A DNA stretch of 64,000 bases from Cystobacter ferrugineus (GTDB lineage: Bacteria; Myxococcota; Myxococcia; Myxococcales; Myxococcaceae): positions 124,001-188,000 of the forward strand of contig NZ_MPIN01000009.1 of NCBI RefSeq assembly GCF_001887355.1, given 5' to 3'. A program made the position numbers and the translations under genes. Position 1 is the stretch's first letter. Each line of letters begins with the position of its first letter. Positions 1-64,000 of the stretch are shown here, piece by piece. A model generated the notes under the pieces. That model searched no databases and had not been told where the DNA came from. It was given only the letters and a program-made list of their open reading frames with translations.

Positions 1-1
1 C

Positions 2-2707
2 CAGGCCGTCTTCACCGATGGGCAGAACCGCTGGGACAACCCGAACAACCAGTCCGGTGCCAATTACAACCTCCCGACCAGCGGCACCCACCAGGTCAAG
101 AATGGCCAGCTCCTGGCCAACGCGGGCTCGCCCTGCACCACCTCCACCAACAACCAGGCCGAGGTGTATTACTTCACCGGCACGCGCGGCTGGAGCACCG
201 TCAACATCCACTACGCGCCAACCGGTGGTACCTGGACCCCCGCGCCCGGCGTGGCGATGAACGAGACGGCCTGTACCAACTGGGTGAAGAAGACCGTCGC
301 CCTGGGCGCCGCCACGGGCATGAAGGCGGCGTTCAACAACGGCACCACCTGGGACAACAACGGCGGCTCGGACTACTCCCTGGGCACGGGGCGGATCACC
401 GTCAGGGATGGCGTGGTCACCGCCAACGCCGCCTCCCCGTGCGTGACGCTCCCCCCCGACACGAGCGCTCCGTCCATTCCCTCGGGGCTCACCGCCTCGG
501 CCTCCGGCACTCAAATCACGCTGTCGTGGAACGCCTCGACCGATGATCGCGCCGTGACGGGCTACGAGCTGGTGCGCACCGGCGGCACCCAGGGCACGAA
601 GACCTGGACCACCTCCTCCACGAGCTACAGCGACACCGGCCTGAGCGCCCGCACGGCCTACCTCTACACGGTCAAGGCCTTCGACGCCGCGGGCAACAAG
701 TCCGCCGCGAGCATCTCGGCCTCGGCCACCACGGGGGATGCCCCGCCTCCCGCCCCCCCGGGACAGCCGCTGGGTGGAGACATCCGCGAGGACTCCATCT
801 ACTTCGTGCTCACCGCGCGCTTCTACGACGGCGACTCCTCGAACAACCGTGGCGGCAGCATGCACACGCAGTCGGGCAATGCCGCCAACAACGATCCGAT
901 GTTCCGCGGCGACTTCAAGGGCCTCATCCAGAAGCTCGACTACATCAAGGCCCTGGGCTTCTCCGCCGTGTGGATCACCCCGGTGGTGCTCAACCGCTCC
1001 GACTACGACTACCACGGCTACCACGGCTGGGACTTCTACCGGGTCGACCCCCGCCTGGAGTCCTCTGGCGCGAGCTACCAGGATCTCATCAACGCCGCCC
1101 ATGCCAAGGGCATCAAGATCATCCAGGACGTGGTCTACAACCACTCCAGCCGCTGGGGAGCCAAGGGGCTGTTCTCGCCCAAGGTCTACGGCGTGCGCGA
1201 CAGCCAGTGGAGCTGGTACTACGACGCTCCCGTGTCTGGCTTCACCTATGACGGTCTGACCGTGGAGCCCACCTCCGGCAAGTCCTATTACAATGGAGAT
1301 CTGTGGTCGACGGCCGAGCCCGCGGGCAACACCTGCCGCAACTGGGGCGTTCCCACGGGCGGCTACAGCAAGGAGGGCTATCGCCTCTACAACTGCCAGT
1401 GGCCCAACCCCACCTCCGGCATGTTCCCGGCGCAGTACTACCACCAGTGCTGGATTGGCAACTGGGAGGGCGAGGACTCGCGTAGCTGCTGGATCCACGA
1501 GGACCTGGCGGACTTCAACACGGAGAGCACGCCCGTGCAGAACTTCCTCATCGACGTGTACAACAAGTACATCGACATGGGCGTGGATGGCTTCCGCATC
1601 GACACCGCGGTCCACATCCCCCGCGTCACCTGGAACCGGCGCCTGCTGCCAGCCGCCCAGCAGCACGCCCAGGCGAAGTTCGGCGCCAAGGGCAAGGACT
1701 TCTTCATGTTCGGCGAGGTCGGCTCGTTCGTGAATGACAAGTGGAACCGCGGCTCGCCCAACCACTCCGCGCAGTTCTTCACCTGGAAGGAGCGCCGGAC
1801 CTACAGCGCCGATGACACCACGGCCGCGCTCGAGCAGTACAACTACGAGCAGGCCCAGGGCACCTCCGCGCAGCCCACCTCCACCAATGCCTTCCTCCAG
1901 GGCAATGTCTACCACACGCCGGATCACAGCCAGTTCTCCGGCATGAGCGTGATCGACATGCGCATGCACATGAACTTCGGCGAGGCCAGCAACGCCTTCT
2001 TCAACGGCAAGGACTCGGACGACAGCTACAACGACGCCACCTACAACGTCGTGTATGTCGACTCGCACGACTACGGCCCGAACAAGTCCAGCACCCGCTA
2101 CGCCGGAGGCACCGACGCCTGGGCGGAGAACATGAGCCTCATGTGGACCTTCCGCGGCATCCCGACGCTGTATTACGGCTCGGAGATCGAGTTCCAGGCC
2201 GGCAAGCAGATCGACTGCGGCCCCACGTGCGCCCTGGCCACCACCGGCCGCGCCTACTACGGCGACAACCTCGAGGGCAGCGTCTCGGCCTCGGACTTCG
2301 GCGTGGTGGGCAGCGCCTCGGGCAAGGTCGCCGAGACGCTCAACAAGCCGCTGGCGAAGCACCTGCAACGCCTCAATCAGATCCGCCGGCGCATCCCCGC
2401 GCTCCAGAAGGGGCAGTACTCCACGGACGGCGTCGCGGGCGGCATGGCCTTCAAGCGGCGCTTCACGGACTCGGCCAAGGGCGTGGACAGCTTCGCGCTG
2501 GTAACCCTCTCCGGCGGCGCCACCTTCAACGGCATCCCCAACGGCACCTACAAGGACGCCATCACCGGTGACGTGAAGACCGTGACCAGCGGCACGCTGA
2601 CGGCCAGCGTCTCCGGCAAGGGCAACCTGCGGGTGTACGTGCTCGACTTCCCGGGCAACCCGGCGCCAGGCAAGGTGGGCGTGGACGGCCCCTACCTGAA
2701 GCCCTGA
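2..2707 (+). CDS. Secreted alpha-amylase (GH13) with CBM25 modules, 5' partial
   Basis: The reading frame is open from base 2 with no start, so the N-terminus lies outside the window. The visible part begins inside one CBM25-type starch-binding module, which ends at a Ser-Pro-Cys near residue 47. A complete second module follows (about residues 55-150), then a fibronectin type III domain (about 155-245), then a GH13 catalytic domain to the end. GH13 signature regions are present: DVVYNHS, GFRIDTAVH with nucleophile Asp534, FGEV with acid Glu572, and VDSHD with Asp690 (numbered from base 2). It should hydrolyse alpha-1,4-glucan outside the cell, with the CBM25 modules holding granular starch. 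It converges on the next gene with a 16-bp gap and no visible terminator. Confidence 0.93.
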   Translation, partial: QAVFTDGQNRWDNPNNQSGANYNLPTSGTHQVKNGQLLANAGSPCTTSTNNQAEVYYFTGTRGWSTVNIHYAPTGGTWTPAPGVAMNETACTNWVKKTVALGAATGMKAAFNNGTTWDNNGGSDYSLGTGRITVRDGVVTANAASPCVTLPPDTSAPSIPSGLTASASGTQITLSWNASTDDRAVTGYELVRTGGTQGTKTWTTSSTSYSDTGLSARTAYLYTVKAFDAAGNKSAASISASATTGDAPPPAPPGQPLGGDIREDSIYFVLTARFYDGDSSNNRGGSMHTQSGNAANNDPMFRGDFKGLIQKLDYIKALGFSAVWITPVVLNRSDYDYHGYHGWDFYRVDPRLESSGASYQDLINAAHAKGIKIIQDVVYNHSSRWGAKGLFSPKVYGVRDSQWSWYYDAPVSGFTYDGLTVEPTSGKSYYNGDLWSTAEPAGNTCRNWGVPTGGYSKEGYRLYNCQWPNPTSGMFPAQYYHQCWIGNWEGEDSRSCWIHEDLADFNTESTPVQNFLIDVYNKYIDMGVDGFRIDTAVHIPRVTWNRRLLPAAQQHAQAKFGAKGKDFFMFGEVGSFVNDKWNRGSPNHSAQFFTWKERRTYSADDTTAALEQYNYEQAQGTSAQPTSTNAFLQGNVYHTPDHSQFSGMSVIDMRMHMNFGEASNAFFNGKDSDDSYNDATYNVVYVDSHDYGPNKSSTRYAGGTDAWAENMSLMWTFRGIPTLYYGSEIEFQAGKQIDCGPTCALATTGRAYYGDNLEGSVSASDFGVVGSASGKVAETLNKPLAKHLQRLNQIRRRIPALQKGQYSTDGVAGGMAFKRRFTDSAKGVDSFALVTLSGGATFNGIPNGTYKDAITGDVKTVTSGTLTASVSGKGNLRVYVLDFPGNPAPGKVGVDGPYLKP

Positions 2708-2723
2708 GGCGGCGGCCAGGTGT

Positions 2724-4226
2724 TCAGCGCGGAGGCAGCTTCACCATCGCCTCCGCGAAGCGCTCGAACACCTGGCCCGCCGTGTAGGCGGGCTGCTCGT
2801 CGAGGTTGCTCAGCAGGAGCGCGAAGACGAGGCGGGGGTGCTCGGCGTCGTGAGGGCGCTCGGCGAGCCCCACATAGGCCTTCTGCCCCGAGAGCGTCCC
2901 CGTCTTGGCGCGGATGAGGCCCCGGAGCTCCGGCGGGAAGGCACTGTTCGCGAGCGTGCCATCCACGCCGGCGATGGGCAGGCTGTCCACCAGCGCGCTC
3001 GCGGACGGCTCCTGGAGGCTGGTGGAGAGCACCCCCACCATCCCCCGCGCGGTGGCCAGGTTGTAGCGGGACAGGCCACTGCCATCCACGGACCGCAACA
3101 GCCGCGGCGGGATGCCCCGGCGCGCGAGCTCCTTCTCCATCGCCTCGCGCAGCGCGGCGTAGCTCTCGTTGCCCGTGCGCTCGCGGGCGAAGCGCAAGGC
3201 GAGCCGCTCGGCGTAGAGGTTGAGGGATTCCTTGTTCGTCACCTTCACGAGCTCGGCGAGGGAGGGACTGACGAAGTCCAACAGCGGCTCGCGTCGCAGG
3301 AGCGCGGGCGGGGTGGCCTGTCCAGGCGCCTCCGGCACGCGCCAGATGCCTCGCGCACGCAGGGCTTCTTCCAGGCAGGCGGTGAACAGCGCCTGGGGCT
3401 CGTCCACGGACACGCGCAGCGAGGCCTGGCGCGGGCACTGTCCTCCCGGCGCGCGCCAGACGCAGCGCGTGCGTCCCGTCCCACGCTCGCGCACGCACCC
3501 CACCCCGGCCCGCTGGGCGCCCGGGTCGGTGTACACCACGGTCGAGGACGCATCGATGGGCGGCGTGTAGCGCACCTCCAGGGGCCGCCGCAGGGGCGAG
3601 GCACAGTCCTGGCCCTCGGGACGCGTGAGGGTGAGGTCCACCACGTTCTCCCGGAAGACGAAGGCGGTGGGCGCCGCGCTGTAGGCGGAGGCCGCGTCGT
3701 CCCAGGCCCAGCCCGGACCGTAGAGATCGTACAGCCCCGGGTTGGCGTGGCTCACCTGGAGCGCCCCGTGCCACTGCCGGATGCCCCGGGCCAGCAGCGC
3801 ATCGGCGAGCCGCTCACAGGCCAGGGCCGTCTCGGGAAAGCGCCACGAGCCCAGGGAGGGATCTCCGGAGGCCTCCACCACGAGATCTCCGAGGAAGAGG
3901 TTGCCCACTTGCGTGCCTTCCAACCACACGGGCGTATGGAAGCGGAAGTCCGGGCCGAACGCGGACAGGGCCGCCGAGGTGGACACCACCTTCATGGTGG
4001 ACGCGGGAAGCGAGCGGGCGTTCTCGCGCCGGGCGTAGAGCGGTGTGCCCGTGGCCGCGTCCACCACGAGGACGCCCACGCCGGTGCCCTCGTGCTCGAC
4101 GGACTCGAAGAGCGCGTCCGCCACGGCGCTCAGGGTCGGCGTGGAAGGACGGAGGGGGGGCGAGGAAACACAGGCGGGTAGCGCGAGGACGGCGAGCAGG
4201 AGGCTCGCGAACGGGGGACGGCGCAT
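2724..4226 (-). CDS. dacB: D-alanyl-D-alanine carboxypeptidase/endopeptidase, PBP4 type, lipoprotein
   Basis: This is a 500-residue class C low-molecular-weight penicillin-binding protein of peptidase family S13. The active-site SxxK is Ser76-Thr-Met-Lys79, a DGSGLSRYN block lies at 381-389, and KTG is at 441-443. The open frame extends 45 codons upstream, but ATG at 4224-4226 is preferred because it begins a lipoprotein signal peptide with lipobox LPAC (Cys19). The protein should sit in the periplasm and trim peptidoglycan cross-links and stem peptides. It is transcribed divergently from the aldehyde dehydrogenase across 112 bp. The usual large domain insertion of the family is present between SxxK and SGLSRYN. 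Confidence 0.9.
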   Translation of the reverse strand: MRRPPFASLLLAVLALPACVSSPPLRPSTPTLSAVADALFESVEHEGTGVGVLVVDAATGTPLYARRENARSLPASTMKVVSTSAALSAFGPDFRFHTPVWLEGTQVGNLFLGDLVVEASGDPSLGSWRFPETALACERLADALLARGIRQWHGALQVSHANPGLYDLYGPGWAWDDAASAYSAAPTAFVFRENVVDLTLTRPEGQDCASPLRRPLEVRYTPPIDASSTVVYTDPGAQRAGVGCVRERGTGRTRCVWRAPGGQCPRQASLRVSVDEPQALFTACLEEALRARGIWRVPEAPGQATPPALLRREPLLDFVSPSLAELVKVTNKESLNLYAERLALRFARERTGNESYAALREAMEKELARRGIPPRLLRSVDGSGLSRYNLATARGMVGVLSTSLQEPSASALVDSLPIAGVDGTLANSAFPPELRGLIRAKTGTLSGQKAYVGLAERPHDAEHPRLVFALLLSNLDEQPAYTAGQVFERFAEAMVKLPPR

Positions 4227-4338
4227 GGAAGCACGGTACGTCCCGGCTCTCCGGCCGTCCAGGAGCGAACGCACCAGGGGCGCCGCGCTGGACATCCCCC
4301 GGGACGAGACGTGTCCCGGCGCACTACCCTTGTTGGCC

Positions 4339-5724
4339 ATGACCACCCTGACTGTCGACAATCCCTACACGGGCGACGTCGCCTGCGCCGTTCCGCTCGC
4401 GGACGAGGCCACCGTGAACACCGTGCTCGATCAGGCCCGAGCCGCTGCCCGGGCGGCGCGAGCCACCTCGCTCGCCCAGCGCAAGGACTGGTGCGAGCGC
4501 ATGGTCGCCGCCATGGAGGCGAAGGCGGACGCCATCGCCACGGACATCACCCGGATGATGGGCAAGCCGCTCGCCCAGGCACGGGGCGAGATCCGCGGCA
4601 TGGCCGAGCGCGCCCGGTACATGCTCTCCATCGCGGACACGGCGCTGGCGGACATCGTGCTGCCGCCCAAGGCGGGCTTCGAGCGCCGGATCGTCAAGGA
4701 GCCGCTGGGCGTGGTGGTGGATCTTCCCGCGTGGAACTACCCGCTGCTCACCGCGGTGAACGTGGTGGTGCCGGCGGTGCTGGCGGGCAACGCGGTGGTG
4801 GTGAAGCACTCGCCGCGCTCGCCCCTGTGCGGAGAGCACTTCGCCCGGGCCTTCGCCGAGGCGGGGGCGCCCCCTCATCTCGTCCAGGCGATGCACTGCG
4901 ATCACCCCACCAGCGAGCGCGTGGTGGGCGACGCGCGAGTGGACCACGTGGTGTTCACCGGCTCGGTGTACGGCGGCCAGCGGCTCACGGTGGCGGGCGC
5001 CGCGCGCTTCCGGCACATGGGGCTGGAGCTGGGCGGGAACGATCCGGCGTACGTGGCGCCGGACTGTGACTTCGACAAGACGGTGGAGAACGTGGTGGAC
5101 GGCGCCATCTACAACGCGGGCCAGAGCTGCTGCGCGGTGGAGCGCGTCTACGTGCACCGCTCGCTCTACAAGCGCTTCACCGAGGCGTGCGAGGCGCTGG
5201 TGCGCGGATACGTGCTCGGCGATCCGATGAGTGACAAGACGACGCTGGGCCCCATCGCGCAGCCCAACCACCCGCTGGAGCTGGAGCAGCTCGTGGAGGA
5301 CGCTCGCGGCAAGGGGGCCCGGGTGGTGGTGGGCGGCAAGCGGACCCAGGTGGATGGCAAGGGCCGCTTCTTCGAGGCCACGCTCGTCACGGAGCTGGAC
5401 GACTCCATGCAGTTGATGCGGCAGGAGTCCTTCGGGCCGCTGCTGCCCATCGCGCCGGTGGACTCGGACGAGGAAGCACTCGCGCGGATGAACAAGTCGG
5501 ATCTCGGCCTGACGGCGAGTGTCTGGACGAAGGATCGGGAGCGCGCCGCACGCTTCGCCACCCAGCTCGAGTTCGGCACCGTCTACATGAACCGGTGCGA
5601 CTCGGTGGATCCGGCGCTGCCGTGGATTGGCGTGAAGAACTCGGGCCGTGGACACAGCTTGAGCGCGCTGGGCTTCGATCAGCTCACCCGGCCCAAGTCC
5701 ATCCACTTCCGGTTGTCTTTCTAG
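4339..5724 (+). CDS. NAD(P)-dependent aldehyde dehydrogenase
   Basis: The 461-residue protein spans the whole ALDH superfamily fold. The general base Glu230 lies in LELGGNDP and the nucleophile Cys264 in NAGQSCCAVERV. The PAWNYPLLT and KHSPRSPLC segments match the cofactor-binding region. The enzyme oxidises an aldehyde to the acid, but the substrate cannot be read from sequence. Its short length and the GGNDPAYV signature suggest the succinate-semialdehyde or lactaldehyde dehydrogenase-like branch. The frame is open further upstream, but that part overlaps the divergent PBP4 gene, so ATG at 4339 is chosen. It appears to be a single-gene unit. Confidence 0.9.
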   Translation: MTTLTVDNPYTGDVACAVPLADEATVNTVLDQARAAARAARATSLAQRKDWCERMVAAMEAKADAIATDITRMMGKPLAQARGEIRGMAERARYMLSIADTALADIVLPPKAGFERRIVKEPLGVVVDLPAWNYPLLTAVNVVVPAVLAGNAVVVKHSPRSPLCGEHFARAFAEAGAPPHLVQAMHCDHPTSERVVGDARVDHVVFTGSVYGGQRLTVAGAARFRHMGLELGGNDPAYVAPDCDFDKTVENVVDGAIYNAGQSCCAVERVYVHRSLYKRFTEACEALVRGYVLGDPMSDKTTLGPIAQPNHPLELEQLVEDARGKGARVVVGGKRTQVDGKGRFFEATLVTELDDSMQLMRQESFGPLLPIAPVDSDEEALARMNKSDLGLTASVWTKDRERAARFATQLEFGTVYMNRCDSVDPALPWIGVKNSGRGHSLSALGFDQLTRPKSIHFRLSF

Positions 5725-5746
5725 TACCACCCGGCAAGGGCTCGAG

Positions 5747-5781
5747 TTGACCTCATCGTAGTAGTACAGAAGTAGTACAGA
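5747..5781 (+). promoter_or_regulatory. Tandem 11-bp repeat beside a TTGACC element
   Basis: The sequence AGTAGTACAGA occurs twice back to back at 5760-5770 and 5771-5781, with no gap and no mismatch, so the two copies are one helical turn apart. A TTGACC at 5747-5752 lies just upstream and could be a -35 element, but I cannot find a well-spaced -10. The gene for the chimeric GNAT protein starts 62 bp downstream. An operator or activator site is an inference from the repeat and its position. Confidence 0.35.
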
Positions 5782-5842
5782 ACACGATGCGTTGCCCGTC
5801 TGGAAGCAGGTGCTTTCGGACGGACAACACCCCGGGGGACCA

Positions 5843-6541
5843 ATGAACATCCGCGTGCTCTTTCTAACGCTGCTCCTGACGACAGCAGTTCAAGCGTCGC
5901 CTACGAATGGAGCAGCGCGATGGGTCTCCCAAGCCATTCTCCAGATGCAGGACACGCTCCGGACACGGATGTTGGCCGCCATAGGATGGGGAGACTTCGC
6001 CGAAGCCATCAGCTTCTGGGAGTTACAGACAGGAAAGACCCCCCCACAGTGGCTGCTGGCCCTTCAATCCGCGTTCAGCACCCGCTGGGCCATCCCAGAG
6101 GACGCCGCGGCCGTGTGGGCCGTGCAGCAGGCGGCCTTCCTGCCACTCGCGCAACGCTTGCCGTCCCGACCCACCGCACTGGGGGAGGACGAGGCGTGCT
6201 GGCGCCAGCACCTGGAGTGCGCCCCTCGCCGGACCGTGGTGGTGCACGTGGAGGGCGAGCTGGTGGCCGCGGGGCGTGTGGACGGTGCGGTGCCCCAGGG
6301 GGAATTGAAACGCATCGCCGTGCACCCCGCGTGGCAGTCCCGGGGAGTCGGGCGTCGGCTGGTGGAGGCCCTGGAGTCCCACGCCCGGGAGCTCGGGTTC
6401 GTCCGCCTGCGCGCGGGCACCCGGAGGCGGCTGCCCGACAACCGGGCCTTCTACGAGCGCCTGGGGTATCGGGTCGTCGCGCTCGAGCCCTATCCCCCCG
6501 GCATCGATGATCACACCGTCTGGATGGAAAAGGACCTCTGA
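5843..6541 (+). CDS. GNAT N-acetyltransferase with a signal-peptide-like N-terminal segment
   Basis: From ATG 5843, preceded by a G-rich ribosome-binding site, the product has 232 residues. Residues 1-20 look like a Sec signal peptide ending in VQAS. Residues about 22-80 are of unknown family. A GNAT acetyltransferase begins near residue 77 (WAIPEDAAAVW) and carries the acetyl-CoA loop QSRGVGRRL and the C-terminal block NRAFYERLGYRV. GNAT enzymes use cytoplasmic acetyl-CoA, so a signal peptide in front of one is contradictory. The simplest reading is a chimera between an exported protein fragment and an acetyltransferase. The acceptor is unknown. An alternative start at 5792 would add 17 residues. 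Confidence 0.75.
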   Translation: MNIRVLFLTLLLTTAVQASPTNGAARWVSQAILQMQDTLRTRMLAAIGWGDFAEAISFWELQTGKTPPQWLLALQSAFSTRWAIPEDAAAVWAVQQAAFLPLAQRLPSRPTALGEDEACWRQHLECAPRRTVVVHVEGELVAAGRVDGAVPQGELKRIAVHPAWQSRGVGRRLVEALESHARELGFVRLRAGTRRRLPDNRAFYERLGYRVVALEPYPPGIDDHTVWMEKDL

Positions 6542-6543
6542 GC

Positions 6544-6933
6544 TCAGGCGGTGATCGGCGTGCAGAGTTCCACGAGCACCCCGTCGAGATCCCTCACGTA
6601 GGCCACCGTCTGCCCCCAGGGCTTCTGCTTGGGCGGCTGCTCGGCCCGGGCGCCGGCCTTCACCGCGCGCTCGTAGGCGGCCTCGACGTCTGGCGTGACG
6701 AGTGCCACCTCCACCGCCGCCGCGTCCTCCCTGGGCCGGTTGAAGCGCACGGTGAGGCCATTGTCCTTCGCCATCTCCTCCGCGGCGAAGGCCAGCGCCG
6801 TCGCGCCGGTCTCCAGCTCCGCGTATTGGCCACTCTCGTGAAGGAAGCGGCGTTGCAGGCCGAAGGCCTTCTCGTAGAAGTCGACGGAGGCGGGCACGTT
6901 CGCGACGTAGAGGATGACGTAGCCGAGCTTCAT
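6544..6933 (-). CDS. VOC-superfamily (glyoxalase/bleomycin-resistance type) protein
   Basis: The 129-residue product has two beta-alpha-beta-beta-beta repeats of the vicinal oxygen chelate fold. It begins MKLGYVILYVANVPASVDFY and ends with DLDGVLVELCTP, where the Glu is the usual last metal ligand. Members are glyoxalases, dioxygenases, epimerases or drug-binding proteins, and the sequence does not separate these. The start at 6933 gives the canonical N-terminus; the longer open frame is discarded. It converges with the GNAT gene, with only 2 bp between the stop codons. Confidence 0.85.
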   Translation of the reverse strand: MKLGYVILYVANVPASVDFYEKAFGLQRRFLHESGQYAELETGATALAFAAEEMAKDNGLTVRFNRPREDAAAVEVALVTPDVEAAYERAVKAGARAEQPPKQKPWGQTVAYVRDLDGVLVELCTPITA

Positions 6934-7197
6934 GGCGGTGGACTCCAGTGTGGAAGGGAAACGGCGTTCGGACTTTATGGGTTGGCCCGATGCATCGCGC
7001 CGGAAAGAAGGGGGCGAGGCCCCCACTCCCTCCCCGAGGGGAGAGGGAGGGAGGGGGCCAGGAGCGGAACATGCGCCCAGGTGCCCCTTGGCGTGCATAG
7101 GTGTTGAGATGGAAACTCCAGCGCTCCTGATTGCGAGCGGGCCGTGCGAGCCTGACCGCGGCGCCTGCTGGATGCTCGCACTGACACTGATTCACCC

Positions 7198-9090
7198 ATG
7201 TCGAACCCCTCCGAGTTGGGGACCGGGTCCACGAAGGCCCTGCCCACGGAAAACCCACTCCCCGCCCCTCCTCCGCCACGCCTCTGGCGCTGGTACCTGA
7301 AGCAGGCGGATGCGTTCCTCTCGGAGCCCATCCGCCGGGGGCCTGTCCTGGAGCTCAACCGCGCACGGTTGCAGGTAAGCCTCTCCGTGATCGTCTTGAT
7401 CATCGGCGCGCTGTATCTGTTCTTCGTGGTGCCGGAGTTCGAGAAGCCTTGGCTGCTGGGGCTCGTGGCCCTGCTGAGCTTGACAGGTATCGCCTCCAGC
7501 CTGGTGATGCTGCACTGGATGGCCTCGCCTCGCATCCCCGCGCTGGTGCAGTGCATCTGCATGGCGGTGCCAACGGTGTCCGTCATCCTCCAGATGGGCG
7601 AGCGGGGCATGGCCTTGCAGGCTTCGGCCATGATCATCCCCCTGACGAGTGTCTATCTGCTGGGGGTACGCAAGGGCCTGTTCCTGTCCCTGCTCCTCGC
7701 CGTGAACGCGGCCCTCATCCATCCCTTCCTCCATACACGCTCCAACCCCCTCGGTTGGGCCTTTGGCGCGCTCACCGCGCTCACCATGCTCGCCGTGTGT
7801 TTGATGAGCTGGTTGTTCGCCCGCTCGCGCGATGAGGTGCTGGCGGCGCTCGAGCAGGCGCTCAAGACGCAGAGCGAGAGCGAGCGCAAGCTCAGCAGCC
7901 TGTTGGAGAACACGGAGGACGTGGTGTGCTCGATCGACCTCGGAGGGCGGATCGTCACCGCCAACCGGGCGTTCCGGCATCTGTACCTCCAGCTCCATTC
8001 CCGTGAATTCCGGCCGGGGGAATCCCTGCGCGAGCTGCTGCCCCTGGAAGACCCGGCACGCTGGACGGAGCGCTTCCAGCAGGTGCTCGGCGGGCACCGC
8101 GTGCGCTTCGAGGTGAAGCTCACGGTGCGCGGCCATGCGCGGGTGCTGGACGTGTCCCTGGGCCCCATTGCTGGAGAGAGGGGCATGCCCGAGGGGATGA
8201 CGCTCTTTGGCAAGGACGTCACCGCCAGCAAGGAGGCCGAGTCGCGCCTGGGGGAGATGCACCGCAACCTCATCGACGTCTCGCGCCAGGCGGGCATGGC
8301 GGAGATCGCCACCGGGGTGATCCACAACGTGGGCAACACCCTCAACAGCGCCAGCGTGTCCGCCGAGCTGGTCATCCAGGGGCTGCGTGGGCTCCGGGTG
8401 TCGAGCGTGGTGAAGACGTTGGAGCTCCTCCGGGAGCATGCGGGCCACCTGGACGCCTTTCTCTCCTCCGCACAGGGCCGGCAGGTTCCCTCCTACCTGG
8501 AGGCGCTCGGCAAGGAGCTTCCCACGGCGAAGGAGCGGCTGCTGGAGGAGATGCGCGCGCTCCAGGAGAGCCTGGAGAACGTCAAGGCCGTGGTGCTCAT
8601 GCAGCAGGAGCACGCCCGCTACCTGGGAGTGGTGGAGCCGGTGGCGGTGCCGCAACTCATCGACGATGCCCTGCGCCTGCAGGGGCGCTCCTTCGAGTCC
8701 CTGGGCATCCAGGTGCGCCGCGAGTACGGCCCGGTCCCCCTGGTGATGGTGGACCGGCACAAGCTGCTGCAAATCCTGCTGAACCTGTTGAACAACGCCC
8801 GGCACGCGCTGGAGGATCGCGAACGCTCGAACAGGCGGCTCACCGTGCGCGTGTCGCGGACGGCGCAGGCGCGGCTGCGCATCGAGGTGGAGGACAGCGG
8901 GACGGGAATCGCCCCCGAGCATCTGCCCCGCCTGTTCACCCAGGGCTTCACCACGAAGAAGACCGGGCACGGCTTCGGCCTGCACATCAGCGCGTTGTCG
9001 GCCAGGGAACTGGGCGGCTCGCTCTCCTGTACGAGCCCGGGCCCCGGCCAGGGCGCCACCTTCACCATCGAAGTGCCCCTGGAAACATGA
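7198..9090 (+). CDS. Membrane sensor histidine kinase with PAS domain and HNVGN box
   Basis: The 630-residue protein starts with about six hydrophobic segments (residues 60-210), followed by a short coiled linker, a PAS-like domain (about 235-350), a phosphotransfer helix and a C-terminal HATPase (about 490-630, with NLLNNARHAL, DSGTGI and GHGFGLHIS). The presumed phospho-acceptor is His376 in the box GMAEIATGVIHNVGN, which departs from the common HE/HD form and matches the kinase at 14634. No response regulator is adjacent, so the partner is unknown. The long helical stretch between H-box and ATPase domain is unusually large. The gene stands alone, upstream of the convergent permease. Confidence 0.88.
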   Translation: MSNPSELGTGSTKALPTENPLPAPPPPRLWRWYLKQADAFLSEPIRRGPVLELNRARLQVSLSVIVLIIGALYLFFVVPEFEKPWLLGLVALLSLTGIASSLVMLHWMASPRIPALVQCICMAVPTVSVILQMGERGMALQASAMIIPLTSVYLLGVRKGLFLSLLLAVNAALIHPFLHTRSNPLGWAFGALTALTMLAVCLMSWLFARSRDEVLAALEQALKTQSESERKLSSLLENTEDVVCSIDLGGRIVTANRAFRHLYLQLHSREFRPGESLRELLPLEDPARWTERFQQVLGGHRVRFEVKLTVRGHARVLDVSLGPIAGERGMPEGMTLFGKDVTASKEAESRLGEMHRNLIDVSRQAGMAEIATGVIHNVGNTLNSASVSAELVIQGLRGLRVSSVVKTLELLREHAGHLDAFLSSAQGRQVPSYLEALGKELPTAKERLLEEMRALQESLENVKAVVLMQQEHARYLGVVEPVAVPQLIDDALRLQGRSFESLGIQVRREYGPVPLVMVDRHKLLQILLNLLNNARHALEDRERSNRRLTVRVSRTAQARLRIEVEDSGTGIAPEHLPRLFTQGFTTKKTGHGFGLHISALSARELGGSLSCTSPGPGQGATFTIEVPLET

Positions 9091-9129
9091 AGCCTCCCCA
9101 ACGGTGGTCCTCCACCTCGCCTGATGTGC

Positions 9130-10485
9130 TCATCGCGCATCCGCGCTGGAAGTGGGCGCGTGCACGGCTCCTCCGCTTCCGCCGCCGTGCTCGGGACGTG
9201 GCCCTCGGAGCCGCTTGCGCGGGAAGAAATGAACCAGGCTGAACGCGAGCCCCAGAACGAGCGCGGCGAAGAGAAGGCTCTCGCGGAAGAAAGGCAGGAT
9301 GACGATCGTCACGGCGATGACCAGCCAGATGCATCTCCGGATTCCGTTGCCCCGAAGCAGCCGGAGCGCGGAGACGAAGGTGGCCAGGAAGATGAGCATG
9401 AACGCCGCGGAGGACGCGGTGATGAGCGCGGCCTCGTCCTTTCCCGCCCAGGCCACCGCGGCAACGACGATGCCGTAACCCAGCAGCAGGAAGAGCAGCG
9501 CGGCGTAGGGCGCACCGGTCCTGGCGGAGACGCGGGACAGCGAGGCGGGCAGGATGCCGTCGCGAGACAGGGCGTACACGACCCGGGAAGTCCCCAGCAC
9601 CCAGGCATTCGTCGTCAACAGCAACAGGACGAGCGCCACCGCATTGCCCACCCGAGCCACCTCGTGACCGCTGATGATGCCGAGCACGGTCGAAAACACC
9701 GTGACACGGTCGCTGTATTGAACTTCGGGGGGAATCACCAGGACCACGGTGAGTGCCATCGCGAAGTAGAGCAGCCCGACGAGAAGCACGGCCCAGAAGA
9801 TGGCGCGCGGGAAGGTTCGCTCGGGCGCGATGACCTCCTCGGCCACGGGCGCTGCGTTCTCCCAGCCGATGAACCCGAAGAAGCAGACGATGAGCGCGGA
9901 GCCGATCGCGAGCCATCCGTTCGGCGCGACCGGGGTCAGGTTGCCCGGATCGCCCTGGGGCAGCGCCATCGACACCACCAGCACGAGAAATGCGATCAAC
10001 GTGCCGAGAACGACGCCCTGCACGCGGGTGCTGACCTTGAGGCCGAGCAGGTTGAACAGGATGGAGCCGGACATGATCAGATAGCCCGCCAGCAGCAGCA
10101 TCGAGCCTTCCGGAATGGCGACGAGCTTCGACAGGTAGCGCGCGCCCGCGATCCCCAGGACCGGGTTGGCGATCAACAGGGTGAACAGCAGGAAGAGTGC
10201 GATGACCTTGCCCCAGTAGGGGCCGAAGGCGTGCTCGACGAAGGAGGCGATACCTCGGCTGTCGGGATGGCGGACCGACAGCCGCGCGAAGATCAGGGCG
10301 AAAGGATACGAGTAGACGATCAGGGCCAACCACGCCAGCAACGACGCCGGTCCCGCGATCTCGGCGGCATGGCCGGGAATGATCAAGATCCCCACGCCCA
10401 TGACGGAAGTGATGTAGTGGATGATCAACCCCGGTGTCCGCAATGTCTTTCGCAGGCCGCTGGGCTGGCGCGCTTCAGGTTGCAT
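9130..10485 (-). CDS. APC-superfamily amino acid permease
   Basis: This 451-residue integral membrane protein has about twelve hydrophobic segments and the APC-type first helix, with the unwound glycine-rich stretch TSVMGVGILIIPG at about 25-37. It should exchange or symport an amino acid or amine across the inner membrane. ATG at 10483-10485 is selected, since the upstream extension of the frame overlaps the formyltransferase gene. It is the last gene of a four-gene minus-strand operon (oxygenase, argG, formyltransferase, permease), 28 bp after the formyltransferase stop. The context suggests uptake of a precursor or export of the product of those enzymes. Confidence 0.87.
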   Translation of the reverse strand: MQPEARQPSGLRKTLRTPGLIIHYITSVMGVGILIIPGHAAEIAGPASLLAWLALIVYSYPFALIFARLSVRHPDSRGIASFVEHAFGPYWGKVIALFLLFTLLIANPVLGIAGARYLSKLVAIPEGSMLLLAGYLIMSGSILFNLLGLKVSTRVQGVVLGTLIAFLVLVVSMALPQGDPGNLTPVAPNGWLAIGSALIVCFFGFIGWENAAPVAEEVIAPERTFPRAIFWAVLLVGLLYFAMALTVVLVIPPEVQYSDRVTVFSTVLGIISGHEVARVGNAVALVLLLLTTNAWVLGTSRVVYALSRDGILPASLSRVSARTGAPYAALLFLLLGYGIVVAAVAWAGKDEAALITASSAAFMLIFLATFVSALRLLRGNGIRRCIWLVIAVTIVILPFFRESLLFAALVLGLAFSLVHFFPRKRLRGPRPEHGGGSGGAVHAPTSSADAR

Positions 10486-10513
10486 GGACTCGCACCTCGT
10501 TGCGTGACCGCTG

Positions 10514-11446
10514 TCAGGGGTTGCCCAGATAACCCCCCATGGAGGGGAAGAACTCCCGGGCAGAGACCGGGTCCCGGCCCGGCGGCTGCACCTCCAGCAG
10601 GATGATGCCGCGAGCGTCGGCGGTGCCCGCGCCTCCGCACGCCACCGCCACCCCGTCCTCGGCATGGCGGACGAGTCGACCAGGCGTTCCGCAATAGGCC
10701 CGCCTTGGCAACCTGGCCCGTTTGAGCAGAAGCTCGCTCCCTTCGTAGGACGTACGCGCGTTGAGGAACGGATCGCTCTGGGCCCGGATCAGGTTGTAGA
10801 TGTCGAGACTGCTCCGGTTCCAGTCGACCACCGTGTCTCGCGGTCCAATGCGATGGTAGAAGGCCGACCGTGAGAGATCCTGCGGCTGGCCGCGGCTACC
10901 CTCCTCCAGCAGTGCCAGACCGCGCAGCACCAGGCCCGGATACCTGGCCAACAGCCGGTGGTACACCTCGGTCGCGGTGTCTTCCGCGCCAATGGGAACC
11001 CGCTCCTGGGTGAGAATGTCACCCGTGTCGAGTTCGTCGCTCATGAGGTGAACGGTCAGGCCGGTTTCGGTCTCACCCTCGCGGATCGCCCAGTTGACGG
11101 CGCCGAATCCCGCATACCTGGGCAGCAGGGCGTCATGGATGTTGAGCGCCCCGAGCCGAGGGAGCCGGAGCAGCGCGGGTGGCACCAACGTGCGCCAGTT
11201 GGTCGACACGATGGCATCGGGGCCCAGCCCCTCCACGCGCTGGAGCAGCTCCGGCTCGGTGGCTCGCGCGGACAGGAAGGTGGGCAGGCCATGGACCTCG
11301 GCCACCCGCAGGACCTCGTTGCCTCCAAGACCGGTGAAGTCCGGGCGGTGAGTGAGCACCAGCCGGACCCTGTGCTCGGCCACCAGTCCCTCCAGCACGG
11401 TCGCCCCCAGTTCACCAAACCCCATGAAGAGCAGTTCAAGCGGCAT
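10514..11446 (-). CDS. Formyltransferase of the Fmt/ArnA N-terminal family
   Basis: The 310-residue protein has the N10-formyltetrahydrofolate transferase fold. The catalytic triad is visible as Asn102 and His104 in [13 protein letters not shown] and Asp140 in ELDTGDIL, at nearly the positions known for methionyl-tRNA formyltransferase. A C-terminal OB-like part is recognisable but diverged. The N-terminal start overlaps the end of argG by 11 nt, so the two are probably co-translated. The gene sits among amino-acid genes and no def (deformylase) is seen nearby. This makes formylation of a small amine or amino acid more likely than a role in initiator tRNA, although an fmt duplicate cannot be excluded. 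Confidence 0.85.
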
Positions 11447-12680
11447 CCTGATCGCTCTCCTTCCCCTGGGTCTGGAACGCGCGGGCCGCCGCCCCCATCT
11501 GCAAGCGCAGCCCGGTCAGGCGGATGAAGCCGGAGGCATCACCCTGGTCGTAGACGTTGTCCGCCTCGAACGTCACGTGCGCCCTGCTGTACCGGCTGGT
11601 GGACGACTCGCGTCCGATCACCCGGACCGCGCCCTTGTACAGCAGCATGCGGACGTCTCCCGTGACGCCCTTCTGGCTCTGGTCGATGGCGGCCTGGAGC
11701 ATCAGCCGCTCCGGGGAGAACCACAGACCTCGATACACCAGACGCGCATAGCGTGGCATCAACTCGTCCTTGAGCTGGGCCACTTCACCATCCATCGTGA
11801 GCGACTCGATGGCGCGATGGGCGTGGTGCAGGAGCGTGCCGCCGGGCGTCTCGTAGACGCCGCGCGTCTTCATCCCCAGGATCCGGTTCTCGACCATGTC
11901 CACCCGCCCGATGCCGTGCGCGCCGCCGAGCGCGTTCAGCCGGCGCATCAGGTTGGCGGGCGAGAGGGGCTCGCCATTGACCGCCACCGGGTCGCCATCT
12001 TGGAACGTCACCACCAGTTCTTCCGGCCGGTCAGGTGCATCCTCGGGCCGCGCGCCGCGCGTACACAGTCCCTCGGGGGGAGGCACCGCGGGGTCCTCGA
12101 GCGCTTCGCCCTCGTAGGACGTGTGCAGGAGGTTGACATCGATGGAGTACGGGCGCTCGGCACCGCCTGCGCTCTCGATGGGAATCTGGTTCTCGCGAGC
12201 GAAGGCCAGCAGGTCGCTGCGCGAGCGGAAGCTCCACTCCCGCCAGGGCGCGATGATCCGCAGGTCGGGGCGCAGCGCCAGATAGGTGAGCTCGAAGCGG
12301 ATCTGATCGTTGCCCTTGCCGGTGGCGCCGTGGGCCACGGCATCCGCCCCCACCCGCTGGGCGATCTCGAGCTGACGCCGGGCGATGAGCGGCCGGGCAA
12401 TGGCCGAGCCCAACAGGTAGGTCCCCTCGTACAGCGCGTTGGCGCGGAACATGGGAAAGACGTAGTCGCGCGCGAACTCCTCCTGGAGATCCTCGATGAA
12501 GATCTCTCGGACGCCGAGCCGCGCGGCCTTCTGCCGGGCGCGCTCCAGTTCCTCCCCCTGCCCGAGATCAGCGGTGAAGGTGACGATCTCGCAGCCGTGG
12601 CGCTGCTGGAGCCAACGCAATACCACCGAGGTGTCCAGGCCTCCCGAATAGGCCAGGACGATCTTCCGCAACGGGTTCAT
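11436..12680 (-). CDS. argG: Argininosuccinate synthase
   Basis: The 414-residue enzyme is of the compact type 1 subfamily. It carries the ATP-pyrophosphatase loop AYSGGLDTS (residues 9-17), the aspartate/citrulline block [13 protein letters not shown], and [19 protein letters not shown]. It joins citrulline and aspartate to argininosuccinate with ATP cleavage to AMP. No argH or other arginine gene is visible nearby. Instead it lies 39 bp downstream of a 2-oxoglutarate oxygenase and overlaps a formyltransferase. It may be the housekeeping copy in an odd setting or a second copy used on a modified substrate; the sequence alone does not decide this. Confidence 0.93.
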
Positions 12681-12719
12681 GTCTTCCTCCTATCGATGAG
12701 GGCTGCCGCGCACGGTGGC

Positions 12720-13481
12720 TCAGGAGGCCCAGAGTGCGTCCATGGTCTCGTGGGAGACGGGCTTCTCCAGGTTCCTCGGCGAGGCGTACGCCATGTTCAG
12801 GATGACGCGGCGGTGAGCTCCGAGGAGCGGGTAGACGCGGTGGAGCGTCGTGTCCGCGCGCAGGAGATAGAGATCTCCCGGTTCCAGCGCGAACGAATAG
12901 ATGGGACGGTGGATGAAGGCCTCGAATAGACGGGGCTCGCGCTTGTTCCACCGCGTATGGGGAACGCACTGGACGAATCCTCCCAGCTCCACGGGGGGGC
13001 ACTCGATGATCCAGACCAGCGCGTAGCTGTAGTCATCCCAATGCCAACCATGGGTATCTCCTGGCTGGTGGAGCTGCGTGATGACGTATTGCTCGTCATC
13101 GTATGGGCATGGAAGGACCGGCCCGCCCACGATGTGCCCGAGCGCGGAGAGCAGCGCCGGGCTGCCGTAGAGCCGCGGGATGACGCCTCCATGCGCCAGG
13201 ATGTCGTTCCGACGCACGTTCGACAGCTTCCTGGATGTGTTTCCGGTCTCGGCGAACCGCATGTCCCGGCGCTGGGCGTGCCGCTCCAGCAGCTCCATCG
13301 CCTCCTCGGCCAGCATCTTCTTGAGCGGGTCCAGACTGAGGTTGCTTACCTTGGCGAAGCCCGTCCGCGCGAAGCTCCGGCGCAACGCCTTGAGCTCGTC
13401 GTGGGAGTAGGGGCTCTCTTGAAGGTGCCGAGCCAGCATTCCCTCGATCGAATCAGGCGCGAGTTCGGTGATCTCGAGCAT
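12720..13481 (-). CDS. 2-Oxoglutarate/Fe(II)-dependent oxygenase, BesD-like fold
   Basis: The 253-residue protein has a non-heme iron triad: His147 and Asp149 in HGWHWDDYSYALVW, and His214 in TTLHRVYPL. Arg224 or Arg225 is a likely 2-oxoglutarate ligand. The overall layout, including the HGWHW-DYSYAL stretch, resembles the free-amino-acid radical halogenase/hydroxylase family that includes BesD. The halogenases have Gly in place of the Asp ligand. Here the carboxylate is present, so hydroxylation or a related oxidation is expected. An AAGGAG-type site precedes the ATG at 13479-13481. It is the first gene of the operon with argG, formyltransferase and permease. The substrate is unknown. Confidence 0.8.
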   Translation of the reverse strand: MLEITELAPDSIEGMLARHLQESPYSHDELKALRRSFARTGFAKVSNLSLDPLKKMLAEEAMELLERHAQRRDMRFAETGNTSRKLSNVRRNDILAHGGVIPRLYGSPALLSALGHIVGGPVLPCPYDDEQYVITQLHQPGDTHGWHWDDYSYALVWIIECPPVELGGFVQCVPHTRWNKREPRLFEAFIHRPIYSFALEPGDLYLLRADTTLHRVYPLLGAHRRVILNMAYASPRNLEKPVSHETMDALWAS

Positions 13482-13553
13482 GGGTGTGGTCTCCTTACGG
13501 AAGAAGGAGTCGGTTGCGAACCCATGTGATTCGACGATGGGAAGGTCGGCCTC

Positions 13554-13588
13554 GAGCCCTCCATGGAGGCCTGGAGGGCAAGGGGCTC
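13554..13588 (-). terminator. Hairpin downstream of the alpha/beta hydrolase gene
   Basis: A perfect 12-bp palindrome CCTCCATGGAGG at 13558-13569 is enclosed by GAGCCC (13554-13559) and GGGCTC (13583-13588). It lies 5 bp past the stop of the hydrolase gene on the minus strand. No strong T-run follows. It may end hydrolase transcription and so separate that gene from the oxygenase operon. Confidence 0.4.
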
Positions 13589-13592
13589 GGCG

Positions 13593-14489
13593 TCAGGCCC
13601 TCGCGCCCGTGTGGGTGAGGAGCGCCCGGGAGAGCTCCCCGAACAGCGCGCGGGGAATATCGTGGCCCATGCCTTCCAGCATGAGCAGCTTCGCTCCGGG
13701 GATGCGCTCCGCCACGGCGACCCCATGCGCGGCGGGGAACATCGGGTCATCCGTCCCGTGGATGACGAGCGTGGGCACGCGCAGGTGCTTCAGCGCCTCG
13801 GCCTGCTCGCGCGTGGGAGATGGCACGAACCCGTGGTTCATCGCGGCGGCCGGGTTGCGCGCACGGTTGAAGATCCGCTCCACCGTGCGCCGGCACTCCT
13901 GCTCATCGAAGGGAACCCCGCTGGCCGCCATCGTCCGAGCCATCTTCACCTGGAGGTCGATGGCCTCCTCGCGGTCGCGAGGTGGGTTGCTGGCCGCCGC
14001 CAGTTGCAGCTCGATCGCGCGGGAAGCGGGCGGAGGCAACGCCCCTTCCGGAGTCTTCCCCTGGAAGGCCTGCTGGAAGGTCTCCACGATTCCGGTGCGC
14101 AGCGGCGTGGACATCATCACCGTGAGGGACAGCACGCGCTCGGGATGGAGGATGCTCACGAGCTGGCAGATCATCCCGCCCATCGAGGCCCCCACCAGGT
14201 GGGCCGCGGCGATGCCGTACGCATCGAGCACTCCCAGCGCGTCCTTGGCCAGGTCCTCCAGCGTGTAGGGGTTCTTCTGGAAGTCGAAGCTGGTGGACTG
14301 GCCGGTGTCCCGGTGATCGTAGCGGATGACATAGCGCCCCCCGGCGACGAGCTGCTCGATGAGCTCCTCGGGCCAGAGAATGCCCTGGGCCGAAGCGCCC
14401 ATCACCAACAGGATCGGCGGGTTGCCGGGCTGACCAAAGCCCTCGGTCCACAACTCGATGCCATTGGATTTCACCATTCGTTCCGCCAT
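13593..14489 (-). CDS. Alpha/beta-fold hydrolase
   Basis: The 298-residue enzyme contains the nucleophile elbow VGASMGG with Ser102, the acid Asp in HGTDDP and the catalytic His in MEGMGHDIP. The motif RYDHRDTGQST at about 56-66 is typical of the aclacinomycin-methylesterase-like branch of the family. It probably cleaves an ester of a small molecule. ATG at 14489 has a GGAGG/AAGGGAG site upstream and is preferred to the 62-codon extension. The gene is divergent from the sensor kinase at 14634. A hairpin separates it from the downstream oxygenase operon, so membership in that pathway is uncertain. Confidence 0.88.
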   Translation of the reverse strand: MAERMVKSNGIELWTEGFGQPGNPPILLVMGASAQGILWPEELIEQLVAGGRYVIRYDHRDTGQSTSFDFQKNPYTLEDLAKDALGVLDAYGIAAAHLVGASMGGMICQLVSILHPERVLSLTVMMSTPLRTGIVETFQQAFQGKTPEGALPPPASRAIELQLAAASNPPRDREEAIDLQVKMARTMAASGVPFDEQECRRTVERIFNRARNPAAAMNHGFVPSPTREQAEALKHLRVPTLVIHGTDDPMFPAAHGVAVAERIPGAKLLMLEGMGHDIPRALFGELSRALLTHTGARA

Positions 14490-14633
14490 GCCGCTGCTCC
14501 CTTCCTCCAGTGGTTCACTGCCCGTGAGTCTTAACCCAGGGGCCAACCCGGCGAGCCCCTTTCCGCATGTTCCAGGAAGGAATGGCCGAGACGGGCCGGG
14601 TGTCGAACGGATCACAGTCGGCATACTGTTGAA

Positions 14634-16838
14634 ATGAACCGCACAGGCCAGGTCGATCAGCTCGCCATGCAGCATCCCTCCAGCCCCCGAGCTCCCCTGG
14701 CCCGTTCAACGCTCATCCACATGGGCGTGCGCATCGCGGTCATCATCGCCCTGTCCACGCTCTTCAGCTACTTCCACATGTACCGCACGCTGCGCACCGA
14801 GGCGCTCGCGCAGCTCGAGCAGCATGTGGCCGAGCGCGGCCAGCGAGAGCAGGCCATCTTCGTGCTGGCCGAGGACAACCACGCCCTCCTCAAGAAGGCC
14901 CTGGAGGAGCGGCTCCAGGAGCTATCTCCGGAAGAGGTGAACGCCCGGTTCGAACGCCTCTTCGTCCAGCGGCCCGATGGCACCTTCCGCAACCGTGCCG
15001 AGGGCCTCGATGACACGCGGGAGCCGTGCGTCTTCATCCCCCGGGGCGTGAACGTCGACCTGGACATGCGCCGGAGGATTCTCGCCTCGTACGACGTGAT
15101 CTCCTGGTACGGACCCGCCTTCCATGTGCGGTTCACGAACACCGCCATCACGTTGCCCGAAGGGGCGCTCATCCTCTACTGGCCCGGCAACGCCACCTGG
15201 TGCCTGGAGGTCGCACCGGACTTCCGGATCACCGACTTCACGCACTTCACCATCAGCCTCCCCCAGAACGATCCCGAGCGGAAGACGATCTGGTCCGGCG
15301 TCTACCAGGATCCGGTCAGCAACAAGCCGATGGCCTCGATCTCCACGCCAGTGGATCAGGAGGGCCGTCACCTCGCGACCCTCAGCCACGACGTGCTGCT
15401 CGAGGAGCTGATGGCGCGCACCATCAACGATCACCTGCCGGGTGCGTACAACCTCATCTTCCGCGACGATGGAGAGCTCATCGCCCATGCCGAGCAGACA
15501 GGGGCCACGGACTCACGGGCCCACCTGCAGGACATCATCGAACAGGCGAAGAACCACGGAGCCGACGCCACCGTGCTGGAGCTGCCCCGGTACGGGGAGT
15601 ACCTCGCCCTGGCCCGGCTCCAGGGTCCCGGTTGGAACTTCGCCACCGTGCTCCCTGAATCCACGGTGACCCGGCCCGCCTTCAATGCGGCCCGTATCGT
15701 CCTGCTGCTCGGAATACTCTCGCTCGGCCTCGAGCTGGCCATCCTGTATTGGGTGCTCCAGCAGCAGATCACCCGTCCGCTGCTCGCCTTCACCCAGGCC
15801 TCGGATCGCGTGGCCGCCGGCGAGTTCCACGTCGAGCTGGACACCTCCCGTGGCGATGAGCTGGGGCAGCTGGCGCGCGCCTTCCGGAGCATGGCCGACC
15901 AGGTGCAACGGCGCGAGGAGGAGCTGCGTCACGCCAACGAGGACCTCGAGCAGCGCGTCGAGGAGCGGACGCACGAGCTCAAGGAGGTCCACATGCAGCT
16001 CGTCCAGACGGCCCGCCGCGCCGGCATGGCGGAGATCGCCACCAACGTGTTGCACAACGTGGGCAACGTCCTCAACAGCGTCTACACCTCCGCCCAGCTC
16101 GCCAAGGAGCGCGTGGTGGACCTGCGCGTGGAGCACGTGGGCCGCATCGCCCTCCTGCTCCAGGAGCGCCAGTCCGACCTCGGCACCTTCCTCACCCAGG
16201 ACACGCGCGGACGCAACGTCATGCCCCTGCTGAACAAGCTGGGACAGAACCTGCTCGATGAGCGCCAGCAGATCGTCTCGCTGCTCGACGAGGTGGGGCG
16301 TTACACCGAACACGTCGGCGACATCGTCAAGGTGCAGCAGAACTACGCGCGCACGCCTCGGTTGCATGAGTCCGTCCGGTTGGCCGACCTGGTGGAGGAC
16401 GCGCTGCGCATCAACTCAGCCGGACTGATCCGGCACCAGGTGAAGGTGGTGCGGCACCTGGCGGCCCTGCCACCGATACTCACCGACAAGAACAAGACGC
16501 TGATGATCCTCGTCAATCTGGTCAGCAACGCCAAGTACGCCATGGATGGGGTGCCACCGGCCGAGCGGACGCTCCGCGTGGAGTTGGAGCCCGCCGAGTC
16601 CGACCGCGTCCGCATCCAGGTGCACGACAACGGCATGGGCATCGCGCCGGAGATGCTTACCCGTATCTTCCAGTACGGCTTCACCACCCGGGAGGAGGGG
16701 CATGGCTTCGGCTTGCACTCCAGTGCCATCGCGGCCCAGGAAATGGGGGGCTCGTTGACCGTCCACAGCAACGGCCCGGGGCATGGCGCCACCTTCACGC
16801 TGGAACTCCCCTACCTCCCCCACCAGGAGGCCGCATGA
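14634..16838 (+). CDS. Membrane sensor histidine kinase with extracytoplasmic sensor, HAMP and HNVGN box
   Basis: The 734-residue protein has a first membrane helix at about 30-47, a periplasmic sensor region of some 300 residues (Cache-like by position) and a second helix at about 350-375. A HAMP domain (about 376-430), a coiled coil, the box GMAEIATNVLHNVGN with His474 and an HATPase (VNLVSNAKYAMDG, DNGMGI, GHGFGLHSS) follow. It resembles the kinase at 7198 from the H-box onward. The stop overlaps the next gene by ATGA, so it is co-translated with its likely partner receiver. The exact start is uncertain; internal Met12 or Met30 are possible. Confidence 0.88.
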   Translation: MNRTGQVDQLAMQHPSSPRAPLARSTLIHMGVRIAVIIALSTLFSYFHMYRTLRTEALAQLEQHVAERGQREQAIFVLAEDNHALLKKALEERLQELSPEEVNARFERLFVQRPDGTFRNRAEGLDDTREPCVFIPRGVNVDLDMRRRILASYDVISWYGPAFHVRFTNTAITLPEGALILYWPGNATWCLEVAPDFRITDFTHFTISLPQNDPERKTIWSGVYQDPVSNKPMASISTPVDQEGRHLATLSHDVLLEELMARTINDHLPGAYNLIFRDDGELIAHAEQTGATDSRAHLQDIIEQAKNHGADATVLELPRYGEYLALARLQGPGWNFATVLPESTVTRPAFNAARIVLLLGILSLGLELAILYWVLQQQITRPLLAFTQASDRVAAGEFHVELDTSRGDELGQLARAFRSMADQVQRREEELRHANEDLEQRVEERTHELKEVHMQLVQTARRAGMAEIATNVLHNVGNVLNSVYTSAQLAKERVVDLRVEHVGRIALLLQERQSDLGTFLTQDTRGRNVMPLLNKLGQNLLDERQQIVSLLDEVGRYTEHVGDIVKVQQNYARTPRLHESVRLADLVEDALRINSAGLIRHQVKVVRHLAALPPILTDKNKTLMILVNLVSNAKYAMDGVPPAERTLRVELEPAESDRVRIQVHDNGMGIAPEMLTRIFQYGFTTREEGHGFGLHSSAIAAQEMGGSLTVHSNGPGHGATFTLELPYLPHQEAA

Positions 16839-17338
16839 GCCCATGTGCGAGCAAGAAGCGGATTCTCGTCATCGACGACTCCGAGGCCATTCACACCGAC
16901 TTCCGCCGGATCCTCGGTCCGCACCAGCGCCGGTGTCAGAGCGACATCGACCAGTTGGAGGAAGCGCTCTTCGGCTCGGCGCCCGCTCGCGCCACGATCT
17001 GTGACGAGAACGCGTTCGAGGTGGATTCGGCCTACCAGGGGCAGGAAGGCCTGGTGAAGATCCAGGCGGCCATGAAGGCCCACCAACCCTATTCGCTGGT
17101 CTTCCTCGACTACCGGATGCCGCCCGGCTGGAATGGCGCCGAGACGCTGCGGCGGCTGCGCGAGGTGGATCCCTCGCTGGGCGTGGTGCTCTGCTCGGCC
17201 TACTCCGACTACTCCTGGGGGGAGCTGATGCGCGAGTTCAGGGATCTCAAGCTGCTCAAGGAGCTGAGGAAGCCCTTCAACAGCCAGGAAGTGCGCCAGC
17301 TCGCGCTCAAACTCACCGGACAGGGCACCTCGCACTGA
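16835..17338 (+). CDS. Response regulator, receiver domain with an insertion
   Basis: The 167-residue protein is a stand-alone receiver. Acidic Asp14-Asp15 lie in LVIDDSEAIH, the phospho-acceptor Asp92 in LVFLDYRMP, the switch Ser121 in VVLCSAYS, and the conserved Lys146 in LRKPF. Asp92 is nearly forty residues further along than in a standard receiver, because residues about 30-65 (DIDQLEEALFG... CDENAFEVD) are inserted between helix 1 and strand 2. There is no output domain. It is translationally coupled (ATGA) to the kinase before it and should relay or buffer its phosphoryl group. Confidence 0.88.
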   Translation: MSPCASKKRILVIDDSEAIHTDFRRILGPHQRRCQSDIDQLEEALFGSAPARATICDENAFEVDSAYQGQEGLVKIQAAMKAHQPYSLVFLDYRMPPGWNGAETLRRLREVDPSLGVVLCSAYSDYSWGELMREFRDLKLLKELRKPFNSQEVRQLALKLTGQGTSH

Positions 17339-17416
17339 ACCTGAATCCGGGTTGAATCCAAGGTGGGGGCCTCGGGAGTCCTGACGTCGGCGGAAACCGA
17401 CAAAAGGAGTCCTGGG

Positions 17417-18160
17417 ATGAAGATTCATTGGCTCGCGCTGTACCTGTTGCTCGGCCCGGCGTGCGGGGTGATGGCGCGGACAAGCGCGACCACGGCGGAC
17501 GCGGCCTCAGGCGAGACCTCGAGGGCACGAAGCGGCGATATCGGACTGGATTGGGACGGCATGGACAGCGGCGTCGCACCAGGCGACGACTTCTACGCCC
17601 ATGCCAACGGCGACTGGCTGAGGAACACACCGATTCCGGCGGATCGTGCCTTCCACGGAGTGGATCAGACGCTCCAGGAACTCTCGACCGAACGGACCCG
17701 TCTGATCATCGAGGAGGCCGCGAAGACGCGAGGCTCCAAGCTGGGCGACTTCCATGCGAGTTTCGTCGACGAAGCCACGATCCAGGCCAGGGGCCTCGAG
17801 CCAGTTGAGCCCATTCCCGGACACCACATCCAAGGCGCGCTGACCCTGGGTGAGAACCTCGCCGATCTGGCCGGACTCGCGGTGGCGTATGAGGCTTATC
17901 ACCGGTCTCTCGGCGGGGAGCCCGCCCCGGTGCTCGGCGGCACCACGGGTGACCAGCGCTTCTTCCTCGGCCATGCGCAGAGCAGGCGGAGCAAGCATCG
18001 CGAACCCGCGCTCAGGGCGCGGCTCCTGTCGGATGCGCACGCCCCGGCGCGGGAGCGCGTGTGGACCGTACGCAACCTCGACTCCTGGTATGGCGCCTAC
18101 CAGGTAGAGCCGGGCCAGAAGCTGTACCTCGCGCCCGAGGACCGTGTCCGCGTCTGGTAG
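17417..18160 (+). pseudogene. M13-family metallopeptidase remnant lacking the catalytic middle
   Basis: The frame encodes 247 residues, against about 650-700 for neprilysin/PepO-type M13 peptidases. It has a signal peptide and the family N-terminus (PGDDFYAHANGDWL). After KLGDFHASFVDE at about 112-123 it jumps to the family C-terminus: LTLGENLADLAGL, GDQRFFLGHAQ and KLYLAPEDRVRVW. The Glu of ENLAD, a zinc ligand, is kept, but the HExxH segment is gone. The join near GHHIQG is in frame, so one internal deletion of roughly 400 codons explains it. A good site (AAAGGAG, 17403-17409) precedes the ATG, so a protein may still be made, but it should not be a peptidase. Confidence 0.8.
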
Positions 18161-18251
18161 TGCGAGGCCTCGCCCGGGGGGAGCACTCGTCAGCCGCCCG
18201 CCCCCGCCGCTGAGTCTCCCTCATGTTCTCGAGGCGGAAGTCCCTACGGGC

Positions 18252-19784
18252 TCACGGTGTGGAGAGAAGGCCGCTCAGGGTATGCGCCTGGCCGGTGGGC
18301 AAGCGGTAGGCGCTGCTCGTGTCCTCCGCCGAGTACCCGGGAGTGGAGATGGCGGTGAGTTGGAAGACGTAGTGGCTCGCGGGCTTCAGGACGTCGGGCG
18401 GGAGCCGCACGGAGGTGGACTGTCCCCCCAGGATGAAGGAGACGGCATCCATGATCCGGGCCCGGCTGTTCTCGTCCACCGCATACCGTCGGAGCCTCAG
18501 CGAGTAGGCACTCACCTGGCCCGAGGCCGGCGGTTGCCATGAGATGACGTGGCTGCCCAACGCGAGGGGCCGTGCCTGGTAGGCGTCCTCGCCGTCGAGC
18601 TTCAAGCCACGAGGCGGGAGGATGAGGGGCTGGAGGGGGCCAGCGGCCAGGGAGGAGGCGCGCTCGTAGACATCCATGATGGCGAAGACGGTGAGCGGCG
18701 TGTCGGCGCCTGGGACGGAGTACTCCACGCCAAACGGGGCCTCGAACCGAGCGACCGCATCCCAGGTGGACGGGAAGGGGTTGCCATAGGTGAACGTGTC
18801 ACGGACGTCCTTGGCGTAGCCAATGGGCAGCGAGAACGAGAACAGCTCACCCGAGAAGCCCACCCATCCGACGTCCTCCACTCCGTGCGCGGCCGGGCAG
18901 AGAGAAAACAACGCGTTGTTCAGGGTCGCGGCCGGGTGCACATCCGCGGCATTGAGCGCGAAGGAGGACAGTGCCCAGTTGAGGGAGAGCTGCTTCAGGG
19001 GCAGCTCCTGGAACGTCCCGCTCACGGGGAGGGGTTGGCTCCCATCGAAGGAGAACGGCGCCAGGTACAGGGAACGAGCGAGGGAGCCGTAGCGCAGAGG
19101 GCTCCCATCCTCCAGCGCTCCCGCCACCCGGGGCACGATCTGGTTCACCCAGGCCCGGTCTCCGCGCGTTTGCTCGAAGCGGTACGGACGCGCGGCGGAG
19201 ATGCTCGAATACGAGACGAGCTCACCACGGACCGACGTGCTCCCCGGCGGAATGACGTCGTAGGCGTCGATGGTGCCCATGACGTCCAACTCCCCGGAGA
19301 CGAACTGCATGCTCCCCCACATGCCCCCCTCTTCTTCCGCCCACGGCTCGAGCCCATCGATGTCCAACCGGGCCTTTATCGGGAAGGTGGAAGCGGGGAG
19401 CTCCTGGGCATCCGCCCGGCCGAGCACGCGGTAGCTCCGGTCCACACGCCGTGCGGAGGTGACGACATAGCTGTTTCCCCGCTTGAGGTAGTAGGTGCCG
19501 TCTGGCACGTCCGCGAACACATACTCTCCCGGGCTCGTCTGTGCGCCGGGATGAGCGATGAAGTTCCCGTCCTGCAAGAGGAACAGCTCCATGGGGTTGG
19601 CGGAGAAGTCCTCCGGGCGTTCCTCCACACCGCTCGCCGTGTGGAAGTACCGGACACTGCGCACCCGGAGGCTTTTGTCCTCGGCGGGGGGCTGCTCGAC
19701 GGGGGGCGGTTGCGGCTCCTCCCTCGGATCGCAGCCCAGTCCCAGAGAAGCCAGGAGCAACAGTGCATTGCTCGCCTTCGACAT
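18252..19784 (-). CDS. Lipoprotein of unknown function with C-terminal fibronectin-III-like region
   Basis: The 510-residue product starts at ATG 19782-19784 with a lipoprotein signal (LGLGC) followed by a Pro/Glu-rich tether. The middle is beta-rich with no motif I recognise. The C-terminal 120 residues (about 390-510) read like a fibronectin type III domain (ISWQPPASGQVSAYSLRLRR, HYVFQLTAIST). It is probably a cell-surface or periplasmic lipoprotein. The start 51 codons upstream is rejected because it removes the signal peptide. It lies downstream of carB on the same strand, separated by a terminator. Confidence 0.75.
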   Translation of the reverse strand: MSKASNALLLLASLGLGCDPREEPQPPPVEQPPAEDKSLRVRSVRYFHTASGVEERPEDFSANPMELFLLQDGNFIAHPGAQTSPGEYVFADVPDGTYYLKRGNSYVVTSARRVDRSYRVLGRADAQELPASTFPIKARLDIDGLEPWAEEEGGMWGSMQFVSGELDVMGTIDAYDVIPPGSTSVRGELVSYSSISAARPYRFEQTRGDRAWVNQIVPRVAGALEDGSPLRYGSLARSLYLAPFSFDGSQPLPVSGTFQELPLKQLSLNWALSSFALNAADVHPAATLNNALFSLCPAAHGVEDVGWVGFSGELFSFSLPIGYAKDVRDTFTYGNPFPSTWDAVARFEAPFGVEYSVPGADTPLTVFAIMDVYERASSLAAGPLQPLILPPRGLKLDGEDAYQARPLALGSHVISWQPPASGQVSAYSLRLRRYAVDENSRARIMDAVSFILGGQSTSVRLPPDVLKPASHYVFQLTAISTPGYSAEDTSSAYRLPTGQAHTLSGLLSTP

Positions 19785-19923
19785 GATTTCCCCCTCGGAT
19801 GTGAGTCCTCTACGGTTCACGGCTCTCGCACCAGCCAAGGTGGGCCGGCTGGCCTGACCCGGACTGGTGGTGAACAGCGTACGCATAAGGGGGAAGGAGG
19901 AGGAAGGCCGCAGTGACGGCGAC

Positions 19924-19960
19924 GGGGAAACCCCCACCTGAAGCCCTGATCAGGTGGGGG
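19924..19960 (-). terminator. Rho-independent terminator of carB
   Basis: CCCCCACCTGA at 19931-19941 pairs without mismatch with TCAGGTGGGGG at 19950-19960, around an 8-nt loop. On the minus strand, the direction of carB, the hairpin is followed by TTTCCCC. It lies 31 bp past the carB stop. Confidence 0.75.
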
Positions 19961-19991
19961 CCCGCCGCCGCGGAGGCCTGGAGCGCACGGA

Positions 19992-23225
<3,234 letters not shown>

Positions 23226-23332
23226 CGAGGGGGGGCCCATAGCACGTTCGCCCGCGCTTGCACGAACTCGTGTGAAGGGGTCGGTCCCCCGCCGGCCTCT
23301 GGTAGGCTCGGCGCCGATTCTCGTGAGGTCCC

Positions 23333-23992
23333 ATGCGCCGCTGGTCCCTGCTCCTGCTGCTGTCCGCCGCTCCCGCCCTCTCCCAGGAAAACCCGCCCAC
23401 CGAGGCCCCGCCCGCCCAGGCGCCCGCCGCCGAGGCTCCCGCCTCCGAGGCGCCCGCCGCCGAGGCGCCCGCCGCCGAGAGCCCCCGGCCCTCCCGGCGC
23501 CGTTCCCGGACCCGGTCCGAGCCCCCCGCCCCCACCCCAGCCCCAGCCGAGGCCCCCGCTCCCACCCCCGCCGCGGAGGTAGCCGAGCCTCGGCCCACGT
23601 CACGGACTGGTAGCGAGCAGGAGCGCATCCGCAAGGTGGCGCACCATCTGGTCGACTCCCTGCTCTCCGGGGACGTCCGGGGAGCCGTGGCGTACCTGGC
23701 CTTCCCCTTCCAACTCGAGGAGCGGCGGTTCGACGCGCCCGAGCCCCTGGTGGCCACGTGGGTGAAGGAGCTGCGCAACAAGCGCACGGACCTCGTCACC
23801 CTGTACGACATCGAGGTGCTGCCCTACGCGGAGCTGGAGAGGAAGTACGGCAAGCCCCCTGCCCGGCTGGGCGCCATCATCCCGCGAGGCACCGAGGTGT
23901 ACGCCGCCGTGGCCAATCTCTCGGGGCGCGCGGCGATCATCCTCTACCGGCAAACGGAAGACGGCTGGAAGGCGTTCGCCTACACGGACTGA
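23333..23992 (+). CDS. Exported protein with Pro/Ala/Glu-rich linker, unknown function
   Basis: The 219-residue product has an N-terminal signal peptide (residues 1-18). A low-complexity region at about 20-95 is built of AP(A/S)(A/S)EAP units and ends in an Arg-rich stretch. A compact domain of about 120 residues follows ([15 protein letters not shown]... [20 protein letters not shown]), which looks like an NTF2-like or similar alpha+beta fold. The linker suggests a periplasmic domain held away from an anchor or crossing the cell wall. I do not recognise a function. It ends at a bidirectional hairpin shared with the aminotransferase operon. Confidence 0.7.
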
Positions 23993-24001
23993 CGGAAGGT
24001 G

Positions 24002-24028
24002 GGCAGCACCCCTCATTGGGGTGCTGCC
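24002..24028. terminator. Bidirectional hairpin terminator between convergent genes
   Basis: GGCAGCACCCC (24002-24012) pairs perfectly with GGGGTGCTGCC (24018-24028) around the 5-nt loop TCATT. It lies between the converging stops at 23992 and 24040. No T-run follows on either side, so it may need Rho or act as an mRNA-stabilising 3' hairpin. Confidence 0.65.
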
Positions 24029-24039
24029 GCTGTGCGCTC

Positions 24040-25230
24040 TCAGCGCACGGAGGCGGTGAACTCCCGGAAGCGCTCCAGGCCCTTGCTGAGCTGCTCGCGC
24101 GAGGTGGCGAAGCTCAGGCGGATGTTCGCGTCCACGCCGAAGGGCGCGCCCGGCACGGCGGCGATCCGGAAGTCGTTGAGGAGGATGTCCGACACCTGGA
24201 GCGAGCCCTGCAGCGGCGTGCCCTTGTACGAGCGCCCATACAGGCCCGAGATGTTGGGCAGCACGTAGAAGGCGCCCTCGGGCGCGCGGCAGCGCACGCC
24301 GTCGAACGAGTTGAGCAGCTCCACCACCATGTCCCGCCGCGCCCGGAACTCCTTCACCATGGGCTCGAAGATGGACTCGGGCCCCTTGAGCGCCGCCACC
24401 GCGGCCTTCTGCGAGAAGGACGAGGGGTTGGACGTGGACTGATCCTGGATCATCTGCATGCCGGCGATGAGCCACTTGGGCCCCGCCGTGTACCCCAGGC
24501 GCCAGCCCGTCATGGAGAACGCCTTGCTCATGCCGTTGACGACGACCAGGCGCGGCACCAGATCCGGCGCCACGTTGCCGATGTTGGCGAACTCGCCCGT
24601 GTAGAGCAGCTTCTCGTAGATGTCGTCGCTCACCAGCAGGCACTCATGCCCGCGCACCGCGTCGGCGATCTTCGTGAGCGTGTCGCGCGACAACACCACG
24701 CCCGAGGGGTTGCTCGGGCTGTTGATGATGAGCGCCTTGGTGCGCGGCGAGAGCGCCTTGCGGATGGCCTCGGGGTCCGGCGCGAAGCCGTCCTCCTCGC
24801 GCGTCTCGATGATGACGGGCTTGCCCCCGGCGAGCTGCACCATGTCCGGGTAGCTCACCCAGTAGGGCGACAGGATGATGACCTCGTCCCCCTCGTTCAG
24901 GAGCGCCTGGAAGATGTTGTAGAGCGAGTGCTTGGCGCCCACCGACACCAGCACCTGCTCCGGTGCGAACTTGAGGTGGTTGTCGCGCTCGAGCTTGGCG
25001 CAGATGGCCTCGCGCAGCTCGGGGATGCCCGCGGTGGGCGTGTACTTGGTGAAGCCCTTGCTCAGGGCATCGATCGCCGCCTGCTTGATGAAGTCGGGCG
25101 TGTCGAAGTCGGGCTCGCCCGCGGCGAAGCTCACCACGTCCACGCCCTGGGCCACCAGCGCCTTGGCCTTCGCGTTGAGGGCGAGCGTGGGGGACGGTTT
25201 GATGGCCTTGAGCCGGTTCGCGAGGTTCAT
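24040..25230 (-). CDS. Pyridoxal-phosphate aminotransferase, aspartate aminotransferase type I-beta
   Basis: The 396-residue enzyme is a class I/II aminotransferase. The PLP-lysine lies in GMSKAFSMTGWRLGY, substrate/cofactor residues in NSPSNPSG and SDDIYEKL, and the C-terminal Arg in NIRLSFATS. The N-terminus FAAGEPDFDTP is typical of the I-beta (thermophile/alpha-proteobacterial) aspartate aminotransferases, which convert aspartate and 2-oxoglutarate to oxaloacetate and glutamate; some also use aromatic amino acids or prephenate. It is the last gene of a minus-strand operon (hypothetical, rsmD, coaD, this gene), 46 bp after coaD. Confidence 0.93.
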   Translation of the reverse strand: MNLANRLKAIKPSPTLALNAKAKALVAQGVDVVSFAAGEPDFDTPDFIKQAAIDALSKGFTKYTPTAGIPELREAICAKLERDNHLKFAPEQVLVSVGAKHSLYNIFQALLNEGDEVIILSPYWVSYPDMVQLAGGKPVIIETREEDGFAPDPEAIRKALSPRTKALIINSPSNPSGVVLSRDTLTKIADAVRGHECLLVSDDIYEKLLYTGEFANIGNVAPDLVPRLVVVNGMSKAFSMTGWRLGYTAGPKWLIAGMQMIQDQSTSNPSSFSQKAAVAALKGPESIFEPMVKEFRARRDMVVELLNSFDGVRCRAPEGAFYVLPNISGLYGRSYKGTPLQGSLQVSDILLNDFRIAAVPGAPFGVDANIRLSFATSREQLSKGLERFREFTASVR

Positions 25231-25276
25231 GATCGACCTGGGAAGAGAAAGAGAAAACGGCGGTGGGCACCCTGCC

Positions 25277-25756
25277 CTACTTCTTCGTGTACTTGGCGCG
25301 CAGGGCCTGGAAGACCCCGGGAGGCACCAGCCCCTCCACGTCTCCGCCGAACAGCGCCACCTCGCGCACCAGGTTCGACGACACGTAGAAATAGTCCTCG
25401 CCCGTCATCATGAAGACCGTCTCCACGCCGGGGGCGAGCTTGCGGTTCATGTTCGCGAGCTGGAACTCGTATTCGAAGTCCGACACGGCCCGCAGGCCGC
25501 GCAAGAGCACGTTCACCCCACGCGCCTTGGCGTACTCCACCAGCAGGCCATGGAAGGCATCCACCTCCACGCGCGGGTCCGGACAGGCCTCGCGGATGAG
25601 CGCCTTGCGTTCCTCCTCGGTGAACAGCGGTGTCTTCTTCGGGTTCACTGCCACGGCGACGATCACCCGATCGAACATCTGCAGCGCGCGATGGATGATG
25701 CTCAAATGCCCGTTGGTCAGTGGATCGAACGAGCCTGGATAGATGGCGATACGCAT
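25277..25756 (-). CDS. coaD: Phosphopantetheine adenylyltransferase
   Basis: The 159-residue protein starts [20 protein letters not shown], with the nucleotidyltransferase HxGH-type signature (TNGH). It contains the substrate block [14 protein letters not shown] and the downstream [16 protein letters not shown] segment. It transfers AMP from ATP to 4'-phosphopantetheine, the penultimate step of coenzyme A synthesis. Length is standard. It follows rsmD by 33 bp, a gene pair conserved in many bacteria. Confidence 0.96.
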
Positions 25757-25789
25757 GTGGGAGCAGTCTCGACGCACCACGGCAACGGG

Positions 25790-26347
25790 TCAAGCAATGC
25801 GGAACAAGCTCACCAAGGTGTCGCCGAAGCGTCGCTGATCCACCTGGGTGAAGCCCGCGTGGGCCTCGGGGGCGGGCTCGCGCTTGTCGTGCTCGATGAC
25901 CACGGTGCCCCCGTCGGCGAGTAGTTGGTGGGCCGAGAGTCCCTCCAGCACCGTCTCCACCACGCGCGCCGCATAGGGCGGGTCGGCGAAGATGAGCTGG
26001 AAGCGGTCTCCCCTGCGGCCGAGTGTCTCCAGGGCCCGCGCCACGGGCTGGGCGAGCACCTCCACCCGGGCCCCGAAGCCCAGGGTGTCGGTGTTCGCGC
26101 GGCACAACGACAGGGCCTCGCGGTCCGAGTCCACCAGCACCACGCCCTCGGCCCCGCGCGACACGGCCTCCAGTCCCAGCGCCCCCGTCCCGGCGTACAG
26201 GTCCAACACCCGCTGCCCTTCCAACCACTGGCCGAGCACGTTGAAGAGCGTCTCGCGCACGCGATCCGCCGTGGGGCGGATATGCCTGGAGGTCGCCTTG
26301 GGGCCCGCCAGGGCCCGTCCCTTCGCACTGCCCGCAACTATCCGCAT
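25790..26347 (-). CDS. rsmD: 16S rRNA (guanine-N2)-methyltransferase RsmD
   Basis: The 185-residue methyltransferase begins MRIVAGSAKGRAL, has the SAM loop LDLYAGTGALGLEA at about 48-61 and the catalytic DPPY motif (FADPPYAA). It methylates G966 of 16S rRNA. Its ATG shares one base with the stop of the upstream hypothetical gene (TGATG, 26345-26349), so translation is coupled. A much longer open frame upstream is a shadow of that gene. Confidence 0.94.
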   Translation of the reverse strand: MRIVAGSAKGRALAGPKATSRHIRPTADRVRETLFNVLGQWLEGQRVLDLYAGTGALGLEAVSRGAEGVVLVDSDREALSLCRANTDTLGFGARVEVLAQPVARALETLGRRGDRFQLIFADPPYAARVVETVLEGLSAHQLLADGGTVVIEHDKREPAPEAHAGFTQVDQRRFGDTLVSLFRIA

Positions 26348-27384
26348 CAATCTCCCCGGTTCTCCGCGAGGAAGAGCATGGACCTCCAGCCCGTTCGGCT
26401 CGCACCCAGGGCCTCCAATACCTCGGAAGCCTCGGCGAACGTGAGCGCCTCGAGCCGCGCGGCGTCCACGGGCTCCAACGGTGACAGTTGTCCACCCAGC
26501 ACCCCCAGCAGCTCCCCCGGCGTCAGTCCCGCCTTCTGCGCCTTCTGCTCCAGGCCCTCGCGCTCCGCGGCGGGCCAGGCGGCCAGCGCCAGCCGCTCGA
26601 AGGGCGCCGCGCACTCCACCTTCTTCACCCCCGCCGCCACGTACGTGGGCAGCACCCGCGTGGAGCGCCGCCCCGCCTCGCCCACGGAGACGCCCATCCC
26701 GTGCTGCCCGGCCAGCTCCACCAGGGAGCGCAGGAACTGCACGTCCTGCACCTCCTCGCCGAGCACCGACTCGGAGACGCGCAGGAAGCGCAGGCCCGGC
26801 ATCCGCGGCGCGAGCCCCTCCAGGAGGATGCGCGCGCCCTCCAACTCCTCGCCCTCGGGGCCACCCGGCAGGGAGACTTCCAGGGCGAACTCGCGCTCGA
26901 CCAGCGTCTCCGACAGCCGGAGCACCGCCTCCACCGCCGCGATGGCGGGCAGCCGCGACACGTCCAGCGCCACCAGGGAGAAGCCCGTGTCCACGAGCCG
27001 GAAGAGGCCATCCTTCACGGGCGCCAGGCTCTCCGGAGCCGTGCCCGGCACACGCACCGGCCCGGCCTGGAGGAAGAGCGGGCGCGCGTGACCATCGGCC
27101 TCGGCCACCTCCTGCACGGCCGCCACGAAGCGCTCGGCGGCGCCCCGGTCCGCGAGGGGATGGGGACAGACGAGCCCCAGCACCGCGTCCTCGCCCCGGG
27201 CGGCGGCGAGCAGGCCGGGCAGCATGGGCCGCGCGGGCACGGGCAGGCACGGCAGCGCCGCCGGGGCGTTCTCCAGCGCCTGGGAGAGTTCGCGGGGACT
27301 GAGCACGGGCAGCCGCGAGGCGGGGCCCAGCCGGCTCACCACGCTCGTCGGCCGCAACGTCAGTACCTTGTCGAGTACGTTCAT
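26347..27384 (-). CDS. Conserved-looking protein of unknown function coupled to rsmD
   Basis: From ATG 27382-27384 the product has 345 residues and no signal peptide. Alternating hydrophobic strands and helices (VLGLVCPHPLADRG, LVALDVSRLPA, GMGVSVGEAGR, AGVKKVECAAPFERLAL) suggest a TIM-barrel. The opening VLSPRELSQAL faintly recalls class II aldolases, but no metal-binding His set is present. It heads the operon with rsmD, coaD and the aminotransferase and is joined to rsmD by a 1-nt stop/start overlap. The 114-codon extension upstream runs into a transposase remnant and is rejected. I do not assign a function. Confidence 0.7.
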   Translation of the reverse strand: MNVLDKVLTLRPTSVVSRLGPASRLPVLSPRELSQALENAPAALPCLPVPARPMLPGLLAAARGEDAVLGLVCPHPLADRGAAERFVAAVQEVAEADGHARPLFLQAGPVRVPGTAPESLAPVKDGLFRLVDTGFSLVALDVSRLPAIAAVEAVLRLSETLVEREFALEVSLPGGPEGEELEGARILLEGLAPRMPGLRFLRVSESVLGEEVQDVQFLRSLVELAGQHGMGVSVGEAGRRSTRVLPTYVAAGVKKVECAAPFERLALAAWPAAEREGLEQKAQKAGLTPGELLGVLGGQLSPLEPVDAARLEALTFAEASEVLEALGASRTGWRSMLFLAENRGD

Positions 27385-27539
27385 CCGGCGCGCAGAATCA
27401 TCTTCCCCCCGGTCCGCTGCAACATTCCCGTAGCGCTTCCGTTCAGCCCCGTACCCGTACGCCCGTACGGGGGTCCGGTTCACCGCCGGACAGGGGGCTC
27501 GGCCCGGGGTTGTACTCAGGGGCCGGCATCCAAGGTAAG
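27385..27539. other. Non-coding stretch upstream of the rsmD operon with GTACG repeats
   Basis: This gap is the probable promoter region of the rsmD operon. It contains CCCGTACG twice in tandem (27454-27461 and 27462-27469), the second copy lying in the palindrome CCCGTACGGG (27462-27471). No convincing -35/-10 pair was found by eye. The repeat may be an operator. Confidence 0.35.
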
Positions 27540-27740
27540 GATGGGGAAGCCAGGAGGTATCTCCATACTGCGTGCCTGTCACCTCGGCGAACGCCCTGGA
27601 CTTCGCAGCCCCGCTCGACGGCGCGCCGGAGGCGCGCGCGCCTTGAGCGGCGCGTAGCCCAAGCCCAGCGCTCTTGCCACGTAGCTCACTCCCAGCCGCC
27701 GCACCGCTGCTGCGGCGTCGTCCCACTGCTCAGCGCAAGG
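27540..27740 (-). mobile_element. Degenerate IS66-type transposase accessory fragment
   Basis: Reading the minus strand from about 27731, one frame gives EQWDDAAAAVRRLGVSYV and then ARALGLGYAPLKARA. This is a helix-turn-helix-like start typical of IS accessory ORFs. The continuation SGAAKSRAFAEVTGTQ lies in another frame, so a frameshift sits near 27605-27625. No start, no full-length frame and no terminal repeats are visible. The family assignment comes from pattern recognition only. It lies immediately downstream of the immunity gene. Confidence 0.45.
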
Positions 27741-27797
27741 ACACGATCCCCATGCGAGCAGGCAGGCCGGTGAGCTGCTCGGTGCGGAAGGCCCCAG

Positions 27798-28370
27798 CTA
27801 CACTTCGATGAACTTGGCGCCGGTGAGGCCTTCTTTCTCTATGGCCAGTTTGACGCGCTCGGAGACGATCAGCACCACCGTCCAGCCCCATGGACGGAAG
27901 ATATTGGCGTCTTCCACTTTCGTTGGATCAATCTTCAGACCGGCGACGTTACGGTAGTGACCTACCCTTTCGGGATCCCCGTGCCTGGGCTCCCAGAAGG
28001 CAATTTCTTCGCATCGAGCCTCATCAACGCACCGGATGATGCGGAGCGCATTGAGGATGAAGTACGGTTCCGCCTGGCCATCCACCCGTGCCGGGATGAA
28101 CTGTACCTCGCTCTGAATTCCCAACCGTTCGCAAAGGCAGACAAAACGACGACTCACAATAGTTGCAGACGCTGACTCCGTATAATCGAGCGCTAGCCCG
28201 GGGTAGCGCACAGACAGGAGTGGCATGCCTTCCAGATGTACAGGCCTCCCTTGTTCGAGTTCCCAAGGAATGATTCTGTTCCCCTGAGTATCGAGGGGGC
28301 CTTGGATGTACCATCGCCCCGGAACATGCACATCACCCCGCATGTCGTAATGTCTAGATTTTATGCTCAT
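27798..28370 (-). CDS. Imm11-family (DUF1629-like) immunity protein
   Basis: The 190-residue protein has the features I associate with the myxobacterial Imm11 family: an opening with DMRGDVHVPGRWYIQGPLD, the central segment LIRC-like RIIRCVDEARCEEIAFW, and the ending LKIDPTKVEDANIFRPWGW ... GAKFIEV. Imm11 proteins are predicted to neutralise a toxin encoded next door. Its ATG (28368-28370) overlaps the stop of the AHH-nuclease gene by ATGA, so both are made from one mRNA and at matched ratio. It has no signal peptide, which fits protection in the cytoplasm. The region has lower GC than its neighbours, as judged by eye, which suggests transfer. Confidence 0.85.
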   Translation of the reverse strand: MSIKSRHYDMRGDVHVPGRWYIQGPLDTQGNRIIPWELEQGRPVHLEGMPLLSVRYPGLALDYTESASATIVSRRFVCLCERLGIQSEVQFIPARVDGQAEPYFILNALRIIRCVDEARCEEIAFWEPRHGDPERVGHYRNVAGLKIDPTKVEDANIFRPWGWTVVLIVSERVKLAIEKEGLTGAKFIEV

Positions 28371-29770
28371 GGTTTCTTTGTGACGAGGTTGTTGAGAGCC
28401 GATCCTGGCTTGCAGATCTCGCTCGCGAGCTCGTTGAGCGCCTCGGTCAAATTCGCCTTACATTCGATCGTTGTCCCACATTTCCTGAGTGCAGCTCTCA
28501 GCCTGTTGTAAACCTTCTGGTGGTACTCCTCGGGATGAGGACCTTTGTGGTCGATGACAAAGAGCCTATTCGCTGGATCGTTGAGACTCATGCCGGCTTG
28601 CTCGAAGAGAAGCTCAAACTGTGGAGTCCAAGGGCCACCTCTGACCTCGGCGATGTCATTCTTGTTGGTCGCCACGTGATGTTCCGGAGCGTCGCCCTTG
28701 CTGTTGTCCTCTCGGCAGCCCCCCGTTGTCCGAGCGGCCTTGATGGCTGCCTTGACTGCGGAGGCCTCAGTGCCCAACAGCGCCCCCATGAGCAGCACCG
28801 TCCCGTTCGCCACAGAGGTCTCTGCAGCCGCTGCCTCTCCGACCACCACCGCCACCTGCGCACCGGCCCCCTGCATGACCGGTGCACCCTGCAGCGTGAC
28901 ATTTCTCGTCAGGGCGTACCGGGGCGTGCCGAGCCTTGCCCACAACCCACCTCCACCCGGCGCCTTGGGCACCTGCGGCAGTTTCCCCGCCAACCGCCCC
29001 AGAGCTATCGTCACAAGGACTCTCAGAGCCGTGCCGCCAATCTTCGGGCCAAAGTTCTGGGCGGCCTTGTCCAGCTGCTCGAAGTTCCGCGCCGCCTCGG
29101 CCTCCTGGTACAGCTGCTTGACCGCCATCGCCACGTTCATGATTTCCGTGGCGCCATACGTGACCAAGAGCCATATCGTGACAGCCGCCACGAACCCCTT
29201 GCTCAGAAGGGGCTCGGGTGCCACAAGAGCCCAGAGATACAAACCCATGGAAACAGTCAGGGATACAATGAATGCGGGTGAGTTGAACAGCTCCTCGGCC
29301 GCCTCGCGCGCGCCCTCTCCCATATACTGAGGGGAGAGCCTCAGCGCCTGGAAGAAGCGGCTGTTTTCCAGGTTGGCTGGCAACACGAGGGTAGACGGCC
29401 CCTTCCCGAAAAGCTCTTCATAGTCCTTGCGAATCGTCTCCTGCCACTCTGGAGCGGCAGTGCTGACCAGTCGTGTCCCCACACTCGCGACCCATGTCCC
29501 CCCTGGGTACCGTGGCGGAGGCAGTGGCTCCTTCTTGCCGTATTTCGCTTCGAAGGCTTCACGGATGGCCCGCCCGTCCTCCCGGGTCAGCGGTGCCTCG
29601 TCCTCGTCGGGCGAGAGCCTCTTGAAGATGAGCTGGACCCCCTTGCGCCCCCAGCCGCCGTCGTACTCGCGCGCCTCAACGGGCTCGAGTGCCCCCCGGC
29701 CGGGCGGGGCGCCTCGAGCCAACATTGGTATCAGCAGCAGACACAGGGCCTGGGTGACGAGCTGACGCAT
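28367..29770 (-). CDS. Secreted polymorphic toxin with C-terminal AHH nuclease domain
   Basis: The 467-residue product starts at ATG 29768-29770 with a signal peptide (to about residue 20, LARGA; no lipobox Cys). It has an uncharacterised N-terminal part, a pair of hydrophobic segments (about 166-184 and 192-207) and a Gly/Ala-rich stretch. The C-terminal nuclease of the AHH (HNH/EndoVII-like) group has His364-His365 in PEHHVATNKND, AGMSLNDPANR at 392-402, and His408 and His412 in DHKGPHPEEYH. It should cleave nucleic acid in a recipient cell. It is coupled to the immunity gene by ATGA. The layout recalls the SitA toxins exchanged between myxobacterial outer membranes, although those are lipoproteins. 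Confidence 0.87.
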   Translation of the reverse strand: MRQLVTQALCLLLIPMLARGAPPGRGALEPVEAREYDGGWGRKGVQLIFKRLSPDEDEAPLTREDGRAIREAFEAKYGKKEPLPPPRYPGGTWVASVGTRLVSTAAPEWQETIRKDYEELFGKGPSTLVLPANLENSRFFQALRLSPQYMGEGAREAAEELFNSPAFIVSLTVSMGLYLWALVAPEPLLSKGFVAAVTIWLLVTYGATEIMNVAMAVKQLYQEAEAARNFEQLDKAAQNFGPKIGGTALRVLVTIALGRLAGKLPQVPKAPGGGGLWARLGTPRYALTRNVTLQGAPVMQGAGAQVAVVVGEAAAAETSVANGTVLLMGALLGTEASAVKAAIKAARTTGGCREDNSKGDAPEHHVATNKNDIAEVRGGPWTPQFELLFEQAGMSLNDPANRLFVIDHKGPHPEEYHQKVYNRLRAALRKCGTTIECKANLTEALNELASEICKPGSALNNLVTKKP

Positions 29771-29868
29771 GACCGACTCCTCCTGCCCCTCGGAACTCCC
29801 AAAGGGAGTGAGCCGGGGATTGTCCACCCCCCATAGGGTTGGGAGGCAAGGCCCCATTTTCAGGACGC

Positions 29869-30110
29869 ATGGGGTTGTCGGAGGAGCAGAGACAGGAGGC
29901 GCTGGAGTACGTGCGAGCGCGCCAGCAGCAGGGGTGAGCGTGGAGGAAGCGGCGAAGGAGTTGGACATGAGCAGCTGGACGCTCAGCCGGTGGGGAAGCG
30001 CGAGGCGCCGAGCCGGGCAGCAGCAGCCCGCGAAGGCGGCGTTGGTGCCCGTGGAGGTGAAGGCGGAGCGAGCCCCGGGCGAGGAGGGGGGCTGGTGGTG
30101 CACGGGCAGG
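29869..30110 (+). mobile_element. Frameshifted IS66-type accessory (TnpA-like) fragment
   Basis: An ATG at 29869 opens a frame GLSEEQRQEALEYVRARQQQ that meets TGA at 29935. The sense continues in another frame as VSVEEAAKELDMSSWTLSRW, so one G is missing near 29931-29934. The helix-turn-helix-like AKELDMSSWTLSRW followed by a basic, low-complexity tail is typical of IS66-family accessory proteins. No transposase gene or terminal repeats are seen. Together with the fragment at 27540-27740, in the opposite orientation, it brackets the toxin-immunity pair. Confidence 0.5.
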
Positions 30111-30461
30111 ATGACATCGGAGGAACTGGTTGAGCAATTCGCCCTGAACGTGGCCGCGCAGACCGAAGCCATCTGGCGGGGAGACTCCAGGACTGGGAAC
30201 AAGCACGCCAGGAAATACGGTGCCGCAGTCGATAAGCTCTTCGCCCATGGTGATGCCGGGCGTGATGCGCTCCTCGTGCTGCTCAAGCATGAACGCATGG
30301 ACGTGCGCGTCATGGCCGCCGCGCATCTGCTCCGCTATCGGACCGCCGAGGCCAAAGCGGTTCTGGAGGAAGCCGCCAAGGGCCAAGGTCTGGTGCCCTT
30401 CGAAGCCGGGCAAGCACTCAAGCGATGGGAAGAAGGTACCTGGGCCCTCGATCCCGGGTAG
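30111..30461 (+). CDS. DUF2019 domain protein
   Basis: The 116-residue product from ATG 30111 starts MTSEELVEQFALNVAAQTEA and continues with paired helices (RDALLVLLKHERMDVRVMAA, EAKAVLEEAAKGQ) that read as short HEAT-like repeats, the pattern of DUF2019. A ribosome-binding site of the GGGCAGG kind precedes it weakly. The open frame runs 114 codons upstream through the transposase fragment, so that extension is discarded. DUF2019 genes often sit near immunity-type genes in myxobacteria (from memory), and a role in protection from a toxin is a guess from context. Confidence 0.7.
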   Translation: MTSEELVEQFALNVAAQTEAIWRGDSRTGNKHARKYGAAVDKLFAHGDAGRDALLVLLKHERMDVRVMAAAHLLRYRTAEAKAVLEEAAKGQGLVPFEAGQALKRWEEGTWALDPG

Positions 30462-30561
30462 CTACAGGACATGACCTCCCCGGGAGACCACGTGCCATGA
30501 CCTCTTGAGTCACGTCCGACGATCTGCTACGACGTGCCTACTTCCAAAGTAAGGAGGACGC

Positions 30562-31347
30562 GTGGCGGACGGGAAGAGCATCGCGGGTGGATGGATGGGA
30601 CCCTTCCACCTCGTCAGGAAGTGCGAAGAGGTAGGTCCGGACCTGGGTCTCCTCTACGAGGCACGGCATGTGGGCACGGGGACGGCGGCCTTGATGCTAC
30701 GGCTGGGTGAGCACGTGGACTGGCAGCCCGAGGGCCCGTGGCGGGTGCAACTCACGTGTCGGCCAACCCCCACCCGGGTGACTTTGGAGGTCAAGCAGGC
30801 GCCCTCACCGGCAACGGTATCGGAACTGGCCAACATCCTCGTCCTGATGGCGGCCTCGGTCGAACGCGTGGAGAACAGCGCCCAGGTCCAAGCCCACCTC
30901 GCACGAGGCTCGGCGGGATTCGTCCAGCAATGGGCGGGACGTGCTCGCCGCCTCGGAAGTTCCTGGAAGGGGTTCGCGGTCGCGGGACTGGCCATGGTCA
31001 CACTGGGGTTCTGGCTCCACGAGGCGAGGGATGCTGAATACGCACGGACACAGACCCTGGCCGAGCCAACACTGACCGACATCCCAGAGGGCAATGAACC
31101 CCATCTGGTCAATGTCGATGAGTTGTACCAGGGACTCATCGCCTACCCTTTGCCCTCGAAGCCCTTCAAGGATCAGGCAACAGCGCCTTGTAGGCCCAAG
31201 GTGGGCGAAGTGGAGATCAATGGTGGTTGCTGGCTGGAACTCGCCCGGCGGCCTCCATGCACGGAACTCCAGGCGGAGTACCAAGGCAAATGCTATCTTC
31301 CTACTTCAAAGAAACGGGACCGATTGCCCCAATCCAGCCATCCTTGA
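30562..31347 (+). CDS. Membrane protein resembling the C-terminal part of a myxobacterial Ser/Thr protein kinase
   Basis: A GTG start with AAGGAGGA (30551-30558) gives 261 residues. Residues 1-120 have no kinase motifs (no GxGxxG, HRD or DFG). One transmembrane helix is at about 140-158 (GFAVAGLAMVTLGFWL). The tail (CRPKVGEVEINGGCWLELAR, PPCTELQAEYQGKCYLP) matches the extracytoplasmic end I recognise from large myxobacterial STPKs, including its paired Cys. So it is either a natural kinase-less sensor module or a kinase whose catalytic domain was replaced. It ends 10 bp from the convergent 2H phosphoesterase gene. Confidence 0.65.
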   Translation: MADGKSIAGGWMGPFHLVRKCEEVGPDLGLLYEARHVGTGTAALMLRLGEHVDWQPEGPWRVQLTCRPTPTRVTLEVKQAPSPATVSELANILVLMAASVERVENSAQVQAHLARGSAGFVQQWAGRARRLGSSWKGFAVAGLAMVTLGFWLHEARDAEYARTQTLAEPTLTDIPEGNEPHLVNVDELYQGLIAYPLPSKPFKDQATAPCRPKVGEVEINGGCWLELARRPPCTELQAEYQGKCYLPTSKKRDRLPQSSHP

Positions 31348-31357
31348 AGACTGTCTT

Positions 31358-31867
31358 TCAAACAGGATGGATAAGGAATGGCACTTCGGCTTCCAATGCC
31401 CAGGGCCCGTTCAGGTAGCGCCACAATTGAAAGCCCTCGCCTCGCGCCGTGAAGGGCGAGAAGTCCGCCGTCAGCAAGGCCTTCAAGGCACGGGCCTCCT
31501 CTGGAGTGACCTTGTTCTGCACCGTCACGTGCGGGCGGAATCCCTGCCGATCCTGGGGCGTCAGCCAATGCGGCCATCGCCGGGCCAGCTCCGCGCGCAA
31601 GGAATTCAATGGCGGCGAGGCCAACTCGAACGCCACCCCGCGCCCCAGCGAGCACAGGCCCGTCACCTGCAACTCCACCGCGGCCGTGGGCGCCACCGCG
31701 CGCAGGTCCGCCTCTACCCTGCCCCGCTCCTCTCCGGGCAGGTGGTGGAACAGTGTCAGGTGCGCGGAGAGGTGGTTGAGCTTCGTCGGGAAGTGCTCCC
31801 GGCGCAGGCGGTCGAAGCGGGCGAAGGTGTCCGCGTCGAGCTTCAAGGTCACGATGAGTGGCTCCAT
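31358..31867 (-). CDS. 2'-5' RNA ligase-family (2H phosphoesterase) protein
   Basis: The 169-residue protein contains both 2H motifs, HLTL in NHLSAHLTLFHHLP (about 32-45) and HVTV in RPHVTVQNKV (about 111-120). These provide the two catalytic histidines of the cyclic phosphodiesterase/RNA ligase-like fold. Family members open 2',3'-cyclic phosphates or process RNA ends. The physiological substrate is unknown. It is 38 bp downstream of the large membrane glycosyltransferase gene on the same strand. Confidence 0.85.
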   Translation of the reverse strand: MEPLIVTLKLDADTFARFDRLRREHFPTKLNHLSAHLTLFHHLPGEERGRVEADLRAVAPTAAVELQVTGLCSLGRGVAFELASPPLNSLRAELARRWPHWLTPQDRQGFRPHVTVQNKVTPEEARALKALLTADFSPFTARGEGFQLWRYLNGPWALEAEVPFLIHPV

Positions 31868-31905
31868 CCGCCTCCCCTTCCTTCAGCATCGAGGCGCCCG
31901 GCCGA

Positions 31906-33999
31906 TCACGCCCCTACTTCCACCGCCTGTCCCTCACGCACGGCCCGCTCGGACACCCGGGCGGTGCCTCCGCCTCCCTCACATTGGACGCGGTACGCGT
32001 CCCGGGCGAGCACATCCGACTCGCGGGTGCCCCGGTCCGTTGGATAGGCCACGCGCAGCGTGAAGCCGCCCTCTGGACTCGCGGTGGTATGGGGCTCGTA
32101 CCGGAGCAGCCCTCCCCTCCCCGTCTCCAGCTCCAACGAGGCCGTCACGGACGCGCCGGGTGCGCACCGGCCGCGCAGCACCGCTCCGGGCACGACCTCG
32201 AACACGCGGGCATGGGGCAGATCCGGATGCAGGCGGCGCGACTCGGCCGAGTCATGCACGAGGCGGAAGCGCGTGCTCGCGGCCCGCGCTCCCGTGGCGA
32301 GCCCCGCGTGCTCCCGCAGCCAGAAGGCGAGCGTGTCGGACAGCTTCACCTCGGGGCGTCCCAGCACCCCATCCATGGGAGTGAGCAGCAGGTAGCGCGC
32401 GGACGACGCCCGCGCGAGCGCATAGGCCTCCTCCTCGGACGTCGCGCCAAGCACCGCGCTGGCCCGGGCGTTGGCCTCCTGGTGCACCGGCACCTGGGAG
32501 AAGGGCGTGGCCACCGCGGGGCGCTCGGCCCACAGCACCAGCAGGTGCCCCATGTCATAGGGCGCGATGACGCTCCAGGCCGGGCGGACACTCGCGTCCC
32601 ATGGCGGCGAGGGCGCGGGCGTGTGCTCGCGCATCCACTCCATCGTGGAGCGCACGCGGGCGATGGGACTGGCGTCGGGTTGTCTCGGGTGCGGCAGGGC
32701 CCCGGCGAGCAGGGGCAGTCCCGCGAGCCCCAGGGCCCCGGCCGAGACGCGCCGGACACGAGGGGCCGCGCCGCGCCACAGGCCCTCCCACCCCACGGCG
32801 ATGCACAGGGCCGCGCACCCCATCAGCGGTTGGGAGAAGCGGGCCTGGAGCAGCGCGGCGGCACCGAGCGAGAGCGCGCCGAGCACCATGGGCGCGGCGC
32901 TCGCGTCCCGCTCCTTCCATGCCCGCGCGCTCGCGGCGACGAGCCCCACCGGCAGCAGCACCAGCACCGGGCCAAGCAACTGCCCGGCGAACTCCGGATC
33001 CTTCCACAGCGGCGTGGACTCCATGACGACGGCGAGGAGCGGATCCCCCAACCGCAGGTGATGCCAGGCCCGTGTCAGCTCCGGCAGCAGCGGCACGGCA
33101 CACGGCACGGCGAGGCCGAGCGACAGCCACCCGCCGCCGCGGCGCTCCAGGAGCAGGGCCAGTCCCGAGGCCCCGCACCACAGCCCCAGGGCGAACAGGG
33201 GCGAGAAGGCGGTGAGGCCGTGGTAGGCGAGCGACCGGGGCTCGCCGAACAGCACCACGCCCAGGGCCAGCACTCCGGCGGTCCCCAGGCCCAGGGCGAG
33301 CCCCACCCGCCCCACGCCCGCCCCCACCCGCTCGCGCTGGAGCCACGCGGCGACGGGGAGCGAGGCGGCGAGGCCCGGCAGCAGGACGAAGCCGCTGGTG
33401 GTCAGCAGCGGCGCGAGCCCCAGCACCGCGCCCGTGACGGCACCGAGCGCGACACCGCGCGTCTTCAATGCCTGGCCGAGCAGCAGCGCGCAGAGGGCGG
33501 CGAGGAAGGGCTCGTGGACATGGTGGTCCGCGTTGCCGAGCGCCCCCGCCTCCACCGCCGCCGGCACCAGGGCCAGCAGGGCGAGCACCCCGAGGGCGAC
33601 GGCCTCGCCGCGCCAGCGCCTCACGAGGAGTGACAGCAGGCCCAACCCGCAGAGCGAGAGCAGCGGATCCACCCAGGCGGCGGCGCGCTCGGGCACCTCG
33701 GGGCCGAGCCACACGAAGAGGGCCACGAGCCAGGTGTGCAGGGGAGGCCAGATGATGGACGCGCCGGTGGGGGCGTTGATGTACGGATCGAAGGGCGCGA
33801 AACGGGGGAAGGCGGCCTGTTGGAGGTGGGCGAAGCGCACGTAGTAGTGCGAGTCCGTGGCGACCAGCTCCACGTGCTCCCCCGCGAAGACGTTGCGCAC
33901 GTCCGCGAGCCGGGCGCAGGCGGCCAGCGCGAGCAGCGAGAACCAGACGAACCCGAAAGCCAGGGCGCGTCTGGAGGGGAAGTGTCGGGGAGGGAGCAT
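31906..33999 (-). CDS. STT3/PglB-like multi-pass membrane glycosyltransferase
   Basis: From ATG 33997-33999 the product has 697 residues, with about a dozen membrane helices in the first 430 and a soluble C-terminal domain. A DSHYYVRF stretch early in the first extracytoplasmic loop corresponds to the acidic motif of GT-C oligosaccharyltransferases. The STT3 signature WWDYG is not intact; APYDMGH (in WSVIAPYDMGHLLVLW) stands in its place. It should use a lipid-linked sugar donor on the periplasmic face, but whether it glycosylates protein or lipid is not clear. The long upstream frame overlaps the divergent xylF region and is rejected. Confidence 0.75.
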   Translation of the reverse strand: MLPPRHFPSRRALAFGFVWFSLLALAACARLADVRNVFAGEHVELVATDSHYYVRFAHLQQAAFPRFAPFDPYINAPTGASIIWPPLHTWLVALFVWLGPEVPERAAAWVDPLLSLCGLGLLSLLVRRWRGEAVALGVLALLALVPAAVEAGALGNADHHVHEPFLAALCALLLGQALKTRGVALGAVTGAVLGLAPLLTTSGFVLLPGLAASLPVAAWLQRERVGAGVGRVGLALGLGTAGVLALGVVLFGEPRSLAYHGLTAFSPLFALGLWCGASGLALLLERRGGGWLSLGLAVPCAVPLLPELTRAWHHLRLGDPLLAVVMESTPLWKDPEFAGQLLGPVLVLLPVGLVAASARAWKERDASAAPMVLGALSLGAAALLQARFSQPLMGCAALCIAVGWEGLWRGAAPRVRRVSAGALGLAGLPLLAGALPHPRQPDASPIARVRSTMEWMREHTPAPSPPWDASVRPAWSVIAPYDMGHLLVLWAERPAVATPFSQVPVHQEANARASAVLGATSEEEAYALARASSARYLLLTPMDGVLGRPEVKLSDTLAFWLREHAGLATGARAASTRFRLVHDSAESRRLHPDLPHARVFEVVPGAVLRGRCAPGASVTASLELETGRGGLLRYEPHTTASPEGGFTLRVAYPTDRGTRESDVLARDAYRVQCEGGGGTARVSERAVREGQAVEVGA

Positions 34000-34157
34000 C
34001 AACTTTTGAGAGAGTCTACTTCCGGACGGATTTCCCGGCCCTACGCCGCAGTGCGGCATCGGACTATGACTTGCAGCGGCCCGAGGGGACGGGGAGGATG
34101 CGCGCGCCTTTGTCGCTCCCGACACGGTTTTTTCACCAGAACGAGGCACAAGTGAAC

Positions 34158-35267
34158 ATGCGCTACTTTCCCCCATTCGGCGCCTCGGCGCTCGCGGCCC
34201 TGATGCTCTTGACTCCGGGCTGCAAGGACAACAAGGAGACCACCCCGGCGGGCGGCGGTGCTCCGGCCAAGCCGGCGGGCGCGAAGATCGCCCTGCTGCT
34301 GCCCGAGTCCAAGACGTCGCGGTACGAGTCGCATGACCGGCCGCACTTCGAGCGCAAGGTGAAGGAGCTGTGCGCCGAGTGCGAGGTCATCTACAGCAAC
34401 GCGGATCAGGACGCGGCCAAGCAGCAGAACCAGGCCGAGGCGGCCATCACCAACGGCGCGCAGGTGCTGGTGCTGGATCCGGTGGACGCGGCGTCCGCGG
34501 CGGCCATCGTGGGGCGCGCGCGTCAGTCCAAGGCGACGGTCATCAGCTATGACCGCCTCATCGCCCAGGCGGACCTGGACTACTACATCTCCTTCGACAA
34601 CGAGAAGGTGGGCAAGCTGCAGGGCCAGGCGCTCGCGGACAAGCTCAAGGCGGACGGCAAGGCGGACGGCACCATCGTCGTCATCAACGGCTCGCCCACC
34701 GACAGCAACGCGGCGATGTTCAAGGCCGGCGCGCACAGCGTGCTGGACGGCAGCGGCTTGAAGATCGGCGCCGAGTACGACACGCCGGACTGGAGCCCGG
34801 ACAAGGCGCAGCAGCAGATGGAGCAGGCCATCACCCAGCTCGGCAAGGACAAGATCGTCGGCGTGTACTGCGCCAACGACGGCACCGCGGGTGGAGCCAT
34901 CGCCGCGATGAAGGCCGCGGGCATCAACCCCCTGCCCCCCGTGACGGGCCAGGACGCGGAGCTCGCGGGCATCCAGCGCATCGTCGCCGGTGAGCAGTAC
35001 ATGACGGTGTACAAGGCGATCAAGGCCGAGGCCGAGGCGGCCGCGGAGCTGGCGGTGGCGCTCGCGCGCGGTGGCCAGCCCCCGGCGGGCAAGATCAACG
35101 CCAAGGTCAACAACGGCCAGAAGGACGTGCCCTCCGTGCTGCTCACGCCGGTGGCGGTGACCAAGGACAACATCAAGTCCACCATCGTGGCCGATGGCTT
35201 CTGGACGACGGCGCAGATCTGCGAGGGCTCCTTCCAGGCGGCCTGTGCGCAGGCGCAGCTGCAGTAA
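34158..35267 (+). CDS. xylF: Xylose-type sugar ABC transporter substrate-binding lipoprotein
   Basis: The 369-residue protein is a type I periplasmic binding protein closely following E. coli XylF along its length (ISYDRLIAQADLDYYISFDN, GQDAELAGIQRIVAGEQYMT, KDVPSVLLTPVAVTKDNIKS). It starts with a lipoprotein signal (LLTPGC, Cys22), so it is tethered rather than free. It should bind xylose or a related pentose and deliver it to the permease. It heads a three-gene operon with an ATPase 15 bp downstream and a permease. No xylose catabolic gene or XylR is in view. Confidence 0.88.
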   Translation: MRYFPPFGASALAALMLLTPGCKDNKETTPAGGGAPAKPAGAKIALLLPESKTSRYESHDRPHFERKVKELCAECEVIYSNADQDAAKQQNQAEAAITNGAQVLVLDPVDAASAAAIVGRARQSKATVISYDRLIAQADLDYYISFDNEKVGKLQGQALADKLKADGKADGTIVVINGSPTDSNAAMFKAGAHSVLDGSGLKIGAEYDTPDWSPDKAQQQMEQAITQLGKDKIVGVYCANDGTAGGAIAAMKAAGINPLPPVTGQDAELAGIQRIVAGEQYMTVYKAIKAEAEAAAELAVALARGGQPPAGKINAKVNNGQKDVPSVLLTPVAVTKDNIKSTIVADGFWTTAQICEGSFQAACAQAQLQ

Positions 35268-35282
35268 GGACACGAGGCACCC

Positions 35283-36056
35283 ATGACGGCGACCGCGCTG
35301 CTGGCGCTCCGCAACATCTCCAAGCGATTCGGGGCCGTTCAGGCCCTCAGCCAGGTGGACTTCGAGGTCCACCCGGGTGAGGTCGTGGCCCTGGTGGGAG
35401 ACAACGGGGCGGGAAAATCAACCCTTGTCAAAATCATCTCGGGCAGCATTCCCATCGACGAGGGAGAGGTCCTCTTCGACGGAAAACCCGTGACGCTGGG
35501 GACGCCCAAGCGCTCATCGGCGCTCGGAATCGCCACCGTGTATCAGGACCTCGCGCTGTGCGACAACCTGGACGTGGTGGGCAACCTGTACCTCGGTCAC
35601 GAGGAGGGGAACGCCTTTGGCTGGTTGGATGAGACGGCCATGGAGCAGCGCGCCTCGTCGCTGCTCAAGACGCTGGCGGTGAGCATCCCCAGCGTGCGCA
35701 CGCAGGTGGCGGCGCTGTCGGGTGGTCAGCGGCAGACCATCGCCGTGGCGCGCGCGATGATGGGCTCGCCCCGGGTCGTGCTCCTGGACGAGCCCACCGC
35801 GGCGCTCGGCGTGGCGCAGACCCGGCAGGTGCTCGATCTCATCCGGCGGCTGCGCGAGCAGGGGCTGGGCGTGGTCGTCATCAGCCACAACATGATGGAC
35901 GTGTTCTCGGTGGCCGACCGCATCATCGTGATGCGGCTGGGCAAGCGCGTGGCGACGTTCGACGTGAAGAACGTGAAGGAAGTGGATGTCGTCGCCGCCA
36001 TCACCGGCGCCCGGCCCGCGCAGGTCGCCAGTACGCTGAAGATGGAGGAAGCATGA
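35283..36056 (+). CDS. Sugar ABC transporter ATP-binding protein, single-domain (CUT2)
   Basis: The 257-residue protein has one complete ABC cassette: Walker A GDNGAGKST, signature LSGGQRQTIAVARA and Walker B VVLLDEPTAALG, with the switch His in VISHNM. E. coli XylG is a fused double cassette of about 510 residues; this one is half that length and would act as a dimer, like FrcA. It powers the XylF/XylH-type uptake system. Its stop overlaps the permease start by ATGA. Confidence 0.92.
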   Translation: MTATALLALRNISKRFGAVQALSQVDFEVHPGEVVALVGDNGAGKSTLVKIISGSIPIDEGEVLFDGKPVTLGTPKRSSALGIATVYQDLALCDNLDVVGNLYLGHEEGNAFGWLDETAMEQRASSLLKTLAVSIPSVRTQVAALSGGQRQTIAVARAMMGSPRVVLLDEPTAALGVAQTRQVLDLIRRLREQGLGVVVISHNMMDVFSVADRIIVMRLGKRVATFDVKNVKEVDVVAAITGARPAQVASTLKMEEA

Positions 36057-37282
36057 GCTCCGTGAATCAATCCGCGATCGACCCCCGGTTGATCCAGGAC
36101 GCGCCGGGCCTGGCCGGAGCGTGGGCGGGGTTCCGCCGCCGCGTCTCCCAGGGTGAGCTGGGCAGCCTGCCCGTCATCATCGGCCTGAGCGCCATCTGGA
36201 TCATCTTCTACATGGCCAACGAGCGGTTCCTGTCGGCCATCAACCTCACCAACCTGATGCTGCAGATCTCCGCCATGGGGATGATCTCCGCGGGCATCGT
36301 CCTCATCCTGCTGCTCGGGGAGACGGACCTGTCGGCGGGTGCCGTGAGCGGCCTGGCCGCGGCGGTGATGACCATCCTCAACGTGAAGATGCACGTGCCG
36401 GCCGTGCCCGCGCTGCTCGCGGGACTCGCCACGGGCGCGGCGATCGGCGCCTTCCAGGGCACGTGGGTGACACGCTTCAAGGTGCCCTCCTTCGTGGTCA
36501 CCCTGGCGGGCTCGCTCGCCTGGCAGGGCGCGCTGTTCTCCGTGCTGGGCTCCACCGGCAGCGTGAACCTGTACGATCCGGTCATCACCGGGCTGACCTC
36601 GACGTTCTTCTCCACCCCCGTGTCGTGGGCGATCGTGGCGGTCATCATCGGCACCTACGTGGGCAGCGTGTTCCTGGAGCGGCGGCGGCGCGCGGCGCTG
36701 GGGCTGGTCCAGGCGCCCCTGCGCAACGTGGCCATCCGGATGATCATCATCTGCGGCGCGGTGGTGACGGCGGTGAGCATCTTCACGCAAGACCGCGGCT
36801 TGCCCCTGGCCACGCTCATCTTCGCGGGCGTGGTGGTGGCGCTGGAGCTGCTCTTGCGCAACACGCGCTTTGGCCGCCACGTGTTCGCCGTGGGCGGCAA
36901 CGCCGAGGCGGCGCGCCGGGCGGGCATCCGCGTGGAGTTCATCCGCATCACCATCTTCGCGATGGGCTCCACGCTGGCGGCCGCCGGCGGCATGCTCGCC
37001 GCCTCGCGTCTGCTCGCGGTCAATCAGTCCTCGGGCAGCGGCGACGTGCTGCTCAACTCCATCGGCGCGGCGGTCATCGGCGGCACCAGCCTCTTCGGCG
37101 GGCGCGGCTCGGCCTGGTCGGCGATTCTCGGCGCGCTGGTCATCGGCTCCATCGCCAACGGCATGGATCTGCTGGCCTTCTCCTCGTCGGTGAAGTTCAT
37201 GGTGACGGGCAGCGTGCTGCTCGTGGCCGCCTCGGTCGACGCGGTGTCCCGCCGCGGACGCCAGGCCGCCGGCCGGGCGTGA
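36053..37282 (+). CDS. xylH: Sugar ABC transporter permease, XylH type
   Basis: The 409-residue inner-membrane protein has about ten or eleven hydrophobic segments and the CUT2 permease signature region RNTRFGRHVFAVGGNAEAARRAGI, followed by SIGAAVIGGTSLFGGRGS. It forms the channel of the pentose importer with the preceding ATPase and XylF. Translation is coupled to the ATPase by a 4-nt overlap. It converges with the zinc exporter gene; a 12-bp palindrome at 37348-37359 lies at the junction. Confidence 0.9.
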   Translation: MSSVNQSAIDPRLIQDAPGLAGAWAGFRRRVSQGELGSLPVIIGLSAIWIIFYMANERFLSAINLTNLMLQISAMGMISAGIVLILLLGETDLSAGAVSGLAAAVMTILNVKMHVPAVPALLAGLATGAAIGAFQGTWVTRFKVPSFVVTLAGSLAWQGALFSVLGSTGSVNLYDPVITGLTSTFFSTPVSWAIVAVIIGTYVGSVFLERRRRAALGLVQAPLRNVAIRMIIICGAVVTAVSIFTQDRGLPLATLIFAGVVVALELLLRNTRFGRHVFAVGGNAEAARRAGIRVEFIRITIFAMGSTLAAAGGMLAASRLLAVNQSSGSGDVLLNSIGAAVIGGTSLFGGRGSAWSAILGALVIGSIANGMDLLAFSSSVKFMVTGSVLLVAASVDAVSRRGRQAAGRA

Positions 37283-37357
37283 GTTGAACCGGAGCCGGCG
37301 CCGCGAGAGGACCCGAAGGCTGGGGTCCACGCGGTGCCGGCCCCCCGGAGCCCGGGC

Positions 37358-38365
37358 TCAGTGCACCTCGCCCACGTGGGCGTAGGTCTCGCTCTCGATC
37401 TGGATCGTCGTGTGATCGATCTTGAAGCGCTCGTAGAGCTCGTGCTTCACGGCGGAGAGGATCTCGTCGTTGTTGCTGACCTTGGGGTCCGCCACCACGA
37501 GGTGCGCCGAGAGCGCGTACATCCCACTGGCGATCGTCCACACGTGCAGGTCATGCACGTCGCGCACGCCCTGCACCTTGAGCAGCAGCTCCTTGACCTG
37601 GGGCATGTCCACGTGCGCGGGCACGGCCTCGAGCAGCACGTCCACCGCGTCACGCACCAGCCGCACCGCCCCCACCACGATCACCACCGAGATGAGCACG
37701 GAGATGAGCGGGTCCACCACGTACCAGCCCGTCAGCCACATCACCCCCGCGCCCACCAGCACGCCCACGCTCGACAGGGTGTCACCCAGCACGTGCAGGA
37801 AGGCCCCGCGCACGTTCATCGAGTGCGTGTGGTGCAGGAAGTTCAGGGCCAGCAGATTGGCGATGAGGCCCACCGTGGCCACCACCGCCATGGGCCCCAG
37901 GCTCACCTCGGAGGGTGAGCGGAAGCGCTCCCAGGCCTCCAGGACGATGCCCACGGTGATGACCAGCAACAGCACGCCGTTGAGCAGCGCGCTGAGGATC
38001 TCCATCCGGTAGTAGCCGTACGTCTTCTTCTGGTCCGCCGGCTTGCCGGAGAACCACAGGGCAAGCAGGCTCAGGCCCAGCGCGCTGATGTCGGTGAGCA
38101 TGTGGCCCGCGTCCGACAGCAGCGCCAGCGAGTGGGTGAGCCAGCCGCCCACGGCCTCCGCCACGGCGATGGTGCCCGTGAGCGCCAGCGCGACGAGCAG
38201 GCGGTTGCGATCCTTGCGCCGCTCCTCCTTCAGGGAAGGAGGAGGGGGTCTCGGGGGTTGTCCATGACCGTGCCCGTGGCCGTGCCCATGGCCGCCACAT
38301 GCCTCTCCGTGCGAGTGATCATGGTCATGGGAGGACGCTGCGTGCGAATGATGAGGAGGAGTCAC
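37358..38365 (-). CDS. Cation diffusion facilitator, probable zinc/cadmium exporter
   Basis: The protein has a His-rich N-terminus (HHSHAASSHDHDHSHGEACG and repeated HG pairs at the start). Six membrane helices and a cytoplasmic C-terminal domain follow. The two HxxxD metal sites are SDAGHMLTD in helix 2 and HVLGD in helix 5. It should export Zn2+ or Cd2+ with proton antiport. The start is uncertain: the GTG at 38363-38365 (335 residues) is taken because it begins just before the His cluster; other GTG codons lie at 38384-38392. The ORF start at 38470 would overlap the divergent regulator. Confidence 0.9.
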   Translation of the reverse strand: MTPPHHSHAASSHDHDHSHGEACGGHGHGHGHGHGQPPRPPPPSLKEERRKDRNRLLVALALTGTIAVAEAVGGWLTHSLALLSDAGHMLTDISALGLSLLALWFSGKPADQKKTYGYYRMEILSALLNGVLLLVITVGIVLEAWERFRSPSEVSLGPMAVVATVGLIANLLALNFLHHTHSMNVRGAFLHVLGDTLSSVGVLVGAGVMWLTGWYVVDPLISVLISVVIVVGAVRLVRDAVDVLLEAVPAHVDMPQVKELLLKVQGVRDVHDLHVWTIASGMYALSAHLVVADPKVSNNDEILSAVKHELYERFKIDHTTIQIESETYAHVGEVH

Positions 38366-38475
38366 GGGTGCAGGGTATGCCACCACGCCCACACGTGGGG
38401 GCGCCAGGTGGGTAGAATCGACGAACCTCGCGAGCTCAAGGTCTCCTCTTGTTGAACATTCCCAGGCCACGGCAA

Positions 38476-40056
<1,581 letters not shown>

Positions 40057-40060
40057 CACC

Positions 40061-40990
40061 ATGAGCGATCTCTTCCGCCAGGACTTCCTCACCGTCCCCG
40101 ATGGGGCGGCGCTGTACTACCAGGTGAGTGGGGCGGGAGAGCCCGGCGCGGTGATGTGCGATGGCCTGGGCTGCGACGGCTTCGTGTGGAAGTACCTCGA
40201 GCCCGCGCTGGCGCGCCATCACCGCGTGCTGCGCTGGCACTACCGGGGCCATGGCCGCTCGGGCGTGCCGGACAGGCGCAACCGCATCGGCATGTCCTAT
40301 ACCTGCGATGACCTCAACCGGGTGATGGACGCGGCGGGGATAAATCAGGCCGTGCTCTTCGGCCACTCCATGGGCGTGCAGGTGGCGCTCGAGTTCCACC
40401 GCCGCTTTCCCGAGCGGGTGAAGGGGCTCGTGCTGGTGTGCGGCAGCTACGGCACCCTGCTCGACACCTTCCACGACGGCCCGCTGCTCAAGCGGCTCTT
40501 CCCCTTCATCAAGTTCACCGTGGAGCACTTCCCGGACCGCGTGGCGCGCCTCACCCGCGCCCTGCTCAGCACCCCGCTGGCCCTGGAAATCGCCCTCTCC
40601 GTGGAGATGAACCGCTCCCTGCTCTCCAAGAGCGACCTCATCCCCTACTTCGCGCACCTGGCCAACATGGACCCGGTCGTCTTCGTGCGCACCCTGCGCT
40701 CGGCCGCCCACCACAATGCCTGGCGGCACCTGCCGCGCGTGAACGTCCCCACCCTCGTCATCGCCGGCAAGCTCGACAAGTTCACCCCCGCCTGGCTGTC
40801 ACGTCGGATGGCCGCCCACATCCCCGGGGCCGAGCTCCTCCTGCTGCCCGAGGGGACTCACGTGGCTCCCCTGGAATACCGGGAAACCGTCGAGCGGCGG
40901 GTGACTCGCTTCCTGAGCGAGCACCGGCTCGTGCCTCCTCCGGCGCGCCACCCCACCTCCAAGCACGAGTACTTCGCCGCCTTCCCGTAG
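40061..40990 (+). CDS. Alpha/beta-fold hydrolase coupled to a sigma54 activator
   Basis: The 309-residue enzyme has the nucleophile elbow LFGHSMGVQ (Ser near 103), an acid in AGKLDKF and the catalytic His in PEGTHVAP. A cap domain (residues about 140-210) carries several hydrophobic helices, suggesting a lipophilic substrate. The ATG follows the activator stop by 4 nt, so the two are co-transcribed and probably act on one response. A 266-bp gap with the typA promoter follows. Confidence 0.88.
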   Translation: MSDLFRQDFLTVPDGAALYYQVSGAGEPGAVMCDGLGCDGFVWKYLEPALARHHRVLRWHYRGHGRSGVPDRRNRIGMSYTCDDLNRVMDAAGINQAVLFGHSMGVQVALEFHRRFPERVKGLVLVCGSYGTLLDTFHDGPLLKRLFPFIKFTVEHFPDRVARLTRALLSTPLALEIALSVEMNRSLLSKSDLIPYFAHLANMDPVVFVRTLRSAAHHNAWRHLPRVNVPTLVIAGKLDKFTPAWLSRRMAAHIPGAELLLLPEGTHVAPLEYRETVERRVTRFLSEHRLVPPPARHPTSKHEYFAAFP

Positions 40991-41103
40991 CCTCGGGGCA
41001 CGGGGCGTATCGCCTCCACACCCACCTGGTGGGAGGAGGCTGGACTCGAGAGGCCGCGCCGGGGCCAGGGGCTGGCCGTCGGCACGCCTTTCGTCCAGCC
41101 TCG

Positions 41104-41132
41104 TTGCAGGAGAAGGACTCACGGCATATAAG
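41104..41132 (+). promoter_or_regulatory. Sigma70-type promoter of typA
   Basis: TTGCAG at 41104-41109 and TATAAG at 41127-41132 are separated by exactly 17 bp. The pair lies 124 bp upstream of the typA ATG and stands out in otherwise very GC-rich sequence. Confidence 0.6.
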
Positions 41133-41256
41133 CGCCCGCCCTTCGCGTTTCTGAGGGGTTCCATCAGGCCCCCTGAGGGCCCGGGCGCCTTGCCCACCCA
41201 CGACTTCTTCCGCCGGGCTTCGTGCTTCGGCCGTCCCCCGCAGATCCCCCGCATCC

Positions 41257-43095
41257 ATGATTGCCCGAGAGAACATCCGCAACGTCGCCATCGTCGCCCA
41301 CGTCGACCATGGCAAAACCACCCTCGTCGACCACATGCTTCGCCAGGCGGGCATCTTCCGCAGCAACGAAGCCCTGACCGAGCGGGTGATGGACTCGAAC
41401 GACCTCGAGCGCGAGAAGGGCATCACCATTCTCGCGAAGAACACCGCCGTCACCTACAAGGGCACGCAGATCAACATCATCGACACCCCGGGCCACGCGG
41501 ACTTCGGCGGTGAGGTGGAGCGCGGCCTGCGCCTGGTGGATGGCGTCATCCTCCTGGTGGACGCGGCCGAAGGCCCCCTGCCCCAGACGCGCTTCGTGCT
41601 CAGCAAGGCGCTGGGCATGGGTCTCAAGACGGTGCTCGTCATCAACAAGATCGACCGCTCCGACGCCCGGGCCAAGGACATCCTGGATCAGGTCTACTCG
41701 CTCTACATCGACCTGGGCGCGGACGAGCACCAGCTCGAGTTCCCCGTGCTCTACACGGTGGCGCGCCAGGGCCAGAGCTCCACGAGCCTGGAGGTGCCGG
41801 GCAAGACGCTCGAGCCGCTCTTCGAGGCCATCCTCTCGCACATCTCCCCGCCGCCCGCGCCGCAGCAGGAGCAGCTCCAGCTTCTCGTGGCCAACCTGGA
41901 CTACGACGACTACGTGGGCCGCCTCGCGGTGGGCCGCGTGCAGGCCGGGCGCATCGCGCCCAACATGCCCGTGGCGGTGATGCGCGAGGGCGGGAAGATC
42001 GCCCAGGGCAAGATCGTCAAGCTCTACGGCTTCCAGGGCCTCAAGCGCACGGAGATCCCCGACGCGGGCCCCGGAGAGATCGTCTCCATCGCGGGCATCG
42101 AGGACATCTCCATCGGTGACACCATCGCCGACGCGGAGCGTCCCGTGGCGCTGCCGCGCATCACCGTGGACGAGCCCACGATGATGATGATCTTCAAGGT
42201 CAACGACGGGCCGCTGGCGGGCAAGGAAGGCAAGTACGTCACCAGCCGCAACCTGCGCGAGCGCCTGTACCGCGAGGCCTACCGCAACGTGTCCATCCGC
42301 GTGGAGGACACCGAGACGCCGGACGCCTTCCGCGTGGTGGGCCGTGGCGAACTGCAGCTCGCCGTCATCATCGAGACGATGCGCCGCGAGGGCTACGAGC
42401 TGACGGCCTCCAACCCCGAGCCGGTGACGAAGACGATCGACGGCGTGCTGCACGAGCCCATGGAGCTGCTCTTCTGCGACGTGCCGGAGAACAGCGTGGG
42501 CGCGGTGACCGAGCGCCTGGGGCCCCGCAAGGGCCGCATGACGGACATGGCCCAGCTCGGCGGCGGCCGCACCCGCCTGCAGTTCCGCATCCCCGCGCGC
42601 GGCCTCATCGGCTTCCGCTCGGAGTTCCTCACCATCACCCGGGGTGAGGGCATCATGAGCAGCCAGTTCGACGGCTACGAGCCCTGGTTCGGCTACATCC
42701 CCAAGCGCGCCAACGGAGCCATCGTGTCCGACCGCCTGGGCGAGACGGTGCCCTACGCGCTCTTCAGCATCCAGGAGCGTGGCCACCTGTTCGTGGGCGC
42801 CGGCGTCACCATCTACGAGGGCATGATCATCGGCGAGCACGTGCACCCCTCCGAGCTCAACGTGAATGCCTGCCGCGAGAAGAAGCTCACCAACATCCGC
42901 GCCGCCGGCCGTGACGAGAACGTCATCCTCACGCCGCCTCGCGAGATGGGCCTGGAGAAGGCGCTGGAGTGGATCGCCGACGACGAGCTCGTCGAGGTGA
43001 CGCCCAAGTCGGTGCGCATGCGCAAGAAGGCCCTGAGCTCGGGTGAGCGCTACCGCGCCGAGCGTGACCGCAAGCGCGAGGAGCGCGAGGGCTGA
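41257..43095 (+). CDS. typA: Ribosome-associated GTPase TypA/BipA
   Basis: The 612-residue translational GTPase has the P-loop AHVDHGKTT (about 13-21), G2 region [16 protein letters not shown] and NKID. EF-G-like domains III/V and the TypA-specific C-terminal domain follow ([21 protein letters not shown]-type [10 protein letters not shown]). It binds the 70S ribosome and is needed for ribosome assembly and growth under stress. Length and sequence are standard. A good sigma70 promoter lies upstream. The stop is 163 bp before the next gene. Confidence 0.97.
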
Positions 43096-43258
43096 GTTCC
43101 CCGAGGGCGCCGCGGTCTCGAGGCGGCGTCCGGGTTTCATCCAAGGGCGAGGGTGGGCGGGCTTCCCGCTCCCTTCGCCCTTCGTCTTTTCCACGCATTG
43201 CCCCCGCCGCGCCTTCCGGTATCAACTCCCCCCCGGTCCGACGCGAGGGAGCGGGTAC

Positions 43259-44644
43259 TTGAAGCAAGGAAAGATCCTGGCGCTGGTGGGGGTGCTCGTC
43301 GTGGCTCCCATGGCGCTGGCGCAGGGGAGCAGCGGGAGCCCGAATCAGTCCGAGGGGAACACGGCCGCGCGGGCCCTCGAGGTGTACGAGCAGGGCAAGC
43401 GCCTCTACGACGCGAAGAACTACGCGGGCGCCCTCGAGCGCTTCGATCAGGCCGCGGCCATCGAGCCCGACAAGGCGCGCTGGCAGTACAACCGGGGCCT
43501 CGCCCTGCGCAAACTCAACCGCTTCGCGGAGGCCCGCGAGGCCCTGCTCCACTCGCGCACCCTGGACCCGGCCTACAAGCGGGCGGAGATCGACGACAAG
43601 CTGCGGGAGATGGGCTTCTCGCCAGCGGCACCGCTCATGAGCACGGAGACGCCACCCGGCCCCTCCACCTCCACGAGCACTCCCGACAGTCCTCCCACGA
43701 GCACGGAGACACCTCCCAGTCCGAACCCCACGCCCGCGCCAGACCCGAAGCGCACGGACTCGACGGGCGCCTGCTGCCTCCTCCTTTGCTTGATCGGCGG
43801 CGGTGCCCTCTTCGCCATGTGGCGGGCACGCAAGAACGCACCGACAACCGCGCCGCCCACGAAGCGCTATACATCCACCCTGCCCCGGGACGAGGAGATC
43901 GCACCGCTGCTCACCCGGCTGGACCAGGCCGCTGACGCCCTCATCCAGGTGGAGCACGCCCTGCGGCTGGATGAGGACGCCGATCTGCGCGCCCTGCTCA
44001 ACCAGGCCACCCTGGCCGAGCAGAACGCGCGGCAAGCACTGGAGAGCGCCCAGCGAGGCGTCGCCACGCTGGCCTCCGTGGAGCGCCGGATCAAGGAAAC
44101 GGAGGAGGGCACCGCGGCGGCGGTGGCGCGTGCGCGAGAACTTTTCGGCGAGCGGGCATTCCTGCCCGAGGGCGAGCACGTGGGCTGTTACTTCTGTGCG
44201 CGCCCCCTGGCCAACCCGTCCTTCCGGATGCAGGTGCCCCTCAAGCGGGGCTCGCAGGTCACGCACGTGCTCGCGTGCCCCCCGTGCGCGAACATGGCCG
44301 CAGCGGGCCAGCCTCCCCCCGTGAAGGTGCGGCGGTCGGTCACTGGCCTGACCCAGCACTGGAGCGAGGTGCGCGGGTACGATCCCTATACCCATCGTCA
44401 CCAGCCCCATCCGGACATGGGCACGATGCCCGCCTGGCAGTACACGCCGGAGCGCTCACTCGGCGAGGTGGCGGCGATGGCCGCGGGAGGCGCGCTCGCG
44501 ACGGGACTGGCGGCCTATGGGGTGAGCCAGTTGCTGGATCTCGACAGCGCGAGCGAGGCGGCGGCGGCCCAGGCGGCGACCGAGGCCGCGGCGAAGCGGG
44601 CCAGTGAGCACCGCGAGGAGCGCGACTGGAAGGATCACTCCTGA
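43259..44644 (+). CDS. TPR membrane protein with Cys-pair motif, first gene of a glycosyltransferase/radical SAM operon
   Basis: A TTG start at 43259 with GAGGGAG (43245-43251) gives 461 residues. A signal sequence is followed by two TPR-like repeats (about 35-110, ALEVYEQGKRLYDAKNYAGA), a Thr/Pro-rich linker, a membrane helix (GACCLLLCLIGGGALFAMW), a coiled coil, and CYFCARPL ... CPPCANM, a possible four-Cys zinc site. The C-terminus has another hydrophobic stretch. No known function. Its stop shares a base with the next start (TGATG), tying it to the glycosyltransferase. Confidence 0.7.
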   Translation: MKQGKILALVGVLVVAPMALAQGSSGSPNQSEGNTAARALEVYEQGKRLYDAKNYAGALERFDQAAAIEPDKARWQYNRGLALRKLNRFAEAREALLHSRTLDPAYKRAEIDDKLREMGFSPAAPLMSTETPPGPSTSTSTPDSPPTSTETPPSPNPTPAPDPKRTDSTGACCLLLCLIGGGALFAMWRARKNAPTTAPPTKRYTSTLPRDEEIAPLLTRLDQAADALIQVEHALRLDEDADLRALLNQATLAEQNARQALESAQRGVATLASVERRIKETEEGTAAAVARARELFGERAFLPEGEHVGCYFCARPLANPSFRMQVPLKRGSQVTHVLACPPCANMAAAGQPPPVKVRRSVTGLTQHWSEVRGYDPYTHRHQPHPDMGTMPAWQYTPERSLGEVAAMAAGGALATGLAAYGVSQLLDLDSASEAAAAQAATEAAAKRASEHREERDWKDHS

Positions 44645-45732
44645 TGGGCGCGCCCCGCTTCGTCTTCTACGCCGTCAATGGCCTGGGGCTGGGCCACGTC
44701 ACGCGCCTGGTGTCCATCGCCCGGGCGCTGCGCCGGCTCTCGCCGGAGTGCGAGGTGCTCTTCCTCACCTCGTCCGAGGCCGACCACGTCATCTACCGCG
44801 AGGGGTTCGCGGCGGTGAAGCTGCCCTCGAAAACCATCCGCGAGCGCTGTGGCCTGCGCAAGGGCCACTACCTCAAGCTGGTGCAGACGGTGACGTGGAA
44901 CACGATCTCCGCGTTCGATCCGGACGTGCTGGTGGTGGACACCTACCCCACTGGCTCCTTCGAGGAACTCATTCCGGTGCTGCGCTGGCGCCAGAAGAAC
45001 GTCTTCGTCTTCCGGGAGCAGCGGGCCGAGGCGGCGGGCTCCGAGCTGCTCCAGGCCTCGCTGCGGCTGTATGACCGGATCCTCATCCCCCACGAGGACG
45101 TGTCCCAGGTGGGTCCGCTGCCCGAGCCCGCCAAGGCCCTGGCCGTGGGCCCCATCCTCATCCGCGAGCGCCACGAGCTGCCAGACCGGGCCCGGGCACG
45201 CGAGGCGCTCGGGCTACCTCGGGACGGCACCCTGCTCTACGCCTCCTTCGGCGGCGGAGGAGACCCCGAGGCCGCCCGGGCACTGACGCTCACGGCCCAG
45301 GTGGCGCGGGAGCTGCCCGGGGTGCGACTGGTGGTGGGCGCGGGTCCCCTGTGGCGCGAGCAGCCGCCCGCGCTGGAGGGAGCGGTGGTGCTCCAGGGCC
45401 GCTACCCCGCGCTGGACTTCCTGCCGGCCTTCGACGCGGCGGTGACTGCGGCCGGCTACAACGCCGTCCACGAGTTGCTGTACGCGGGCATCCCCTCCGT
45501 CTTCGTGCCCTTCACGCGGATGGTGGACGACCAGGAGAAGCGCGTACGTGAGGTGGAGGACGCGGGGGCGGGCCTGGCGTGCCTGCCGCTGACGCGCGAG
45601 GGGCTCACCCGCGCGGTGCGTGAGCTGATGAAGCCGGAGGTGCGCCAGCGCCTGGGCACGGCGGCGCGCGAGAAGGTGGCGCGCAATGGCGCGGAGCCCG
45701 CGGCGCGGGCACTGCTGGAGTTGCTCCCATGA
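44644..45732 (+). CDS. MurG-like GT-B glycosyltransferase
   Basis: The 362-residue protein has the GT28-type two-domain layout. The N-terminal NGLGLGHVTR loop resembles the MurG glycine-rich acceptor loop, and the C-terminal domain has ASFGGGGDPEA and the donor-site block TAAGYNAVHELLYAGIPSVFVPF. It should transfer a sugar from a nucleotide donor to an unknown acceptor. It is not MurG itself: it is not among cell-wall genes, and the acceptor part differs. Stop and start overlaps (1 nt before, ATGA after) couple it to the TPR protein and to a radical SAM enzyme. Confidence 0.85.
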   Translation: MGAPRFVFYAVNGLGLGHVTRLVSIARALRRLSPECEVLFLTSSEADHVIYREGFAAVKLPSKTIRERCGLRKGHYLKLVQTVTWNTISAFDPDVLVVDTYPTGSFEELIPVLRWRQKNVFVFREQRAEAAGSELLQASLRLYDRILIPHEDVSQVGPLPEPAKALAVGPILIRERHELPDRARAREALGLPRDGTLLYASFGGGGDPEAARALTLTAQVARELPGVRLVVGAGPLWREQPPALEGAVVLQGRYPALDFLPAFDAAVTAAGYNAVHELLYAGIPSVFVPFTRMVDDQEKRVREVEDAGAGLACLPLTREGLTRAVRELMKPEVRQRLGTAAREKVARNGAEPAARALLELLP

Positions 45733-46769
45733 AGAACCCGACTCCGATGCGCGAGCGCCTCGAGGGCTACCTGGAGCGCCGGCCTCGCACCGGGCCGGAG
45801 ACGGTCCACCTGGACGTCACCAACGCGTGCAACCTGGACTGCATCACCTGCTGGAACTACGCGCCGGACCTCGCGCAGGCCAAACCGGTGGCGTGGAAGC
45901 GGCAACGGATGGACGCGGCCACCTTCCACCGCATGGTGCACGAGTGCGCCGAGGCGGGCGCCGAGCGCATCGTCATCAGCGGCGGTGGCGAGCCCTTCAC
46001 CCACCCGGACATCTACACCTTCATCGACGCGGTGAAGGCGCGCGGCCTGCGGCTCACCGTCATCTCCAACGGAACCCTGTGTGATTGGGAGCGGGTGCGC
46101 GGGCTGGGCGTGGATCAGATGCTGCTCAACATGGCCTCCGCCTCAGCGGAGACCTATGTCGCCTATCACCCCAACCAGCCCCCGGAGACCTTCCACCGGC
46201 TGCTCGAGGGCGTGCGCACGGTGCGCGACGTCACCGCCGTGAACCTGGTGCAGGTCATCAACCGGGTGAACTACCGGGAGCTGCCCCAGATGGTGCAGCT
46301 CGCGCACGACGTGGGCGCGCGCTCGTCCTTCAAGGTGGGAGACGTGCCTCGGGGCACCGAGCACCACGCGCTCACCGCCGAGCAGCGGCAGCAGGTGCTC
46401 GGCGAGCTCATCCCCGAGGCGCGCAAGCGGGCCAAGGCGCTGAAGGTGAAGCACAACCTGGACGCGTACGAGGCCCAGTTGTCGGGCAAGTGGCCCTCGG
46501 GGCAGGAGACGGGTTGCTTCGCGGGTTATCTCTACAGCCGCGTCTACGTGGACGGGCGCGTCTTCTTCTGCTGCGAGCACATCGAGGCGGGGCACGTGAA
46601 GGACGGTGCCTTCCAGGACGTGTGGCGCGCGCCAGCGTACGAGGCGGTGCGCGCGCGGCTGCACCGGGGCGAGTACTACCCGGGCTGCGCGCGCTGCGGA
46701 AAGCACGACATGAACTTCGCGGCGTCGAGGGACCTGCGCGAGATGCTCGAGGAGGGAGAGCAGCCATGA
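45729..46769 (+). CDS. Radical SAM/SPASM protein 1
   Basis: The 346-residue protein has the CxxxCxxC [4Fe-4S] motif Cys34-Cys38-Cys41 in TNACNLDCITCW and the radical SAM glycine-rich strand ISGGGEPFTHPD. A C-terminal SPASM region follows with further cysteines (GCFAGY, FFCCEH, PGCARCGKHD). SPASM enzymes modify peptides or small molecules by radical chemistry. No leader-peptide-binding (RRE) domain or precursor peptide is obvious. It overlaps both neighbours by ATGA, so the cluster is translated as a unit. Confidence 0.88.
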   Translation: MKNPTPMRERLEGYLERRPRTGPETVHLDVTNACNLDCITCWNYAPDLAQAKPVAWKRQRMDAATFHRMVHECAEAGAERIVISGGGEPFTHPDIYTFIDAVKARGLRLTVISNGTLCDWERVRGLGVDQMLLNMASASAETYVAYHPNQPPETFHRLLEGVRTVRDVTAVNLVQVINRVNYRELPQMVQLAHDVGARSSFKVGDVPRGTEHHALTAEQRQQVLGELIPEARKRAKALKVKHNLDAYEAQLSGKWPSGQETGCFAGYLYSRVYVDGRVFFCCEHIEAGHVKDGAFQDVWRAPAYEAVRARLHRGEYYPGCARCGKHDMNFAASRDLREMLEEGEQP

Positions 46770-47644
46770 GCGGCCCACGTCCCACGGTGAGCTGGAACAT
46801 CGTCGGCGGGTGCAACTACCGCTGCACGTATTGCGTGCAGAAGCACATGCCGGGCATTGGCGGGCCCACGGACGAGCAGCTCGAGGCGGCGTTGGCCACG
46901 CTCACGGCACTGCCAGGAAGCTGGGAGTTCAAGATCTCCGGCGGAGAGCCCTTCCTGCTCAAGCGGTTGCCGGAGGTGGCGCGGCGCCTGGCGGAGGCGG
47001 GACACAAGGTGTCGCTGCTCACCAACCTGTCGGCCCCGCTGCGCGTGATCTCCACCTTCATCGAGGCGGCGGGAGAGCGGTTGCGCACCTTCTCGTGCTC
47101 GCTGCACCGCGAGGAGGTGGAGGAAGCGGAGTTCCTCGAGAAGGCCCGCGCGGTGAAGGAGTTGCTGGCCCGGTGGCCGCGCGCCACCTTCGTCGTCAAC
47201 GGCGTGGTGGTGCCCGGACAGGTGCCAAAGGTGGCCGCCAGCCGCGAGCACTTCGAGCAGGCGGGCATCAAGTTCTACCCCCAGCTCATGCGGGTGAACG
47301 GCAAACCCGCCGAGTACGGCTGGTTGGATCGCTGGCGCATCGACCGGGCCTTCGGGGACATGGCGTCCCCGTCGCGGATGAATCGCGGCTACCAACTCAA
47401 GGGCCGCCTGTGCCACGCGGGCAGCCAGTACTTCATCATCCACCCCAAGGGGGACGCCTTCTCCTGCTACCCCGGCAAGCGCTTCGGAGATGGGCACCTG
47501 GGCAACGTCTTCGACGGGACGCTGAAGCTGTGGGACGCGCCCCGTCCCTGCCACTACGAGGTGTGCCCCTGCACGGTGCCGCAGAACCGGGGCATCATCG
47601 AGGGCTTTGGAGGCGGAGCCGGAGAGGACTCCGTCAGCTTCTGA
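46766..47644 (+). CDS. Radical SAM/SPASM protein 2
   Basis: The 292-residue protein has the cluster motif Cys16-Cys20-Cys23 in GGCNYRCTYCV, a glycine-rich KISGGEPFLL strand and a SPASM-like C-terminus (RLCHAGSQYF, DAFSCYPGKRF, RPCHYEVCPC). It differs enough from the preceding enzyme to suggest a different step, not a recent duplication. The start overlaps the previous stop by ATGA. It is the last gene of the cluster and abuts the convergent DUF808 gene by 3 bp. Confidence 0.88.
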   Translation: MSGPRPTVSWNIVGGCNYRCTYCVQKHMPGIGGPTDEQLEAALATLTALPGSWEFKISGGEPFLLKRLPEVARRLAEAGHKVSLLTNLSAPLRVISTFIEAAGERLRTFSCSLHREEVEEAEFLEKARAVKELLARWPRATFVVNGVVVPGQVPKVAASREHFEQAGIKFYPQLMRVNGKPAEYGWLDRWRIDRAFGDMASPSRMNRGYQLKGRLCHAGSQYFIIHPKGDAFSCYPGKRFGDGHLGNVFDGTLKLWDAPRPCHYEVCPCTVPQNRGIIEGFGGGAGEDSVSF

Positions 47645-47647
47645 GAC

Positions 47648-48601
47648 TCACTTCTCCTTGCCACGGCCCAGCACACGCGAGCCCACGCTCACCACGCCCA
47701 GTGCCAGCGCGCCGGCGAGGATGCCCACCAGGGCGTTGGCCAGCGGAGACACGAGCGCCCCCAGCAGCCCGCCGACGCCGGACACCTCGCCCGCGGCGTG
47801 GGCCGCGCCCTCGATCGCGTGGTGCAGCGGGCCGATGCCGTGCGTGAGGATGCCTCCACCCACGAGGAACATGGCCGCGGTGCCGGCGACCGACAGGAAC
47901 TTCATGAGCAACGGCGCCGCCTTGAGGATGCCCACGCCCAGACCGCGCACGGTCTGTGGCCAGGCGCCCTCGCCCGACTGGCGGCTCAGCGCGAGCCCCG
48001 CGTCGTCCAGCTTGACGATGCCTCCCACCAATCCGTAGACGCCCACGGTCATCAGCACGGCCACCCCCGTCAGCGTCAGCACCTGGGTCATGAAGGGCGC
48101 GCTGGCCACGACGCCCAGCGAGATCGCGATGATCTCCGCCGAGAGGATGAAGTCGGTGCGCACCGCGCCCTTGATCTTCTCCTTCTCGAGCGCCACGAGG
48201 TCCACCTTCGGATCGGCCACGGCCTGGCGCAGTTCGTTGTGATGGGCCTCGTCCTCGTGCTGGCTGTGCAGGAACTTGTGCGCCAGCTTCTCGAAGCCCT
48301 CGAAGCAGAGGTAGAGACCGCCCACCATCAACAGCGGCGTCACGGCCCAGGACGCGAAGGCGCTGATGGCCAGCGCCGCGGGCACCAGGATGGCCTTGTT
48401 CACCATCGAGCCCTTGGCCACGGCCCACACCACCGGCAGCTCCCGGTCGGCATTGACGCCGGTGACCTGCTGGGCGTTGAGCGCCAGGTCATCGCCCAGC
48501 ACTCCGGCGGTCTTCTGCGCCGCCACCTTGGTCATCACCGACACGTCGTCCAAGAGGGTGGCGATGTCGTCGATCAGGGCGAGCAGGCTGGATCCGGCCA
48601 C
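47648..48601 (-). CDS. DUF808 (YedI-like) membrane protein
   Basis: The 317-residue membrane protein has the family opening [20 protein letters not shown] and about six hydrophobic segments, with [13 protein letters not shown] in the middle. The start is GTG at 48599-48601. E. coli YedI belongs to the family; its function is not established. It appears to be a single-gene unit. Confidence 0.88.
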
Positions 48602-48698
48602 GTGGAAGGCTCCTTACAGCGAAAGGTTGGCGCGCATCCTAATGTCCCCGGGCGGGGATGCCACCGGCATCCGCCGTCATTCGACCCTCCCAGGCCGG

Positions 48699-49109
48699 CT
48701 ACCGCCCCGCCTGCTGGCGGAGCCCGGCCGCCCAGCTCTCCGCCTCCTCGGGGGTGGAGAAGGTGAGCACGGGCGAGGGCAGCGGCAGGAGCGCCAGGAT
48801 GGCGCGAAGGGCCAGCCGGGCCAGGGTCGAGGAGAGGATGATTCCCGCGCCCAGGACCCGCTCGCGCAGGTGGGTCTCATGCGCCTTCAACCACGCCACC
48901 TGACGCTGGCGCTGCTCCTGATCCATGGACATCCGTGAGATCTCACGCAGATCGATGAGGAGGATGAGCTTCTGCTCGGCGCGCTCGAGGTGCTCGCCGA
49001 AGGTCGCGAGGAACGCCTCGTACTCCTCGGGGGACAGGGCCCGGGGAAACCAGAGGGAGAGCAGGGGCCATCTCGAGCTGTCGAAGCGGACTCGGTCTGT
49101 GGTGGACAT
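48699..49109 (-). CDS. Small STAS-like cytoplasmic protein
   Basis: From ATG 49107-49109 the product has 136 residues. Strand-helix alternation (WPLLSLWFPRALSPEEYEAF, EQKLILLIDLREISRMSM, SPVLTFSTPEEAESW) resembles SpoIIAA/STAS-like domains found in many myxobacterial proteins. No catalytic residues are visible. It is divergent from the bestrophin gene with a short shared upstream region. The function is unknown. Confidence 0.65.
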   Translation of the reverse strand: MSTTDRVRFDSSRWPLLSLWFPRALSPEEYEAFLATFGEHLERAEQKLILLIDLREISRMSMDQEQRQRQVAWLKAHETHLRERVLGAGIILSSTLARLALRAILALLPLPSPVLTFSTPEEAESWAAGLRQQAGR

Positions 49110-49179
49110 ACGCGGGGAACGCAGTATGCCAGGGAGGCACCTCGCGGGGCGATGACCAACACGCCCCGGCAACTCCACC

Positions 49180-50118
49180 ATGATCATCCGCCCTCGTCCC
49201 ACCGCCTGGCAGTTGCTCTACATCCTGCGCGGCTCGGTGCTTGTCCTCGTGCTTCCCCAGGTCCTGGGGATCTCGCTGCTGTCCTGCCTCGCGGTCTTGT
49301 CCATCCGGAAGGATTGGCTCCACCTGCCCTCCAGCACGGCCGTCCCCATGTCCCTGCTGGGGCTCGCGCTCTCCATCTTCCTGGGCTTTCGCAACAACGC
49401 CAGCTACGACCGCTGGTGGGAGGCGCGCAAGCTCTGGGGCGCGCTCATCATCGAGCTGCGCTCCCTGGCCCGGGATGCCGTGGCCCTGCTCGACGACGGC
49501 GCGGACCCGGGGACTCCCGTGCGAGGACGTCACGACGCTCGACGGCTCGTCCATCGCGGCATCGCCTTCGCCCATGCCTTGGCCGGGTATCTGCGCGGGC
49601 ACGATGAAGGCGGCAACCTCTCCCGCTACCTCACCCCCGACGAGCTGGCTCGGGTCCGGGCCAGCATCAACCCGCCGGACGCGCTGCTGCGCGAGATGGC
49701 CCAGGAGCTCGCCTCCCTGCGGCGCACGGGCCGGCTCACCGACATCGCCTGGCAGAGCTTGAACGAGCGCGTCGGTGGGCTGTCCACGGTGCTGACCGCC
49801 TGCGAGCGCATCCGTTTCACCCCCCTGCCCTTCGCCTACACGGTGCTCCTGCACCGCACCGCCTACCTGTTCTGCCTGCTGCTGCCTTTCGGGCTGGCGG
49901 AGCTGCTCGGGTGGATGGCCCCGGTGCTCGCCGCCGTCCTGGCCTATACCTTCTTCGGGCTGGATGCGCTGGGCGACGAGCTGGAGAACCCCTTCGCCCA
50001 CGTGCCCAACGGCCTGCCCCTGCAGGCCATGGCCCGGACCGCGGAACGGGGACTGCTCGAGGCCCTGGGCGAGCCCCTTCCCGAGCCGCTGCAGCCCCAG
50101 TCGTACGTGTTGATGTGA
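49180..50118 (+). CDS. Bestrophin-family (UPF0187/YneE-type) channel
   Basis: The 312-residue membrane protein contains the family hallmark FLGFRNNASYDRWWEARKLWG (about 68-88) and hydrophobic segments near the two ends. Bacterial members form pentameric channels for anions or, in some, sodium. The ion is not determined. It is 18 bp upstream of the spermidine-synthase-like gene on the same strand. Confidence 0.9.
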   Translation: MIIRPRPTAWQLLYILRGSVLVLVLPQVLGISLLSCLAVLSIRKDWLHLPSSTAVPMSLLGLALSIFLGFRNNASYDRWWEARKLWGALIIELRSLARDAVALLDDGADPGTPVRGRHDARRLVHRGIAFAHALAGYLRGHDEGGNLSRYLTPDELARVRASINPPDALLREMAQELASLRRTGRLTDIAWQSLNERVGGLSTVLTACERIRFTPLPFAYTVLLHRTAYLFCLLLPFGLAELLGWMAPVLAAVLAYTFFGLDALGDELENPFAHVPNGLPLQAMARTAERGLLEALGEPLPEPLQPQSYVLM

Positions 50119-50136
50119 GAAGGTCTCTTCCCACGC

Positions 50137-50964
50137 ATGTCCGACTCGAGATCGAAGCGAGGAACCCGTCCGAGGGCGGCGAAGCCGGCGAAGAGCCCGA
50201 GAGCCTCGGCCACCGTGGTCCACGAAGCACCCTCGCCGCTCGGGACGGTGTTCGTGGTGGACACGGGAGACCTGCGCACGCTCCGCTTCGACAGTCCCCG
50301 GGGGGCCGTCCAGAGCGCGCTGCGCAAGAGCGATCCCCTGGCGGTGCCCACGAGCTACGTGCGGGTGGCCACCGCCGGGCTCGCGCTCACCCAGGGGCGC
50401 TCTCGCGTCCTGGTGGTGGGACTTGGCGGAGGCGCCTTCCCCCGGCTGTTGCACCGGTGTCTGCCCCGGACGCGGGTGGACGTGGTGGAGCTCAACCCCG
50501 TGGTGGTGGAGGTGGCTCGGCGCTACTTCCACGTCCACGAGGACGAGCGGCTGCACATCCAGCTCGGGGACGCAGCTCACTTCATGGAGGAGCGCGGGCC
50601 GCTCTATGATCTCATCCTGCTCGACGCGTTCGCGGGCGAAGGGACGCCGGAACACCTGAAGGAGACGCTCTTCCTCGAGGCGGTGCGGCGCCGGTTGCTG
50701 CCGGGGGGCGTCGCCGTGCTCAACATCGCCCTGGAGGATCCGGCGAAGGTGGCGTGGCGGGTGCGGACCTTCGCCGGATGCTTCGAGGACTGCGCGATGC
50801 TGCGCGGCGCGTCGGAGTACATCAACCTGCTCCTGGTGGGCACCCAGGAGCCCCTTCCCCCCGAGCCGCAATTCCGGCGGCAGTTGTCCCAGCTCGCGCG
50901 CGAGATGGGGTTTCCCGCCCTGACGCGCAGCGTGGTGTCCTTCGCGCGCGCCCTGGAGAGCTGA
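50137..50964 (+). CDS. Spermidine synthase-like methyltransferase-fold protein
   Basis: The 275-residue protein has a Rossmann fold with the loop VVGLGGGAFPRLLHR and the acidic VVELNPVVVEVA, then GDAAHFM and LILLDAFAGE, where a true spermidine synthase has DxxD-like acid for putrescine. It fits the spermine/spermidine synthase family of aminopropyltransferase-like proteins, but the active-site acid set looks reduced, so the substrate is uncertain. A basic, Ala-rich N-terminus of about 25 residues precedes the fold. It follows the bestrophin gene closely. Confidence 0.75.
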   Translation: MSDSRSKRGTRPRAAKPAKSPRASATVVHEAPSPLGTVFVVDTGDLRTLRFDSPRGAVQSALRKSDPLAVPTSYVRVATAGLALTQGRSRVLVVGLGGGAFPRLLHRCLPRTRVDVVELNPVVVEVARRYFHVHEDERLHIQLGDAAHFMEERGPLYDLILLDAFAGEGTPEHLKETLFLEAVRRRLLPGGVAVLNIALEDPAKVAWRVRTFAGCFEDCAMLRGASEYINLLLVGTQEPLPPEPQFRRQLSQLAREMGFPALTRSVVSFARALES

Positions 50965-50973
50965 GGGCTGGCC

Positions 50974-51189
50974 TCAGAGAAAGCGGTACGAGCTCACCGT
51001 GAACACGGGGCCGACCATGGCGACGGTGAGCGCGTTGCTGTCCACGTCTCCGTGCACCTCGATGCGCTGGCCGTCCTTCTTGATCTTCCGGTCCCCGCCC
51101 GCGAGCTGGTAGGTGCGGCCGTCATCGCCCTCCAGCACCCAGACGCCCGTCTCGATGTCGCGGAACACCACGCGTCCGGTGAGCTTCAT
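50974..51189 (-). CDS. Small 71-residue protein coupled to a subtilase
   Basis: The product (MKLTGRVVFRDIETGVWVLE, ending FTVSSYRFL) is a short all-beta, OB-like sequence with the DGRTYQLAG block seen in small DUF proteins that bind nothing known. Its ATG overlaps the stop of the upstream membrane subtilase by ATGA, so it is co-translated with it. A role as inhibitor or partner of the protease is only a guess. Confidence 0.65.
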   Translation of the reverse strand: MKLTGRVVFRDIETGVWVLEGDDGRTYQLAGGDRKIKKDGQRIEVHGDVDSNALTVAMVGPVFTVSSYRFL

Positions 51190-53027
51190 GGCGACTCCCG
51201 GCGCAGCATGGCGCGCGAGATGAAGAGGCAGATGAGCACGTTCACCACCAGCCAGGGCCGGGCCATGAAGGTGAAGGGCATCCACGCCAGCGCGGGCGCC
51301 TTGACCCAGGCGGTGTAGGCGAGGAAGCCGGCGAAGCCCAGCGCGAGCCCGCCCAGCGCGGGGCGCAGACCCTTGAACTTGATGGCGAAGATGGAGAGCA
51401 CCAGGGGGATGAGCGCGCTGTAGAAGAGCGGGCTGACCGTGCGGGTGCCGAAGATGATGCGCTGCCAGTCGGGAATGGGCAGCCAGGCCACCTGCACCAC
51501 CTCGCCCGCCGTGCCCGAGACACCGCCCAACCACGAGCGGGCGAAGAATGCGCCCACGGTGGCCAGCACCAGGGGCACGAGGAAGCTCGGACGCAGGAGG
51601 ATGTTGAGGTAGCCCGGACGCTCGCGCCCGCGCAGCGTCAGCAGCACCAGCGCCAGCAGCGCCAGGGCCCACCACAGCGACGGCCAGCGCGGGCTCGCGC
51701 TCCCCAGCGCCTTGAGCGAGGCCTCGGCATCCAGCAGACCGTGGCCGTACTCCTCCGTCCAGGTCTGCCCGCCCGCGCGCGCGGCGCCCGCGAACAGGGC
51801 CCGCTCCACCTCGTCCGGCCCGCTGGCGCCCTCGGCGTAGAGCAGCGCCGCCACCGCCGCCACGTGGGGCGTGGCCATGCTCGTGCCCTGGTAGGCGGCA
51901 TAGACGGAGCGCGAGACGTCGCGCGGATCAATCGTGTTCTGCAGGATGCCGCCCGCGTCGCCCTGGCGCTTGTCTCCACCCGGCGCCGCGATGTCCAGCT
52001 CCCGGCCATAGGACGAGTAGGGAGCACGCACGCCGCTCGGGCCCACCGCGCTCACCGCCACCGCGCCCGGATAGGCCGCCGGGAACTCCACCCGCGGACG
52101 GCCCGCGTTGCCCGCCGCGGCCACCACCGTGACGCCCTTCTTCCGGGCGTACGCCACGGCGTCCGCCATCACCTGCGAGTAGCCCCCACCGCCCAGGGAC
52201 ATGTTGATGACCTGGGCGCCGTTGTCCGCCGCGAAGCGGATGGCATCGGCGATGTCCGCCGACGTGCCAGCGCCGAAGTGGTTGAGCACCTTGACCGGCA
52301 TCAGCGTCGCCTCGAACGCCACGCCCGCCACGCCCACCCCGTTGTTCGTCGCCTGCGCGATGGTGCCCGCCACGTGCGTGCCATGCCCATGGTCGTCATT
52401 GGCGTGCGTGTCGTCGCCGACGAAGTCGTATCCCTTCTTGAACCGGACGCCCTTGAGGTCCGGCACCTGCTTGAAGTCGTCGTGGTCCTCGTAGGCGATG
52501 CCCGTGTCCAGCACCGCCACCACCACGCCCTTGCCGTGGCTGCGCTCCCACGCCCGGGGCATGTGGATCATCCGCAGGTTCCACTGCCGGGGGTATTCGG
52601 GATCGTTCGGCGTGAAGCCCTCCCCATTGAGCGCGGGCGCGGGCTCGTCGAACACGGCCTCCTCGCCCACGGGCACCCGGTACACGCGCAAGGGCTCGGC
52701 GGACTCCACGGCCGGGTGCTGGCGGATGGCCTCGAGCACCGCGTCCACGTCCTCCACCCCCCGCGCGATCGTCACGCCCGAGCGCGGCCCCTCCACGGAG
52801 TTGTACGTGAGGTCCACCCCCCACTCCGCCTCCCAGGCATCGATCTCCTCCTGCGAGGTGCCATCCTTGAAGTCCACCACGATGCCGTGGGGCTCCTCCT
52901 CCGACAGCTCGCGCCGCGAGCTGTCCGCCTCGAGGGCCGCTCGCTCCGCCGTCTCCGGGGGCGACGTGCAGGCCGCCAGCGCCAGGGCCAACACCGCGTT
53001 CGCCAGGATCCAACGCTTCATGGGCAT
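51186..53027 (-). CDS. Subtilisin-like (S8) serine protease with C-terminal membrane domain, lipoprotein
   Basis: From ATG 53025-53027 (AAGGAG upstream) the product has 613 residues. The lipobox is ALAAC (Cys20). A prodomain (about 45-120) precedes the S8 catalytic domain with Asp174 in VAVLDTGIAYE, His215 in HGHGTHVAGT, and Ser383 in GTSMATPH. After about residue 440, five or so membrane helices follow, unusual for a subtilase. It is anchored in the membrane from both ends and would process proteins on the outer face of the inner membrane. The 46-codon extension upstream is rejected. A 71-residue gene is coupled to it. Confidence 0.9.
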   Translation of the reverse strand: MPMKRWILANAVLALALAACTSPPETAERAALEADSSRRELSEEEPHGIVVDFKDGTSQEEIDAWEAEWGVDLTYNSVEGPRSGVTIARGVEDVDAVLEAIRQHPAVESAEPLRVYRVPVGEEAVFDEPAPALNGEGFTPNDPEYPRQWNLRMIHMPRAWERSHGKGVVVAVLDTGIAYEDHDDFKQVPDLKGVRFKKGYDFVGDDTHANDDHGHGTHVAGTIAQATNNGVGVAGVAFEATLMPVKVLNHFGAGTSADIADAIRFAADNGAQVINMSLGGGGYSQVMADAVAYARKKGVTVVAAAGNAGRPRVEFPAAYPGAVAVSAVGPSGVRAPYSSYGRELDIAAPGGDKRQGDAGGILQNTIDPRDVSRSVYAAYQGTSMATPHVAAVAALLYAEGASGPDEVERALFAGAARAGGQTWTEEYGHGLLDAEASLKALGSASPRWPSLWWALALLALVLLTLRGRERPGYLNILLRPSFLVPLVLATVGAFFARSWLGGVSGTAGEVVQVAWLPIPDWQRIIFGTRTVSPLFYSALIPLVLSIFAIKFKGLRPALGGLALGFAGFLAYTAWVKAPALAWMPFTFMARPWLVVNVLICLFISRAMLRRESP

Positions 53028-53168
53028 GGGTGCTCCTTCGTGACGACCCCTACGAACGAACCGCGCAACGATTGGGTCTGACTCGAATCTGCTCGCTTTC
53101 CCGCCCGGAGGACAAGCCATCCTCCGGCCGAGCAGCGCCTGTGGATTCAATGGTTTACGTGGCATCGG

Positions 53169-53801
53169 TCAGTTGCCCGACAGCCGCTTCAGCCAGGCAC
53201 GGACCAGCTTGCCCACGATGGGGAGCACATGGTGGAGGTGCGCGCCCGCCCCCTCCACGACTTCCAGGGTACCGCCCGCCGCGCCCACCGCCCGGGCCAG
53301 CTCGGCGCGGGACAGGGTGGTGTCCAGCTCGCCCACCACCACGAGCAACTCCCGCCCCAGGCCCGTCAGCTCCCCGGGCGTCACCCCGCGCGGACTCACC
53401 AGACACAGGCCCGCCACCCCGGAATGCCGCGCCCGGAGCCCCAGCGCCACCCGGGCACTGCCATGCATCGCGGCCACCGCCGCCGTGGGCGCCTGGGCGT
53501 TCTCCAACACCACCGTCAGCGCGGCCTCGGCCTCGTCGATGAGGGCCGTGCCCGTGCCCCGCTCGCCCTGACTGCCGCCGACGCCGCGGTAGTTGAAGCG
53601 CAGCGTGGCATGGTCCGCCGTGGCCGCGGCGAAGGCCAGCTCCGCTCCGATGACGTGATCCATCCCGCCTCCCTCCTCGGGCGTGGGCGACAGCACGAGC
53701 AGCGGAGGCCGCACCTGGCCGCGGTGCGCCACGCCCTCCATCACCTCACGCCCCACGGGGATGAGCGCCGGGCGCTCGAGGTACTGACCTTTGAGGACCA
53801 T
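53169..53801 (-). CDS. Alpha/beta-hydrolase-fold protein with altered nucleophile elbow
   Basis: The 210-residue protein has the fold of small dienelactone-hydrolase-like proteins (RFNYRGVGGSQG, LLVVVGELDTT). The usual GxSxG elbow reads MHGSARVAL, with neither flanking Gly in place. A possible Asp and a His in GAGAHLHH are kept. It may be a weak or non-hydrolytic member. It is divergent from the small protein at 53914 across 112 bp. Confidence 0.7.
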   Translation of the reverse strand: MVLKGQYLERPALIPVGREVMEGVAHRGQVRPPLLVLSPTPEEGGGMDHVIGAELAFAAATADHATLRFNYRGVGGSQGERGTGTALIDEAEAALTVVLENAQAPTAAVAAMHGSARVALGLRARHSGVAGLCLVSPRGVTPGELTGLGRELLVVVGELDTTLSRAELARAVGAAGGTLEVVEGAGAHLHHVLPIVGKLVRAWLKRLSGN

Positions 53802-53913
53802 AGGGCGCGCGAGTTTAACGCGGAGTGACGCCCCGGCGCATTCCTCGCGGGCTCCCGCGCGCTGCTGTTAACCTCTGGAGAGATGACACACCCCTGCTGG
53901 AGGGGGAGGATCC

Positions 53914-54333
53914 ATGACCCGCGACGAAGCGCAGAAACTGGTGCAGGCGTACCTGCTGGCCCTCAAGCAACCCAGCGAAGGACTCAACCCCCAGGGGTTT
54001 GGCGGCGCGGTGATTGGCGAGGCCCAGCTCTACTTCGAGTACCACGGCAAGACGCAGCAGTTGGAGGCGAGCGCCCTCGTCTACAAGTTCCGGGATCGCC
54101 CCAAGCCCGGCGTCATCGAGGGCTTCAGCGCCGAGGAGAAGGCCGGCACCCCCACCGGCGGCGGCGCGGTGGACTACGAGCCGGAGAACAAGAGCCTGTT
54201 CCTCACCCGCTACTACGCCGAGGTGCCCCCGGTGGAGACCTTCCAGGAGCACATGGACCAGCTCATGAAGGCCAGTCTCCGGTGGAGCACCGAGGTGCTC
54301 GACCGCGTGGCCTCGCGCGTGTTCAAGAACTGA
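53914..54333 (+). CDS. Hypothetical 139-residue protein
   Basis: The product starts MTRDEAQKLVQAYLLALKQP and has an alpha/beta pattern with no catalytic motif: a helix, several strands (QLYFEYHGK, SLFLTRYYAEVP), and two helices at the end. The architecture recalls small chaperones of the CesT/type III class, but I cannot support that. It has no signal peptide. The ATG has a GGAGG-type site upstream (53903-53910 region). Confidence 0.6.
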   Translation: MTRDEAQKLVQAYLLALKQPSEGLNPQGFGGAVIGEAQLYFEYHGKTQQLEASALVYKFRDRPKPGVIEGFSAEEKAGTPTGGGAVDYEPENKSLFLTRYYAEVPPVETFQEHMDQLMKASLRWSTEVLDRVASRVFKN

Positions 54334-54364
54334 GGCCCGTGGGCGCCCCCCCCCGGGCCGCCCC

Positions 54365-55561
54365 TCACACGGACGCCATCACGTAGAACTTCAGGTATTT
54401 GCCCTCCGGGAACTGCAGCCGGACGGGATGATCGGGCGGCTGGTAGCGCTCCTCCACCAGGGCGAGGTCCACCCCCGCCTTGAAGGCCGCCTCCTTCACC
54501 GCGCCCAGGAAGTCGTCCGGGCTCACGCGCGCCGAGCACGAGGCCGTCGCCAACAAGCCCCCGGGCCGCAAGAGCCCCAGCGCCTGGCGGTTGAGCGAGG
54601 CATAGCCGTCGATCGCCGCCTGCACCGCCTTCTGGCTCTTCGCGAACGCCGGCGGGTCCAGGATGATGAGATCGAACGTGCGGCCCTCCTCGCGGAAGGA
54701 CGCCAGGAGCTTGAACACGTCCGCCGCCAGGAAGTCGTACTTCTCCGCCGGCAGGCCGTTGCGCGTGAAGTTCTCGCGCGCCAGGGCGATGGCCTCCGGA
54801 TCCAGATCCACCGAGAACACGCTCCTGGCCCCACCCAGCGCCGCGTTCACCGAGAACCCTCCGCTGAAGCAGAAGCAGTTGAGCACGTCGCGGCCCTCGG
54901 CCAGCCGCCGGATGAGGAAGCGGTTCTCGCGCTGATCCAGGAAGAAGCCCGTCTTCTGCCCCTTCCAGGCGTCCACGAGGAACGTCGCCCCGCGCTCGCG
55001 GATGGTGAGCAGCTCCGGCGCCTTCTCGCCCCAGAGCATCCGCCCCGCGCCCCGGCCCTCGTCGTCCTCCACGTCGTCCCGGCCCACCTCGTCCCGGCCG
55101 ATGATGCCCTGGAGCTCGGGCACCGCCGCCTTGAGCGCCTCGATGATGAGCCCCCGGTAGGGCGTGAGGCCCGCCGAGTACAGCTTGAGCACCGCGTAGC
55201 GGCCATACAGGTCCACCACCACGCCCGGCAGCCCATCCCCCTCGCCGTGCAGGAGCCGGAAGCTGTCCGTGTCCTTCAGGTCGATGAGCGAGCGCCGCTC
55301 GGCGAGCGCCTGCTTCACGCGCTGGGCGAAGAAGGCCGCGTCGATGGCCTGACGGGGGTTGCGCGTGAGCACCCGCACGGCGATGGCCGAGTGCGGATCG
55401 AAGTAGCCGCGCGCCACGAACTTCCCGTTCTCCGCCAGGTCCACCACGCTGCCCGGGGGAATCTTCGGCACCTGGGCGAGCGCCTTGCGGAACACCCACG
55501 GGTGCCCCGCGCGCAGGTGACGGCCCAGCCCCGGTGCGAGCTCCAACTTCACGACATTCAC
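54365..55561 (-). CDS. rlmI: 23S rRNA (cytosine-C5)-type methyltransferase, RlmI-like
   Basis: The 398-residue protein has an N-terminal PUA domain (HLRAGHPWVFRKAL at about 15-28, ARGYFDPHSAIAVRVLT), a linker, and a C-terminal SAM domain with FLDQRENR, LNCFCFSGGFSVNAAL and DPPAFAKS. RlmI methylates C1962 of 23S rRNA; whether this protein keeps that exact site is inference. It overlaps the HAD phosphatase gene (upstream on this strand) by ATGA. Confidence 0.9.
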   Translation of the reverse strand: MNVVKLELAPGLGRHLRAGHPWVFRKALAQVPKIPPGSVVDLAENGKFVARGYFDPHSAIAVRVLTRNPRQAIDAAFFAQRVKQALAERRSLIDLKDTDSFRLLHGEGDGLPGVVVDLYGRYAVLKLYSAGLTPYRGLIIEALKAAVPELQGIIGRDEVGRDDVEDDEGRGAGRMLWGEKAPELLTIRERGATFLVDAWKGQKTGFFLDQRENRFLIRRLAEGRDVLNCFCFSGGFSVNAALGGARSVFSVDLDPEAIALARENFTRNGLPAEKYDFLAADVFKLLASFREEGRTFDLIILDPPAFAKSQKAVQAAIDGYASLNRQALGLLRPGGLLATASCSARVSPDDFLGAVKEAAFKAGVDLALVEERYQPPDHPVRLQFPEGKYLKFYVMASV

Positions 55562-56370
55562 GATCCCACTCCTCTTCCGCCACCCCTGGAGGCGAGCAGG
55601 GCCCGCACGAGCTCCTCGAAGCCCCTGCCCTCCTCCGCCCGGGTGATGAAGGCCGGCGGCGTGTCGATGCGTCCGAGCACCCGCCGCACGTTGGCCACCC
55701 CGACACTCAGGGCGAACTCCCCGAACATCGGAGCGTCATTGAAACTATCCCCCACGTACACGAAGCGGGGCTCGCCCGGCACGGGCGTCACCCCCCAGGC
55801 GACCTTCAAGAAGCGGCGCACCGCGGAGCGCTTGTCGAAGCGGCCCAGCCAGCAGTTGATGTGTACCGACGAGCGCACCGCCGTCACACCGCGCGCGCGC
55901 AACAGGGCTTCCAGGCGCTCGGCACCCGCCTCGCCCAGCCGCGCCTCCTCGTTCCAGTCCACCGCCAGGTCCACCTCGGTGTAGGCGCTGTCCACGGACA
56001 GGCGCGCGCCCGGCACCTGCCGCAGCACCGCCGCCACCTCGGCCTGGAGCCGCTCGCGGTTGGGCCCCCGGACGCGCGGGGACTCCGCATACACCTTGCG
56101 CAGCCGCCCCCCCGCGCCGCGCAGGAAGAACAGGCCGCCGTTCTCCGCGATGACGCCCTCCACCGGCAGCGTGCGGGCCCAGGCCTCGCCCCAGCCCGCC
56201 GGCCGTCCCGTCACCAGCACCACCTTGAAGCCCGAGTCCGTGAGGCGCTCGAGGGCGCGAATGGTGGTGGAGCGCAACCGGTGCGCGGTGGTGAGGGTGC
56301 CATCGACATCGGTGAAGACACCCTCCACTCGGGAGAGGTCCGCTTCACGCAAGGGGCGGGGAGAGGCCAT
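55558..56370 (-). CDS. HAD-IIB phosphatase, mannosyl-3-phosphoglycerate phosphatase/trehalose-type
   Basis: From ATG 56368-56370 the product is 270 residues. HAD motif I is FTDVDGTLT, motif II is the Thr in LVTGRPAGW, and motif IV is YVGDSFNDAPMF. The cap is of the IIB type. It probably dephosphorylates a sugar phosphate; the exact substrate is unknown. It is co-translated with the following RNA methyltransferase by a 4-nt overlap. The 32-codon upstream extension overlaps a terminator and is rejected. Confidence 0.88.
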   Translation of the reverse strand: MASPRPLREADLSRVEGVFTDVDGTLTTAHRLRSTTIRALERLTDSGFKVVLVTGRPAGWGEAWARTLPVEGVIAENGGLFFLRGAGGRLRKVYAESPRVRGPNRERLQAEVAAVLRQVPGARLSVDSAYTEVDLAVDWNEEARLGEAGAERLEALLRARGVTAVRSSVHINCWLGRFDKRSAVRRFLKVAWGVTPVPGEPRFVYVGDSFNDAPMFGEFALSVGVANVRRVLGRIDTPPAFITRAEEGRGFEELVRALLASRGGGRGVGS

Positions 56371-56425
56371 ACGGTCCGCCGCACCTACACCCTTCCCGGC
56401 CCGGCGGGAAGGCCCGCAAGAACGA

Positions 56426-56457
56426 AACCCCCGGGAGGTGGGGGCCTCCCAGGGGTT
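56426..56457 (-). terminator. Rho-independent terminator of the M4 protease gene
   Basis: AACCCCCGGGAGG (56426-56438) and CCTCCCAGGGGTT (56445-56457) form a 13-bp stem with one mismatch and a 6-nt loop. On the minus strand it is followed by TCGTTCTT. It lies just beyond the protease stop at 56485. Confidence 0.7.
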
Positions 56458-56484
56458 CGTCTTCAACTCACTGCTCGTGAGGGA

Positions 56485-58377
56485 CTAGTAGCTGCCCGTC
56501 AGCGACACACCCGAGAAGGTGCTGTAGGCGCGCAGCACGATGTAGAACGTGGTGGTCGCCGTCTTCGCCGGCAGGTCGCACACCTCGCTGTTGCCGGACT
56601 TGTACGGACGGCAGTCGTAGGTGCTCGTGGTCGGAGCCGCACCAGCGCGCACGTAGAGGTCCGCGTCACCCGTGCCACCCGAGATCTCGAAGGTGGAGGC
56701 CTTGCCGGCCGGCACGGACAGGGTGTAGCTCAGCGAGGCACCGGTGGACGCGCTCAGGCCCGTCTTGCTCAGGTAGACGGTCTTGGGAGGCGCGGAGACA
56801 CTGACGCCCACCGCCTGCATGGAGGCCGTCACCGCGGCCACTTCCGGCGAGCCCGCGCCGTAGAGGGCGGCGGCGGCCTGCTCGAGGTAGGTCTTCGCCT
56901 GGGAGTAGTTGGTGGAGGCGGTGAAGTACTCGGTGTTGGCCTTGTAGTAGATGGCGCCGGCCTTCTGCACGCCGATGCCCGGCACGTTGATGGTCGACTT
57001 GCCGCGCGGGTGCGTGCCGCCCTTGGAGAGCAGCGTGAAGGCCAGGTTGGCCACGCCCGAGCTGTAGTGCACGTCGACGTTCTTCGTGCTGGTGGTCCAG
57101 TAGTCGTGCGACACGCCGTCCTTGGCCGGGTCGTACATGTAGCGCAGGGCGTCGTTCGGGGTGGCCGGGGTCCAGATGTCGTCGCCGACCATGAACACCG
57201 CGTTGGTGGTCGCCCAGGTGCCCGAGGCGTAGCTCTCGCAGTACGCGCCGAAGATGTCGCTGAGCGCCTCGTTGAGGCCACCGGACTCACCCGAGTAGGT
57301 CAGGTTGGACTCGTGCTCGGTCACGCCGTGGGTGAGCTCGTGCGTGGTCACGTCCGCGGACAGACCCAGCATGCCCGAGTTCACGCCGTCGCCATCGCCG
57401 TACACCATCTGGACGCTGTTCCAGTAGGCGTTCACGTAGTTGCGGCTGTAGTGCACGGTGCTGATGAGCGTGCCGCCCGCGTTGTCGAGGCCGTCGCGGC
57501 CGAAGTTCGTCTTGTAGCAGTCGTAGGTGCCACCCAGCGCGGCGTAGTTGCCATCGACGTGGGCATCACCCGAGGCCGCCTGGCCCTCGGAGCGCTTGAG
57601 CGTGCCGGGGGTGCTGGTGCCGTTGTTGGCCGAGTACACCTTGCGGTTGAGCGCCGAGTGGATCTTCGTGTGGCGCGCCAGGATGGAGCCATCCAGGGCG
57701 CTCACGTAGACGGCCTCCTTGATGGGCAGGTCCAGGCCCTCGCCGCTCACCATGGCCTCATAGGCCAGCTTGAGCTTGTCGCTGGGCGTGGGGCGCACGT
57801 ACACCAGGCGCACGCCGTCGACCTGCAGGTGACGGCCGGTGGTGCTGTCCAGGGCGGCCGTCTTCGCGGCCTCCTCGGAGATGCTCGCGCGGGCGGGGGC
57901 GATCTCACCGTCACGCGCCGTGCCGTTGGCCGCGATGATGGTGTTGTCCTGGCCGACGTGGATGACCATCTCCTCGTTGACCACGGGCAGGCCGTTCTTC
58001 GTCTGGCCGAAGCGGATGTGCGTCACGCCCTGCTCGTCCGTGCGCGAGCGCTTGGCGACCAGGTCCGCCGAGTTCAGGCGGAACGCCGCGGCGATGCCGG
58101 GCAGCGCCTTGCTCACGCGACCACCGGAGCCCACGGCCAGACCCTGCACCTCGTCGGCCTTGCCAAGCTGGCCGGTGATCATGAAGGGGATGCCGTTGGC
58201 CTCCTGGCCGGCGATCTGGGCCGAGGGCAGCGCCGCGAGCGCGGCCTGGATGTCGGCGAGAGAATCGGTGGCCTCATCGAACTTCTGCTCACCCTCGGGC
58301 AGCTGGGTGTTGTCGACCTCGCAGGCGGCGAGGGGCAGGGCGAGCAACGCGGCAGCAAGGAAGCGAATACGAGTCAC
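56485..58377 (-). CDS. M4 thermolysin-like metalloprotease, lipoprotein-type secreted precursor
   Basis: The 630-residue protein has a lipobox LAAC (Cys19), an FTP/PepSY-like propeptide (about 30-230), and the M4 catalytic domain. Zinc ligands and catalytic residues are His346-Glu347-Leu-Thr-His350 (HELTH) and Glu370 in GGLNEALSDIFG, with His437 in the DVHYSS block. A C-terminal PPC-type beta domain (about 530-630) ends the protein. It should be a zinc endopeptidase that is secreted or surface-bound and helps predation or nutrition. Its own promoter region lies in the gap at 58378-58755. Confidence 0.92.
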   Translation of the reverse strand: MTRIRFLAAALLALPLAACEVDNTQLPEGEQKFDEATDSLADIQAALAALPSAQIAGQEANGIPFMITGQLGKADEVQGLAVGSGGRVSKALPGIAAAFRLNSADLVAKRSRTDEQGVTHIRFGQTKNGLPVVNEEMVIHVGQDNTIIAANGTARDGEIAPARASISEEAAKTAALDSTTGRHLQVDGVRLVYVRPTPSDKLKLAYEAMVSGEGLDLPIKEAVYVSALDGSILARHTKIHSALNRKVYSANNGTSTPGTLKRSEGQAASGDAHVDGNYAALGGTYDCYKTNFGRDGLDNAGGTLISTVHYSRNYVNAYWNSVQMVYGDGDGVNSGMLGLSADVTTHELTHGVTEHESNLTYSGESGGLNEALSDIFGAYCESYASGTWATTNAVFMVGDDIWTPATPNDALRYMYDPAKDGVSHDYWTTSTKNVDVHYSSGVANLAFTLLSKGGTHPRGKSTINVPGIGVQKAGAIYYKANTEYFTASTNYSQAKTYLEQAAAALYGAGSPEVAAVTASMQAVGVSVSAPPKTVYLSKTGLSASTGASLSYTLSVPAGKASTFEISGGTGDADLYVRAGAAPTTSTYDCRPYKSGNSEVCDLPAKTATTTFYIVLRAYSTFSGVSLTGSY

Positions 58378-58557
58378 TGGGGGGACTCCTCCTGGGCGAC
58401 AGCGGGGATGCCGTCACACGCCCTTTCCCATGAGCAGGAACCGGGCCAGCCGCCAAAGCCTGGGAATGACAGTCTTGTGAACTCTCCAGGCCAGTCCCTG
58501 TGGAGCGTGAATGTCACGCCTTTTCCGCACCGCGTCGTAAAACCTTCTTACAACTCG

Positions 58558-58581
58558 AAAAAAAAGCCCAGGAATTCAGGG
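58558..58581 (-). terminator. Terminator of the coiled-coil protein gene
   Basis: On the minus strand CCCTGAATTCCTGGGC is followed by eight T. The stem CCC-GAA/TTC-GGG has a small internal mismatch, and the T-run (A-run at 58558-58565 on the plus strand) is rare in this GC-rich window. It ends the gene at 58756 and isolates the M4 protease promoter. Confidence 0.55.
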
Positions 58582-58625
58582 TATTTAGCGCCCCTCCATT
58601 TTGGGTGTCCGAGTCCGCTACAGTC

Positions 58626-58642
58626 TGTCCTGAATCAGGACA
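58626..58642. promoter_or_regulatory. Perfect 17-bp palindrome TGTCCTGAATCAGGACA
   Basis: TGTCCTGA and TCAGGACA are perfect inverted 8-bp arms around one A. An outer pair GGGTGTCC (near 58604) and GGACACCC extends the symmetry. It is either an operator in a 3' region or the stem of an RNA hairpin. No regulator gene for it is identified. Confidence 0.45.
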
Positions 58643-58755
58643 CCCCATCCGGCACACACGTCTCCAGGCCGCCCGTACAGGCTGTATACACAATTGAAGC
58701 TCTAGTGGAAATATTCGTGTTCGAACCGTCCCCGGGATTCGGGCGGCGTCCAGAC

Positions 58756-59937
58756 TCAGAGGACGTCCAGGCCGGCCAGCAGGGACTGGAGGGATTCGAT
58801 CGTGGTGCGCAGCTCGGGGACGGAGAGCTGGGCGAGCTGCGTCTTGCGTGCCTTGCGCAGGAAGGCATCGAGCGAGGGATCTCGCCCGTAGAGGGACTGG
58901 GCGCTGGCGGCGGCCTCGGCCACGGTGCGTGCCGCCACGAGGGGCTCCGTGCTCAACAACCCCATGGCCCGCTCCAGCCGCACCCCACACCCCGCCCACA
59001 CCTCGCGGTCATGAGTGATGAGCACCTGGCGCTTGTTCACGCTGGACAGCGAGCGCACGAAGGCATCCAGCTCCTCCACCAGCGACAGCAGCTCCTGCTT
59101 GAGCAGCGACGCCTGGGTGGCGAGCCTGCCCACCCGGCCGCGCAGCTCGATGATCTGCCGCTTGTCCTGCGCGCGCAGGTGGCGGTAGGCCACGGTGCGC
59201 CCGAAGGCATCCAGCTCCGTCTGCAACTGCTGGGCGTTCCACTGCACGTCCTCGGGCTCGGCCTCGCGCACCCGGCCCAGCCGCGCCGCGACGATGCGCG
59301 ACAGGTCCGCGACAATGGCCCGCACCATCACCGCCGCCTGCACCTCCGCCTCGTGCCCGGGCACCACCTGCTGCCGCGTCACCGGCCCGAAGGCGCTGGC
59401 CGACTCGAAGACGAGGTTGCCAATCTGCTCGCGGAAGCGCTCGCGCAGCCGCTGGATCTCCGCCAGCAGCGTCCACCGGTCCGACACGACCGAGGGGTTG
59501 CGCATCGTCTCGCCCAACTGGGTGACGCCCTGGGCGAGCTGTTGCATCCAGCCCTGGAGCAGCTCGGTGGCGTCCTTGGCGCGCCGGGCCTCCACGCTGG
59601 CCTGCAGGGGCAGGTCCCCGCCCGAGGCACCCGCCACCGACCGCGACGCGCACTGCTCGCGGATGACGTTGAGCAGCCGGTTGACGTCCATCACCGTGTC
59701 CCGGATGACGGGCGCCATCTCCTCCCACAGCGACAGGTCCGGACTGTCCTCCACGCTGGCCGTCTCGTACTTCAGCAGGTCCAGATCGCTCAGGCGCAGG
59801 ATGGCCTGGCCCGCGGCCGCGTACACCTCGCGCATGCGTTGGGCGAAGGCCTGATCCGAGAGGGAGCACAGGAGCTCTTCGAGCCGGGGGGACAGCGCGG
59901 ACGGGGGCGAGGTATCGGCGGACACGGCGCTCCCCAC
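58756..59937 (-). CDS. Hypothetical helical, coiled-coil-rich protein
   Basis: The 393-residue product (GTG start at 59935-59937) is almost entirely helical with long amphipathic stretches (RWTLLAEIQRLRERFREQIG, LLKQELLSLVEELDAFVR). It has no membrane helix, signal peptide or enzymatic motif. A toxin, structural or regulatory role cannot be chosen. It is divergent from corA across 43 bp. Confidence 0.65.
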   Translation of the reverse strand: MGSAVSADTSPPSALSPRLEELLCSLSDQAFAQRMREVYAAAGQAILRLSDLDLLKYETASVEDSPDLSLWEEMAPVIRDTVMDVNRLLNVIREQCASRSVAGASGGDLPLQASVEARRAKDATELLQGWMQQLAQGVTQLGETMRNPSVVSDRWTLLAEIQRLRERFREQIGNLVFESASAFGPVTRQQVVPGHEAEVQAAVMVRAIVADLSRIVAARLGRVREAEPEDVQWNAQQLQTELDAFGRTVAYRHLRAQDKRQIIELRGRVGRLATQASLLKQELLSLVEELDAFVRSLSSVNKRQVLITHDREVWAGCGVRLERAMGLLSTEPLVAARTVAEAAASAQSLYGRDPSLDAFLRKARKTQLAQLSVPELRTTIESLQSLLAGLDVL

Positions 59938-59980
59938 TGTACTCGACTTCGGCGGGGGTGCGATCTATGCATTCGCGCGC

Positions 59981-60925
59981 ATGCTCCAGGTCCTGCTCCT
60001 GAATGAAGGCCGCGTCCTCACCGGAGGCGAGGAATTGCTCGAGCAGCCCGGGCGCAAGTGGATCGACGTCCTCCAACCCACCGAGGAGGTGATGAATCGG
60101 CTGGGTGAGCGCTTCGGCCTGCACCGCCTGGCCATCGAGGACTGTCTGCACCTGGACCAGCGCCCCAAGCTGGAGGAGTACCCGAACCACCAGTTCATTG
60201 TGCTCCAGGGGTTCACCGCGCTCGCGGACGACATATGCGAGCTGACGCTGCACGAGCACCACTTCTTCCTCGGCCCGGATTGGATCATCACCGTGCACGA
60301 GCTGCCCTTTCCGGGCCTGGAGGCGGTGGGCCAGCGCATCCGCTCCGATCCCGAGGCGACGCTGGGCCGCGGCGTGGACGTGCTGCTCTACCTGCTCACG
60401 GACGCCCTGGTGGACGGCAACTTCCCCATCCTCGACCGCTTCAACGACGAGCTGGAGGATCTCGAGTCCGCGGTGTTCGAGAATCCCCAGCCGGAGCAGT
60501 TGCAGCGGGTGTTCGCGATGAAGCGCGCCCTGGTGACGCTGCGCCGGGTGCTCTCGCCCCAGCGCGACGTGGTGGGCCTGCTCGTGCGGCGGGGCATCCC
60601 CAACGTGAGCGAGCGCACCGTGCTCTACTTCCGCGACGTGTACGATCACCTGGTGCGGTTGTACGAGCAGATCGACTCCGGGAGGGATCTGCTGGGCAAC
60701 GTGATGGACGGCTACCTGTCCATGGTGGCCAACCGCACCAACGACATCACCAAGCAGCTCACCATCTTCTCCACCATCTTCCTGCCCCTGTCCTTCATCA
60801 CGGGTTTCTTCGGACAGAACTTCGAGCTGCTGTCCCACCGGGGCTTCTTCTGGCTGATGTTGTTGTCGGTGTTCGGCCTGCCCACGGGACTCATGTTCTG
60901 GTTCAGGCACAAGCGCTGGCTGTAA
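59981..60925 (+). CDS. corA: CorA-family divalent cation transporter with GQN signature
   Basis: The 314-residue protein has the CorA cytoplasmic funnel, a long stalk helix (VANRTNDITKQLTIFSTIFLP) and two C-terminal membrane helices. The usual GMN selectivity motif reads Gly278-Gln279-Asn280 (FFGQNFELL). CorA proteins import Mg2+ and sometimes Co2+ or Ni2+. The GQN form occurs in part of the family and may alter ion selectivity or transport direction. ATG 59981 fits the start of the family. Confidence 0.9.
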   Translation: MLQVLLLNEGRVLTGGEELLEQPGRKWIDVLQPTEEVMNRLGERFGLHRLAIEDCLHLDQRPKLEEYPNHQFIVLQGFTALADDICELTLHEHHFFLGPDWIITVHELPFPGLEAVGQRIRSDPEATLGRGVDVLLYLLTDALVDGNFPILDRFNDELEDLESAVFENPQPEQLQRVFAMKRALVTLRRVLSPQRDVVGLLVRRGIPNVSERTVLYFRDVYDHLVRLYEQIDSGRDLLGNVMDGYLSMVANRTNDITKQLTIFSTIFLPLSFITGFFGQNFELLSHRGFFWLMLLSVFGLPTGLMFWFRHKRWL

Positions 60926-60950
60926 ACCCCTCTTCCTCCCGGGAGCACCC

Positions 60951-61733
60951 ATGCCCACCCTCACCGTCGATGGCGTCCCCCTGCACTACCGCGACGAGGG
61001 CAGCGGACCGCCCGTGCTGCTCTTCCACGCGTTTCCCCTGCACGCGGACGCCTTCGCGGCGCAGGTGAAGGCCCTGTCCCACCGCTACCGCTTCATCCTG
61101 CCGGACGTACGGGGGCTCGGACGGAGCGCGCCGGGCGAAGGGCCCACGGAGATGTCACGCATCGCCCGGGATGGCCTGGCGCTCCTCGACGCGCTGGGCG
61201 TGGAGTCGGCGGTGGTGGGCGGCGTGTCCATGGGCGGCTACGCCAGCATGGCCCTCTTGCGCGAGGACGCGGGCCGCGTCCGGGGGCTCGTGCTCGTGGA
61301 CACGCAGGCGGGGGCGGATGACGAGGCGGGACGCGCACGCCGGGAAGCCGCGGCCCAGGAGGCCCTGCGCGAGGGCTCCGAGGCGAGCGTGCGCACGATG
61401 TTGCCGCGCCTGGTGGCCGCGGGCCCGGAGTCGGACGTGGGGCGCGAGGTGGCGGCGCTCATGCGCGCGGCCACGCCCGAGGGCCTCGCCGCGGCCCAGC
61501 GGGGCATGGCCCTGCGCCCGGACAGCAAGGACATCCTCGCGCGCTATGCCGGCCCCGCCCTCGTCGTGGTGGGCGAGAAGGATGCCCTCACCCCGCCGGA
61601 CAAGGCCCGGCAGATGGCGGACCTCATCTCCGGCGCGCGGCTGGAAATCATCCCGGACGCGGGGCACCTGTCCAACCAGGAGCGGCCCGAGGCGTTCAAC
61701 GCCGTGCTCGAGCGCTTCCTCTCGGAGCTGTGA
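60951..61733 (+). CDS. Alpha/beta-fold hydrolase
   Basis: The 260-residue enzyme has the family N-terminus (TVDGVPLHYRDEGSGPPVLL), the elbow GGVSMGGYAS, an acid in VGEKDALTPP and the catalytic His in PDAGHLSNQE. It is close to the 3-oxoadipate enol-lactonase/haloperoxidase-like branch. The substrate is unknown. It follows corA by 25 bp and may be co-transcribed, although functional linkage is not evident. Confidence 0.88.
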   Translation: MPTLTVDGVPLHYRDEGSGPPVLLFHAFPLHADAFAAQVKALSHRYRFILPDVRGLGRSAPGEGPTEMSRIARDGLALLDALGVESAVVGGVSMGGYASMALLREDAGRVRGLVLVDTQAGADDEAGRARREAAAQEALREGSEASVRTMLPRLVAAGPESDVGREVAALMRAATPEGLAAAQRGMALRPDSKDILARYAGPALVVVGEKDALTPPDKARQMADLISGARLEIIPDAGHLSNQERPEAFNAVLERFLSEL

Positions 61734-61742
61734 ACGCCGGAC

Positions 61743-62123
61743 TCACGGCGCGCAGTTGACGAGCGCGTTGTCCGTGGTGCACGTGCCGCACGTCCGGGTG
61801 CGCACCAGCGTGCCCATGCGGCACTCGAGCACGGCCTTGCCATCCTCCGTGCACAACCCCCGGCCCTCGGCGGTGAGCGCGCACGCGTCCCCCTCGACGC
61901 TGCCGCGCATGTCACACACCACCTTGCCCGAGGCCTCGTCGCACCCCTCGCTTCCCCGGCACGGCAGCGCGCGCCAGGCCGAGTTGCGGCACTCCAGCGC
62001 CTCCTTCTCGGAGGCACAGGTGAACGCGGTGCTGTCCTTGCACGCATCGCCAGCCTTGGCGCCACATGCGGACAGGAGGAAGGAGCCGAGCAGCAACGAT
62101 GACAGGACCCAGGTGCGATTCAT
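61743..62123 (-). CDS. Small Cys-rich lipoprotein with two similar halves
   Basis: The 126-residue product starts with a lipoprotein signal (FLLSAC). The mature part has two units, each with GDAC near its start and a run of about five Cys (GDACKDSTAFTC... ECRNSA, and GDACALTAEGRGLC... ECRMGT), so it looks like an internal duplication. A GTG at 62124-62126 is an alternative start. The disulfide-rich units suggest a cell-surface role, but no function is assigned. Confidence 0.7.
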   Translation of the reverse strand: MNRTWVLSSLLLGSFLLSACGAKAGDACKDSTAFTCASEKEALECRNSAWRALPCRGSEGCDEASGKVVCDMRGSVEGDACALTAEGRGLCTEDGKAVLECRMGTLVRTRTCGTCTTDNALVNCAP

Positions 62124-62169
62124 CACGGCGCGGGACGATCCCAGGCGCCGAGGGTCCGGTCAACCCAGC

Positions 62170-63186
62170 TCAACCCCCCAGGGTCTCGCGGAAGAACCTC
62201 CGGAAGTTTCCCCCGAGCACGCGCTCCACGAGCGCCTCGGGGTGACGGCGCAGCAGCACCTGGGTGAGCTTGGGCAGATCCGTCACGTCCTGGATGCCCT
62301 TGGGCAGGGCCACCATGCCGTCATAGTCCGAGCCGATCCCCACCCCCTCCTCCCCCATCACGTCCAGCGCATGCTCGATGTGGCGCACGACGTCATCGAT
62401 GGCGTCCCCCCCCAGGTACACGGGCGCGAGGATGATGCCCACCACGCCGCCGCGCCGGGCGATGCCCCGCAGCACCTCGTCCGAGAGGTTGCGCCAGCCG
62501 CCCCCCGCGCCACGCACCCCCGTGTGGGAGGAGAAGACACGGGCCGTGGGGTGGGCGAGGATGTCCGTCAGCGTCCGCTCGGAGGCATGGGCCAGGTCCA
62601 CTCCCATGCCCACGCGCGCCATCTCCTCCAGTACCGCGTGCCCCAGGGGTGATAGGGGCCGGTTGCCCATCAGCGGAAAAGAGGAGCCTCCCGCCTCGTT
62701 GTTGGACAGGTGCGTGAGCCCCATGAAGCGCACGCCGCGCTGGTGCAGCTCCGCCACGCGCTCCACCCGCCCCTCGAGCGCATGCGAGCCCTCGATGCCG
62801 AGCACGGCCGACAGCCGCCCCGCCGCGAGGTTCTCCTCCAGTGCGCCCCCCGAGGTCACGATGCCCACCTGCCCCTCGGAGCGGCGGCAGAACTCCTCCA
62901 GGCGCTCGATCTGCCACAGGGCGCGCGACCATTCACTCGCGCGGGCCGCCCGGGGCCACCCCCGCATCAGGGCGAAGGTCTCGAAGCCGCCGATGAAGGG
63001 AAAGCCGCGGGTGACGATCGTGAAGCATTGCAACTTCATCCCCACCTCGCGCAGGCGGGGAAAGTCCACGTGCCCCTCGGAGGAGCGCTCGCAGAGATCG
63101 CGATTCCACATCAGCGAGTCCGCGTGCCCGTCCGCGATGCACCAGCGCCGGTGCAACTCCATCACATCCTGCATCGAGGGATACAT
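62170..63186 (-). CDS. Membrane dipeptidase (renal dipeptidase family M19)
   Basis: The 338-residue enzyme contains the M19 zinc ligands (ADGHADSL, GIEGSHALEG and a further His in SSHTGVRG) and the signature GSDYDGM. It hydrolyses dipeptides, probably including those with D-residues. The sequence shows no signal peptide, so it is likely cytoplasmic. It appears to be a single gene. Confidence 0.9.
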   Translation of the reverse strand: MYPSMQDVMELHRRWCIADGHADSLMWNRDLCERSSEGHVDFPRLREVGMKLQCFTIVTRGFPFIGGFETFALMRGWPRAARASEWSRALWQIERLEEFCRRSEGQVGIVTSGGALEENLAAGRLSAVLGIEGSHALEGRVERVAELHQRGVRFMGLTHLSNNEAGGSSFPLMGNRPLSPLGHAVLEEMARVGMGVDLAHASERTLTDILAHPTARVFSSHTGVRGAGGGWRNLSDEVLRGIARRGGVVGIILAPVYLGGDAIDDVVRHIEHALDVMGEEGVGIGSDYDGMVALPKGIQDVTDLPKLTQVLLRRHPEALVERVLGGNFRRFFRETLGG

Positions 63187-63283
63187 GGTCAGCGAGTCTG
63201 GAGCCTCGCGCGTTCCAGCTCAAGCCCTCCTCACGGGCATGAAAGGGCGGACACCGTGTCCGCCCCCCCCGCGAGGCGCCCTG

Positions 63284-63838
63284 CTACTTCTTCTTCTTCG
63301 ATTGCGCGGCGCGCTCCTTGGTCACCTCGATGCCGCGCAGCACCTTGTCCCCGTCCTCGTTGAATTGATAGGTGGCCCGCACCTCGTCGCCCACCTGCAG
63401 GGTCGACAGGGCCAGGGGCTGATCGTCACGCATCAACTGCACCTGCTCGTCCACGTGCAGGGTCACGATGCGATTCTTCTTGGGAACGGAGATCGTCATC
63501 CCCTTGTCCGACACCGAGCGGATGACGCCCTTCTCCTGCATCGTGTCGGTGCGGAGCATGCCGCTGCCGCCCGTGCCGCTGCCGCCCGTTCCCTGGTTGT
63601 CGTCACCCCAGCCCGGCGTGGGCAACGTGACCATGGACTGCCGGACATCCTCTTCGAACGGCTGCTGCATTTGATCGAATTGCCGCTGGCCTGGCTGGTG
63701 GCTCCCGGCGCCCGAGCCTCCCATGGGCCATTGCTCGAACTGAGAGGAGTTGTTCCCCTGGGCATGGGCCACGCCCGGAACACCCATCGTCAGGGTCAGA
63801 CCCGCCACCACCACTGCCGAGATCATCCATTGACGCAT
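63284..63838 (-). CDS. Exported protein with OB-like C-terminal domain (DUF5666-like)
   Basis: The 184-residue product has a signal peptide ending AHA near residue 26. A flexible Gly/Gln-rich part follows with a GGSGTGGSG linker (about 85-95). The C-terminal domain (GVIRSVSDKGMTISVPKKNR, LSTLQVGDEVRATYQF) has the short-strand pattern of small OB-like domains. It ends in a Lys-rich tail. The function is unknown. Confidence 0.75.
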   Translation of the reverse strand: MRQWMISAVVVAGLTLTMGVPGVAHAQGNNSSQFEQWPMGGSGAGSHQPGQRQFDQMQQPFEEDVRQSMVTLPTPGWGDDNQGTGGSGTGGSGMLRTDTMQEKGVIRSVSDKGMTISVPKKNRIVTLHVDEQVQLMRDDQPLALSTLQVGDEVRATYQFNEDGDKVLRGIEVTKERAAQSKKKK

Positions 63839-64000
63839 GTGCCATTCCCTTTCAGGTTTTGTTCCCCGACACGGTCCCTTTCCACGGGTCCTGAAAGAAA
63901 ACTGGGCGTCGGCCCCCCTTCAGGAAAAGCCTTGACGCACGAGCACACGCACGCACGCATCCTCCTCGAACAGGATGCCAGAGCACGTGCGTCATGAATA

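Follow-up and report, generated by a model that had tools for sequence, protein, structure and literature searches.

In mycofactocin biosynthesis, which is patchily distributed across phyla, the radical SAM/SPASM enzyme MftC and a glycosyltransferase mature the ribosomal precursor MftA, whose C-terminal residues are invariant (PMC3023750); oligoglycosylation is performed by the glycosyltransferase MftF (PMC7491314). A second point of reference is BtrN, a radical SAM enzyme that oxidises an aminocyclitol alcohol (PMC9012708; the twitch domain is used below as defined there). We analysed a window of 64,000 nucleotides, the whole stretch of DNA under study, from the 12.05 Mb genome of the myxobacterium Cystobacter ferrugineus, in which four forward-strand open reading frames, A, GT (gene B), C and D, form an overlapping series (43259-47644) whose logic, by analogy, resembles that of mycofactocin. 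The features referred to below are as follows.

43259-44644, + strand: gene A, 461 aa, TTG start, candidate substrate or carrier
43346-43609, + strand: TPR domain of A (aa 30-117), two TPRs by Pfam, predicted extracytoplasmic
43772-43837, + strand: transmembrane helix of A (aa 172-193)
44186-44287, + strand: two CxxC pairs of A (C310/C313 and C340/C343), Zn-ribbon-like, invariant in 18 homologs
44633-44641, + strand: Asp-His-Ser end of A (aa 459-461), where modification or recognition is proposed to take place
44642-44646, + strand: TGATG stop-start overlap of A and GT, -1 bp in 12 of 13 measurable relatives
44644-45732, + strand: gene B (GT), 362 aa, GT-B glycosyltransferase with a GT28/MurG-like C-terminal donor domain
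45729-45732, + strand: ATGA overlap of GT and C
45729-46769, + strand: gene C, 346 aa, radical SAM enzyme with a SPASM/twitch-type domain
46766-46769, + strand: ATGA overlap of C and D
46766-47644, + strand: gene D, 292 aa, radical SAM enzyme with five further conserved Cys residues

The three overlaps are those from which an earlier note on this DNA proposed that the genes probably make one product, and its identification of a TPR/CxxC membrane protein and a MurG-like glycosyltransferase is borne out by domain matches. The A protein comprises, in order, a signal peptide, the TPR domain, a linker, the transmembrane helix, a coiled coil, the Zn-ribbon-like CxxC...CxxC domain, a C-terminal helix and a tail, in which Asp459 and Ser461 are invariant and His460 nearly invariant in the homolog alignment. 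An AlphaFold2 model (pLDDT 80.8, pTM 0.54) follows this arrangement, from the TPR domain through the linker and transmembrane helix to a helical/Zn-ribbon domain and the C-terminal helix, with a weakly predicted tip; a structure search with A returned TPR matches only.

The GT sequence matches Pfam Glyco_tran_28_C in its C-terminal half (31.3 bits, cut-off 22), which corresponds to a donor-binding domain of the GT-B type (GT28/UDPGT-like) with conserved G/N/E/D/Q residues, and its N-terminus carries a distinct invariant YAVNGxGxGH motif; residues Gly13/Gly15/Gly17/His18 and Glu277/Asp295/Gln297 are invariant or nearly so. The radical SAM motif CxxxCxxC is invariant in C (Cys34, Cys38 and Cys41; 41/41 sequences) and in D (Cys16, Cys20 and Cys23; 59/59). 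Both enzymes had been taken for radical SAM/SPASM proteins, and the first half of that assignment stands. A full SPASM domain has about seven conserved C-terminal Cys residues for two auxiliary clusters, a twitch domain a single auxiliary cluster coordinated by about four Cys residues; C, which ends with one CxxC, has five (Cys263, Cys281, Cys282, Cys320 and Cys323), as does D (Cys216, Cys234, Cys262, Cys267 and Cys269), too few for two clusters, so that on their sequences the auxiliary domains look like twitch rather than full SPASM domains. Among PDB sequences, C is related to PqqE, BlsE and BtrN, and D to BlsE and to viperin-like proteins. Assignment to the anti-phage viperins (pVip) was rejected, with scores of 43.7 (C) and 41.4 bits (D) against a cut-off of 180 and partial PADLOC matches confined to the radical SAM core.

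Gene order and the gaps of -1/-4/-4 bp are kept in 11 of the 14 family relatives measured; two of the others are cut short by contig ends, and in the third A and GT are separated by +85 bp. The homologs are linked rather than scattered, and the same order recurs in Betaproteobacteria; together with the conserved overlaps, this excludes both of the outcomes that the earlier note had named as counting against a joint function, and the four genes constitute a conserved, co-inherited module. Upstream lies a gene for a BipA/TypA-like GTPase and downstream a gene on the opposite strand, but neighbours vary between genera while A, GT, C and D remain together, and since the flanking genes differ in relatives outside the genus, both lie outside the module. 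Of the 96 genomes of the family, 15 contain a strong homolog of C, as do four others in the phylum, and sampling of four other groups revealed a rare and patchy distribution (carriers in 7/297, 5/251, 2/292 and 1/300 genomes). No relatives were found among the viral contigs searched.

Searching 84,980 species genomes with a profile of C yielded 51 loci, which an all-against-all comparison of their open reading frames resolved into two architectures. Type I, A-GT-C-D, occurs in Myxococcaceae and Betaproteobacteria (Rhodoferax, Propionivibrio, Rhodocyclaceae). Type II has the order F6 (about 113 aa), CC (about 430 aa), a longer GT, C, D1, D2 and F4, and its hosts are other Myxococcota and genomes labelled Acidobacteriota, Cyanobacteriota, Armatimonadota, Spirochaetota, Planctomycetota and Chloroflexota, many of them metagenome-assembled, so that the phylum labels carry some risk of mis-binning. 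In most cases GT and C are accompanied by D; D was not found at the armatimonadote loci, where a tail-bearing protein, GT and C (with F4) therefore look like the minimum set. In the tree of C, Type I forms one clade (support 100/99), consistent with a single swap of the carrier protein. Sister to this clade is a C-like radical SAM protein (L062:9854-11008, identical to L023:8233-9387) with a large TPR protein encoded nearby; the approximately 21 kb read around it contained no A/CC, GT or D, and this locus was left out of account.

In Type II the place of A is taken by CC, a helical coiled-coil protein, which was absent from all five Type I genomes tested and has no detectable homology to A in an hhalign profile comparison (probability 0.6%). 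The AlphaFold2 model of one CC protein is helical and confident (mean pLDDT 93.7, pTM 0.78) except for its last 14 residues (408-421), which fall below 50; in the model this segment is disordered, and it ends in the invariant Ser. A structure search with CC gave no significant fold match. Neither Pfam nor NCBIfam has a family that CC, F4 or F6 matches, so this multi-phylum system is nameless in those libraries.

Three further observations concern the other Type II proteins. F4 (L091:12846-13304, L078:12898-13806 and 20 further Type II loci) is membrane-anchored, with a transmembrane segment and one or more copies of a small domain, KVNLY..NRLKIDLDRDDKWDEKW, which looks like a Ca-binding DxDxD loop. 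F6 (L065:6690-7031, L076:6673-7017 and others), of about 113 aa with a conserved LDGfDp.rRvGfEfiTtEAGDr segment, heads many Type II clusters. In Armatimonadota the divergent CC-GT and F4-C halves of the locus flank a gene for a conserved, lipoprotein-like product of about 590 aa (L125:6531-8330, L126:6452-8218), which lies next to F4 and C.

A and CC share the last three residues. A ends in D-[H/Q]-S in 19/19 homologs, and CC in Ser in 37/37 with Asp or Glu at position -3 in 36/37 (the exception, L080, has Asp at -4), tallies that include related sequences. By comparison, [DE]xS ends occur in 3 of 251 GT, C, D, F4 and F6 proteins of the same loci and, by subtraction, in about 5 of 319 called genes once A and CC are left out. 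The CC alignment has few invariant columns, the C-terminal Ser among them, and in 32 right-aligned CC tails positions -1 and -3 carry 4.32 and 3.58 bits, respectively, against 0.5-1.4 bits at the remaining 28 positions of the final 30. We considered whether the DHS end arises as an artefact of the gene overlap or of a Shine-Dalgarno sequence; this was ruled out, since the terminal Ser is encoded by TCC, TCG, TCA, TCT and AGC, all three stop codons are used, and the motif is kept at L052, L053, L059 and L061, at which A and GT are free of overlap; together these facts imply selection of the motif at the protein level. Two CC genes on contigs separate from C adjoin GT and end in TDFS and ADVS, whereas a divergent CC paralog in genome G106 (L150:3515-4807), with no GT or radical SAM gene within the 12 kb read, ends in DDDKKT and is a natural negative control, albeit a single case. 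The agreement between A and CC amounts to one independent coincidence, expected by chance at about 1-2%, and is strengthened by the invariance within each family and by the paralog.

Because A and CC are unrelated yet have in common a tail that is otherwise isolated, the simplest account is that the enzymes act on, or recognise, this tail. We consider it reasonably probable that the module is a dedicated post-translational modification system in which the acidic-x-Ser tail of the first protein is recognised and modified by the shared enzymes. Judged from sequence, the enzymes probably decorate the acidic-x-Ser tip of A and CC. The remark that no precursor peptide is visible thus overlooked the end of gene A, and the sugar-bearing peptide that had been suggested is plausible, its likely acceptor being not a missing small peptide but the [D/E]-x-Ser tail of the first protein. 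The TPR protein is indeed a membrane protein, but its invariant tail suggests that A is probably the substrate rather than an anchor or scaffold alone. Counting against this reading of the tail, in terms of access from the cytosol, a 32-residue helix and a second weakly hydrophobic stretch (aa 401-425) precede it in A.

In the proposed mechanism, the ribosomally made first protein (A here, CC in most other phyla) would be the substrate, and the MurG-like GT would attach a nucleotide-derived sugar to its terminal Ser. The twitch-type enzyme C, by its kinship to BtrN and PqqE, might then oxidise or otherwise remodel the sugar or the Ser, oxidation being proposed because BtrN oxidises a cyclitol alcohol (PMC9012708). 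A second radical step, presumably dispensable given the armatimonadote loci lacking D, could be performed by D, and in C. ferrugineus the product would stay on the TPR/transmembrane protein. More broadly, and as a possibility rather than an expectation, GT and radical SAM enzymes may constitute a cross-phylum system that equips large folded carriers with a group derived from a sugar, perhaps redox-active or cross-linking, on their very last Ser, with the carrier (TPR/membrane or coiled-coil) being swappable provided that it ends in acidic-x-Ser. No C-terminal serine is known to us to be glycosylated by such a system, and no description of the system or of a modification of the tip was found in the open-access literature.

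C-terminal tags often serve as docking motifs, and the acidic-x-Ser tail might only recruit the enzymes to a scaffold, in which case modification would take place elsewhere in A or CC or on another molecule. Further conserved, surface-like motifs do exist in both proteins, and candidate internal sites are the conserved His/Trp/Tyr/Asp segments HWSE..DPY..H and DFLWWDLMTDGR.DGNFI. These internal motifs differ between A and CC, however, leaving only the last three residues common to both, and the rest of the CC tail is unconserved; we judge a pure docking role unlikely.

More doubtful still is the proposal that the enzymatic product is a free modified sugar or a glycolipid, A or CC serving only to anchor or organise the enzymes. 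The GT28/MurG match of the GT and the relationship of C to BlsE and BtrN, which act on sugars or cyclitols, and of D to BlsE would suit such a product, but it would leave the invariant C-terminal tripeptide of two unrelated partners unexplained, and the loci contain no conserved gene for lipid or nucleotide-sugar biosynthesis. A conventional RiPP whose small precursor is encoded elsewhere or was missed has precedent in the small peptides that a radical SAM enzyme and a glycosyltransferase mature in mycofactocin (PMC3023750, PMC7491314), but is very improbable, as the overlapping Type I genes leave no space for a small open reading frame and the search for small conserved reading frames, suggested earlier, returned F6 at 14 loci but no other family of short proteins (at least 50 aa) linked to most clusters; nor did a small precursor of that minimum length turn up between the genes of Type II.

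If modification of the acidic-x-Ser tail is correct, maturation by radical SAM enzymes and glycosyltransferases extends beyond small peptides, since the end of a large structural protein can then be the "precursor", and searches for short precursor reading frames would miss such tails. An acidic-x-Ser end beside this GT and radical SAM enzyme is offered as a search rule, and the target peptide is directly testable.

The individual enzymes have characterised relatives in several systems. The GT is like MurG/GT28 and macrolide glycosyltransferases in its C-terminal nucleotide-sugar domain, but scores 44 bits against the MurG equivalog cut-off of 250. The best NCBIfam match of D, the STM4011-family radical SAM proteins, is likewise below cut-off (47 versus 200 bits) and differs in gene context. 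The radical SAM cores of C and D weakly match BlsE (E about 1e-7 to 1e-8), a cytosylglucuronate decarboxylase with a nucleoside-linked sugar substrate, whereas C reaches 50.5 bits against a family cut-off of 400. The C-terminal domain of C (residues 259-333) matches BtrN (E 4e-7) and has too few Cys residues for a second auxiliary cluster, a number compatible with the twitch dehydrogenases. The substrate of BtrN, in butirosin synthesis, is a free aminocyclitol, whereas C is longer and encoded beside a protein carrier.

With respect to mycofactocin, C scores 52.2 bits against the cut-off of 265 of the MftC family (TIGR03962), the conserved neighbours include no MftB, MftD or MftE homolog, and the screen of open reading frames of at least 50 aa gave no short precursor ending in Cys-Gly-Val-Tyr, the linked conserved proteins having 420-460 aa. 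The scores below the family cut-offs and the large folded carrier indicate that the module is not a member of the mycofactocin system. The GTs also differ, MftF being a group 2 (PF00535) enzyme and the present one a MurG-like GT-B protein. As in mycofactocin, an invariant ribosomal C-terminus, a glycosyltransferase and a PqqE-like radical SAM enzyme occur together in one cluster that is distributed patchily across phyla, but whereas MftA is a small peptide ending in Cys-Gly-Val-Tyr, the present C-terminus belongs to a folded carrier of 420-460 aa ending in [DE]-x-Ser.
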